Of a stretch of 39,358 nucleotides of DNA, positions 1 through 39,358 are shown piece after piece. Position numbers and translations under genes: made by a program. The first letter of the stretch is position 1; every line of letters starts with the position of its first letter. The notes under the pieces are model-generated. The model made no database searches. It was not told where the DNA came from and worked only from the letters and a program-made list of their open reading frames with translations. The stretch is from contig WQXH01000017.1 of the NCBI GenBank assembly GCA_009784945.1, positions 1 to 39,358 of the forward strand. The letters are read 5' to 3'. This stretch comes from Coriobacteriia bacterium. Its GTDB lineage: Bacteria; Actinomycetota; Coriobacteriia; Coriobacteriales; UBA8131.

Positions 1-829
1 GAAAGACACCCAAGAGAATATAAGCAACTATCACCACCAGAGGAAAGGGAAACATCATCCACCCGCTGGCTATGCCATGCTTTTTCTTGCCATACTTCTT
101 GACTTCCTCCCAGTTGTTGTACTGCTTGCCATTGATGAAGACCTTGGCATCGCCAAAGTCGCCAGTTTCGCAAAAGTTGTTAAAGGACTCGCTAAAGGAA
201 TCACTGACCGACTTTACGCTGTCGTGCTCGCTGTCGTGCTCGCTGTCGTGCTCGCTGTTGTATTCGTTGTTGTATTCGTTGTTGTATTCGCTGCCTTCCC
301 CTTCTTCCCTGCCATCTTTAAAGTGAATACCACTGAGGCCTATATGTATTTCGTCTCCGCCGACCTCCTTGACGCGCACCCCATCCTTCCACGACACACT
401 CACGAACTCATCACCATCGATGACGTGGACTCCTCCCATGCCTACATGCACGGCAGTGTCTCCCTTGGATTTGCCCTTCTTGGATTTTTTGGCAGACGGG
501 CGCTCACCTTCCTGGCCAGCCACCTGTCCGGCCTCCCAACCAGACGCTTGATTCGCTGCCTTGTCGGCTGCCTCAAAGGACACATCATCCTTGATGCCTT
601 CGTCTACATAGAGCAGCTCATCGAGCGACACTCCATAGATTTGCGCCAACGCAATGAGGTTGTCAGTGTCGGGAGAAGACTCGGAGCGCTCCCATTTAGA
701 AACAGCCTGGCGAGAAACGCCCAGCTTCTCGGCAAGACTCTCCTGAGAGTAGCCCGCCTCGCGCCTACGCCTTGCCAATCTCTGTGCAATCTCTACATTC
801 ATGGCCTTGCCCTTTCTCGCTGTTTGCAT
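1..829 (-). CDS. XRE-family HTH regulator with C-terminal membrane segment (3' end outside window)
   Basis: Reading leftwards from 829, the frame stays open to the window edge, about 276 codons. Residues 10-65 form a Cro/CI-type helix-turn-helix, with the motif GYSQESLAEKLGVSRQAVSKWE followed by a YGVSLDELL segment. After a charged Lys/Ser linker come two G-D/G-V rich stretches (GMGGVHVIDGD, GLSGIHFKDG), then an Asn/Glu/His/Asp low-complexity repeat. The visible end starts a hydrophobic helix (MMFPFPLVVIVAYILLGVF), so the protein is probably membrane tethered. The ATG at 829 has a good GGAGG eight bases upstream; the ATG at 802 is also possible. It is likely a transcriptional regulator that senses something at the membrane. 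Its target is unknown. Confidence 0.85.
   Translation of the reverse strand, partial: MQTARKGKAMNVEIAQRLARRRREAGYSQESLAEKLGVSRQAVSKWERSESSPDTDNLIALAQIYGVSLDELLYVDEGIKDDVSFEAADKAANQASGWEAGQVAGQEGERPSAKKSKKGKSKGDTAVHVGMGGVHVIDGDEFVSVSWKDGVRVKEVGGDEIHIGLSGIHFKDGREEGEGSEYNNEYNNEYNSEHDSEHDSEHDSVKSVSDSFSESFNNFCETGDFGDAKVFINGKQYNNWEEVKKYGKKKHGIASGWMMFPFPLVVIVAYILLGVF
218..289. repeat. Six 12-bp tandem units inside the XRE regulator gene
   Basis: There are three copies of GCTGTCGTGCTC, then a hybrid GCTGTTGTATTC, then two copies of GTTGTTGTATTC. On the minus strand they encode four-residue units EYNN/EYNS/EHDS between the HTH part and the membrane end. The unit is a multiple of three, so copy changes would lengthen or shorten the linker without breaking the frame. 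Confidence 0.9.
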
Positions 830-915
830 CCTCTACCCCTCCCATATTACGGTTGCGGCAAAGCCAAATCGAGCACTTCCAGTTGGAATTATCCGCAACT
901 TTAGGTTGCGCAGCT

Positions 916-921
916 AGTATA
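916..921 (-). promoter_or_regulatory. Possible extended -10 promoter for the XRE regulator
   Basis: On the minus strand the sequence TGTTATACT gives a TG-N-TATACT extended -10 about 85 bases upstream of the chosen ATG. No good -35 is visible at 17 bases, which fits an extended -10. This is a sequence match only. Confidence 0.3.
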
Positions 922-999
922 ACAGGCACGGCAGAACCACACTGGAATAGAGGGGATGAATGAGAGGGGCTGAGGGGATGGGGCAATGCATTGTACTGG

Positions 1000-1100
1000 G
1001 TTGACCGGGGGACGGGTTGACAGGGGGACGTATAAAGTGTCAACTGCCAAAGGCAGTTGACACTTTATACGTCCCCCTGTCAACCCGTCCCCCGGTCAAC
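1000..1100. repeat. 101-bp perfect palindrome, GTTGAC-type repeat element
   Basis: Two 49-base arms pair perfectly around a 3-base loop (AAA, 1049-1051). Each arm holds GTTGACC-GGGGGACG, then GTTGACA-GGGGGACG, then TATAAAGTGTCAACTGCC. The word GTTGAC of the outer arm is complementary to GTCAAC in the inner part. It sits between the 3' end of the radical SAM gene and the promoter region of the XRE gene. The form is that of REP/BIME-like mobile repeats; no transposase is nearby. Confidence 0.9.
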
Positions 1101-1123
1101 TTCGTCCCCCTGTCAACTTGACC

Positions 1124-2341
1124 CTACGGAGTTCTAAACGGGCATCCTGCGTGCCCTTCAAAGAAACATGCGCACTGTCCAAGCACAAGAGCCCTACAAC
1201 CATAGCAGCCATGTAAAAAATCACACCCTGCACAGGGCGCATTGACATTTTCTCCAATTGTTCTGAACCTGTTGAGGTGCCCAGACTGATACCAGGTTTC
1301 AAATAGAGAGTTTGCTTTTTCTCTTATATTCACGTGGCTACAAGGCCGGTAATAGCCCTGCGAATCAAGAGCTAAAAACCTACGCCCTGCTCCGCAGCCA
1401 GACATATAGCTTGTTTGATTGTTTAAATAACAGAGTAGGCTGGCATAAGCAGAGTCAAGTCTGATGCGCAGCTTTCGTGCACTTCTTGCGCTCCTAATCA
1501 TCTTAGCCAGCCTCAGCTCATCCTTAGGCAAAAGATAATTCTCTTCATACGCCTCACCTGAAGAATGCTTATACCGCAAAATATTGACATTGCCAACTCT
1601 AAAGCTTTCAGCTAGCTGCAAGAGCTTTGGGAAATCATCAAGGTTGTCTCGCCTGGCTACCCAATTAATACCAAAAGACAATTGAGAATCCTTCAACAAC
1701 GCAAGAGCAAAAAGAGCGTGCTCATACCCACCACGCGAGCGAGAGTCTATCTCCTTGCTGGAGCCATTGAGAGAAACCTGCACATGCCTGAGACCACAGC
1801 TCACAAGACTGTCAAGCAATTGCCTGTCAAGGCTGTAGCCGCTGGTAGTAATAGTGGCAACCATGGCACAGGTACTTATTTCCTCAATGAGCTGGTGCAA
1901 GCCAGAATAAAGAAGTGGCTCGCCACCGCCAAGCGCAATTTGAAAGACCTGCATCTGCGCTGCATCTTGAATGACAGACGAGAGCAATGCGACATCTAAC
2001 TCTTGATGCCTCGCTTGCCCCTTGTAACACTGAGAACAATTGAGAGGACAGGCTTCGGTCAGCTCTATATGCAAGCTCTCAGGCGCACAAAAAGAGAATG
2101 GTGGTGCCACCCTGCTTCTCGACAAGGCTATTGCCTCAACAACTGCATGCTTATCCCCGTTGCCGACTATACCAAGCTCCATTACCCTCTCGATAAAAGG
2201 GTTGTTGCCTCCCCTTGCCCACATCTCTAGTAAAGAAAGTTCCTTGCCAGAAAAGAAAGCGGTGCGCGCTTGCTCTGCATTCCAGATGAGCAAGGCATTT
2301 TCTTCTGCTCGGATAATCCTTAGAGCAGTTTGCTTATTCAT
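1124..2341 (-). CDS. Radical SAM/SPASM domain protein, probable peptide-modifying enzyme
   Basis: About 405 residues from the ATG at 2341, which overlaps the upstream stop by 8 bases and suggests translational coupling. The radical SAM Cys motif CxxxCxxC (CPLNCSQC) is at residues 98-105, preceded by HIELTEA. GGGEPLL, the usual SAM-binding GGE motif, follows. The C-terminal part is rich in Cys (SGCGAGRR, YYRPCSH, CAGCDFLHGCYGC), as in SPASM domains that bind extra Fe-S clusters. The first 90 residues look like a small PqqD-like or winged-helix lead-in found in peptide-modifying relatives; that part is inference. Such enzymes modify ribosomal peptides or mature an enzyme partner. The substrate here is unknown. 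A start at 2395 is possible but lies deep in the upstream gene. Confidence 0.85.
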   Translation of the reverse strand: MNKQTALRIIRAEENALLIWNAEQARTAFFSGKELSLLEMWARGGNNPFIERVMELGIVGNGDKHAVVEAIALSRSRVAPPFSFCAPESLHIELTEACPLNCSQCYKGQARHQELDVALLSSVIQDAAQMQVFQIALGGGEPLLYSGLHQLIEEISTCAMVATITTSGYSLDRQLLDSLVSCGLRHVQVSLNGSSKEIDSRSRGGYEHALFALALLKDSQLSFGINWVARRDNLDDFPKLLQLAESFRVGNVNILRYKHSSGEAYEENYLLPKDELRLAKMIRSARSARKLRIRLDSAYASLLCYLNNQTSYMSGCGAGRRFLALDSQGYYRPCSHVNIREKANSLFETWYQSGHLNRFRTIGENVNAPCAGCDFLHGCYGCRALVLGQCACFFEGHAGCPFRTP

Positions 2342-3572
2342 TGCGCCATTCGTAGACCTGCGGTTTGACAAACTCCAGCTGACCACTCTCGGCATACTCC
2401 AGCAAGCTGAGCAGATAGCCCTTCATTTCAGAACGAACCCTGAGTTCGCAAGTAGGCTTGTTGTCGATTAACGCAAAGGCAATGTATCCTGGGTATAGCC
2501 AGTCCTTTCTGTACCAGGTCTGCCTCTCCTCGTATGGAGCAATCTCATCTAATCTGGCCTCAAGCGCTGCGACTATCTCTGGATTGTTCTCATAAAGCTC
2601 TGGAGGCGGCAGTGCAATAATAGCAGCCGTTTCAAAAATCTGCTCAACCGTCTCCAGCTCTAGAGAAAGAGTCAGGTCTACGAGCTCCAGATAGCTACTA
2701 AAGGGTAGCTCCTCTTCTGGTGGCGCACTCCAATGCTCACGAGATGCCTGAAGAAATAACCCGCTCTTTGATAGTCGCGATGTCCATCCCTTTTCGTAAT
2801 ATGATACTGAGGAGCGTACAATGCCGTAGTCCATTAGCCACTTCAAGCTATGCTTTACGCTGTGTTTAACGGGTAACTGTATTTTTTCATAGGCGTAGAG
2901 CGAGCTTCCAAAAGTTGCTCCACAGGAGCACTCTGCTCCACCCCAAATCCTTATACTGGGAAACCGCTCCTCCAGGTACTTGATAATGTATCTGGTGTAT
3001 TCATAGTTTGAGCTGACTGGTATTCCTAAAGTTACCCAGGTGTCACCCTTCTTAACTGGCGTGGAGAGTGAGATATTGTAGCTATAGGCAGCACCTTCGT
3101 TGAGGCAAGGCTCCCTGTGGCGCAAATCACCCTCTTTGACTACTCTTTCCAGCGTCAAATCTACGGTCATAAAAGCCACTTTGCTGGCAGGCTCTGTGCA
3201 GCAGCTTTGAGCAGTTTGATAACCCTTTTCGAGAGGAGCTCTCTCCTTACTTAAGCAATAGAGCTCTGACTGAAGCGCTGTGCTCAACTGTTCTGGATAT
3301 TTGCAGTATGCCATAACGCCGATTAAGGGATAGCTCCCAGAGTATAGTTGCTCTTCAAACTCTGCCTTGCTCAATCTTTTTTCTGGCTCTACGTGCCCTC
3401 TGTTATATGACATGGGTGGCAGTGTATTGTAGACAGGTTTGCGCTTTTCACAAAATAGCGGGATTGCCAAAAAGCTCTCTACAAGATCTCTCACCTGAAT
3501 GCTCTCGGGCACAATAATGTCAAAACTTGTGTCCGAGCCATCTATCTCATAGCCATCCCAATAAAAAAACAT
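2334..3572 (-). CDS. Protein of unknown family, co-transcribed with the radical SAM gene
   Basis: 412 residues, ATG at 3572 preceded by AAGGGGC. I do not recognise the family. It is soluble, with no signal peptide or membrane segment. It carries several scattered Cys residues (LYCLS, QSCCTEP, GGAECSCGATFG), many aromatic residues, and an acidic helical C-terminal half ending in EWRNE. The stop overlaps the start of the radical SAM gene by 8 bases, so the two are very likely made together. By context it could be a substrate, a partner, or the protein whose maturation needs the radical SAM enzyme. The function is not assigned. Confidence 0.75.
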   Translation of the reverse strand: MFFYWDGYEIDGSDTSFDIIVPESIQVRDLVESFLAIPLFCEKRKPVYNTLPPMSYNRGHVEPEKRLSKAEFEEQLYSGSYPLIGVMAYCKYPEQLSTALQSELYCLSKERAPLEKGYQTAQSCCTEPASKVAFMTVDLTLERVVKEGDLRHREPCLNEGAAYSYNISLSTPVKKGDTWVTLGIPVSSNYEYTRYIIKYLEERFPSIRIWGGAECSCGATFGSSLYAYEKIQLPVKHSVKHSLKWLMDYGIVRSSVSYYEKGWTSRLSKSGLFLQASREHWSAPPEEELPFSSYLELVDLTLSLELETVEQIFETAAIIALPPPELYENNPEIVAALEARLDEIAPYEERQTWYRKDWLYPGYIAFALIDNKPTCELRVRSEMKGYLLSLLEYAESGQLEFVKPQVYEWRNE

Positions 3573-3584
3573 TTTCTTGCCCCT

Positions 3585-3722
3585 TTATTCTTCACTCATA
3601 GTGCCCTGGATCCTGCCAATAAAGACAGTCTTCTCAGGTATTATCTTACCAAACTTTTTCCATGCTATTGCTCTATACTCCTCTAAACCGTTTCTAGCAC
3701 ATGGCGCAGTGCCTCCCCAGCT
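3585..3722 (-). pseudogene. Orphan 45-codon open segment just upstream of the unknown/radical SAM pair
   Basis: On the minus strand a frame opens after a TAA and runs for 45 codons to a TAA at 3585-3587. That stop lies against the ribosome site of the next gene. The peptide begins SWGGTAPCARNGLEEYR and ends FIGRIQGTMSEE. Its codon use and composition look coding, but there is no ATG, GTG or TTG start before the third residue from the end of the SEE tail. It is either the 3' remnant of a decayed first gene of this operon or a coding stretch entered from another frame. A lost precursor peptide is one idea; nothing proves it. Confidence 0.35.
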
Positions 3723-3794
3723 TTACTTAGGATGCAAGGTGCATAATAATACAGAGAGAAGATCAGTAGCTCTAAGGCTAAGGACTGTGAACCA

Positions 3795-6700
3795 TTGCTT
3801 GATAACGGCAAAAATATCTTCCAAGCTCTTCACCAAAACAAGTGGCTCTATGTTGAATACCTCAACAAGGAGCAAAAGGTCACTCGGTACTGGATAGCCA
3901 TAATAGGCATTAACCTCACCAGAAAAACGCTTGCAGTTGAAGGTTTGCACCTTGGCCAGCACACGGTGGCGCAGTTCAACATCGGCATAGAGAACATTCG
4001 ATCTTCTGCGGTCATTGAGGGGTCTTACCATAAAACCGATCCCCAGCTCATCGCTGATATTCAAAGGAGGGACCACCACTATAAGGCGCTTTTTGGATCG
4101 GTGGCAAACCTTAAGACCCTGAGCTATCTGGAAGATTGCAACCGCTTGGACACTCCTCCCTACTGCAAGGACTTCTCCCTGATAAAACATATAGATGGGG
4201 AGAGCTTCAGCAACAATCGCGTCACCCTGAGCGAGCAGCAATTCAAAGACATTGTTTCGGAGTTCAGAAAGAGCACCACAGAAGACCCTTACAAAGGCCC
4301 GCTGGGTTTCAAGAAGGAAGGAGCGCGTAGCACCCTCCTACAGCAGATTGCCCTGAATGTGCTCAGCCTTCATACCAAAAAGGGACTGTATGTCTTGGCT
4401 TATAAGCCGCTCTACCTCGATGTAAGCAAGAAGCAGCTGGTGGCGGGTCACCTGGCCATCTGCACCGAATTCAAGGTCGGTAACAAAGGAGCGTGGGAGG
4501 AACAGAGAATTCAGCAGTATCTCGACAACGATTGTTTGGAGCTGCTGAGAGAGTTTGAGCAAAACGCCGAGACCATAAAAGACAGGATAGCAGAGCACCC
4601 GAGTGCGCCGAGCATAGACGATCGACCCTACCTAATGAGTATCTGTTTTGACAGCATCATCGATCTTAAGACAGAGTATGCAGGAATAAGCCTGCTCTAT
4701 GAAAATGATACCGTGTCGGTTCCCCTTAAGGCCTTTTTTGGAGAGCTTGTTTCCAGGCCAGAAAAGCGCAAAGAGTACGACATCGTTATGCTGGATAAGA
4801 AGGCCGATCTTGATCAGATTCTCGCCATTAATAAGGCTATCAAATACCCTCTTGCCTATATCCAAGGTCCGCCAGGTACGGGTAAGACTTCGACCATCAT
4901 CAACACTATCATCAATGCCTTCTTTTATGAGCGCACCGTGCTCTTTGCCTCCAATAATAATCATCCGATTAACGGTGTATTTACGAGCCTCGGTAGGCTT
5001 AAGTATCGCAACTTCAGTATTCCTTTTCCAGTGGTGCGCCTGGGGAGCAGCCGTGTGCAGAACCAAGCACTCGACTATATGAGAGCTCTACATGAAAAGG
5101 TTGAAAGTACCCCCATTTATGAAGCCACACTCAAAAAGAAGAAGAAGGCTGAGTCGCAAAAGGCGCGGCAGCTTACCGAGCTGCTAGCCCGCTACGAAGA
5201 GCGCCTCGAGTTGCTTGAACGCCGTGAGTGCATCGAGAGGCTTTTAGAGTCCAGCGGTAGCTTGCACTTTACCGCCGAGCTTGAGGCCAGGCAACTCAAA
5301 AAGATCGAGGAAGGCTTGCAAAGGATTGGTCAGATTCAACATGAAGAAGCGCTTTCTCTTCTGCCCAACGATACTGACGCTCTCTCCATGTTTCTCCACT
5401 ACTCTTCTGCGCTGCATCTCAAGCGGCTAAGCGAGCCCAAGTACAAGGAGCTCCTGGAGATTGCTTATGACACCAAGAGTGCCCCTGGCGAGAGGGCTGC
5501 ATTATTTAACCGCTACCTTGCGGATTCCAATAACTTGAGAAACTTCCTGAGGGTGTTTCCGATTGTCATTACCACCTGTATTTCGGCGCGACGGCTTGGT
5601 GAGCCCAAGCCCTCCTTTGACATGGTCATTCTTGATGAGGCCAGTCAGTGCAACATTGCCACTGCCCTTGTGCCCATTGTCAGGGGCTCAAGTCTCATGC
5701 TGGTAGGAGATCCCCAACAGCTTAACCCTGTCATAAACCTTGACCCGCTCGCGAGCGAGAAGCTTCGACGCAACTACCAGGTGGCTGAGCGCTATGACTA
5801 CTGCAGCAATTCCATTTATAAGGCCTTTCTTGCGAGCGATTCGGTAAGCGATGAGATACTGCTCAGTCATCACTATCGCTCGGATGAGCGCATCATCAAC
5901 TTTAACAATAAAAAGTATTACAACGGCAAGCTCAAGATTAGGACAAAGCCAAGCGAGGCTCCGCCGCTCCAGTACTACAACGTCTCGCTAGACCAAAGCG
6001 ATGTGCGCAATACTGCCCCTGGAGAGGTCTCTGCCATCATCGACTACATCAAGCAGCATCCTGATGAGAAGATAGGCATTATTACTCCCTTTACTAACCA
6101 GCGAGAGCTGATTCATCTGGCCTTAGCGACAGAGAGCATTACGAGTGTGGCCTGCGGCACGGTGCACTCTTTTCAAGGTGATGAGCAAGACACCATCCTT
6201 TTTTCTACGGGGCTTGCTGCCAAAACTTCTGCCAGAACCTATGCGTGGCTGGCTTCAAACAGAGAGTTGATAAATGTAGCCACCTCAAGAGCCAAGAAAA
6301 GGTTGGTGATTCTGAGTAATAAACAAAACCTCAAGCGGCTGCATGCTGGCGTTGAGGGCACTGACGACCTCTATGAGCTCATTGAATATGTGGCAACTCA
6401 AGGCGAGTCCAGAATTACCAAGCTTGATAGCGCCTCTCGTGCGCTTGGCATTAAGCCCTATAGCACACAGATCGAAAACGCCTTCCTTGAAAGCCTTGAC
6501 CATGCGTTGGGTAATCTATTTGTTTCTGGCGCTAAATTTGCTGTACACAAAGAGGTGCCTATATCGCAGGTGTTCCAAGAGAACCTCGCCTGCCTGCATC
6601 TCTTTTACACAGGCAGATTTGACTTTGTGATTTACGAACGCACCTCCCCCGTTAAGGAGATTCCTGTATTAGCTATAGAGCTTGATGGCAAGGAGCACTA

Positions 6701-6848
6701 TGAAGAGGAAGAGGTCAAGCGTCGCGATAGAGAAAAGCAGGCAATCTGTTCCAAGCACAAGCTCACCTTGATTCGCGTGGATAACTCCTATGCTCGCCGG
6801 TACAACTGCATTAAGAACATCCTCAGCGATTACTTCAAAAGAAGGTAG
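3795..6848 (+). CDS. SF1 (Upf1-like) helicase with N-terminal WYL-like region and C-terminal DUF2726/VSR-like nuclease
   Basis: 1017 residues. The first 60 residues (NKWLYVEYLNKEQKVTRYW) resemble a WYL-type fold. Walker A GPPGTGKT is at about 358-365, and DEASQ (about 614-618) is the Upf1-like Walker B. GDPQQLNP, HYRSDERIINF, VHSFQGDEQD and ATSRAKKRL are the later helicase motifs. A charged helical insert (about 440-520) follows motif Ia. The C-terminal part holds ELDGKEHYEEEE (962 onward), KRRDREKQ and LIRVD, typical of DUF2726/VSR-like PD-(D/E)xK nucleases. The start is TTG with AAGGA ten bases upstream; no other start occurs after the in-frame stop at 3747. The gene stands alone and is likely a single-gene nucleic-acid defence or repair effector, as inferred for similar fusions. 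Confidence 0.85.
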   Translation: MLDNGKNIFQALHQNKWLYVEYLNKEQKVTRYWIAIIGINLTRKTLAVEGLHLGQHTVAQFNIGIENIRSSAVIEGSYHKTDPQLIADIQRRDHHYKALFGSVANLKTLSYLEDCNRLDTPPYCKDFSLIKHIDGESFSNNRVTLSEQQFKDIVSEFRKSTTEDPYKGPLGFKKEGARSTLLQQIALNVLSLHTKKGLYVLAYKPLYLDVSKKQLVAGHLAICTEFKVGNKGAWEEQRIQQYLDNDCLELLREFEQNAETIKDRIAEHPSAPSIDDRPYLMSICFDSIIDLKTEYAGISLLYENDTVSVPLKAFFGELVSRPEKRKEYDIVMLDKKADLDQILAINKAIKYPLAYIQGPPGTGKTSTIINTIINAFFYERTVLFASNNNHPINGVFTSLGRLKYRNFSIPFPVVRLGSSRVQNQALDYMRALHEKVESTPIYEATLKKKKKAESQKARQLTELLARYEERLELLERRECIERLLESSGSLHFTAELEARQLKKIEEGLQRIGQIQHEEALSLLPNDTDALSMFLHYSSALHLKRLSEPKYKELLEIAYDTKSAPGERAALFNRYLADSNNLRNFLRVFPIVITTCISARRLGEPKPSFDMVILDEASQCNIATALVPIVRGSSLMLVGDPQQLNPVINLDPLASEKLRRNYQVAERYDYCSNSIYKAFLASDSVSDEILLSHHYRSDERIINFNNKKYYNGKLKIRTKPSEAPPLQYYNVSLDQSDVRNTAPGEVSAIIDYIKQHPDEKIGIITPFTNQRELIHLALATESITSVACGTVHSFQGDEQDTILFSTGLAAKTSARTYAWLASNRELINVATSRAKKRLVILSNKQNLKRLHAGVEGTDDLYELIEYVATQGESRITKLDSASRALGIKPYSTQIENAFLESLDHALGNLFVSGAKFAVHKEVPISQVFQENLACLHLFYTGRFDFVIYERTSPVKEIPVLAIELDGKEHYEEEEVKRRDREKQAICSKHKLTLIRVDNSYARRYNCIKNILSDYFKRR

Positions 6849-6870
6849 GACTTTGGGTTTCAAAGGAGAG

Positions 6871-6926
6871 TGGGGCAGGCTCGTCACCCAACCATGGGCA
6901 AAAAGGGTCAGTAGCCCCGTCCCCTC
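6871..6926. repeat. Degenerate AGCCCCGTCCCC-type repeat
   Basis: The stretch holds CATGGGCAAAA and then GTAGCCCCGTCCCC, matching the spacer and right end of the elements near 11.55, 15.0 and 20.4 kb. The left end is eroded. It lies just after the helicase stop. Confidence 0.6.
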
Positions 6927-6988
6927 TAGACTACTCTATATATGATAAGCTTGCAGCAGTGGTAATGGTCTGTGTCAGCTACGGGCGA

Positions 6989-7059
6989 GGGATACAGGGG
7001 GACGTTTAACTTGTATCATTTCTACGAAATGATACAAGTTAAACGTCCCCCTGTATCCC
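6989..7059. repeat. 71-bp perfect palindrome, GATACA-type repeat
   Basis: Two 34-base arms around a TAC loop: GGGATACAGGGGGACG, then TTTAACTTGTATCATTTC and its complement. It ends a few bases before the AGGAG ribosome site of tag, so it forms most of the tag leader and could fold in the mRNA. It is nearly the same as the elements at 7655 and 9385. Confidence 0.9.
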
Positions 7060-7084
7060 GTCCCCCTGCGAGGAGTTGATTAGT

Positions 7085-7675
7085 ATGAACGAAGAATCAA
7101 CACGTTGTGAATGGGCAAACGGCAACGAAAAAATGGCTCTGTATCATGACGAGGTCTGGGGTGTGCCTGTGCATGACGATCAGCAGCTCTTTGCAAAGCT
7201 TTGTTTAGACTGTATGCAGGCAGGCCTCTCCTGGCAGACAATCCTTAACAAACAAGAATACTTCTACAAGGCATTTGATGGGTTTGACATCAAGATCGTG
7301 GCCTCCTATGACGAGGCAAAGGTTGAGGAGCTGATGCACGATGCCGGCATCGTGCGCAACCTCCTGAAGATTCGCGCACTTATAAACAATGCTCAGCGTG
7401 TCTTGGAAGTGCAAAAGGAATTCGGCAGCTTTGATGCCTACTTATGGGGCTTTACTGAGGGAGAGGTCATCAAGAACAGCTGGACAAGCTGTGATGAGAT
7501 TCCTGCATCAACTGCTCTGAGCGATGCACTCAGCAAAGACCTCAAAAAGCGTGGTTTCAAATTCGTGGGCACTACCATTGTCTATGCCTATCTTCAGGCA
7601 GTTGGCGTTGTTAATGACCACCTCACCAGCTGCTTTCGCTACGATGCCTGCGAGGGGATACAGGGGGACGTATAA
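7085..7675 (+). CDS. tag: DNA-3-methyladenine glycosylase I
   Basis: 196 residues from the ATG at 7085 (AGGAG nine bases upstream). The family motifs YHDEVWGVP, QAGLSW, DAGIVRN, EIPASTALSDALSKDLKKRGFKFVG and VNDH are present. C8, H21, H179 and C183 match the zinc ligands of E. coli Tag (C4, H17, H175, C179). It removes 3-methyladenine from alkylated DNA. The residue at the position of E. coli Glu38 is Asp here (LCLDCMQAG), a conservative change. The last codons, EGIQGDV and the TAA stop, are read from the left arm of the repeat that begins at 7655, so the native C-terminus has been replaced or extended by about seven residues. Confidence 0.95.
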   Translation: MNEESTRCEWANGNEKMALYHDEVWGVPVHDDQQLFAKLCLDCMQAGLSWQTILNKQEYFYKAFDGFDIKIVASYDEAKVEELMHDAGIVRNLLKIRALINNAQRVLEVQKEFGSFDAYLWGFTEGEVIKNSWTSCDEIPASTALSDALSKDLKKRGFKFVGTTIVYAYLQAVGVVNDHLTSCFRYDACEGIQGDV

Positions 7676-7725
7676 CTTGTATCATTTCTACGAAATGATA
7701 CAAGTTATACGTCCCCCTGTATCCC
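7655..7725. repeat. 71-bp perfect palindrome, GATACA-type repeat that supplies the end of tag
   Basis: Arms of 34 bases around a TAC loop, GGGATACAGGGGGACGTATAACTTGTATCATTTC and complement. The left arm codes for the last residues and stop of tag. The right arm ends nine bases before the stop of the convergent toxin gene. A hairpin here could act as a two-way transcription end, though no T-run follows. Confidence 0.92.
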
Positions 7726-7733
7726 TAATATCC

Positions 7734-8015
7734 CTAAGAAGTAAAGCGGTAGACCTTGCTTCGATGACCAAGCTTTATTACTTCAATGATAAGCTTGCCA
7801 TCATCTATTACTGCGAGTATGCGATAGCTGCCAACGCGATAGCTCCACTCCCCCGAGTGCTCCCCAGATAGAGCCTTTCCGTGTGCACGTGGGTTTACGC
7901 AATCTGCGAGATTCTTGTTTATCCACCCAAGAACTATCTCCCTTTGCGTGCTATCCATCTTTCTCAATACCTTGAGCGCTTGGTCAGAGTATCTCACCTT
8001 ATACTTTGCTTTCAC
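7734..8015 (-). CDS. RelE/ParE-family toxin
   Basis: 93 residues with the compact RelE/ParE pattern: KVRYSDQALKVLRKMD at the start, a basic helix, then WSYRVGSYRILAVIDD and VIKLGHRSKVYR at the end. RelE relatives are ribosome-dependent mRNA interferases and ParE relatives poison gyrase; sequence alone does not settle which this is. The basic Arg/His residues in the last strand favour RelE-like activity. It overlaps the antitoxin gene by 4 bases (ATGA). Confidence 0.85.
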   Translation of the reverse strand: MKAKYKVRYSDQALKVLRKMDSTQREIVLGWINKNLADCVNPRAHGKALSGEHSGEWSYRVGSYRILAVIDDGKLIIEVIKLGHRSKVYRFTS

Positions 8016-8236
8016 GCTAAGCCAAATTCTTTCATAACATCCTCATGAGCATGAGTAATGGGGTTTTGATCATGTTGAGCCTTTGCAGCCCTCAAGTCTC
8101 TCAAATCATATCTGTCTTCAAGCATCTCAAAAAATGCAGTTCTCATTGCATCAGCAGTCGTTCTGCGCTCTTCAGCAGCATATTCCTGTGCAAGAATCAT
8201 CTCTTCATCGGTGAGCCTGATAGTAACCGCCTTCAT
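8012..8236 (-). CDS. Ribbon-helix-helix antitoxin of the RelE/ParE-type pair
   Basis: 74 residues. It begins MKAVTIRLTDEEMILAQEYA, a ribbon-helix-helix DNA-binding start, with a toxin-binding tail (THAHEDVMKEFGLA). A GGAGGG ribosome site precedes the ATG. It is first in the operon, so it should bind and neutralise the toxin and repress its own promoter. Confidence 0.85.
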   Translation of the reverse strand: MKAVTIRLTDEEMILAQEYAAEERRTTADAMRTAFFEMLEDRYDLRDLRAAKAQHDQNPITHAHEDVMKEFGLA

Positions 8237-8256
8237 AATAACTCCCTCCAGAAATC

Positions 8257-8282
8257 ATTTGCATTTATTTGCATTCATTGTA
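8257..8282 (-). promoter_or_regulatory. Promoter and direct-repeat operator of the RelE-type pair
   Basis: On the minus strand TGCTACAAT gives an extended -10 (8277-8282). Directly downstream are two copies of AATGCAAAT in tandem with 10-base spacing (8257-8265 and 8267-8275). One helical turn of spacing suits binding by a ribbon-helix-helix antitoxin. Confidence 0.5.
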
Positions 8283-8313
8283 GCATAGCCATCCGCAATA
8301 TAGCTACCTAAGA

Positions 8314-8335
8314 TATTGGACATATTGGGGAGGGC
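8314..8335. repeat. Partial GGACAT-type repeat
   Basis: Contains TTGGACATATTGGGGA, shared with the fuller element at 22713. It looks like a solo arm with no partner arm here. Confidence 0.4.
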
Positions 8336-8352
8336 ATCGTCTGCTGTCGGAG

Positions 8353-8607
8353 TCACTTGGGGCTGTGGGCAAAATCCTTAAGGCTTTGTTTGGTGTCTAC
8401 TGGGAGCTGATTGTATTCAGTGCCTAAGAGAGCGCCCTCCAAGCTGTAGAGATGCACGGGGCATACCAGGGGGTATTGCAGTCTCAGTCGAGAGAAAGCC
8501 TCTCTGCTACCAACTTGTTGCAACTCTTCAACGGAGCTTATGCCAATTGACTTTAACTTGCGCTCCATCTCTTTTCCGATGTTTTTGAGAGTCCTTAGCT
8601 CAGTCAT
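8353..8607 (-). CDS. TfoX C-terminal domain protein
   Basis: 84 residues, of which nearly all are a TfoX_C domain: LKNIGKEMERKLKSIGISSVEEL, then GSREAFSRLRLQYP and YSLEGALLG. The N-terminal domain of full Sxy/TfoX is absent, as in many stand-alone relatives. In gamma-proteobacteria Sxy helps CRP turn on competence genes; the role of single-domain forms elsewhere is unclear. The helix-hairpin-like start suggests nucleic-acid or protein contact. Confidence 0.8.
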   Translation of the reverse strand: MTELRTLKNIGKEMERKLKSIGISSVEELQQVGSREAFSRLRLQYPLVCPVHLYSLEGALLGTEYNQLPVDTKQSLKDFAHSPK

Positions 8608-8673
8608 CGTTGCTCTCTTTTCTCTCTAGATGCCCTTTATTGTCATTGCTACCGTAGATATGTGCGCAGCCTG

Positions 8674-9063
8674 CTAATTCCTAGGAAGATAGTGCACACG
8701 CGCTGAGTAGTCTCTCAGCCGATCATCGGATGTTAAAAAGCGCATGTCCTCTGCTATGGCTTGTGAAATCATGATTCTATCAAATGGGTCTCTGTGGAGA
8801 TCCTTCAGCCTCTGAACTCCATAGATGTGCCTCGTAGCAATATCGATTTTTCTTACTCCGCTGGTCGCTAGCTTACCTTCAAATTCTTCAATTGGTTCGC
8901 CAAGCTCAATTTTGTTGACCATGGTTTTTATGACCAGCTCCCACATACTGGCAGAACTATAATACCTTTCGTTCTCGGCATCATTGAAGAAGATGAGCAT
9001 CTCCTCTGTAGCCGTTCCAAACGAAATTAACACGAGTATATTTGTGTCAAATAGGATTTTCAT
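8674..9063 (-). CDS. vapC: PIN-domain ribonuclease toxin (VapC)
   Basis: 129 residues from the ATG at 9063. PIN-domain acidic residues are visible: FDTN near the start, MWELV, DPFDR and TSDDR, which would bind the metal used to cut RNA. The length fits VapC. It overlaps the antitoxin gene by 17 bases. A TTG four codons upstream is less likely. Confidence 0.9.
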   Translation of the reverse strand: MKILFDTNILVLISFGTATEEMLIFFNDAENERYYSSASMWELVIKTMVNKIELGEPIEEFEGKLATSGVRKIDIATRHIYGVQRLKDLHRDPFDRIMISQAIAEDMRFLTSDDRLRDYSARVHYLPRN

Positions 9064-9289
9064 CGGGCACCCCAAAGAACATGTCAGTCACATCCGTTGT
9101 GTCAAAATTATCAGCTATCCAGCCCTTCTTTGCGAGATGACCAACAAATAATTCGCTGCTTGTAATTGGAGCGAGCTTGACGAGAGGCTGATTCCTCTTT
9201 GCAATAATTATTGCCTCACCATTGAGCGCCCTATCTATCAGCGAAGAAAGTCGTGCTTTTGCGTCATAGACATTGACTATTTCTGACAT
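9047..9289 (-). CDS. vapB: Phd/YefM-type antitoxin (VapB role)
   Basis: 80 residues beginning MSEIVNVYDAKARLSSLIDRAL, the Phd/YefM pattern, followed by GEAIIIAKRNQPLVKL. The C-terminal part ends DMFFGVPDENPI and should cover the PIN toxin. GGGAGG precedes the ATG. Confidence 0.88.
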   Translation of the reverse strand: MSEIVNVYDAKARLSSLIDRALNGEAIIIAKRNQPLVKLAPITSSELFVGHLAKKGWIADNFDTTDVTDMFFGVPDENPI

Positions 9290-9305
9290 AGGATATACCT
9301 CCCAA

Positions 9306-9328
9306 CCTAGTTAGTTAGTCATATTATA
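9306..9328 (-). promoter_or_regulatory. Promoter of the vapBC pair
   Basis: A perfect TATAAT on the minus strand (9323-9328), followed by CTAACTAACTAGG, a short repeated CTAA tract that may be an operator. The -35 is weak. Confidence 0.45.
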
Positions 9329-9355
9329 GCACGCCTGAGCATGAAGTAAGGTAAG

Positions 9356-9490
9356 GGGATACAGGGGGGATACAGGGATACAGGGGAGATACAGGGGGAC
9401 GGGGGATACAGGGGGACGTATAACTTGTATCATTTCGTAGAAATGATACAAGTTATACGTCCCCCTGTATCCCCGTCCCCCTGTATCCCC
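9356..9490. repeat. Long GATACA-type palindrome with extra tandem half-units
   Basis: The core pairs from about 9385 to 9490 around a GTA loop (9437-9439), with one bulged G at 9401 and one mismatch. Left of it lie extra GGGATACAGG units, so this element has a ladder of repeated words. The right edge abuts the stop codon of the racemase gene. Confidence 0.88.
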
Positions 9491-10195
9491 TTACCTGAGG
9501 GCAACCTCAAGGATTTTCTTAACAATCGCCTCGATGTGCAGTTGCGTTGTGTTGATAAGATTCGTGTCTATGGTGCCCTCTTGTATCATCTGGGGCAGCT
9601 CTGTGCAGCCTAGAAGCAGGGAATCGGCTTGGTGCCTCTCAATTAATTCTCGCGCAATACCCAGCATCTGCTGCTGGTATCCTGGCGTAACTATGCCGCT
9701 TTGAAGATAGTGCTCAATGCGGTCTTGAAAGAACAGTTGCTCGTCTTGCGAGGGAATATGAGCAGCTATCCCATACCCATTAAGTGCCCTTGTATAGAGC
9801 CCGCTGCTCATGGTAAACCGTGTGCCAAGCACAACGACGCTTTCGTAGTTTTCCTGCTGAGCATACGAGCAGGCCGTATCAACGATGCTGATAAGAGGTA
9901 GCGCCGAGCGCTCTTGTATTCTCTCAAAGACAATGTGAGGCGTGTTGCAGGCAATGGCAGCAAACTGTGCGCCAGCAGCTTCCAGCTGCTCTATTGCTCC
10001 AACAAGCATACTGACCAGTTCATCCCAGTCCTCGCGCGCTACATAGCCGAGCATTTCGGTCATATTAACGCTATTGATAATAAGGTGAGGGTAATCGCTG
10101 CCTTCAGCCTCTGATCTTACCCCATCAATGATTCCGCGATAGTAATCCAGCGTAGAGGCTGGTCCCAGCCCGCCCAGTATCCCTGCTCTTCTCAT
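9491..10195 (-). CDS. Aspartate/glutamate racemase family protein
   Basis: 234 residues. It starts MRRAGILGGLGPASTLDYY. The two catalytic cysteines of the family are in AIACNTPH and LLGCTELP. It shows the amino-acid racemase fold pattern (VVVLGTRFTM, IINSVNM). It should interconvert D- and L-aspartate or a related acid without a cofactor, perhaps for wall or signalling pools. It stands alone. The TAA stop at 9491 lies directly at the edge of a palindromic repeat. Confidence 0.9.
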   Translation of the reverse strand: MRRAGILGGLGPASTLDYYRGIIDGVRSEAEGSDYPHLIINSVNMTEMLGYVAREDWDELVSMLVGAIEQLEAAGAQFAAIACNTPHIVFERIQERSALPLISIVDTACSYAQQENYESVVVLGTRFTMSSGLYTRALNGYGIAAHIPSQDEQLFFQDRIEHYLQSGIVTPGYQQQMLGIARELIERHQADSLLLGCTELPQMIQEGTIDTNLINTTQLHIEAIVKKILEVALR

Positions 10196-10277
10196 ATTCC
10201 TGACCCTCCTAGCCTTACAACCCTTTTCAGCATCAAAATACTAAGATACCACTAAAAGTACAAACAAGAGTGGAGCA

Positions 10278-10318
10278 GTCGAGTAGCCCCGGGGAATCTC
10301 ACCCCGAGGCTACTCGAC
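10278..10318 (-). terminator. Strong hairpin after the truncated surface protein gene
   Basis: GTCGAGTAGCC pairs perfectly with GGCTACTCGAC. The stem continues through CGGGG/CCCCG after one mismatch, with a 7-base loop. It lies 40 bases beyond the stop of the surface protein gene. No T-run follows on the minus strand, so it may be an attenuating hairpin or another small repeat instead of a classic intrinsic terminator. Confidence 0.5.
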
Positions 10319-10358
10319 CCTGTCAACCGGAAGACCTGCTTCCATCATGTATCCAACT

Positions 10359-11654
10359 TCACGACACGCTGGCTCCTTGACACCTACTTTTGACACCCTT
10401 TCGAAGACGCTTCTTAGCAAGTAGCATGACCGAGGCGCCCAGGAATGCACAGGCAAGCAGCGCTGCCGCAGTTGCATGACCAGTGTCTCCAGTTTGGGGT
10501 ATGTCGCTCGGCTTACCTGGAGGTGGATTTGTATTGCTATTGTTAGCGCCTGAGTTGTTATCGTCTCCGCTTGGCGGTGCAACCACACTGTTCAAAACCC
10601 AGACGTAGGCAGATTCACCACCCTCGGGATCATGGTAACTGTATTGTAAATACCCTTCTCTATGGGAATCCGCATCATGCTGATCTGATTGCTTTTTCTC
10701 ATAAACCTCCATTACCCCTACCAAGGGTGGTGATATTGGTGGTATTGGAGCTGTCGCAGAGACATCATCAGGGGGAGCTCGAAGGCCGTCAGGTAAAGGC
10801 GGCACGGACCCTGGCACAGGTGAGGGACCAAGACTCCATAGCCATCGGAAAAAACCAATATAGTCAGCAGCGACTATACTCCCGTTGATTGTTGCTTGAG
10901 ATCCAAGAGTAGCAAGAACACCAAACACTTCTGCCTTATCGTTAGCATGATTAACAGCAATGCTTTTGCCAACGAATAACTGAGATAAACCCACAATGCG
11001 CGCGCCGCAAACCCAAAGTCTATGCTCTGGATCAGTTTGAGCCAATGTGATGTCGCCGGCAATAGTCACATGAGAGTCTTGAGCGCCAATGCCCAGTATG
11101 GCATATGCACCCATAACATTGATATTACCCTCAACGGCTACAGTACTCTCATATGCTATCAGCCCAGTACGGCTAGCCGTTATATTTCCTGTGAGTGATA
11201 CTGTCCCGCCAACAACATATATACCATCTGCTTTTGCCTTAATGTTGCCTACGATGACCACTTCGGGTCCACGATCGCCAGAGCCATAGCGATCTATTCT
11301 AACTCCGTCGTAGTCAGCAGTAATATCACCAGTAATAGCAACTGACGCGGCATTGTAGACCAGCAAACCATCGGCACCTGAGCCACTGACAAAGCTGGCC
11401 TCAGCTAAAAAGGTGGCTGTTCCATAGATCGCCAACTTGATATAGTCGCTCACCGTGCCGCCGCCGAGTATGGAGAGCTCGCCTTCCACATCGATCCATC
11501 CACCCTCTAGCGCCCAGTCAAAGTCTTTGAGGTCTAGGCAAAGGGGACGGGGCTCGCGTCCCAAACAAGCGTAAAATGGGACAGCAGCCCCGTCCCCCCA
11601 AGCTGCGTCCCCATCGTCCCCTTGTACCTCTTTTCTTGAGGATTTAATTGCCAT
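10359..11654 (-). pseudogene. Surface protein with IPQTGD sortase motif, 5' truncated at a repeat
   Basis: From about 11535 leftwards the frame matches the intact protein at 34961-36472: DFDWALEGG, GELSILGGGTVS, then repeated GNI/GDI beta units, a Pro-rich region, and SDIPQTGDTG with a hydrophobic helix and KKRLRK tail. The intact protein has about 125 extra N-terminal residues with a signal peptide. Here they are gone. The frame continues through the repeat at 11540-11624 into MAIKSSRKEVQ, which has no export signal, so the product could not be anchored. It is a decayed paralogue, formerly a sortase substrate exposed at the surface. Confidence 0.85.
11540..11624. repeat. GGGGACGGGGCT...AGCCCCGTCCCC repeat at the truncation point
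   Basis: The left end AAAGGGGACGGGGCT and the right end TGGGACAGCAGCCCCGTCCCC are inverted around a short spacer with GTCCCA and TGGGAC facing each other. Similarity to the intact surface protein gene stops at its left edge. Confidence 0.8.
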
Positions 11655-11693
11655 ATACTATGTCAAGATGCGCAAAAAGGAAGGAATGCAACT

Positions 11694-12767
11694 ATGAATA
11701 ATAGTTTTGTAGAGCGAACGAGGCAGTTTTGGGAGTGGTTTGGGCAGCATGAAGAGCGTCTTTCTGCACTGCTCCAAGATATTTCTGGTGCTGGCCAAGC
11801 AGACGAAATTGTCGAGACGGTTAGACAGGGCTTGTCATTGATTTCTGAGGACCTTCTCTTTAATGCAGGCGGAGACCATGAGTTTACCTTTTCAGTCTTT
11901 GGAGACAGCACGATGCTGCTGCTTCTGCCCTACATAACTACCGCCCTGCCAGAGCAGTATCGCAATAAGTGGACCTTTCACCCCTGTATGCCGCCAAAAC
12001 AAGGGCAAGACTTTAGCATCAATATGAATGGTGTTGAGGTGTCAAGCAAAAACGTGATGCTCTCAGTGTCTCCTCATGAGGCCGGCAGTTTTGCTGACGT
12101 GCGTTTTTACGCCAAAGAGTGGGAGGGGCTGGATGATGAACAAGCCTGCGGAGCCTTCTTTACTCTGATGGATAACGTCATAGGGGAGCTTCTCAGCGTT
12201 TACTGCGTTGGCAGAGTCGAGAGAGCCCAAGAACACGAGAGTGGTATGATTCCCTTGACCCAGCTTGAAGATTGGCTGAAAGCAAACGTCTGCGATAATG
12301 GCGAGCTGCCCGATCCTGCCCAGCGCTGGAGTGGCTATGAGGCTGAGCCGCAGAACAGTGATCCGCGCATGGATGTCTTTGCAGGCTTTTCCAGTTGTAC
12401 GCCTTTGATAGATGGATACTATTACAATGATTCCAGCGCCTATGACAAATTCGTTGGGTTTGGCGCAAAACCAGTGTTCCTTTATTACTCGTACGCAGGC
12501 ACTACTGATGACCAAAAGCTCGTCTTAGATGAGCGCAACGCCCTCATTGACAGACTGGAAGCAGAGGTTTTAGGCATTAGTGGCTCGGGGCAAGAAATTG
12601 GCCTCCAGTTGGGTGCTGCCGTGGGTCAGCACAATGTCTACATAGACATGCTACTCTTTGATGAGCAGGCTTTCTTCGAGCGCATCAAGCCCCTTATGGC
12701 AGACTTCGGACACATCGTTTACTGCAAAGAGTACACCCCTGCAGGACAAGAGTTCATTTTGAGCTAA
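11694..12767 (+). CDS. Hypothetical cytoplasmic protein
   Basis: 357 residues, ATG at 11694 with GGAAGG nine bases upstream. No membrane segment or signal is visible. The N-terminal part (FWEWFGQHEERLSALL, then LLPYITTALPEQYRNKWTFHPCMPP) recalls a group of small uncharacterised proteins with a conserved FWxWF start and a tryptophan-rich core. I cannot name the family with confidence. A second half (YYYNDSSAYDKFVGFGAKPVFLYYSY) is Tyr/Asp rich. The next gene follows 45 bases later on the same strand, so both are probably one unit. Confidence 0.75.
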   Translation: MNNSFVERTRQFWEWFGQHEERLSALLQDISGAGQADEIVETVRQGLSLISEDLLFNAGGDHEFTFSVFGDSTMLLLLPYITTALPEQYRNKWTFHPCMPPKQGQDFSINMNGVEVSSKNVMLSVSPHEAGSFADVRFYAKEWEGLDDEQACGAFFTLMDNVIGELLSVYCVGRVERAQEHESGMIPLTQLEDWLKANVCDNGELPDPAQRWSGYEAEPQNSDPRMDVFAGFSSCTPLIDGYYYNDSSAYDKFVGFGAKPVFLYYSYAGTTDDQKLVLDERNALIDRLEAEVLGISGSGQEIGLQLGAAVGQHNVYIDMLLFDEQAFFERIKPLMADFGHIVYCKEYTPAGQEFILS

Positions 12768-12812
12768 GCAGGCTACCTCAAGGAGGGTCTGCACAACAAA
12801 AAGGAGAGTGGG

Positions 12813-13883
12813 ATGAGTAGAATAGCCAAGCGTGGACTGGTCATCGGTGCCATATTAGTAGCCTGCGTCATAGGCATCTATCTTTTGGGAGAAATCGAAC
12901 TACTCCTTTCTTGGAGAGGTGTATCTCTGCTGATTGCAGCTTTTATTGCTGTTGTTGGACCAGCGCTCTTTGCGCAAGCGCAGGAATCGCAAGAAGGCCT
13001 CATCAAAGAAGACTATCATGCTGCCAGGCAAGAAGCCGCAAACGCAGCACGTGGCCAGAGGGTGATTCCCGAGCTAACGGCACAAGAACGAGCGGCGCTA
13101 CTCGAGGCACTTGAAGGAACAAAGCTGGCCTGTCTTAGGCTTACGACTCACAAGAGACCCACCACTGTCTTTGAGAGTAAGTTTGGGGGAGCACCCTATC
13201 TTCCTCCAGGATTTGAGTACCCACACAACAAAAACAAAATGAGCGAGAGATTGCCGCTCAAGCTGCTTTGCCAACTCAATTTTGAACAGCTGCCTCCTCT
13301 GCCCGGATTTCCTCACCGAGGTTTGCTTCAGTTTTACCTTGCCTTTGAGGAGTGTGAGGATACCTACGGTGCAGATTTTGACCACCCCACCAAGCAGCAA
13401 TCCTGGTGCGTCATCTATCATCCAAACATCATTACCGATGAGAGTCAATTGCAAGCCCCGCCCAAGTTTGAGCATGCTGACGCTTTCTTTCCCATTGAAG
13501 GAGAGTTTGCCCTGGAGGCTGATGCTGACTTCATGTCAATGACCTCCATTGACTATCGTTGGGAGAGCTTCATAACCAACCATCTCGATTCCATGCCAAT
13601 GGGCGAGGCAATCAAGGGCAAGTATGAGGTGGACGACTTGGCAGTGCTAAAAGACGAGGAGCTCGATTTCATCGGCCACCGCATAGGAGGCTATCCCTAC
13701 TTTACACAGGTGGATCCTCGGATTGATAAAAGGTATAGAGAATACTCCACGCTGCTTTTGCAAATAGACAGCGAGGATGAAATCATGTGGGGCGACGCTG
13801 GCGTTGCCACATTCTTCATAAAGCCAGAGGCACTTGCGCAAGGCGACTTTTCTGACGTTCTCTACTCCTGGGACTGTTGGTAG
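12813..13883 (+). CDS. DUF1963 (YwqG-like) protein with N-terminal membrane anchor
   Basis: 356 residues, ATG at 12813 with AAGGAG. Two hydrophobic helices at about 8-28 and 34-52 anchor it. The rest is a YwqG/DUF1963 domain: SKFGGAPYLPPGFEYP, LKLLCQLNFEQLP, GLLQFYLA, HRIGGYPYFTQ, LLLQIDSEDEIMWGDAGVATFFI. DUF1963 proteins are widespread and poorly understood. The membrane anchor is unusual compared with plain cytoplasmic YwqG. Confidence 0.88.
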   Translation: MSRIAKRGLVIGAILVACVIGIYLLGEIELLLSWRGVSLLIAAFIAVVGPALFAQAQESQEGLIKEDYHAARQEAANAARGQRVIPELTAQERAALLEALEGTKLACLRLTTHKRPTTVFESKFGGAPYLPPGFEYPHNKNKMSERLPLKLLCQLNFEQLPPLPGFPHRGLLQFYLAFEECEDTYGADFDHPTKQQSWCVIYHPNIITDESQLQAPPKFEHADAFFPIEGEFALEADADFMSMTSIDYRWESFITNHLDSMPMGEAIKGKYEVDDLAVLKDEELDFIGHRIGGYPYFTQVDPRIDKRYREYSTLLLQIDSEDEIMWGDAGVATFFIKPEALAQGDFSDVLYSWDCW

Positions 13884-13939
13884 GCTTGGCGTGAGTAAGA
13901 TAGAGTAGGCTTAGTATATTATATAATCCTCCATATAAA

Positions 13940-13977
13940 GACCCGCCAGTGTGCATGTAAACAGAGGCCGGCGGGTT
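13940..13977 (+). terminator. Hairpin after the DUF1963 gene
   Basis: ACCCGCC (13941-13947) pairs with GGCGGGT (13970-13976) followed by TTTAC. The loop is long at 22 bases, so this is a weak terminator candidate. Confidence 0.4.
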
Positions 13978-14006
13978 TACTAAGAACATTGTAACACACG
14001 GGTCTT

Positions 14007-14068
14007 TGACACCTAACTAACCCTCCAACACAACCTAACCCTCCAACACCTAACCCTACAACACCTGG
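14007..14068. repeat. Short imperfect tandem repeat (CCAACACCTAACCCT-like)
   Basis: Several copies of an approximately 15-18 base unit with the words CACCTAAC and CCCTCCAA. It is non-coding and lies just before the AbiEii remnant. Confidence 0.6.
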
Positions 14069-14082
14069 GCTGTGTCCCATAG

Positions 14083-14547
14083 TTGACTTACAACCAGAAA
14101 TCTTTGCTGACTGTCCCTCTTGAGATTGGTCACAATGAAATAGGAGATGCGGACGAACCCGAATACGGCATATCTGAAGATATTGTTGAGCTGTTCACGG
14201 TACTCGGCTTTCCTGCCCCTGACCCCATTGCTCTGATGTCCCTGCATCATCAGATAGCGCAAAAGCTACACGGAGTGAGTGAGCCAAAAAGCGATCATCC
14301 GCATGACCTTGTTGATTTACAGGTTATGGCTTCCAGAGACAAGATTGACTATCCAAAAACAAAAGAGACTTGTGTGCGCTTGTTTGATTATCGGGATATG
14401 CAGACATGGCCACCTATCATTGCAAAGGGTGAGAACTGGGATAACCTTTACGAGAGTCAAATCACTGGTTTGTCTGTTTTGGAAACTGTTGATGAAGCAA
14501 TAGTTTGGGCAAACGATCTCGTTGCTCAAATTGATTTTACGGACTAG
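14083..14547 (+). pseudogene. AbiEii-type nucleotidyltransferase toxin, C-terminal remnant
   Basis: About 154 codons with the C-terminal AbiEii pattern: SLHHQIAQKLHGVSEP then HDLVDLQVM, and a final helix (VLETVDEAIVWANDLVAQI). The catalytic nucleotidyltransferase half that should come first is missing, and the sequence upstream is a tandem repeat. No AbiEi antitoxin gene is nearby. In the type IV AbiE system this toxin blocks growth after phage infection; the fragment should be inactive. Confidence 0.7.
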
Positions 14548-14600
14548 TGCCCTCGGCCCTTGCTGCGTTCACGTTTGCGCCGCAGTAGCTCAAGTAGCCT

Positions 14601-14648
14601 AGGGAAACGGGGCTGGTGTCCCTGTCCCACTCTCAGCTCCGTCCCCTC
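14601..14648. repeat. GGGGCT...CGTCCCC repeat at the left edge of the RT fragment
   Basis: AAACGGGGCTGGTGTCCCTGTCCCAC followed by CCGTCCCC. It resembles the left half of the 20.39 kb element. Reverse transcriptase similarity begins immediately after it. Confidence 0.6.
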
Positions 14649-14649
14649 T

Positions 14650-14871
14650 CTGTCCTTTCTGCCTCCGGTAAAAGCTGTCCCCATCCCAAAGAAAAGTGGA
14701 GGAAAAGAGTGCTCGATGTGCCCACAGTTACAGACCGGGTGGCTCAAGCAACAGTGAAAGCATATTTGGAGCCAGAAGTGGAGCCCTTGTTTCATGAGGA
14801 TTCCTATGGCTACCGACCGAGCAAATCTGCGCACGATGCACTGGCGGTGACCCGCAAACGGTGCTGGACGA
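14650..14871 (+). pseudogene. Group II intron reverse transcriptase fragment, frameshifted
   Basis: Two frames together give the LtrA-type start of the RT domain: SFLPPVKAVPIPKKSGGK in one frame, then KRVLDVPTVTDRVAQATV, YLEPEVEPLF, DSYGYRPSKSAHDALAVTRKRCW in the next. Restoring one A in the A4 run at about 14703-14706 would join them. The N- and C-terminal parts of the enzyme and the intron RNA ends are absent. Repeats bound both sides. Confidence 0.8.
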
Positions 14872-14937
14872 GTTGACTCTTTATACGTCCCCCTGCCAAC
14901 TCCCCTGTCAACTCCCCCTGTCAACTCCCCTGTCAAT
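14871..14937. repeat. Single-arm GTTGAC-type repeat
   Basis: Begins AGTTGACTCTTTATACGTCCCCCTG, which matches the right arm of the element at 1000-1100, and continues with three more CAACTCCCC(C)TGT units. There is no opposing arm. Reverse transcriptase similarity stops at its left edge. Confidence 0.75.
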
Positions 14938-15000
14938 TTCGGTGCTTCTCAGGGTTGACGAGGGTTATTTTGAGCTTGAGTGAGGTTTTGCACTTGCTCT

Positions 15001-15053
15001 GGGACAGGGATGTCCCAATCATTGGCAAAATTGGACGGTAGCCCCGTCCCCTT
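15001..15053. repeat. AGCCCCGTCCCC-type repeat
   Basis: A short hairpin GGGACA-GGGA-TGTCCC, then the shared spacer CAATCATTGGCAAAA, then GGTAGCCCCGTCCCC. Same family as 11540 and 20390. Confidence 0.7.
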
Positions 15054-15079
15054 TTGCTATAATGCGCTGAGACCTTGCT

Positions 15080-15412
15080 TCAAAATATCTTTCGCATATC
15101 CGCCTTAGCACTGCGCACCCAATAAAGTGCAGGTACGCCACCTTCAATTACGTAATATCCTCGAAACCAAAGCGCTTTAAATGAGCGGTATTGTGTTTCT
15201 GGGTGTTCACTAAAGGGATAGTGAGTACATACTGGACGCCATTTAGGGTCTTCTTCCAGTCTGCTAAGTGCTTCTTCAATCTTATCAAGTAGTTCCTCTT
15301 TCCATAGATCTGCCTTCTCGGGACAATCTATACTGGCGAAGAACTTTTCAATGCTCTCAAGGGCGTTTATGATGTCATTCTCTGCTCGAGGGTGGATTAT
15401 TGGCTTAGCCAT
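15080..15412 (-). CDS. RelE/ParE-like toxin
   Basis: 110 residues from the ATG at 15412. The ParE/RelE pattern is visible: HPRAENDIINALESIEKF at the start, a helical KADLWKEELLDKIEEALSRLEEDP hairpin, then YRSFKALWFRGYYVIEGG and a final VRSAKADMRKIF. It overlaps the antitoxin gene by 8 bases. The target (gyrase or mRNA) is not decided by sequence. Confidence 0.7.
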   Translation of the reverse strand: MAKPIIHPRAENDIINALESIEKFFASIDCPEKADLWKEELLDKIEEALSRLEEDPKWRPVCTHYPFSEHPETQYRSFKALWFRGYYVIEGGVPALYWVRSAKADMRKIF

Positions 15413-15569
15413 TTTTATCACTCCGCAACTGCTCAAAGAGCTCGTCAACGGTGATGCAAGTTACTTTACCCTCTATAACCTCTTGGCGCCTTCTTTGAAG
15501 CTCGTTGAAAATCTCAATGTTTTCTTCTCTTTCAAGCTCGTCATAGGCTGCTAGTTGGCTATCCATCAT
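15405..15569 (-). CDS. Small antitoxin partner of the RelE/ParE-like toxin
   Basis: 54 residues, with two ATG codons in a row. GGGAGGTG upstream spaces better to the second (15566). The protein is highly charged and helical (DELEREENIEIFNELQRRRQEVIEGK), then a strand (VTCITVDELFEQLR). The operon order and overlap fit an antitoxin that precedes its toxin. It is under the usual ORF length cut-off and easy to miss. The family is not named with confidence. Confidence 0.65.
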   Translation of the reverse strand: MMDSQLAAYDELEREENIEIFNELQRRRQEVIEGKVTCITVDELFEQLRSDKNG

Positions 15570-15593
15570 AACACCTCCCTTCGGATGATGCCT

Positions 15594-15695
15594 CTATTGT
15601 ACCATCCTGGTAGACCTCTGCTGCAAGATGCAAAGAAAAAGAGTAAGGGGGAGAAGCAAGACCAATAGTTTCCATCGTTGTCCTTTCTGTAGCAT
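15594..15695 (-). CDS. Possible 33-residue single-helix membrane peptide
   Basis: ATG at 15695, stop at 15594. The peptide is MLQKGQRWK, a 16-residue hydrophobic core (LLVLLLPLTLFLCIL) and a basic/polar end. The size and pattern resemble small membrane toxins or regulatory peptides. A second short frame (15559-15675, 38 codons, with AAGGA before the ATG) overlaps it and ends inside the start of the antitoxin gene, so only one of the two, or neither, is likely to be real. Confidence 0.25.
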   Translation of the reverse strand: MLQKGQRWKLLVLLLPLTLFLCILQQRSTRMVQ

Positions 15696-15730
15696 GTCTG
15701 GTTCTTCAGAAATCTAGCCTACCAAATCAA

Positions 15731-15811
15731 TCTAAATTTCCCCCAAACCACGTCTAAACGCAAACTAAACTGGCAGCCAGAACTTAACCATTTCTCAATA
15801 GAATCTAAACC
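15731..15811. promoter_or_regulatory. Cluster of TCTAAAC-like direct repeats
   Basis: TCTAAAT (15731), TCTAAAC (15753), ACTAAAC (15764), CTTAACC (15783) and TCTAAAC (15804). Several are spaced by about 11 or 22 bases, so they fall on one face of the helix. This is typical of direct-repeat sites for response regulators. The regulator and target gene are unknown; the nearest genes are the toxin-antitoxin pair and the SAP pseudogene. Confidence 0.35.
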
Positions 15812-15889
15812 GAGGGTATTGCTGAAATTGTTGAGCGTCGGCAGCTGAGCCTTGGTTTTTTGAGGCGGTCGAGGAGAGAGGCTTAGGCG

Positions 15890-15935
15890 AGCGTCGCAAT
15901 CATGAGGAAAAATGGGGCAGCAGCGTCACCCTGAG
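15890..15935. repeat. Worn copy of the AGCCCCGTCCCC-type repeat
   Basis: GCGTCGCAATCATGAGGAAAAATGGGGCAGCAGCGTCACCC keeps the order of the 20.4 kb element (spacer, TGGGACAGCAGCC, GTCCCC) with many changes. Confidence 0.45.
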
Positions 15936-15943
15936 CTGTCAAA

Positions 15944-16447
15944 CTAGTCTTCCCCAAAGGACTCCTTGCAAAAGTTTTCTTTTACAAATTCTTTACCGAG
16001 CTTGCTGCTTATATTGCCGATGACAAAATGTTCAAGGTGAGAAAGTTTGAGCAATGTCATGTCGCTGCTGGAAAACCGTTGATAAGTAGTGTCTGCCTAC
16101 ATCGGATAATTCATAGAATGGATTCTTCTCGGTTAATCTATCGATTACTGAAGCGTCAAGCTGGGTAAGCAGCAAAGCAACAACTTCGCTCTTTTTCAGG
16201 CCCTTAACTTCGATACAGTTTTCTACTGCTATGACTTTGAGTTCATCAAGCTTCTTTTTGCCCAAAAAATTTCTAGGCTTGTCTTTAGTAAATAGCCCCC
16301 TTCGATTAATTCGGTGTGGTATTTTCTGGAATCATGAATGCCAAACTCATACTGCCACCACCCAGGGTACTCTATGTTTTCCTCTTTAACAGCGCACACA
16401 TAATCGATATTACTTAATACCAGCGCACACGTCGGCATCATAAACAA
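15944..16447 (-). pseudogene. SAP-domain protein gene broken by frameshifts
   Basis: The first frame runs from 16447 with GWWQYEFGIHDSRKYHTELIEGGYLLKTSLEIF. It fails at a T6 run near 16265-16270, where the next frame takes over with KKKLDELKVIAVENCIEVKGLKKSEVVALLL, a SAP-like helix-extended-helix DNA-binding motif, followed by FYELSDVGRHYL. This order is that of known SAP-domain proteins of mobile regions. A third frame after about 16060 (SDMTLLKLSHLEHFVIGN to a stop at 15944) may be the original C-terminus. At least one shift lies in a homopolymer, so phase variation or a sequencing error are alternatives to decay. Confidence 0.6.
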
Positions 16448-16541
16448 GCTTTTTCACTATTATTCTCCTTGGTATGTTGCTCTACTGAAGCCTAGTGATT
16501 GGGCACATTTCAGTCTATCAGATTACAATCAAATGACTTGA

Positions 16542-17885
16542 TTATGCAGCTGATTGGAGCATTATAGAGACGGATTTGGCGCTCCTAGCCCCAGCAAATT
16601 CCATAGTCATCTGGTCACCGAGCAGTCTCGCCAGAATATCGTTTTCTAAAGAGCGCAGCTTCAGGTAGGTTTGCGTTAAGAAATTCCCGCTCCCGCAGGC
16701 AGGATCCAGTATGGTCAGCGACGCAATACGCTCCCCTGCAGCGCACGCAGCGCTCCCTTATTCTCCCCTGCTTTTTGAAACTCTAACCGCAGCTCATTCA
16801 AGAACAGCGGGTCTATGACTTTGTGGATGTTTTCGACACTGGTGTAGTGCATTCCGCCTGCGCGGCGCTCGTCGCCAGAGAGTATCGACTCAAAGATGGA
16901 GCCAAAGATGACGGGGCTGATCTCTGTCCAGTTGAACTCGTAGCCCGCCTTTTGCAGCATCTGGTACTTGATGTCGTTGGTAAAGATGGGCACTTCTATC
17001 TCGCCTTCAAAGAGGCCGCCGTTGACATAGGGGAACTGCGCAAGCGTCTTGCCCAGATAGGCGCTGCGCTGGTCCTCGGGGGTATTGAGTACGCCAAAGA
17101 GCTTGATGAGTGCGTCTCTAAACACGCCCTCTCCTGCGGGAATCTCCTTGAGATAGTTGTAGAAGAGGTTCTTTTCAAAGAAACCGCTGTCTTCTGCGTA
17201 GAAGCAAAAGAGGATGCGCACCATGAGGACGGCGAGATTATGGCGAGAGGCCTCAGGGTCGTGATACTGGTGGCGGATTGATTCATAGACCTCGCCGATG
17301 AGGCGGGCGGCTTCGAGGTTCAGCTGCTTTTGGCGAGCGATTCTTTGGTTGACGGGGTCTACGATGAAGCTGAAAACCTGGAGCTGGCTGGGCAGCTCTG
17401 GGAGCAAGACCGAGATGGGGCTCTCGCCGTTGGGGTCGGTGCGGCGGTCGTAGATGAGGAACTCCTCAAAGTTTGAGACGATGATGAAGTTGGGGGCGTC
17501 GCTCGTGGGCAGGTAGGCGGCGTAGCGTAGTGCCTGCTCGTAGGGGGTGAGCGCCTGGCCGTCTGACTGCTGTGCTGGTTTGCGCAGGTCGATGCCGCGG
17601 GTCTTTTGCTCGATGAGCACCTTGGCAGGTGGGGATGTAGCCGTCTACTCACTTGGTGGACTTGCCTACCTTGACCTTCTTTTGGTAGTCGATGACGTGG
17701 TGGACGCGCTCGATTCCCATAACTTCTTGGAGAAACTGGTTCCATAAGGTCTCAACATGCTCGTCTTCTTGGCCGCGGCCGTGCCACTCCTCAGCAAAGC
17801 GCTCGGCTGCCAGAGCTTTGCTGGCGGAGGATGCGGAGGACGCTGGGGGTCTGGTGGGTGTGGGTGGACTCGCGGGCGTTTTCAT
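16542..17885 (-). pseudogene. MmeI-like class I DNA methyltransferase (type IIG/IIL restriction enzyme), multiply broken and truncated
   Basis: The N-terminal frame (17885-17649) gives RFAEEWHGRGQEDEHVETLWNQFLQEVMG and KKVKVGKSTK, then a TGA where VDGYIPT continues. A frameshift follows, and the main frame (ending 16715) reads VLIEQKTRGIDLRKP, QSDGQALTPYEQALRYA, FIIVSNFEEFLIYD and GGMHYTSVENIHKVIDPLFL. A further shift near 16740 puts the SAM motif DPACGSGNFLTQTYLKLRSLEN in another frame, ending at a TAA at 16542. The NPPY catalytic motif and target recognition domain are missing. The gene once overlapped the YhcG gene by 4 bases. It cannot make an active enzyme. Confidence 0.85.
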
Positions 17886-18696
17886 AGGTCTCCTCTTTGG
17901 TGATGCATTCCATTCTCTGCAACTTCTAAAACTTCTTTGATTTCCTCCAGCAATGCCTCTTCTGATGGAAGATACAGTTGGTACTGGCTTGCTAGAATTT
18001 GAGCGTTGTCTTCGGGCAGCGTGATTCTCACCAGGCTGTCGTTTTTTGCAGCGCAGAGCAGTATGCCTACTGATGGCTTTTCTTCTGGCAGCTTTTCGTA
18101 GCGATCATAGTAATTAACATACATTTGCAGCTGCCCTAAATCTTCATGAGTGATTTTGTGTGTTTTAATCTCTATGACGACAAAGCAGCTTTTCTAGCTA
18201 CCGCAAGGACTGCCTCCTTGTCATTGCTGAGCAAGAGTCTTTCGTAGAGTGACGAATGGATTTGTCGCTCTAGCTCACGGCCAGTCCACGCGTTGTTGGT
18301 GGCTTCCAGTTCGTAATATTCTCGTTTAGAAGCATCGTCAATGCCAATGAGTAATCGATACTGGTACCAGTTCAATTGCGTCCGCAGTGCGGACGCAATT
18401 GGGTAAGTCCGATAGAACTGACGAGCGCGCTCTAGCTGGCGAACTGAGAACCCACTCCCGAATTCTGGCTCAATGACATTAGCCAGACTCTTGATCAAGT
18501 AAGTGCCATACTCCGCCCGTTCTCTTCCCGTCTGCTCCTCCTCAAAGATTCGCTCGCCCAAACGCCAATACATCATAACCCGGTTAAAGTCCACGCTACG
18601 AATAGCGGCATTACGCGAATCGATGATGATGCTTTTTGCATCATTAACTAGCGAGTTACTAAGGCTCTGATCTTTATTCAGCATAATGTCACTCAT
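17882..18696 (-). pseudogene. YhcG/DUF1016 PD-(D/E)xK nuclease with internal deletion
   Basis: The first 170 codons are the DUF1016 N-terminal domain (NAAIRSVDFNRVMMYWRLG, GSGFSVRQLERARQFYRTYP, YERLLLSNDKEAVLAVA). The C-terminal domain (VVIEIKTHKITHEDLGQLQ, MYVNYYDRYEKLPEEKPS, VGILLCAAKND) resumes in a different frame at about 18185. The roughly 80 residues that normally join them, with the first acidic nuclease motif, are missing. YhcG-like nucleases are usually linked to restriction loci, which fits the coupled methyltransferase downstream. The gene starts at an ATG with GGAGG upstream. Confidence 0.85.
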
Positions 18697-18892
18697 GTTT
18701 AGTCGCCTCCAGCTCCTGACACCAGCATCTTAGATGACTTGCTTGCCAGATGCTCTAATCAATAAGAATAGCAGAGTTGATGCGCTTTTTTTGCTCCATC
18801 CATTGCGAGCGATTGTCGCGCAAAACGAGGGGTAAAACGGGCAGACTGCTGCTGACCATCTAGTGCTGAAGTGCTAGGTTATGCTCGATACA

Positions 18893-18957
18893 CCTTGGAG
18901 GTGGGAATGTAGCCGTCTATCCGCTTGGTGGACTTGCCTACCTTGGCCTTCTTTTGG
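18893..18957 (-). pseudogene. Second fragment of the methyltransferase N-terminal region
   Basis: This 65-base stretch is nearly the same as 17630-17694. On the minus strand it reads QKKAKVGKSTKRIDGYIPTS, in which the codon that is TGA in the main copy is CGG. The rest of the 18697-18998 gap shows no gene; it holds the leader of the YhcG gene and this fragment. Confidence 0.75.
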
Positions 18958-18998
18958 TCTTAGTCATGCTGAGTTCCCTCGCCTTCTTACTATGCTCG

Positions 18999-20258
18999 CT
19001 ACAAATAATGCACGGGCACCACATAGGTGTTGGAATCAAGTTTCATTGCTCGCTCATAAAGGCAAATGATAGCGCCAGTTCCGCGCTTTGATTCCTTAAC
19101 CTTCTCCAAAACAGAAAAGGCCTGTGTTGAGCCAATCTTTGGATTTGCTGTTAGTTTGATTTCAACGGGATGTAGAATGCCATTTTGCTCAATTATCAAA
19201 TCTATCTCTGACTCTTTGGTTTCTAGCATACCCTCTCGCATCCGTCTGATTTTATCTCTTCCACGGTAATAGCTTACATGAAAACGATAGTCGATGCCGT
19301 TATTTGAATAAGACTTGAGTATCTCGCTCACAACGAAGGTCTCAAAAAGACTGCCGGCCATGGCGCCACTTTTTGCAGTCTCGGCATCCTTCCACCTGGT
19401 GAGATAGCACGCCAGACCAGTGTCGCGAAAATACAACTTGGGAGTTTTGACTGCCCTGTTGAGGGCACTGTTGGTAAATGGCTGCAAAATGAATACCAGT
19501 CCAGTAGCCTCCAGAGCCGAGACCCAGGACTTAACGGTGCCGAGGCTGACTTCCAACTCATCGGCCATATTCTGGTAGTTTAAAAGTTGGGCAGTGCGGG
19601 CAGCAGCTGCAGTCAAGAATTGGATAAATTTCATTTGATCCCTCACCTGCAAAAGCTCATTAATGTCCCGCTCCAGATAGGTGCGCACATAGGAACTATA
19701 GTAAATCTCCCAGGGCATCTCTTTGTCTTGAAGCTCTGGGTAGCCACCTCTATGAATGACCTCCCAGATATCTTTGCAGGGTATGGCAGACTTGCTGCGG
19801 CTTTCCATATATTCCTCGCTCGGAGCAAAACTGCCTTGGTTGCCCACACCTTGAATCTCTCTGAGAGAGAGTGGGCTCAGCTCAAGAATGCCAACTCGAC
19901 CAGCTAGCGTCTCTGAAACCTGCTTCATCAAATGGAACTGCTGAGAACCCGTAAGGAGGTAAAGCCCCTTATTGCTACTCTTGTCACACTTTATCTTGAT
20001 GTGCCTAAAGAGCTCAGTAGCATATTGCACCTCGTCAAGCAGCAAGGGAGGTTTATTGTCTTCCATGAACAAACCGGGCTCTTGTTTGGCCTGGTTCAGG
20101 GCAACAGGGTCATCAAAGCTTACCTGTCGATAGTCTGAAAAAAGGTGCTCTAGCATGGTGGACTTTCCCACTTGCCTGGATCCAGTTAAGAAAAGCACCT
20201 TAAACGTGCGCGCAATTTTTTGTGTAAGCGCTTCCAGCTCTCGCTCAATATATGCCAT
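18999..20258 (-). CDS. AAA_14/DUF4143 ATPase
   Basis: About 419 residues from the ATG at 20258 (GGGAGG four bases upstream), chosen over a start 12 codons earlier. Walker A is LTGSRQVGKST and Walker B is LLLDEVQ, followed by LLTGSQQFHLM and LSPLSLREI. The C-terminal DUF4143 part has YVRTYLERDINEL, a winged-helix-like QNMADELEVSLGTVKSWVSALE, LYFRDTGLACYL, and a nuclease-like ESEIDLIIEQNG...PVEIKL tail (E-ID-xEIK, a PD-(D/E)xK-like signature). The family is common, often in many copies, and its role is unclear; a DNA-linked ATPase or toxin-like role is suggested. Confidence 0.9.
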   Translation of the reverse strand: MAYIERELEALTQKIARTFKVLFLTGSRQVGKSTMLEHLFSDYRQVSFDDPVALNQAKQEPGLFMEDNKPPLLLDEVQYATELFRHIKIKCDKSSNKGLYLLTGSQQFHLMKQVSETLAGRVGILELSPLSLREIQGVGNQGSFAPSEEYMESRSKSAIPCKDIWEVIHRGGYPELQDKEMPWEIYYSSYVRTYLERDINELLQVRDQMKFIQFLTAAAARTAQLLNYQNMADELEVSLGTVKSWVSALEATGLVFILQPFTNSALNRAVKTPKLYFRDTGLACYLTRWKDAETAKSGAMAGSLFETFVVSEILKSYSNNGIDYRFHVSYYRGRDKIRRMREGMLETKESEIDLIIEQNGILHPVEIKLTANPKIGSTQAFSVLEKVKESKRGTGAIICLYERAMKLDSNTYVVPVHYL

Positions 20259-20279
20259 GCTTCCTCCCTTGCCAAGCTT

Positions 20280-20332
20280 GCGGCTAATCTGCATTTATAT
20301 TGCATTATAGCCGCTTCCTGTTCTCACGGCAA
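20280..20332 (-). promoter_or_regulatory. Promoter and palindromic operator of the first DUF4143 gene
   Basis: TTGCCG (20327-20332) and TATAAT (20304-20309) are separated by exactly 17 bases on the minus strand. An imperfect palindrome, GCGGCTAATCTGCA (20280-20293) against TGCATTATAGCCGC (20301-20314), covers the -10 and start point (11 of 14 positions pair). This suggests repression, perhaps by the winged-helix part of the ATPase itself. Confidence 0.6.
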
Positions 20333-20389
20333 GTTGCTAAGCGCCAGCCTAAAGCCTAAGCTTGAAGCCAACTTGAATTGGCATCGGTG

Positions 20390-20453
20390 TGGGACAAAGG
20401 GGTCGGGGCTCGTGTCCCAATCATGGGCAAAGTGGGACAGCAGCCCCGTCCCC
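20390..20453. repeat. Best-preserved GGGGCT...AGCCCCGTCCCC repeat
   Basis: TGGGAC-AAAGGGGTCGGGGCTCGT-GTCCCA, spacer ATCATGGGCAAAG, then TGGGACAGCAGCCCCGTCCCC. Both halves carry the TGGGAC word. The rest of the gap up to 20566 holds no gene. Confidence 0.75.
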
Positions 20454-20566
20454 CTGTCACCCCTGTCAACTTCAAAGTGACTCACCAAATGGTAACTTAC
20501 CAATAGGTAACTTGTCTAAAGGGTCTGGCTGAGGGCTTGGTGGAAGGGGGCAGAGAGGATTGCCAG

Positions 20567-20861
20567 TTAGAGCTTCTGCGCCTTAATAAGATAAATCGCT
20601 CCTAAGCTTTTGGGGATGAGTTCGACGCTGACGCCTTCAAATCCGAGCTCGTTTAGAGCAGACGCCAGCAACAAAGCTGATCGACGCAGCCACTGGCCTC
20701 TTGGGAAGAGCAATGTCTAGACCCGTAACCTGCGTTTGAGACAGGGCCTCTGCAAGTCTTTGGGCAAAGGAAGCGTCCCCGCAGCCAATGTCCAGCAAAG
20801 CCCTGGGCAACGGGCGTATCTTAAGCACTTCGTTATAGAGGGCTCTTTGCGCCAGATTCAT
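20567..20861 (-). pseudogene. SAM-dependent methyltransferase, internally deleted copy
   Basis: It starts like the intact paralogue at 22169-22699 (ALYNEVLKIRPLP, LLDIGCGD, VTGLDIALPKR, SFVAG). It then jumps out of frame to ASALNELGFEGVSVELIPKSLG and a TAA at 20567. About 250 bases, including the middle of the fold, are missing. The junction is at GCCAGC (20664-20669), a word shared by both sides in the intact copy. Its start overlaps the upstream flavin-protein stop by 4 bases. Confidence 0.88.
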
Positions 20862-21286
20862 GTGACCTCTACCTCAAACTCCTTAGTAGAGAGATTGGCA
20901 TAGTAGCGCCCATGAGTAGCGGCAAAGCGCAAGACACAGTAGTCGGGGTCGGTAACGCCTAGGGGGTAGTAGAGGGTGTCGCCTTCTTGCCAGATCATCT
21001 CTTTGCTGGCATCGTCCTCCAGCACCTCCATGGTGCCAACCAACAGGACTCCTCGATAGAAGCGCTTATCGCAAAAGTAAATGGATGCCTTGGGGTTTGC
21101 CCTATACTGCGCCACGCGCAGGGAAGAAGTGTTAGTTGAAAACCAAAACTCGCGGATGCCCTCACGCTTTCTGGGCGAGAGCATCGCCTTCATGAGAGGA
21201 AAGCCCTCCTCGTCAACCGAAGCGATAAACGCAATGGTCTGCTTGTCAATCAAATTGCCAATGGTTTTTTCTGGGTCTTTCATCAT
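20858..21286 (-). CDS. Pyridoxamine 5'-phosphate oxidase-family protein (intact copy)
   Basis: About 142 residues from the ATG pair at 21286/21283. The split-barrel flavin-binding pattern is visible: TIGNLIDKQTIAFIASVDEEGFPLMKAMLSP, EFWFSTNTSS, NPKASIYFCD, GVLLVGTMEVLEDD, and YCVLRFAATHGRYY. Such general stress protein 26-like members bind FMN or F420. It is the first gene of a two-gene unit with the deleted methyltransferase; they overlap by ATGA. Confidence 0.88.
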   Translation of the reverse strand: MMKDPEKTIGNLIDKQTIAFIASVDEEGFPLMKAMLSPRKREGIREFWFSTNTSSLRVAQYRANPKASIYFCDKRFYRGVLLVGTMEVLEDDASKEMIWQEGDTLYYPLGVTDPDYCVLRFAATHGRYYANLSTKEFEVEVT

Positions 21287-21476
21287 GCTCACTGCCCTCG
21301 CTCTCTTGCTTTCACACTGAGTTCGCTCTAGGTAACCCAAGGACACAATTTTACTACGACCTCTTCCATCTCGCGTTTGATAAAGTTCGTGGAGCCCTCC
21401 AATTGAGTGGGGTTGCACCGGGGTTGCACCCGCAATAAAGAGCTAGACAATGGAGAGTAAGGAGAGTATTATGTAA

Positions 21477-21500
21477 AGGTACTACTTAAGGGTAATACCT
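21477..21500 (+). promoter_or_regulatory. Imperfect palindrome upstream of the toxin-like gene
   Basis: AGGTACTACTTAAGGGTAATACCT is a near-palindrome 25 bases before the start of the gene at 21526. An operator bound by the downstream ribbon-helix-helix protein is the simplest idea. Confidence 0.4.
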
Positions 21501-21525
21501 ATATATCCTACCCCGAAAGGTCGCC

Positions 21526-21804
21526 ATGGATCAGGTTTTTGTTGATGATAGAGTGCCCTATCGACATCCGAGCATCTCAAAGGAGGATGCCGCAACGGCC
21601 TGGATGAACTGCATAAAGTCGCTTCCGCGACTTGATAAGAATCCGGATGAATATCTGGCCATAGGTACCGACGGAAAAGGCAGGCTCTTAGAGCTGGTGG
21701 TCATTCGCAACAAAGAGGGAGACTGGCTGATTTACCATGCCGTAACCCCTCCTACAGAAAACGCAATTCGTGAGCTGCAAATGGATAGAAAGAAGAAGCA
21801 ATGA
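21526..21804 (+). CDS. Putative toxin of a type II pair (toxin first)
   Basis: 92 residues, ATG at 21526 with GAAAGG. The pattern is HPSISKEDAATAWMNCIKS, then YLAIGTDGKGRLLELVVIRNKEGDWLIYHAVTPP. This matches actinobacterial small proteins with a conserved IGxDxxGRLLE motif and an IYHA/IIHA strand, a RelE/BrnT-like fold by analogy. I cannot give a firm family name. It overlaps the next gene by 4 bases. Confidence 0.6.
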   Translation: MDQVFVDDRVPYRHPSISKEDAATAWMNCIKSLPRLDKNPDEYLAIGTDGKGRLLELVVIRNKEGDWLIYHAVTPPTENAIRELQMDRKKKQ

Positions 21805-22076
21805 GCACAGAAAAACTACATAAGAAATTCGGTGTTGATAGAGAGCAGCTTGAAGAATGGGCCTCAGAGTATGAGAGCGAATCATGGAGCGATATGAGCT
21901 TTGGTCAGATCACCCAAGGTAGGCCAAGAATCAGCCGCGAGGAGCTTAAGCCCATAACGGTAAAGGTGCCAGCATCTCGATTATTGGCTATTCAGCAAGT
22001 TATCAGCAATAAAGGCATGACGCAATCTGAATTCCTGCGCCAGGCAATTGATCACGAGATTATTGCACTGTCATAA
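21801..22076 (+). CDS. Ribbon-helix-helix antitoxin
   Basis: 91 residues. The C-terminal part, PITVKVPASRLLAIQQVISNKGMTQSEFLRQAIDHE, is a ribbon-helix-helix DNA-binding domain. The acidic N-terminal half (REQLEEWASEYESESW) should contact the toxin. The order is toxin then antitoxin, as in brnTA and higBA. The ATGA overlap couples the two. Confidence 0.75.
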   Translation: MSTEKLHKKFGVDREQLEEWASEYESESWSDMSFGQITQGRPRISREELKPITVKVPASRLLAIQQVISNKGMTQSEFLRQAIDHEIIALS

Positions 22077-22168
22077 CGGAGCTAGAGCAATGGGGTCCAT
22101 TTGGGCAACCAATGAGACATCTGCCAGGGCATATTGGAAAACCAAGGCGCACTGGTCAGGGTCGGCAG

Positions 22169-22699
22169 TTAGGGCTTCCTTGCCTTAATGAGAGAGAGTG
22201 ATCCTAAGCTTTTGGGAATGAGCTCGACGCTGACGCCTTCAAATCCGAGCTCATTGAGAGTAGATGCCAACTCTCCGTGCCCAATGAATCTGCCGCCGTC
22301 AAGGCGCTCGACTGTCCACCCTAAGACTCGGTTTTCCAGCCAGCCTTTTTTGAGAGGGTCCGCAATCAAAAGCCAGCCGCCCAGCGTAAGCGCTCGATGT
22401 GCCTCTGCTAAACCCGCCCTTTTGTCTCCCCAGTGATGCATCGACATACAGCTACTTATGACGTCAAAGCTCTCACTTGTAAATGGCAGCTTAGCAGCAT
22501 CACCAGCAACAAAGCTGACCGAGGGAGCCACCGCCCTTTTGGGAAGAGCGATATCAAGACCCGTAACCTGCGCTAGAGGCAGAGCTCGTGCAAGGTTTTG
22601 GATAAAGGAAGTATCTCCGCAGCCAATGTCCAGCAATGCCCCAGGCAGTGGACGTATCTTAAGCACTTCGTTGTAAAGGGCTATTTGCGCTTGGTTCAT
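22169..22699 (-). CDS. Class I SAM-dependent methyltransferase (intact copy)
   Basis: 176 residues, GAGGGG before the ATG. The motifs are LLDIGCGDTSF (SAM-binding motif I), LDIAL, GDAAKLPF, FDVISSCMSMHHW and LTLGGWLLIADPL, typical of UbiE/Methyltransf_11 small-molecule enzymes. The substrate is unknown. In the ancestral unit it followed the flavin-binding protein gene; here a DUF4143 gene stands between them. Confidence 0.9.
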   Translation of the reverse strand: MNQAQIALYNEVLKIRPLPGALLDIGCGDTSFIQNLARALPLAQVTGLDIALPKRAVAPSVSFVAGDAAKLPFTSESFDVISSCMSMHHWGDKRAGLAEAHRALTLGGWLLIADPLKKGWLENRVLGWTVERLDGGRFIGHGELASTLNELGFEGVSVELIPKSLGSLSLIKARKP

Positions 22700-22712
22700 G
22701 TACCCCTCTCTA

Positions 22713-22755
22713 GGACATATTGGAGGACATATTGGGGACGCTACTAATTATGTCT
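22713..22755. repeat. GGACAT-type repeat element
   Basis: GGACATATTGGAGGACATATTGGGGACGCTACTAATTATGTC. The word GGACAT occurs twice and ATGTC follows the GGGGACG block, the same build as the GATACA and GTTGAC elements. It sits between the DUF4143 stop and the methyltransferase start. Related partial copies lie at 8314 and 25546. Confidence 0.6.
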
Positions 22756-22791
22756 GATTCTTTCTCCCAAGTGTTCTTCATGTAACTCCTC

Positions 22792-23958
22792 CTAAAGTGC
22801 CCGCCAGTTTTGATAAGATGCACTGACGTTGCTGTGCTGCAGCAGGCTCTCCCCACGGTAGATAACGCGTAAGGTGCACTCTGCCTCGCTCTTGCTGGCA
22901 AGCTGCTTCATGGCATTCAAGTAGCTACGGTTAGCTGTCTTGGATGACTTAATCTCAAAGAGCTCAAGGTGGTCGTGCGATTGCTCGATGATAAGGTCTA
23001 TCTCTTTGTCCTTATTGCTCTTGTCGCGCCAAAAGAACATCCTTGGTGCCTTGCCTAAATGGTGCAGCTGCTTGCGCTTTTCTGCAATAACTGCGTTTTC
23101 AAAGAGCAGCCCGATCCTTTTACTTGCCTTAACACCTGCCTCGGTATTGAGCCCTAAGAGAGAGCAGAGTAATCCCGTGTCGTAAAAGTAGAGCTTGGCT
23201 GTTTTAATATGCCTGTTTCCAGTATTTCGATAATAGGGCGCAAGCCTAAAGGCAATGTAGCTCTCTTCAAGAATGGAAATCCATGAGGCAACTGTTCTTG
23301 AGTCGATGCCAATATCCCTTCCAAGGTCAGACAGATTTATGGGGCTCCCTACCTTAGATGCGCAAGCAGTGAGAAAGGTCTCAAAGCAAAGCACGTCCCT
23401 CACCGAGGTTTCGTTTCTAATGTCGCGCTCTACGTAGGTTTTCAGATAACTGGGATAAAAGTTGGGTGCTGGTATGTTTCTCGTAATAGCGCGTGGATAG
23501 CACCCGTTTACTATCCAGCCTTCGCCTGAGCTTGGAGCGTGCTCGCCTGCTCTCATTTCGTCAAGTGTCAACGGCAGTAATGACAGTACGCCAACCCTTC
23601 CCGCCAAAGACTGCGATACGCCTTTAAGCATGAGAAAGTTTTGAGAGCCCGAAAGCAAGTACATCCCTGGCGTATCTTCCTTATCAATCTTTGTTTGGAG
23701 ATAAGAAAAGAGTGAGGGCGCTCGTTGAACCTCATCGAGTATAACCCTGCTGCCGCAATGCTCCAAAAAACCTCGAGGATCCTCTGTTGCATACTCTCGT
23801 ATGTCTATATCCTCTAAGCTGAAATAGGCATAGTGAGAAAGGGCGTGAGTCAACAATGTGCTCTTGCCGCTTTGCCTGGGCCCCGTGAGAAACACAGCAG
23901 GAAACTGCTCCGACAACTCTCTAAGCTTGCTTGTTATGGTGCGCTCAAGGTAGACCAT
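22792..23958 (-). CDS. Second AAA_14/DUF4143 ATPase
   Basis: About 388 residues from the ATG at 23958 (GGAGAG just upstream); a TTG five codons earlier is possible. Walker A is LTGPRQSGKST and Walker B is VILDEVQ, then LLSGSQNFLML, LLPLTLDEM, YLKTYVERDIRNE, the winged-helix-like LSDLGRDIGIDSRTVASWISILE, LYFYDTGLLCSLLG and KEIDLIIEQ...LFEIKSS. Same architecture as the 18999 gene but clearly diverged. It lies inside a duplicated flavin-protein/methyltransferase unit, which suggests an insertion. Confidence 0.9.
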   Translation of the reverse strand: MVYLERTITSKLRELSEQFPAVFLTGPRQSGKSTLLTHALSHYAYFSLEDIDIREYATEDPRGFLEHCGSRVILDEVQRAPSLFSYLQTKIDKEDTPGMYLLSGSQNFLMLKGVSQSLAGRVGVLSLLPLTLDEMRAGEHAPSSGEGWIVNGCYPRAITRNIPAPNFYPSYLKTYVERDIRNETSVRDVLCFETFLTACASKVGSPINLSDLGRDIGIDSRTVASWISILEESYIAFRLAPYYRNTGNRHIKTAKLYFYDTGLLCSLLGLNTEAGVKASKRIGLLFENAVIAEKRKQLHHLGKAPRMFFWRDKSNKDKEIDLIIEQSHDHLELFEIKSSKTANRSYLNAMKQLASKSEAECTLRVIYRGESLLQHSNVSASYQNWRAL

Positions 23959-24144
23959 GTACTCTCCGCTCAAATAAGGCGACTGGGGTGGTTAGGGGTT
24001 GAGGGTGACCAAGGCTGATTGCTCTGGTCTAATTCTACAATAACAACTGGTCTAATTCAACATTAGCAAGAGGTCTAATGAGGCACTAGCAGCTCTCTCT
24101 GCCACTGTTTGGGTGAACGCCCAGGAGCACCGCAAAAGGTGCTC

Positions 24145-24356
24145 TTAAATATCAAACTCCTTAGTAAAGAGATTCGAGTAGCGCCCATGAGTAGCAGTAA
24201 AGCGCAAGACACAGTAGTCGGGGTCCGTAACGCCCAAGGGGTAATAGAGGGTGTCGCCTTCATGAGCGGAAAGCCCTCCTCGTCAACCGAAGCGATAAAC
24301 GCAATGGTCTGCTTGTCAATCAAATTGCCAATGGTTTTTTCTGGGTCTTTCATCAT
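24145..24356 (-). pseudogene. Pyridoxamine oxidase-family protein, internally deleted copy
   Basis: It begins exactly like the 20858 gene (MMKDPEKTIGNLIDKQTIAF to PLMKA). It then skips about 205 bases and continues out of frame with LYYPLGVTDPDYCVLRF and a TAA at 24145. In the intact copy the lost piece is bounded by two CGCCTTC words (20980-20986, 21185-21191). Here one CGCCTTC remains at 24255-24261, so a short direct-repeat deletion is clear. Confidence 0.9.
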
Positions 24357-24498
24357 GCTCACTGCCCTCGCTCTCTTACTTTCTCACCTTCTCACTTTGC
24401 CCGCTACAAAGGTCTATACTAACCAATTGCCAGCAAAACTGCGTGCTCGAGCAAGCGCGCCGACTCGACGACAAGGGCAGCAGAAGGACAGGATAACG

Positions 24499-24966
24499 AT
24501 GAGAAGAGATGACCGAGCAGTAACTCAACTGGCAGCTGTCGAAGAAATCCTGCTTAAGTGCAAGACCTGCCGTGTTGCCATGGTTAACGAGGGGGCGCCC
24601 TATGTCGTGCCGTTAAGCTTTGGTTACGCAATTACTGGCTCCGAGGAACTGGAGCTCTATTTTCATAGTGCGCTTGAGGGGAGAAAGCTGGACATTTTGC
24701 GGAGCAATCACAAGGTATGCTTTGAAATTTCATACGAAGGCCCACTTGTGCAATCAAAAAATCCATGCAGCTACGGCTACCAATATGCCAGCGTAATTGG
24801 CTTTGGAGAGGTTTCCTTTCTAGAAAGCAAGGTCGAAAAAAGCGAAGCTCTCTCTGCTCTCTTCAGGCATCAAGCTCTGCAAGCTGCTTCCTTTACAACC
24901 GAGCAAGTGGATAAGGTTTGTGTGTTCAAAATCGTATCTACTGACTATACAGCAAAGCAAAGGTAG
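24499..24966 (+). CDS. NimA-like flavin/pyridoxamine oxidase-family protein
   Basis: About 155 residues from the ATG at 24499, preceded by AGAAGGACAGG. Pattern: EEILLKCKTCRVAMVNEGAPYVVPLSFGY, LYFHSALEGRKLDILRSN, VCFEISYEG, and YASVIGFGEVSFLE. This is the pyridox_oxidase_2/NimA group, some of which reduce 5-nitroimidazoles. It is different from the 20858 family member. The next gene follows by 5 bases. Confidence 0.85.
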   Translation: MRRDDRAVTQLAAVEEILLKCKTCRVAMVNEGAPYVVPLSFGYAITGSEELELYFHSALEGRKLDILRSNHKVCFEISYEGPLVQSKNPCSYGYQYASVIGFGEVSFLESKVEKSEALSALFRHQALQAASFTTEQVDKVCVFKIVSTDYTAKQR

Positions 24967-24971
24967 CTACC

Positions 24972-25505
24972 ATGGCTAAGAAACTCCGCAAAACTCTGGG
25001 CGATGTAAACGCGCCATCCGTTGTTACCCTGCGCGAGCTTATCGACACACAGAGCAGGGAGACAATCCGCAGCTGGTGCCTTGCCTATGCAGAAAACACG
25101 ATGCTCCCCCTCTACGAAAAGCATTGCCCAGGCGATGACCGCCCAAGTCGCGCAGTCGAGGCCGCCCATGAATACCTTAGGGGCAAGGTCAAGTTCCCCG
25201 TTGTCAAAAACATCATCCTTAATGAATGCCACGCTGCTGCCCGCGAGCTTGATGCCAACCCAGTTGCTCAAGCAGCGGCAAGAGCCGTAGGGCAGGGAAC
25301 GGCGGTGGTACACACGCTCACACACTCGCTCGGCCTCTACTTTTATGCCGCAGCGGCAACTGCTTATGACAGCCTGGGGCTAGAAGCAAGCAATGAGGAG
25401 TACGCCCAAATAGCTGAGGAGGTATGCGCAAATTACACAGAGGCTCTCCGTGCAGTAGCCATCGCAGACGAACCAAACCCAGCCAAGCTCAAGTGGAACT
25501 GCTAA
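24972..25505 (+). CDS. Imm5-like putative immunity protein
   Basis: 177 residues, helical and Ala rich. The pattern RPSRAVEAAHEYLRGK, NECHAAARELD, QAAARAVGQGTAVVHTLTHSLGLYFYAAAA matches the Imm5 family, predicted immunity proteins of polymorphic toxin systems. No cognate toxin is near. The 3' end (ADEPNPAKLKWNC and the following 25 bases) is repeated at 27444-27516. Confidence 0.75.
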   Translation: MAKKLRKTLGDVNAPSVVTLRELIDTQSRETIRSWCLAYAENTMLPLYEKHCPGDDRPSRAVEAAHEYLRGKVKFPVVKNIILNECHAAARELDANPVAQAAARAVGQGTAVVHTLTHSLGLYFYAAAATAYDSLGLEASNEEYAQIAEEVCANYTEALRAVAIADEPNPAKLKWNC

Positions 25506-25545
25506 GAGGGACTTGCCTGGGGCAGAGAACAAGTTGATAACGCAC

Positions 25546-25576
25546 AGGGATATATTGGGGGGCTATTGGGGAAGGG
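25546..25576. repeat. Worn GGACAT-type repeat
   Basis: GGGATATATTGGGGGGCTATTGGGGA resembles the half-units at 22713. It lies just beyond the sirtuin stop. Confidence 0.35.
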
Positions 25577-25579
25577 CTA

Positions 25580-26308
25580 TCACCAACTAAAGACCTCGGC
25601 TATGTCCTCTCGAATGCAAAGATCAGCAAAAGAGTCTTGAGGTGTAGAGCTGTGATTGATGATAACCAGATGTTCTCCAGAAAAGTACCTCACCAGACCC
25701 GCAGCAGGAAACACCGCCAGAGAGGTTCCACCAATGATGAGCATGTTTGCCCCTGCAATGAGAGCGGCTGCCCTCTCCAACAAAGCTTCATCGAGGGCTT
25801 CTTCGTAGAGCACCACGTGGGGACGCACCGTGCCACCGCATTCCTCGCAATGAGGCACCCCCTCTGCCTGCATAACAAAAGCCAGACTGTGAGTCTGCTT
25901 GCACGAAAGACAGTAGTTGTGGTGCATGCTGCCATGGAGCTCAAGCACATTTTCTGAACCAGCCTTTTGATGGAGGCCGTCCACGTTTTGCGTGACAACA
26001 GCACTAAGCATGCCATCACGCTCCAGCTCGACCAGTTTGAGGTGAGCCGCATTGGGCTCAGCGTGCGCGTAGACCAGCTTGGAGCGATAGAAGTCAAAGA
26101 AACCCTCGGGATCCTTCCTAAAGTAGCTGGCGCTCACCAAGCGCTCGGGAGAAAGATGTCCATACTTGGTAAAGATTCCCTCGGCACTTCTAAAATCAGG
26201 GATTCCACTAGCGGTAGAAACTCCGGCTCCGCCAAAAAAGACGATGCTTTTTGGAGAAGCCTCGCTTATCTGCTTTCTCAAAAGCTTGACTTCGTTGCTC
26301 GCACTCAT
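25580..26308 (-). CDS. cobB: NAD-dependent protein deacylase, Sir2 family
   Basis: About 242 residues from the internal ATG (MSASNEVKLL). Family motifs: GGAGVSTASGIPDFRSAEG, TQNVDGLHQ, the catalytic His in LELHGS, zinc Cys pairs CLSC and CEEC, and GGTSLAVFPAAG. It removes acyl groups from lysines using NAD. Its start codon overlaps the stop of a nine-residue leader frame as ATGA, so translation may be coupled. An in-frame TTG five codons upstream lies within that leader. Confidence 0.92.
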   Translation of the reverse strand: MSASNEVKLLRKQISEASPKSIVFFGGAGVSTASGIPDFRSAEGIFTKYGHLSPERLVSASYFRKDPEGFFDFYRSKLVYAHAEPNAAHLKLVELERDGMLSAVVTQNVDGLHQKAGSENVLELHGSMHHNYCLSCKQTHSLAFVMQAEGVPHCEECGGTVRPHVVLYEEALDEALLERAAALIAGANMLIIGGTSLAVFPAAGLVRYFSGEHLVIINHSSTPQDSFADLCIREDIAEVFSW

Positions 26309-26334
26309 GATTTTTTCTCCCAATTATTCTTCAT
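26305..26334 (-). CDS. Nine-residue leader ORF before the sirtuin
   Basis: ATG with GGAGG seven bases upstream encodes MKNNWEKKS and stops at TGA within the ATGA of the sirtuin start. The strong ribosome site belongs to this leader; the sirtuin has no clear site of its own. A related MKNTWEKES frame with the same upstream region follows the DUF4143 gene near 22740-22790, but there it runs on for about ten more codons. Confidence 0.4.
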   Translation of the reverse strand: MKNNWEKKS

Positions 26335-26339
26335 GCGAT

Positions 26340-26500
26340 TCCTCCTGCAGTGACCGCCAGTGTCTTCCAGTTTTGAAAGGGTGCGCTGCCGGTGCGCTGC
26401 CGGTGCTCTGCCGGTGCGCTCCAGTACGCTGCCGTTGCTCTGCTGCAGGCTCTCCCCACGGCAGATAACTCTCAAGGTGCACTCTGCCTCACACTTTATC
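26340..26500 (-). pseudogene. 3' remnant of a third DUF4143 gene
   Basis: The minus strand reads CEAECTLRVICRGESLQQSN, close to SEAECTLRVIYRGESLLQHSN at the end of the 22792 gene. After it comes GGTGCGCTGCC-rich sequence, then TGGCGGTCACTGCAGGAGGA, matching the stop region of that gene. Only the last 30-40 codons remain. Confidence 0.75.
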
Positions 26501-27307
26501 CAGCCATGCAGAGGCAACCAGGCAATCTATCGGGTGCTTGGTAACTAGACCATCTGCATCCTCAAGATTAATGTACCGACGCCCTGGCTCTTCATAACTA
26601 GACATAGAATGGTTGTCTGAGCGAATCACCAGCCCAAATTGGTTAATCCAATACAATCCTCCATAGCCCTCAATCTCACGCCAGTCTCGAGAACGCTGCT
26701 TTATGGTCAGTTGGTAGCGCGCAGGAGTCGAAGCAACTAGCTCTATAATCTCTTTTGTGGTTGCAAGCTCTTTGCTCTGAGCCAAGTCATGATCTGTTTT
26801 GTGAAGAAGCTGGTGATCTTCCCACGACATGAAAACCAGATTGGCAGCTCGGTTGTCAAAGCGGTCTCTATTAAGGTGATGCACTGACATCCCTCTATTT
26901 GTGGAATCAGTACTGCAAAACGCATAGGCAACCAGTCGATGTACGTGAAATGGTCTGGTAACCCTGGCGCCCTTATTGATGCATTCAATCTGAACTTGTA
27001 GATACTTTGTTTTTTCATCATTTTCTTGAAGCAGCTCGTTGCCGTCTTTATCCTTAATTCTTCCAAGAGAAGAAACATAGAGGCGGTGTTGAAATATGTA
27101 GAGCCTTTCCCAGCTTTCATGGCTCACTTGCTCAACGCTGGCTGTAGCTTCCACTGGGCAGGAGAAGCTGCCTGCCCCATTACACGTCCATGAGCTCTCA
27201 ATAAGAGTGATGTCGCTCCCAGTAGCTGACCAACGACTTGGCATATAGCCTTTCGCGAGCATGCGCCAAGCCTGTCTCATGGCTTTTAGTCTATCTAGTA
27301 AGCTCAT
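26489..27307 (-). CDS. HNH endonuclease with NUMOD4-like motifs
   Basis: 272 residues, ATG at 27307 with GGAAGG. A first NUMOD4-like strand unit is LYVSSLGRIKDKDG. The HNH core is FHVHRLVAYAF, VHHLNRDRFDNRAANLVFMSWEDHQ, with HH, N and H residues in place. A second NUMOD4-like unit is WREIEGYGGLYWINQFGLVIRS. The layout is that of free-standing homing endonucleases from phages and mobile regions. Its stop lies inside the DUF4143 remnant, so the end of the reading frame may be at an old junction. Confidence 0.85.
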   Translation of the reverse strand: MSLLDRLKAMRQAWRMLAKGYMPSRWSATGSDITLIESSWTCNGAGSFSCPVEATASVEQVSHESWERLYIFQHRLYVSSLGRIKDKDGNELLQENDEKTKYLQVQIECINKGARVTRPFHVHRLVAYAFCSTDSTNRGMSVHHLNRDRFDNRAANLVFMSWEDHQLLHKTDHDLAQSKELATTKEIIELVASTPARYQLTIKQRSRDWREIEGYGGLYWINQFGLVIRSDNHSMSSYEEPGRRYINLEDADGLVTKHPIDCLVASAWLDKV

Positions 27308-27371
27308 GCTTCCTTCCTAATCCCAGAAAAACGTGCGGTATGAGCCATGCCCTATGACTCATCAAAATCTC

Positions 27372-27377
27372 ATTATA
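27372..27377 (-). promoter_or_regulatory. Possible -10 of the HNH gene
   Basis: A perfect TATAAT on the minus strand about 65 bases upstream of the ATG. The -35 is not clear. Confidence 0.3.
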
Positions 27378-27443
27378 GGGTAAGCCTATGTGTTGAGTGC
27401 CCTACAAATCGGACAGGCACACGGGCTTGCAGCTTCGTTTCAT

Positions 27444-27516
27444 GCAGACGAACCAAACCCAGCCAAGCTTAAATGGAACTGCTAAGGGCAATATGCCTGG
27501 GCAGAGGACAAGGTGA
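27444..27516 (+). pseudogene. Duplicated 3' end of the Imm5-like gene
   Basis: GCAGACGAACCAAACCCAGCC through the TGGAACTGCTAAG stop and CCTGGGCAGAG-ACAAG match 25464-25530 with few changes. No reading frame enters it. It marks a duplication end between the HNH gene and pgeF. The rest of the 27308-27584 gap shows no gene. Confidence 0.85.
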
Positions 27517-27584
27517 GGGAACGTAACTGTTGACGCGCTCACGCACCCACGCTCGCAATAATGAGCCAATATGCCCCAATACAA

Positions 27585-28463
27585 CTAACGTAAGCCAATC
27601 ACCGTGGCCATGCGACCTGAGGACTCGCCATCTCTACGAGCGGAGTGACAGCGAAGGTCGCTAAAAGTTGACCCCTGCCATGATGTGATGTTATCCAAAG
27701 CTATTCCAGAGGCTTTGAGCTTGGCTACGCTCATAGCCAGGAGATCAGCAAGGTAGTGGCCTGGCCTGGTCAAAGAGAAATGTGCGCTTTTGACACTGGG
27801 ACTATTCATGAGCTCTGTCCGTGTGCTGGTGCTCACTTCAAAATCGGCGGCTTTGATGGCAGGTCCTATCCAAGCCTGGGTGTCTGCGGGCATTTGCCCA
27901 CCACAGCGTTTGGCAAAACTCAGGCAGCAATTCTCAATTACCCCTCTGGCAATCCCGCGCCAACCTGCGTGAATACCCGCAATCATCACATGAGACTTTG
28001 AAGCAAGGATAATTGGCAGGCAGTCCGCAGTCGTAAAGGCAACGGCCGTGCCAGATGTGTCTACGATGGCTGCGTCAGCACGAGCGTTAGCGTGATCCAC
28101 GGAGCGGTCAGCGGCACGGGCGTCAGCACAATGAGCAGCACAGTCAGCGGCACGAGCGTCAGCACGGTCAGCGGCACAGGCATCAGAACGAACTGTTCTA
28201 TTGCCATAGGGAGGCAGGGCCACCAGCGCTCCATGCTCAAGCGAAAGCCACGAAAGGCTCACCGGAGCAATTGCATCCCCTAACTCAAATCGCGCCGAGT
28301 CTTCGGTACCCTCGCGAAAGCTGGCCATTCTTCCACAGCAACGGTGAGCCAGGGTAGTAAACGCAATAAAACTATCGTCCAAGCCGCCGTTATCCTGAAG
28401 AAATGGTGGCATCACCACCCAAAAATCACCGAGCAGAGCGGTGGCTAAATGTTGGTATGTCAA
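27585..28463 (-). CDS. pgeF: YfiH/PgeF multicopper-like purine nucleoside phosphorylase with Ala/Asp-rich insert
   Basis: Up to 292 residues. The family motifs are SLEHGALV, TTADCLPIIL, AGIHAGWRGIARGV, WIGPAIKAADFEV and CHSARRDGESSGRMATVIGLR. YfiH/PgeF proteins act on purine nucleosides and remove wrong peptidoglycan precursors. Between the first His motif and DAAIVDTSGTAV lies about 40 residues of ADRADARAADCAAHCADARAA repeats that relatives lack. The TTG at 28463 is 8 bases after the upstream stop; an ATG at 28412 is an alternative start. Confidence 0.88.
   Translation of the reverse strand: MTYQHLATALLGDFWVVMPPFLQDNGGLDDSFIAFTTLAHRCCGRMASFREGTEDSARFELGDAIAPVSLSWLSLEHGALVALPPYGNRTVRSDACAADRADARAADCAAHCADARAADRSVDHANARADAAIVDTSGTAVAFTTADCLPIILASKSHVMIAGIHAGWRGIARGVIENCCLSFAKRCGGQMPADTQAWIGPAIKAADFEVSTSTRTELMNSPSVKSAHFSLTRPGHYLADLLAMSVAKLKASGIALDNITSWQGSTFSDLRCHSARRDGESSGRMATVIGLR
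28075..28190. repeat. Tandem repeat inside pgeF
   Basis: Repeated GTCAGCGGCACGAGCGTCAGC-like units, in multiples of three bases, encode the Ala/Asp/Arg-rich insert. Confidence 0.8.
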
Positions 28464-28471
28464 ATCCTGAG

Positions 28472-30940
28472 TCAGCTTGCCTCAGCACTGCCCAAGCAGG
28501 GGGTGTCACTTGACGTACTCTTGCCGTGGAGACGCTCAAGCATGAGCCACAAAAGCCCCGATGCCAGGTAGATGACCATGATCGCAGGAAGCACAATGCC
28601 GGAGTCCTCGGTAAAAAAGGCAACTATGCCGCCAACAAGTATAGCCGTCATGCCGTGGCCAAAGAAGCGGTTGGTCTTGAGTGTGCGAGCGAGCTCCGGA
28701 TTGGGCCTAAGACGCATTGCCAGCAAAAAGCCAAAGATTGCAACAACCACGATGCTCCAGAGCGAGGCCGTGAGCACCCTGAAGTTGGTGGCTGCTTTGC
28801 GCGCAATTATTTCCAGAAGAGGGGCAAGGCCGCCTTGTTCGGCAGAGCCAATGGCACGAGCCAGATGTGTTTCGCCCGAAGACCCAAAGCGATCAATGAG
28901 GATAAATGCGCCCACAATCAACACCACAAGGGCGAGTATAAGTAACACCTTGCGCCAGGTAATCTTCATGTCATTTGCCAGCAAAAAGAATACGGCAAAG
29001 CCAATGACACCCCAGGCGGCCATTCCCACATTTGCACCCCACCATGGTGCCGCGCAGATGAGCACGACAAAAAAGCCTACGGCTGCCAAAAACCAGGTGC
29101 TGTACTTGCTCGGATTTTTGACGCGGTCGAGCCAAAGCGCATACGCCATCACTGTTGCACCAAAAATCAGGGCTGCGCCCTCATTGCCGAGTCCGTAAAA
29201 GCGAAATGCCAAGATAGGCGAGTAGCTAAAGAAGCCTGAGTATGAAAAAGGTGCGCCAAAAAGCTGATCTATAGCAATGACAGCAGCCGTTATTGCAGCA
29301 AGAAAAACAACGCCGCTTGCCCCGCCGCGCAGGCGCAAAACCAGAAGTGAGAGGGCCCAGAGAATAGCAGTGCTTATAAGTAGTTGTGTCAAGACCGCAG
29401 TTTGTGTCTGCGGCCACGCATTAAAGAGAAACATACACCACGAGGCAGCTGGAACAGAAAGGCACCCGAGAATCAAAACCCTAAAAATGCTGCGCACGCG
29501 CTTAACAGTGAGCTCCTTCCAGTGCTCGTTTGCCCGCAAAAGAGCAAAAGCACCAGCAATGAGCAACATGACCACAGCCCAGATAAATGTGCTCACCACC
29601 GAGCCCCTCAAAGAATCAACCACCAAAGCCGTATTATTTGACTTGATGAGATACTCCTGGCGATCATCAAAGCTGTGCTGGGTCTCAAACGGAGCGCCAA
29701 TCACCTCAAGAGAGGCGGAAACCTCAAGCAAAGCATAAAGAGAGGCCGAGAGATCAAGGTTGGTCGAAAGCCCCCTCCTCTTTGTTGAGTCAGACTCAAG
29801 ATACCAGCCGGAGGCGGCAGAAGAAGGAGTGTTTTGGGAGGCAGACGCATCGGTGCTATCAACGGCAGACGCATCGGCGCTATCAGCAGCAGACGCATCG
29901 GCGCGATCAGCAGTGGGCAAAGCGCCAGGCTCGGTTGAAGAATCGGCTCGGTCGGCAACAGACAAGGCTCCAGGCTGAGAAAAGATAATAGGCCCCAAAC
30001 CCTCTCTCTTCAATTGCGGATTGAGAGAGGCTTGACCTGCAAGGATTATAGTTGCGCTGGGGTATATCTCTGTTGCGCAGCGATACATCTCATCAAGAGT
30101 AATAAGAGCATCTGCCCAGTTAGCCTTAAAGGCACTGCTTGATGACTCTTTAGCCGAGGTCTCTGCGCGATAGAGATCGCCGGGGTCAATGACGATCAAG
30201 GATGGTTGATTCACCTTAATCGATTGAGCAACTGCGCGCATCTGCTCTACCATTGCCTCTCTATTGGTTCGCACTCCATAGGGAGCGATTTCGTCAGAAA
30301 TAAGCAGATTGCTCGAAACTGAACCCAGGCGAACCAAGCCCTCGCGGTTCATTGCTATGAGGGCAGCAGGGCGCATGTGACGCTCGGCGGTATAAGAGCG
30401 CCCCAAATCCGAATTGCCTATAGCTGCGCTCACGCCGCCTGCATTTTCTATGGCAGAGCCCAGCAGTCCGGGAATAACCGTATAGTCTCCGCCTGCATTA
30501 ACCGCGTTAATGCGGGGCAAGCCCAGGTATGCTATCTGCGCATCGCCCAGCTCATTTCCAGTTAGGCGGGTGTACATGTCAGCACTCGAAACCCCGTCAA
30601 CCACCTCGTCTAAGTCATAGGACTGGCGAGCATTTGCATCGGCACGCGGCCAGGCGCCAGAGCTAATCGACAAGGCTCCCTCAAGTAGCGAGGGTTTTCC
30701 ATCAAAATCCTTTACGCGCGAACGAGCATTAAGATTGCCAATTGCCGCTGTTTCCATAGCTGCAAAAATGTGAGGGGTTTTTGTAGAGCTGATATCTTCC
30801 CATGACACGTAGGGAGCAATAATGAGAACTACCTGCCTGGTGGAATCCATCTCGCCCCTGAGCGATGCCTGTGCATACGCAGGATTGGCCAGCGCTAAAA
30901 GCAAAACCAGCGCTAACGAAAAAGCAACTACCTTACGCAC
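28472..30940 (-). CDS. Large membrane protein with alkaline-phosphatase-like ectodomain
   Basis: About 822 residues from the GTG at 30940 (AAGGAG seven bases upstream), which gives a clean signal peptide (RKVVAFSLALVLLLALANPAYAQA). Residues to about 420 are outside the cell; the start VVLIIAPYVSWEDISSTKTPHIF resembles the alkaline phosphatase superfamily fold, but the usual catalytic metal residues are not obvious. A repeat-rich linker follows, then about ten membrane helices. The role is unknown; an envelope or cell-surface function is likely. pgeF follows 8 bases later. The earlier GTG at 30991 is less likely. Confidence 0.8.
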   Translation of the reverse strand: MRKVVAFSLALVLLLALANPAYAQASLRGEMDSTRQVVLIIAPYVSWEDISSTKTPHIFAAMETAAIGNLNARSRVKDFDGKPSLLEGALSISSGAWPRADANARQSYDLDEVVDGVSSADMYTRLTGNELGDAQIAYLGLPRINAVNAGGDYTVIPGLLGSAIENAGGVSAAIGNSDLGRSYTAERHMRPAALIAMNREGLVRLGSVSSNLLISDEIAPYGVRTNREAMVEQMRAVAQSIKVNQPSLIVIDPGDLYRAETSAKESSSSAFKANWADALITLDEMYRCATEIYPSATIILAGQASLNPQLKREGLGPIIFSQPGALSVADRADSSTEPGALPTADRADASAADSADASAVDSTDASASQNTPSSAASGWYLESDSTKRRGLSTNLDLSASLYALLEVSASLEVIGAPFETQHSFDDRQEYLIKSNNTALVVDSLRGSVVSTFIWAVVMLLIAGAFALLRANEHWKELTVKRVRSIFRVLILGCLSVPAASWCMFLFNAWPQTQTAVLTQLLISTAILWALSLLVLRLRGGASGVVFLAAITAAVIAIDQLFGAPFSYSGFFSYSPILAFRFYGLGNEGAALIFGATVMAYALWLDRVKNPSKYSTWFLAAVGFFVVLICAAPWWGANVGMAAWGVIGFAVFFLLANDMKITWRKVLLILALVVLIVGAFILIDRFGSSGETHLARAIGSAEQGGLAPLLEIIARKAATNFRVLTASLWSIVVVAIFGFLLAMRLRPNPELARTLKTNRFFGHGMTAILVGGIVAFFTEDSGIVLPAIMVIYLASGLLWLMLERLHGKSTSSDTPCLGSAEAS
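29836..29925. repeat. Tandem repeat in the membrane protein linker
   Basis: Three to four units of GCAGACGCATCGGCGCTATC with about 24-base spacing encode TADRADASAADSADASAVDSTDAS. The wording is very like the insert in pgeF next door. Confidence 0.85.
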
Positions 30941-31100
30941 AAATAAGCTCCTTGCATGACTTAGACAACGACACAAGGCTGGCAGCAGCACCAGCTAGAC
31001 AAGCCTACCAGAAAACCAACCCAGAGGCGACAAATGAGACAACATTGTAGGCTTTCCACTCAAGAGCGTTTGCTATTCATGATGCAAAAATACCTCTACA

Positions 31101-31223
31101 ATTGAGCAGAAATATCGATTGTGCACGCTTTATTAAGCAAAACCCACTGAAATGCCCCAGATATGACCACTTTTAGTGCACAAGGAATCAGTATATCGTG
31201 CACAAACGTCATTTCTGCTCAAT
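31101..31223. mobile_element. 123-bp element with 27-bp inverted ends, MITE-like
   Basis: ATTGAGCAGAAAT (31101-31113) and its exact complement (31211-31223) are followed inward, on the same axis, by five unpaired bases and then TTGTGCACG (31119-31127) against CGTGCACAA (31197-31205). A third AGTGCACAA lies inside at about 31175. There is no coding capacity. It could be a small non-autonomous element or a complex operator. The rest of the 30941-31400 gap shows no gene. Confidence 0.5.
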
Positions 31224-31381
31224 ATCTTGTTAAAACTTGTAGAAGGGCTTGGGCAGATACCAAGAGCGGGTTGATTGTTCACTCCCCTGTCGCCCACGTT
31301 CGTATGTTGCATCACAATGCTGCAAAACCTTCTTATTGCACATATCAAGTGTGCGCAAGACCTTTGGCTGGGTGCCAAACC

Positions 31382-31412
31382 TTACTTGCACTTACTTGCG
31401 CTCACTTGTGCT
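31382..31412. repeat. Three 10-bp tandem units
   Basis: CTTACTTGCA, CTTACTTGCG and CTCACTTGTG in a row, just past the end of the small zinc-ribbon frame. Confidence 0.6.
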
Positions 31413-31596
31413 TCTTGTTAAATGCTGAGGGCACAAAGCGATAAGCTTCCTTCTTGTCCATCTTAGTGATGTAGCGAGTGGCAATGTGCGCATTGCAGCT
31501 GGGGCAATAGAGGGCACCCTGGCTCACACCATTCCCTGACACTGACACGCTGCACTGGTGGTGGCGACACCAGACAACTACTATAATAGTAGGCAC
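31402..31596 (-). CDS. Possible small zinc-ribbon protein
   Basis: 64 residues from a GTG with GGAG upstream. WCRHHQC and YCPSCNAH could bind zinc; the tail is basic (MDKKEAYRFVPSAFNKKHK). Its start lies only 21 bases from the divergent gene and inside a promoter-like palindrome, so a later start, or no gene, is possible. Confidence 0.4.
   Translation of the reverse strand: MPTIIVVVWCRHHQCSVSVSGNGVSQGALYCPSCNAHIATRYITKMDKKEAYRFVPSAFNKKHK
31578..31592 (+). promoter_or_regulatory. Palindromic -10 region between two divergent frames
   Basis: CTACTATAATAGTAG is a perfect palindrome with seven-base arms and a central A, and contains TATAAT. It would place a start point about 25 bases before the membrane protein ATG. 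A bound repressor would cover the promoter. Confidence 0.45.
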
Positions 31597-31617
31597 GTTG
31601 ACTCCCGATAGTGAGGA

Positions 31618-32322
31618 ATGCTTTTGGCCACTTTCATGTATATAGTGTGTGCAGTTGCCCAGGCGATACTTGCAGTTATTGCCATCAGGCTCTACATGAA
31701 AGACCGTGCAATAGGCACACTGATGCTGGTTTTGCCCATTGCCGCAGTTGTGTGGGACAACACCATCGTGGCACTTGGTGCCACCATTGGTGAGGGGTCA
31801 TTGCTCATGGCGCTCTCGTGGCCGCGCTATATTGGACACGCCCTCTTTACCCCGGCTTGGATAGTGGCAGGTGTGAGCTTTGCACAGCGCTCGGGTGCAC
31901 AGTGGCTCAACACCAAGGCAGTCAACGTTGGTCAGTGGGTTCTCTATGCAGTGTGCGTGGTGCTTGGCTTTTTGCGCTCGGTGGTCTTTCTCAATATGGA
32001 GCTTGTCGCAGAAGGTGGGCTGCTCTACTACAGAAATGCCAGTGGCTTTCCTGGCCCTCCCTTTGGGTCGGTCATCATGCTCTTTGTAGTACTAGCCTGC
32101 GCTGTCATAGTATGGCGCAAGATTAAGTCTCCGTGGATGTTCCTGGGCTCCTTGTTCATGTTGATCTCGGTTGGGGTTCCAGCCGCTGTCATTGGTTTTG
32201 ATCTCACTAATCTTGGAGAGGTGGTCATGGCGGCATCGCTGGTGTATACCGGCTACGTGCTTCTAAGGCAAAAGGGGCAACCAAAAAAGCAACTCAAAGC
32301 TGCGCCCCCAGGCGGTAAATAA
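31618..32322 (+). CDS. Seven-helix membrane protein of unknown function
   Basis: 234 residues with about seven hydrophobic helices evenly spaced (VCAVAQAILAVIAIRL, IGTLMLVLPIAAVVW, VLYAVCVVLGFL, VIMLFVVLACAVIVW, WMFLGSLFMLISVGVPAAVIG) and a basic tail. I do not recognise the family. A second ATG six codons later is also a possible start. The gene converges with the lipoprotein gene. Confidence 0.7.
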   Translation: MLLATFMYIVCAVAQAILAVIAIRLYMKDRAIGTLMLVLPIAAVVWDNTIVALGATIGEGSLLMALSWPRYIGHALFTPAWIVAGVSFAQRSGAQWLNTKAVNVGQWVLYAVCVVLGFLRSVVFLNMELVAEGGLLYYRNASGFPGPPFGSVIMLFVVLACAVIVWRKIKSPWMFLGSLFMLISVGVPAAVIGFDLTNLGEVVMAASLVYTGYVLLRQKGQPKKQLKAAPPGGK

Positions 32323-32356
32323 GCAAATATTGGAGCTACAAAAGGAGACCATAAAA

Positions 32357-33022
32357 TCAAGAGGAGAGAAGCCCTTTTATCATGAGCACTGCCAGCTTCC
32401 TGCCATACTCCTTAAACTCCTCCACATCCGCAGACTCATGAGCATAGTGTGAGATATCCACCATATACAGCACGCCGGCGTGCATAAACTCAGCGTTAGC
32501 AGTCATATACCAATACGGCGTTTCGCCCTCTGCAGTAAGCCCATATACCTGACGATAGTAGACGGTTGCATCTACGCCCTCAATATAAAGTACCAGGTCG
32601 GGGTGAATGTCGATGAGTTTCATCTCGTGTTGCTCTATCTGATGCCTGCTTGAGTTGAGATAGTCAGCGGTATTAGTGGGAGCGGGATGCAGCGGCTCAT
32701 AACAGGTCACACCAATGACATTAATCTCAAACTTACCAGGCGGAATTTTATAACGACCCTCGTCTTCATCGATGCTGCTGTTTCTGTATCCAATGCGGTA
32801 CTCCCAGGTGTGCGTCTCAAAGTAGCGAATACCGGTAAAGTTAACTTCGTTAGGCATGAAGTTTGCAGGCATGGCCGTAGGGTAAAGCAGCCTGGGCCCA
32901 AGCTCGGCCTTAAGCTCTCCCAGCGTATCAAACTCTATTGTTTCGTAGTGCTTGCTCAAACAGCCGCTCATCGCAAACAGAGCAGTCACCAGCAGGCAAA
33001 CCACCACTAATCGACGAAACAC
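32357..33022 (-). CDS. Putative lipoprotein
   Basis: 221 residues from a GTG with AGGAG. The N-terminus RRLVVVCLLVTALFAMSGC is a signal peptide with a lipobox ending at Cys21. The mature part has LYPTAMPANFMPNEVNFTGIRYFETHTWEYRIGYR and later YWYMTANAEFMHAGVLYMVDISHYA, a beta-rich pattern like DUF4367 lipoproteins. It would sit on the outer face of the membrane. Confidence 0.82.
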   Translation of the reverse strand: MFRRLVVVCLLVTALFAMSGCLSKHYETIEFDTLGELKAELGPRLLYPTAMPANFMPNEVNFTGIRYFETHTWEYRIGYRNSSIDEDEGRYKIPPGKFEINVIGVTCYEPLHPAPTNTADYLNSSRHQIEQHEMKLIDIHPDLVLYIEGVDATVYYRQVYGLTAEGETPYWYMTANAEFMHAGVLYMVDISHYAHESADVEEFKEYGRKLAVLMIKGLLSS

Positions 33023-33159
33023 GAACCTCTCCTCATTTGCATACCATCTCGTTCATTTTACTGCTCCACCCGGTTGGCGATTAACGCCACCATAGTATCA
33101 CATGCGCCCTGCCGAATGAATCGAAAATGGTGTGAGGGAGACGAGTGCAGCACGGGAGC

Positions 33160-33224
33160 AGCACGGGGTCGGAGCGCTCTTGGCACACTCTCAGAGCTCG
33201 ACAATAACGCTCTGACCCCGTGCT
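33160..33224. repeat. Inverted repeat with AGCACGGGGTC arms
   Basis: AGCACGGGGTCGGAGCG pairs with CGCTCTGACCCCGTGCT over 17 bases with one mismatch, around a 31-base loop. It may be a REP unit of a third type or a hairpin in the divergent leader. The 33023-33346 gap otherwise has only promoter-like sequence. Confidence 0.75.
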
Positions 33225-33280
33225 ACACCCTTGCCACACAGAAAGACCTGTAATTTTTTATATTTCTGGTCTGGCAGGAC

Positions 33281-33298
33281 AGCTAAATTAGCTATACT
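33281..33298 (+). promoter_or_regulatory. Possible -10 and palindrome before the 4-TM gene
   Basis: TATACT at 33293-33298 overlaps AGCTAAATTAGCT, a 13-base palindrome. The -35 (TCTGGC) is poor. Confidence 0.3.
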
Positions 33299-33346
33299 TT
33301 GGCACAACTGGGAATACACCAACTACAAGAAAGAAGGGGAAGGTTT

Positions 33347-34219
33347 ATGGCAACAGATAAGAAGGTCACTCGCGTTGAATCAAATGCAGAGGCTCCAGCC
33401 ACACGCGACTGGAAACCAACACCAGAGGCAAAGAGCAAGGCAACCATGTTTCGAATCATAGCAGCAATACTATGGGCTTTGGCTATTGGAGCCGAGGCTT
33501 TTCTCATTTTTGGGATGCTGCTGCAAACGGCGTTCTTGGAATTCAACATGGTAATACTCATTATTGGACTGGTGGTAATTGCTGGGTTAGCAATTGGTGG
33601 TAACCTCCTGTGGAAGAAGGCAAACAAGCTCGACCCGGCCAAGAAGGCCGACACCGTACGCTTTTTCATTCAAAATCAACTGGGGCTCATCATCACGATA
33701 ATAGCTTTCTTGCCCCTCATCGTTTTGATATTCCTCAACAAGGATATGGATGGTAAGCAAAAGGGAATCGTGGCGGCCATAGCCATTGCGCTCTTTTTGG
33801 TAGCCGGATGGACTGGGCTTTCACTTAATTCGCCCTCTGTTGAGCAGTACTCTGACGAGACCGCCCGCGTACAAAACCTCACGGGACAAGACTTTGTGTA
33901 CTGGACAAAGAGCGGCACTAAGTATCACCTTTTTGATAACTGCCAGTATTTAAAGGGCGACAGAACCGACGAGCTCTTTGAAGGCAGGGTTGGCACTGCT
34001 TTTGCAGAAATCTCCCGCCTCGATACAGAGAAGCCACTTTGCTCCGCATGCGAGAATCGCTACGTCAAGGAAAACCCCGGAGCCACTACGGGGGCTGACA
34101 GCGTTAACGCCAGTGGCGCTGGAGCCGATGACGGCACCGACGAAGACAACGAGGACGATGGCAACGACAACATCGATGATGTTGATGACTACAATGACGA
34201 TGAAGAAGACGAAGAGTAA
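33347..34219 (+). CDS. Four-helix membrane protein with a small Cys/His domain and acidic tail
   Basis: 290 residues from the ATG at 33347 (GGGAAGG upstream). Four hydrophobic helices lie in the first 180 residues. Then comes a short domain, VYWTKSGTKYHLFDNCQYLKG ... CSACENR, seen as a C-terminal module in many Clostridia and Coriobacteria proteins; its H-C-C-C set could bind metal. The tail is about 45 residues rich in Asp, Glu and Asn. The next gene starts 13 bases later. Confidence 0.8.
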   Translation: MATDKKVTRVESNAEAPATRDWKPTPEAKSKATMFRIIAAILWALAIGAEAFLIFGMLLQTAFLEFNMVILIIGLVVIAGLAIGGNLLWKKANKLDPAKKADTVRFFIQNQLGLIITIIAFLPLIVLIFLNKDMDGKQKGIVAAIAIALFLVAGWTGLSLNSPSVEQYSDETARVQNLTGQDFVYWTKSGTKYHLFDNCQYLKGDRTDELFEGRVGTAFAEISRLDTEKPLCSACENRYVKENPGATTGADSVNASGAGADDGTDEDNEDDGNDNIDDVDDYNDDEEDEE

Positions 34220-34232
34220 GGTGGACTAGATA

Positions 34233-34781
34233 ATGGATAAGTTTGCAGAATTCCTCAAGCTGGCTCAAAAAAACCCCGAGATGATGAAGGTAATTGGCAA
34301 CTTCATTGGTGGAGCCAAAGAAAAGGACCTCAAGGACGAAGCCACTTTGTTTGGAAAGGTCACCGACATAGCCAAGCAATTTGGCATGGACATGACTACT
34401 GAGGATTGTAAAGAGGCCAAGAAGTGCGTTAAGAAGAAATGCTGTGGCACTGATGCCAAAGAGGGCAGTGGTGGTGGCATTGGCCTGGGAGATATAACCA
34501 ACTTGGCTGGCAAGTTCCTTAGTGGGCAGAGCAGCAGCGGCAGCACCAAGGGAGGCGGGGTTGGTCTCGATACGGTGGCAACCGTAGTAGGAGGCCTCAT
34601 GGGCTCCGGCGGCTCCAGCTCCAGCAGCTCCAGCTCCAGCTCAAGCAGCTCAAGCTCAAGCAGCAGCTCCAGTTCCAAGACGAGGACTACAACCAAGAAG
34701 GTTACCACCAAAGATGCCCCCGCGGCTCCAGCCAAAGAGGCCAACCCGCTTGACGTCTTGGTATCTCTCTTTGCCAAATAG
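34233..34781 (+). CDS. Polyserine protein with possible Nif11-like leader domain
   Basis: 182 residues, GGTGG before the ATG. The N-terminal 65 residues (FAEFLKLAQKNPEMM, then VTDIAKQFGMDMTTEDC) follow the Nif11 leader-peptide pattern: a helix, NP, and an A-x-x-xG-x-x-x-T-x-ED end. Next is a Cys/Lys patch (CKEAKKCVKKKCCG), Gly-rich stretches with GG motifs, a run of about 21 serines, and a Lys/Thr-rich end. Nif11 leaders belong to precursor peptides of modified natural products, but no lanthipeptide synthase is nearby. It may equally be a structural low-complexity protein. It is probably co-transcribed with the 4-TM gene. Confidence 0.65.
   Translation: MDKFAEFLKLAQKNPEMMKVIGNFIGGAKEKDLKDEATLFGKVTDIAKQFGMDMTTEDCKEAKKCVKKKCCGTDAKEGSGGGIGLGDITNLAGKFLSGQSSSGSTKGGGVGLDTVATVVGGLMGSGGSSSSSSSSSSSSSSSSSSSSSKTRTTTKKVTTKDAPAAPAKEANPLDVLVSLFAK
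34612..34678. repeat. AGC/TCC/TCA serine codon tract
   Basis: About 21 consecutive Ser codons in mixed AGC, TCC, TCA and AGT form. The codon mix is partly periodic and should be prone to in-frame length change. Confidence 0.9.
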
Positions 34782-34816
34782 GCAAAACCTAAAAGACTCC
34801 ACAAGCACTATCTAAT

Positions 34817-34852
34817 AGTCCCAGCCGCTAACTCTAGCAGCTGGGACTTTTT
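34817..34852 (+). terminator. Intrinsic terminator
   Basis: AGTCCCAGCCGCTA pairs with TAGCAGCTGGGACT (one mismatch) across a short loop, followed directly by a run of T. It ends the 33347-34781 unit. Confidence 0.9.
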
Positions 34853-34960
34853 GCATTTCTCACATGGCGCAGCTCAAACTCAATAAGCACAGCTCGAGCT
34901 GCACCTGCGCTCAACCCGCGCTCGCTCATCCGAGCCTCAGGCCGAGTACACAACAGATAC

Positions 34961-36472
34961 TTAGTGCTTGGAACACTCCTTGCGTTGGCGTGTTTTGGCG
35001 AGAATCATGGCTGAGGCGCCCAAGGCTGCAAAGAGAAGTAATGTTGCTGCGGTTGCAAAACCAGTGTCTCCGGTTTGGGGTATGTCGCTGGGTTTGTTTG
35101 GTGGTGGGTTGGTGGAGTTGTTGCTATTGTCGGGTGATGGTGGAGGTGCAATCAAGGGTGCAAAAACCCAGACGTATGAAGTGCCCGGGATATCTGGCGT
35201 GTCATAGCTATATTGGAGATATCCCTCTTTGAGAGACTGAGGATCGAAATCAGAAGGCTTGACGACTTTAAAATCAAAAGTCAGCGCGAGGTCAAAAGCA
35301 GAGTCAGGAGGGGCAGGAGGGTCAAGAGAAAGGCCGGGCAGACCCCAGTCCCAAAACCCAATATAGTTTTTGGCAGTAATACCTCCATTGATAGTTGCCT
35401 GTGATCCAGGCCAAACAGCAACACCATAACAGTGTGTGTCTAAGTCGGCATCGAGCGTAATGCTACCATTAACAGCTACCTCAGAGTTACCCTGAGAAGC
35501 AACTCCTGCCGCCCAAAGGGCTCGTTGAGGCAAAGAGATATCTCCTTGTACTAACACCTTTGAACCGCCTCCTGCATAGACACCCGCTATATGAGGTCCA
35601 GCGCCTGACCACACGACGATAATGTTTGCGGATGCGTTTACTGTGCAACCTTGGTCAACGTAAACTCCAAACCGTCCTGCTGAGATGCTGCCAAACAGTG
35701 CAATAGTTGCACCAGTCGCACAGATACCATCAGCTCGCGCAGTAATATTGCCCGTAATATCTATTGATGCGTTATTGCCTTTAACTGCCACTCCCTGGCC
35801 ACTTGACGAGATGTTTCCAGTCACAGTGACCGATGCTTCTCCGTTGGCCGTTATGGCATCTCCGACAAAGTCTGCGTCATTTTGTAGATTGGCTTGAGCG
35901 GTCAGGCTGCCGCCGTCAACCAAAAGCTCATCGTAACCACTCGGTATAATGACATCTACAACAAAGTCTGCGCCATATTTAAAATTGGCATGAGCGGTCA
36001 GACTGCCGTCGTCAACCAAAAGCTCATCGTAACCACTCACTGTGCCGCCACCAAGGATGGAGAGCTCGCCGAGCACCGTGATGCTTCCACCATCAAGCGC
36101 CCAGTCAAAGCCTTTGAGGTCTATGGTAAGCTCTTCGCCAGCAGCAACCTCAAGGTTGACTTTTTCCTCAAGATTGCCGAGCAAGTAGATGCCATCGCCA
36201 CTGTTGACAGCAGCGAGAGCCTCAGCAAGGCTTGCATAACCAACGTCAAGCGCATCGCCATCAACGTACACAGCGCACACATCTCCCTCGCCTGGCGGAG
36301 TATCGGCAAATGCCTTGGCTCCACCAGCAAGCAAAAGACTTGCTGTGAGCAGTAGTACACTAAGAGTCAGTAGAAGCCTCTTTAACAATAATAGCTTGCC
36401 TTGATCGTTTCCAGAACTCTTTTCAGCACACATAACAGTTGCACTTGAGGCTTGTCCATGTAAACTAAACAT
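34961..36472 (-). CDS. Sortase-anchored surface protein (IPQTGD), intact paralogue
   Basis: 503 residues, ATG at 36472 with AAAGGA. A long signal peptide has the hydrophobic core LLLTLSVLLLTASLLLAGG and AKAFA-DT at the cleavage region. The body is built of short beta repeats (GNI, GDI, GSI units) as in beta-helix surface proteins, after LTIDLKGFDWALDGG. It ends with a Pro/Asn linker, SDIPQTGDTG, a hydrophobic helix and RQRKECSKH, the sorting signal. It should be covalently anchored to the wall by a sortase not in this window. Inside is a 32-residue tandem duplication. Confidence 0.9.
   Translation of the reverse strand: MFSLHGQASSATVMCAEKSSGNDQGKLLLLKRLLLTLSVLLLTASLLLAGGAKAFADTPPGEGDVCAVYVDGDALDVGYASLAEALAAVNSGDGIYLLGNLEEKVNLEVAAGEELTIDLKGFDWALDGGSITVLGELSILGGGTVSGYDELLVDDGSLTAHANFKYGADFVVDVIIPSGYDELLVDGGSLTAQANLQNDADFVGDAITANGEASVTVTGNISSSGQGVAVKGNNASIDITGNITARADGICATGATIALFGSISAGRFGVYVDQGCTVNASANIIVVWSGAGPHIAGVYAGGGSKVLVQGDISLPQRALWAAGVASQGNSEVAVNGSITLDADLDTHCYGVAVWPGSQATINGGITAKNYIGFWDWGLPGLSLDPPAPPDSAFDLALTFDFKVVKPSDFDPQSLKEGYLQYSYDTPDIPGTSYVWVFAPLIAPPPSPDNSNNSTNPPPNKPSDIPQTGDTGFATAATLLLFAALGASAMILAKTRQRKECSKH
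35846..36037. repeat. 96-bp tandem duplication inside the surface protein gene
   Basis: Two units 96 bases apart encode SGYDELLVDDGSLTAHANF and SGYDELLVDGGSLTAQANL. The frame is kept. Confidence 0.9.
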
Positions 36473-36717
36473 CCTAATTCCTTTCGATTATCGTACGGTA
36501 ACAACCCAACGCTCCCAGACGGAAATCCCTACTAACAGCAAAATCGCTGCTCACTTCCCGCATGCTAACAGGATACCAAAGTTTTACAATTATGTAGACA
36601 ACGATTTTGGACTGAGCACAGACCGAGTGCAGCAACGTACGCTGCTGCTACAAGTCATGTCATAATCCGTCATTGCGGCCTTTGCGCCGCAATCTGAACA
36701 GTAAACAAGGAGCTTTT

Positions 36718-38547
36718 GTGACAGCACCGCTCATAGCAAAGGATCTCAGCTTGGTTTATCCAACCAAGCGGATTTTTGATACCATAACGCTGAGCGTTGA
36801 TAGTGGAAGCCGCATTGGCATCGTAGGAAAAAATGGCGGCGGTAAGTCTTCTTTGCTCAGGCTGCTTGCAGGAGATCTTAAACCAGATGCTGGCGAAGTC
36901 ACCAAGCGAAGCGATGTTACTGTGGGCATCCTCCACCAAAAGGACTCGCTCGACTGCAAAGCCACGGCACTGGAAGCCGCAACAGAAGGCGTGGCAACCC
37001 ACGAATGGGCAGCCAATCGCATGAGCCGCGAAATCATCGAGACCCTGCTCGCAGGCATCAAACACCACCAGCTCGTGGGGCAGCTCTCGGGTGGTCAGCG
37101 CAGGCGGGTCGACCTCGCCCGCATACTCATACAAAGCTGGGACATCCTCATGCTCGACGAGCCCACCAATCACCTGGACATACAAACGATTTTCTGGCTC
37201 GCCAAACATCTCAAAAAACGTTGGCTCAGGGGCAGCGGCTCACTCCTCCTCGTAACACACGACCGATGGTTTATCGACGAGGTCTGCACCAGCATGTGGG
37301 AGGTGCACGATGAGGGTGTCAGGAGCTTTGACGGCGGCTACTCTGCCTACATACTCCAGCGCGTCGAGCGAGACAGGCTCCAGCAACTGGCAGAAGATAA
37401 GCGACAAAACCTCTTACGCAAGGAGCTTGCCTGGCTCTCTCGTGGTGCCCGCGCCAGAGCCACCAAGCCCAAATTTCACCTCAAGATTGCCCACGAACTC
37501 ATCGAAGGAGAGCCGCCGCCGCGCGATATGCTCGAGCTCAAACGGGCGGCCATGACCCGTTTGGGCAAGCAGGTGCTGGAGTTTTGCGGTGTATCAGCAA
37601 CCCTTGGCACCAAGGAGCTCTTGAGAGAGGTTGACTTTCTCATAGGACCCGGCGACCGCCTCGCCATCATGGGTGGCAACGGCACCGGTAAAACGACGCT
37701 CCTGCGCCTGCTGACCGGAGAGCTCTCCCCTACTTCTGGCTACATTAAAAGAGGCAAGACGGTGCACATGGCCTACCTGTCTCAGCAGCTTGAAGAGCTT
37801 GAAGGCATGCAAGACTGGCGAGTGTTAGAGGTACTGGATAACAACAAACGCGGTGTAGAGATTGACGGAAAGTATGTCTCTTCAACAGAGCTTCTCAGTC
37901 GTCTTGGTTTTGAGAAAAGCTACCTGCGGGCACGCATCAATGATCTTTCCGGCGGCCAAAGGCGGCGCTTGCAGCTCCTCCTCACCCTGCTTGCAGAGCC
38001 CAACGTTTTACTGCTCGATGAGCCTGGCAACGACTTTGATACCGACATGCTCACCGTGCTGGAAGATTTGCTTGACACCTGGCCGGGCACCTTGATACTG
38101 GTGAGTCATGATCGCTATCTCGTTGAGCGCGTCACCGACATGCAGTACGCTTTAATAGACGGCAAGCTGCGCCACCTACCCGGCGGGGTAGATGAGTACC
38201 TGGAGGGTAGCGGAGGGGGTGACAGAGGGGCGGCTCTCCTGACACCGCCTGCTACGACACTGCCTGCGAGTAACAAGGAATCCCTTCCCTTGACACCCGC
38301 TCCTTTGGCGCCCACAAAGCTCAGTGGAAGCGAGCTGCACGAAGCTCGCAAGCAGCTCGCTTCCACTGAGCGCAAAATACGCACCACAGAACAACAAATA
38401 GAAGCTCAAGCTGCCCTCCTGCATTCCGTTGACCCAACGGATTATCTTGCTCTTGGTCAAGCACAATCAAAGCTCAATGAGCTAAAATCAAGACTGCAAG
38501 AATTTGAGTTGGTCTGGTTAACCCTCAGCGAGCGATTGGAACGGTGA
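36718..38547 (+). CDS. uup: ABC-F ATPase, Uup type
   Basis: About 609 residues from a GTG at 36718 with AAGGAG. There are two ATPase domains: Walker A GKNGGGKSS and GGNGTGKTT, signatures LSGGQRRRVDLAR and LSGGQRRRLQLLL, Walker B LMLDEPTNHLD and LLLDEPGNDFD. The linker between has many basic residues, and the end is a coiled coil (EARKQLASTERKIRTTEQQIEAQ) as in Uup, which binds branched DNA or ribosomes. There are no membrane parts. The second Walker B has Gly where Thr is usual (DEPGNDFD), a small deviation. Confidence 0.93.
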   Translation: MTAPLIAKDLSLVYPTKRIFDTITLSVDSGSRIGIVGKNGGGKSSLLRLLAGDLKPDAGEVTKRSDVTVGILHQKDSLDCKATALEAATEGVATHEWAANRMSREIIETLLAGIKHHQLVGQLSGGQRRRVDLARILIQSWDILMLDEPTNHLDIQTIFWLAKHLKKRWLRGSGSLLLVTHDRWFIDEVCTSMWEVHDEGVRSFDGGYSAYILQRVERDRLQQLAEDKRQNLLRKELAWLSRGARARATKPKFHLKIAHELIEGEPPPRDMLELKRAAMTRLGKQVLEFCGVSATLGTKELLREVDFLIGPGDRLAIMGGNGTGKTTLLRLLTGELSPTSGYIKRGKTVHMAYLSQQLEELEGMQDWRVLEVLDNNKRGVEIDGKYVSSTELLSRLGFEKSYLRARINDLSGGQRRRLQLLLTLLAEPNVLLLDEPGNDFDTDMLTVLEDLLDTWPGTLILVSHDRYLVERVTDMQYALIDGKLRHLPGGVDEYLEGSGGGDRGAALLTPPATTLPASNKESLPLTPAPLAPTKLSGSELHEARKQLASTERKIRTTEQQIEAQAALLHSVDPTDYLALGQAQSKLNELKSRLQEFELVWLTLSERLER

Positions 38548-39251
38548 GAATCATGATTCCAAGTATTATTATCTTTGCTGCACTCTTCACCGCAGCTTTT
38601 TTTGTAGCCCTTCCTTTTTATCTTAGAGCGGAGAGCAACGTAGGCAAGGGGCCACACGAGTTTAAGAAAGCCGCCCTGCTCAAAATAACCGTCAGCGGTA
38701 TCTGTGCGCTTTGCGCTCTACTGGGCTTCATCATCTGGGGCGCTGAGATTGAATGTGTTCGCATCTTTATACCCATAGCGCTCATCTGCTCAGTTGTGGG
38801 CGACTACTTCTTGCAATACATTGCTCTTGACGAGAAGAAATTCAAGGTGGGCATTCTCTTCTTTGCGCTTACTCAGGTATTTCTCATCGTCTTTCTCTGT
38901 CTGCATCATGGAGTATCCTGGCCCGAATTTGCCATAACAGCTGTCTTTGTGGGCAGCATCATTGCGCTGGTCACCAAGCAAAAATGGGAGCTCGGGGAGG
39001 CAAAGATTCCACTCTATGTTTATGTGGCTCTCCTGGTCTTCATGGCCAGTAAGGCAGTTCTCCCTCTCTTTGGTTTAACGGGCATCAGCATCCCCCTTAT
39101 TCTCATGGCAGCGGGCGCCCTGCTCTTTGTACTTTCCGACACCCTGCTTGGTTTTAAATACTTCTCGGGAGGCAAGGAGTCCACCTCAAAGCTCTACCTC
39201 ATCACCTACTTCTTTGCCATTCTCTGCATCGCCTTAAGCAGCCTTTTTTGA
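38544..39251 (+). CDS. YhhN-family membrane protein (lysoplasmalogenase-like)
   Basis: 235 residues with about eight hydrophobic helices. The conserved YhhN motifs GDYFLQ and FVLSDTLLGFKYF are present. Members include the TMEM86 lysoplasmalogenases. The GTG at 38544 overlaps the uup stop (GTGA); the ATG at 38553 is also possible. It is probably translated from the uup mRNA. Confidence 0.88.
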   Translation: MRIMIPSIIIFAALFTAAFFVALPFYLRAESNVGKGPHEFKKAALLKITVSGICALCALLGFIIWGAEIECVRIFIPIALICSVVGDYFLQYIALDEKKFKVGILFFALTQVFLIVFLCLHHGVSWPEFAITAVFVGSIIALVTKQKWELGEAKIPLYVYVALLVFMASKAVLPLFGLTGISIPLILMAAGALLFVLSDTLLGFKYFSGGKESTSKLYLITYFFAILCIALSSLF

Positions 39252-39358
39252 GACGGCACAGGTGACAGGGGGACAAAGGTGACAAGGGGACGGCACAGGT
39301 GACAGGGGGATGGGGTGACAAGGGGACGGGGCGTTTGTCACCTTCATAAGGTGACAAA
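39252..39358. repeat. GGTGAC-type repeat, cut by the window end
   Basis: Several GGTGACAGGGGGA and GGTGACAAGGGGACGG half-units, then the perfect hairpin TTTGTCACCTT-CAT-AAGGTGACAAA at 39334-39358. By analogy with the other palindromes the right arm should continue outside the window. Confidence 0.85.

Follow-up and report, generated by a model that had tools for sequence, protein, structure and literature searches.

Organisation of the locus

The window, i.e. the whole stretch of 39,358 nucleotides analysed here (contig WQXH01000017.1 of a Coriobacteriia bacterium), carries near its beginning two overlapping genes on the reverse strand. The upstream gene (2334-3572) encodes a protein of 412 residues, the putative substrate and hereafter the partner. 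The downstream gene (1124-2341) encodes a radical SAM/SPASM enzyme of 405 residues (Pfam Radical_SAM, 1.3e-16) with full-length relatives at the loci L059-L067, L069-L071 and L073. The longest open reading frame of the enzyme starts at 2395 and has 423 codons, and we set the start at the internal ATG at 2341 because the alignments of homologues begin there. With this start, the stop of the partner gene and the start of the enzyme gene overlap by exactly 8 bases (2334-2341, reverse strand, ATGAATAA). An overlap of 8 bases is also found in the homologous pair of a Tannerellaceae genome (L060) and overlaps of 1-4 bases in several Chloroflexota loci, which suggests that the genes are translationally coupled. 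The first-pass annotation had proposed such an overlapping pair, and both open reading frames are indeed present. The partner frame is not a chance one, since homologues with 21-37% identity accompany this enzyme in further phyla.

Immediately downstream of the enzyme, at 1000-1100, lies a perfect inverted repeat with arms of 49 nt and a loop of 3 nt, a candidate REP-like element or terminator. Its core (TTGACAGGGGGACG) has 7 copies in the window for 0.02 expected, allowing up to 1 mismatch. Divergent from the partner gene, a forward-strand gene (3795-6848) encodes an SF1-type helicase of 1017 residues (AAA_11/AAA_12) with a C-terminal DUF2726, similar to several PADLOC defence helicases. Further along, all on the reverse strand, we found two small gene pairs that look, by sequence alone, like toxin-antitoxin modules (7734-8236 and 8674-9289: RelE/ParE-like with a partner, and PIN-like with a Phd/YefM-like partner) and the 301-residue N-terminal part of an apparently truncated type IIG (MmeI-like) restriction-methylation enzyme (16715-17620). 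Two similar proteins ending in IPQTGDTG sorting signals (10359-11654 and 34961-36472, reverse strand) are probably anchored to the cell wall as surface proteins.

Domains of the enzyme

The enzyme is a member of the radical SAM superfamily: it scores 61.7 bits against the Pfam Radical_SAM gathering score of 29.5, and its core (residues 92-243; 1613-2068, reverse strand) has the CX3CX2C motif as CPLNCSQC at residues 98-105. The C-terminal region (1142-1396, reverse strand) is SPASM-like, with cysteines at residues 316, 334, 370, 373, 379, 382 and 400. The Pfam SPASM model matches 13 of 15 members of the enzyme family and stays below its cut-off for the window enzyme. The arrangement CX12GX4C ... 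CX2CX5CX2C ... C is kept in all 15 aligned members. The published SPASM pattern is CX9-15GX4C ... CX2CX5CX3C ... C (PMC6231123), so that the middle spacing is one residue short of the textbook one in 15/15 members.

An additional N-terminal domain (residues 1-88; 2078-2341, reverse strand) is present throughout the family. When the family profile is compared with SuiB (5v1q), positions 2-400 are aligned, the region of this domain included. RRE domains occupy the equivalent N-terminal position in SuiB, CteB and SkfB (PMC6231123), and the domain is possibly RRE-like. Searched alone, it gave no significant PqqD or RRE match. Among structures in the PDB, the family profile matched PqqE (2.6e-34), SuiB (4.6e-21) and anSME (8e-17).

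Conservation of the gene pair

Among 33 genomes of the family to which the window belongs and 400 genomes of its class, the window copy of the partner is the only one. The enzymes related to ours in the class have at most 30% identity, and those examined have no adjoining partner. Hence, horizontal acquisition of the module is probable. A first scan of genome contigs for the partner also returned the window copy only, and no copy was found in plasmids, phages or viral contigs. We then relied on the enzyme, and used a motif-weighted alignment of it (A2) to scan about 85,000 species genomes; the extra rows of A2 are artificial and served solely for choosing the search patterns. The closer relatives were reached with this alignment only. 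They have 27-51% identity and belong to Bacillota, Bacteroidota, Chloroflexota and Asgard archaea: 51% in a Clostridiales Family XIII MAG (L059), 47% in a Tannerellaceae MAG (L060), 40% in Anaerobacterium chartisolvens (L061), and 27-33% in Chloroflexota and two Asgard archaea. In the enzyme tree, built by a quick method and with unsure deeper forks, the window groups with L059 (SH-aLRT 98) within a clade of six from Bacillota, Bacteroidota and the window (SH-aLRT 99).

Since the scan used the enzyme only, the genes next to the enzymes it found are independent evidence. A partner homologue adjoins the enzyme in 13 of the 14 bacterial loci (L059-L064 and L067-L074). Those at L059, L060 and L061 have 34%, 34% and 27% identity with the window partner, and ten Chloroflexota enzymes adjoin a protein of about 270 residues whose first 40 residues match it. 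The gene pair is thus widely, if sparsely, conserved. Of the two outcomes that would have spoken against the first-pass proposal, a pair confined to this genome and a partner of a known family with an unrelated role, neither was seen. The exception is the Sericytochromatia locus L068 (4505-7023), where an enzyme relative (31% identity) overlaps by 4 bases the gene of a 401-residue protein that seems to start with a signal peptide and lacks the N-terminal motif described below; this may be a related system in which another partner is used.

We found no other neighbouring gene shared across loci beyond closely related genomes, and no protease or transporter gene conserved alongside the pair. Within 1.5 kb of 16 modules there was no conserved short open reading frame, apart from the synteny between L067 and L069. 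Hence, the suggestion that both proteins act on a missing peptide gains no support, and the short precursor peptide that would mark a RiPP biosynthetic cluster was not seen beside the enzyme. At L061, the module lies among genes that resemble, by sequence alone, RtcB, stomatin-like, macro-domain, ADP-ribosylglycohydrolase and KptA genes.

Partners share an N-terminal tag

The partner had been described as unrecognised, and it still is: the 412-residue protein has no match in Pfam, NCBIfam, PADLOC or the sequences of the PDB. Profile comparison splits the partners into three sub-families: A (380-412 residues), which includes the window partner and those of L059, L060, L061, L143 and L144; B (about 270 residues); and C (about 170-200 residues), from Asgard archaea. 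They can be aligned solely over 12-41 N-terminal residues. A and B match at residues 3-43 only (3444-3566 in the window, reverse strand; hhalign probability 95%, E 3.4e-8), which is the module in common with the Chloroflexota partners, A and C at residues 4-15 only, and B and C at residues 2-38 only.

What all partners have in common is the core W-x-G-[YF]-E-I-D-[SG]-S, hereafter the tag. In the window it reads WDGYEIDGS (W5-S13, codons at 3534-3560, reverse strand), and in the 15 partners first aligned W5, G7, E9, I10, D11 and S13 (window numbering) are invariant. The tag is the most conserved stretch of 12 residues in every sub-family, with a conservation of 0.90 in A (0.38 overall), 0.98 in B (0.65 overall) and 0.83 in C (0.44 overall). 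The cysteines of the partner, noted at first pass, turn out to be less informative. The window partner does contain 9 of them, but the invariant tag has none, and the alignments of all three sub-families have no cysteine column in common.

We modelled the structure of the partner, as had been suggested. The model made from the single sequence was useless (pLDDT 32), and the one made with 6 homologues reached a mean pLDDT of 57 and a pTM of 0.56; a fold search with it against the PDB gave no match at E<=0.001. It places strands, with low confidence, at residues 2-5, 8-11 and 15-20. The first 13 residues have a pLDDT below 50, which fits a flexible tail but may also result from too little variation in so small an alignment.

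The tag predicts the partner

We searched genomes with a degenerate DNA pattern for W-x-G-[YF]-E-I-D, using reversed patterns as a control. It was run on 18 genomes encoding the enzyme or a relative, and matched 15 of them. In 14 of these there was exactly one match, the partner, and the Heimdallarchaeote G423 had four. In the window's own genome, the partner is the one match. The reversed patterns gave 0 matches throughout, the window's genome included. Relaxing the motif revealed no tagged protein in G424, G426, G433 or G680.

The tag was then searched blind to the enzyme. In the class Anaerolineae, 9 of 249 genomes matched and 9/9 tagged proteins lie directly beside the enzyme, a pairing counted from the tag side only, i.e. 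among tag-positive genomes. In the class Clostridia there were matches in 4 of 321 genomes, three of them N-terminal tags beside the enzyme. The fourth is internal to a PAP2-like protein and we regard it as a chance match, as we do the match in the Asgard-order genome G709. Across 36 genomes of the Asgard orders the co-occurrence of tag and enzyme is looser than in bacteria: G685 has a tagged protein and no enzyme was found there, while G424 has an enzyme and no tagged protein, also when one mismatch is allowed. Both cases could be due to incomplete assemblies.

In G423, the four tagged proteins (about 170-200 residues) are spread over three contigs, and there is one full-length enzyme. Such numbers would be expected if a single enzyme served several targets, and they agree better with tagged proteins that are substrates than with a subunit in fixed proportion. 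Three of the four tagged proteins adjoin large proteins with HEAT repeats, and one of these large proteins has BRCT domains as well. The tagged protein nearest to the enzyme lies beyond a HEAT-repeat gene of 1157 codons, on the opposite strand. At L125 (178-7141) and L127 (3-5011), tagged proteins lie beside HEAT-repeat proteins of 1157 and 1159 residues, which are 23% identical in the part that can be compared, and a protein of 724 residues with HEAT repeats and BRCT domains is also found near tagged proteins at these loci.

Comparison with known SPASM systems

PqqE, an enzyme of pyrroloquinoline quinone (PQQ) biosynthesis, is the best match of the enzyme in both NCBIfam and the PDB. Like our enzyme it has a radical SAM core and SPASM-type cysteines, and it modifies a ribosomal product. 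The enzyme is nonetheless not PqqE: it scores 124 bits with TIGR02109, under the cut-off of 381, and no pqqA, pqqD or other pqq gene was recognised among its neighbours. It also differs by its extra N-terminal domain and by a partner that is a protein of 180-412 residues and not a short peptide. SuiB, which makes the Lys-Trp cross-link of streptide, resembles the enzyme in that the profile alignment spans the N-terminal region, and the tag holds a Trp. However, the substrate of SuiB is a short precursor peptide, and its cross-link partners, Lys and Trp, are not both present in the tag. The mycofactocin maturase MftC and the GeoRSP maturase are further SPASM enzymes among the best NCBIfam matches, and an mftC is among the plasmid matches of the enzyme, but the scores are far under the cut-offs (91.6 for 265 and 102.8 for 400, respectively) and the partners differ. 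The anaerobic sulfatase-maturating enzymes (anSME) offer a parallel for a SPASM enzyme acting at a short motif of a full-size protein, as would be the case here if the partner is modified. They form formylglycine at an internal CxPxR-type motif, whereas the tag is N-terminal and lacks Cys.

SPASM enzymes cross-link Trp in streptide and Glu and Tyr in PQQ, and residue types of this sort abound in the tag. The conserved Cys acceptor of sactipeptide and ranthipeptide substrates was not found in the partners. A thioether of the sactionine type is unlikely because the tag has no Cys and the Cys of the partner are not its conserved feature. Position 8 is Tyr or Phe, and therefore a reaction dependent on the Tyr hydroxyl is also unlikely.

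A putative maturation module

We give a probability of about 0.5 to the reading that the pair forms a self-contained two-gene maturation module, with an enzyme that binds to the N-terminal tag of its partner and probably modifies it. The partner would be made first and the translationally coupled enzyme second. The enzyme would recognise W-x-G-[YF]-E-I-D-[SG]-S, perhaps via its N-terminal domain, and the 5'-deoxyadenosyl radical, with the auxiliary clusters of the SPASM region as electron acceptors, would lead to a modification in or beside the tag. The likeliest change would be a cross-link (C-C or C-O) or oxidation involving residues from the set Trp5, Tyr/Phe8, Glu9, Asp11 and Ser13. The mature N-terminus might then be a common functional group or cofactor carried by structurally diverse proteins. 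Of the options raised at first pass for a small maturation system, modification of the partner is the better supported, because the tag is the sole feature common to all partners and because one archaeon has four proteins with the motif. We also count in favour of the partner as substrate that PqqE and SuiB, the nearest solved relatives of the enzyme, modify peptides, that the pairing emerges both from the enzyme search and from the tag search, and that neither a third gene nor a short open reading frame is conserved at the loci. Against the maturation module we count G424, G685 and L068, where either the tag or the enzyme was not found, and the failure of the RRE assignment when the domain is searched alone. 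Substrates of about 190-410 residues are large for SPASM peptide maturases; sulfatases are large too.

Alternatively, the tag could serve for docking or have a structural role. The partner might be an obligate accessory subunit or second enzyme, docked via the tag and acting jointly with the enzyme on a small molecule or an unlinked substrate. A conserved interface would likewise keep the N-terminus invariant, stoichiometric partners typically have overlapping genes, and the bodies of 180-412 residues look like folded domains, in line with the moderate pTM of the window model. We find this rather unlikely, since three unrelated-looking bodies behind one tag would be odd for a subunit with a single job, G423 has four paralogues for one full-length enzyme, and there is no conserved third gene or short open reading frame. 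RiPP precursors, too, have a conserved N-terminus with a diverse body behind it, and the N-terminal domain of the enzyme is placed like an RRE. The partner could then be a giant precursor, the tag its enzyme-binding leader, and the modification would lie in the variable body. This we judge improbable: the bodies are long and domain-like, no feature of them recurs across sub-families as a common site, no protease or transporter gene accompanies the pair, and the RRE match of the domain alone is not significant. It is more doubtful still that the motif is a structural element, such as a conserved beta-hairpin, of an ancient family, with the genes linked by a pathway and without mutual action. 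The low-confidence strands of the model would agree with a hairpin, but a structural element seldom stays invariant in a protein that has otherwise diverged beyond alignment, and the N-terminal tag occurs almost exclusively beside this enzyme.

In a broader and more tentative extension of the maturation module, on which we would not quite bet, the tag would mark a hitherto undescribed post-translational modification system of bacteria and Asgard archaea. A dedicated SPASM-type enzyme would introduce the cross-link or cofactor into the tag of otherwise unrelated proteins, and could have several targets per cell. The enzyme itself belongs to a known class; what appears to be new is the target family, the tag and their pairing, and we found no paper with the motif strings or such a pair in a literature search outside which most subscription papers lie. 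Few radical SAM/SPASM enzymes have a protein-sized rather than a peptide-sized partner, and their targets are usually found singly. In the present case the target is predicted straight from a short invariant motif, both in bacteria and in archaea and for a family absent from Pfam and NCBIfam. If the partner is indeed the substrate, as we infer, this would add a new modification together with a sequence rule for locating its targets.
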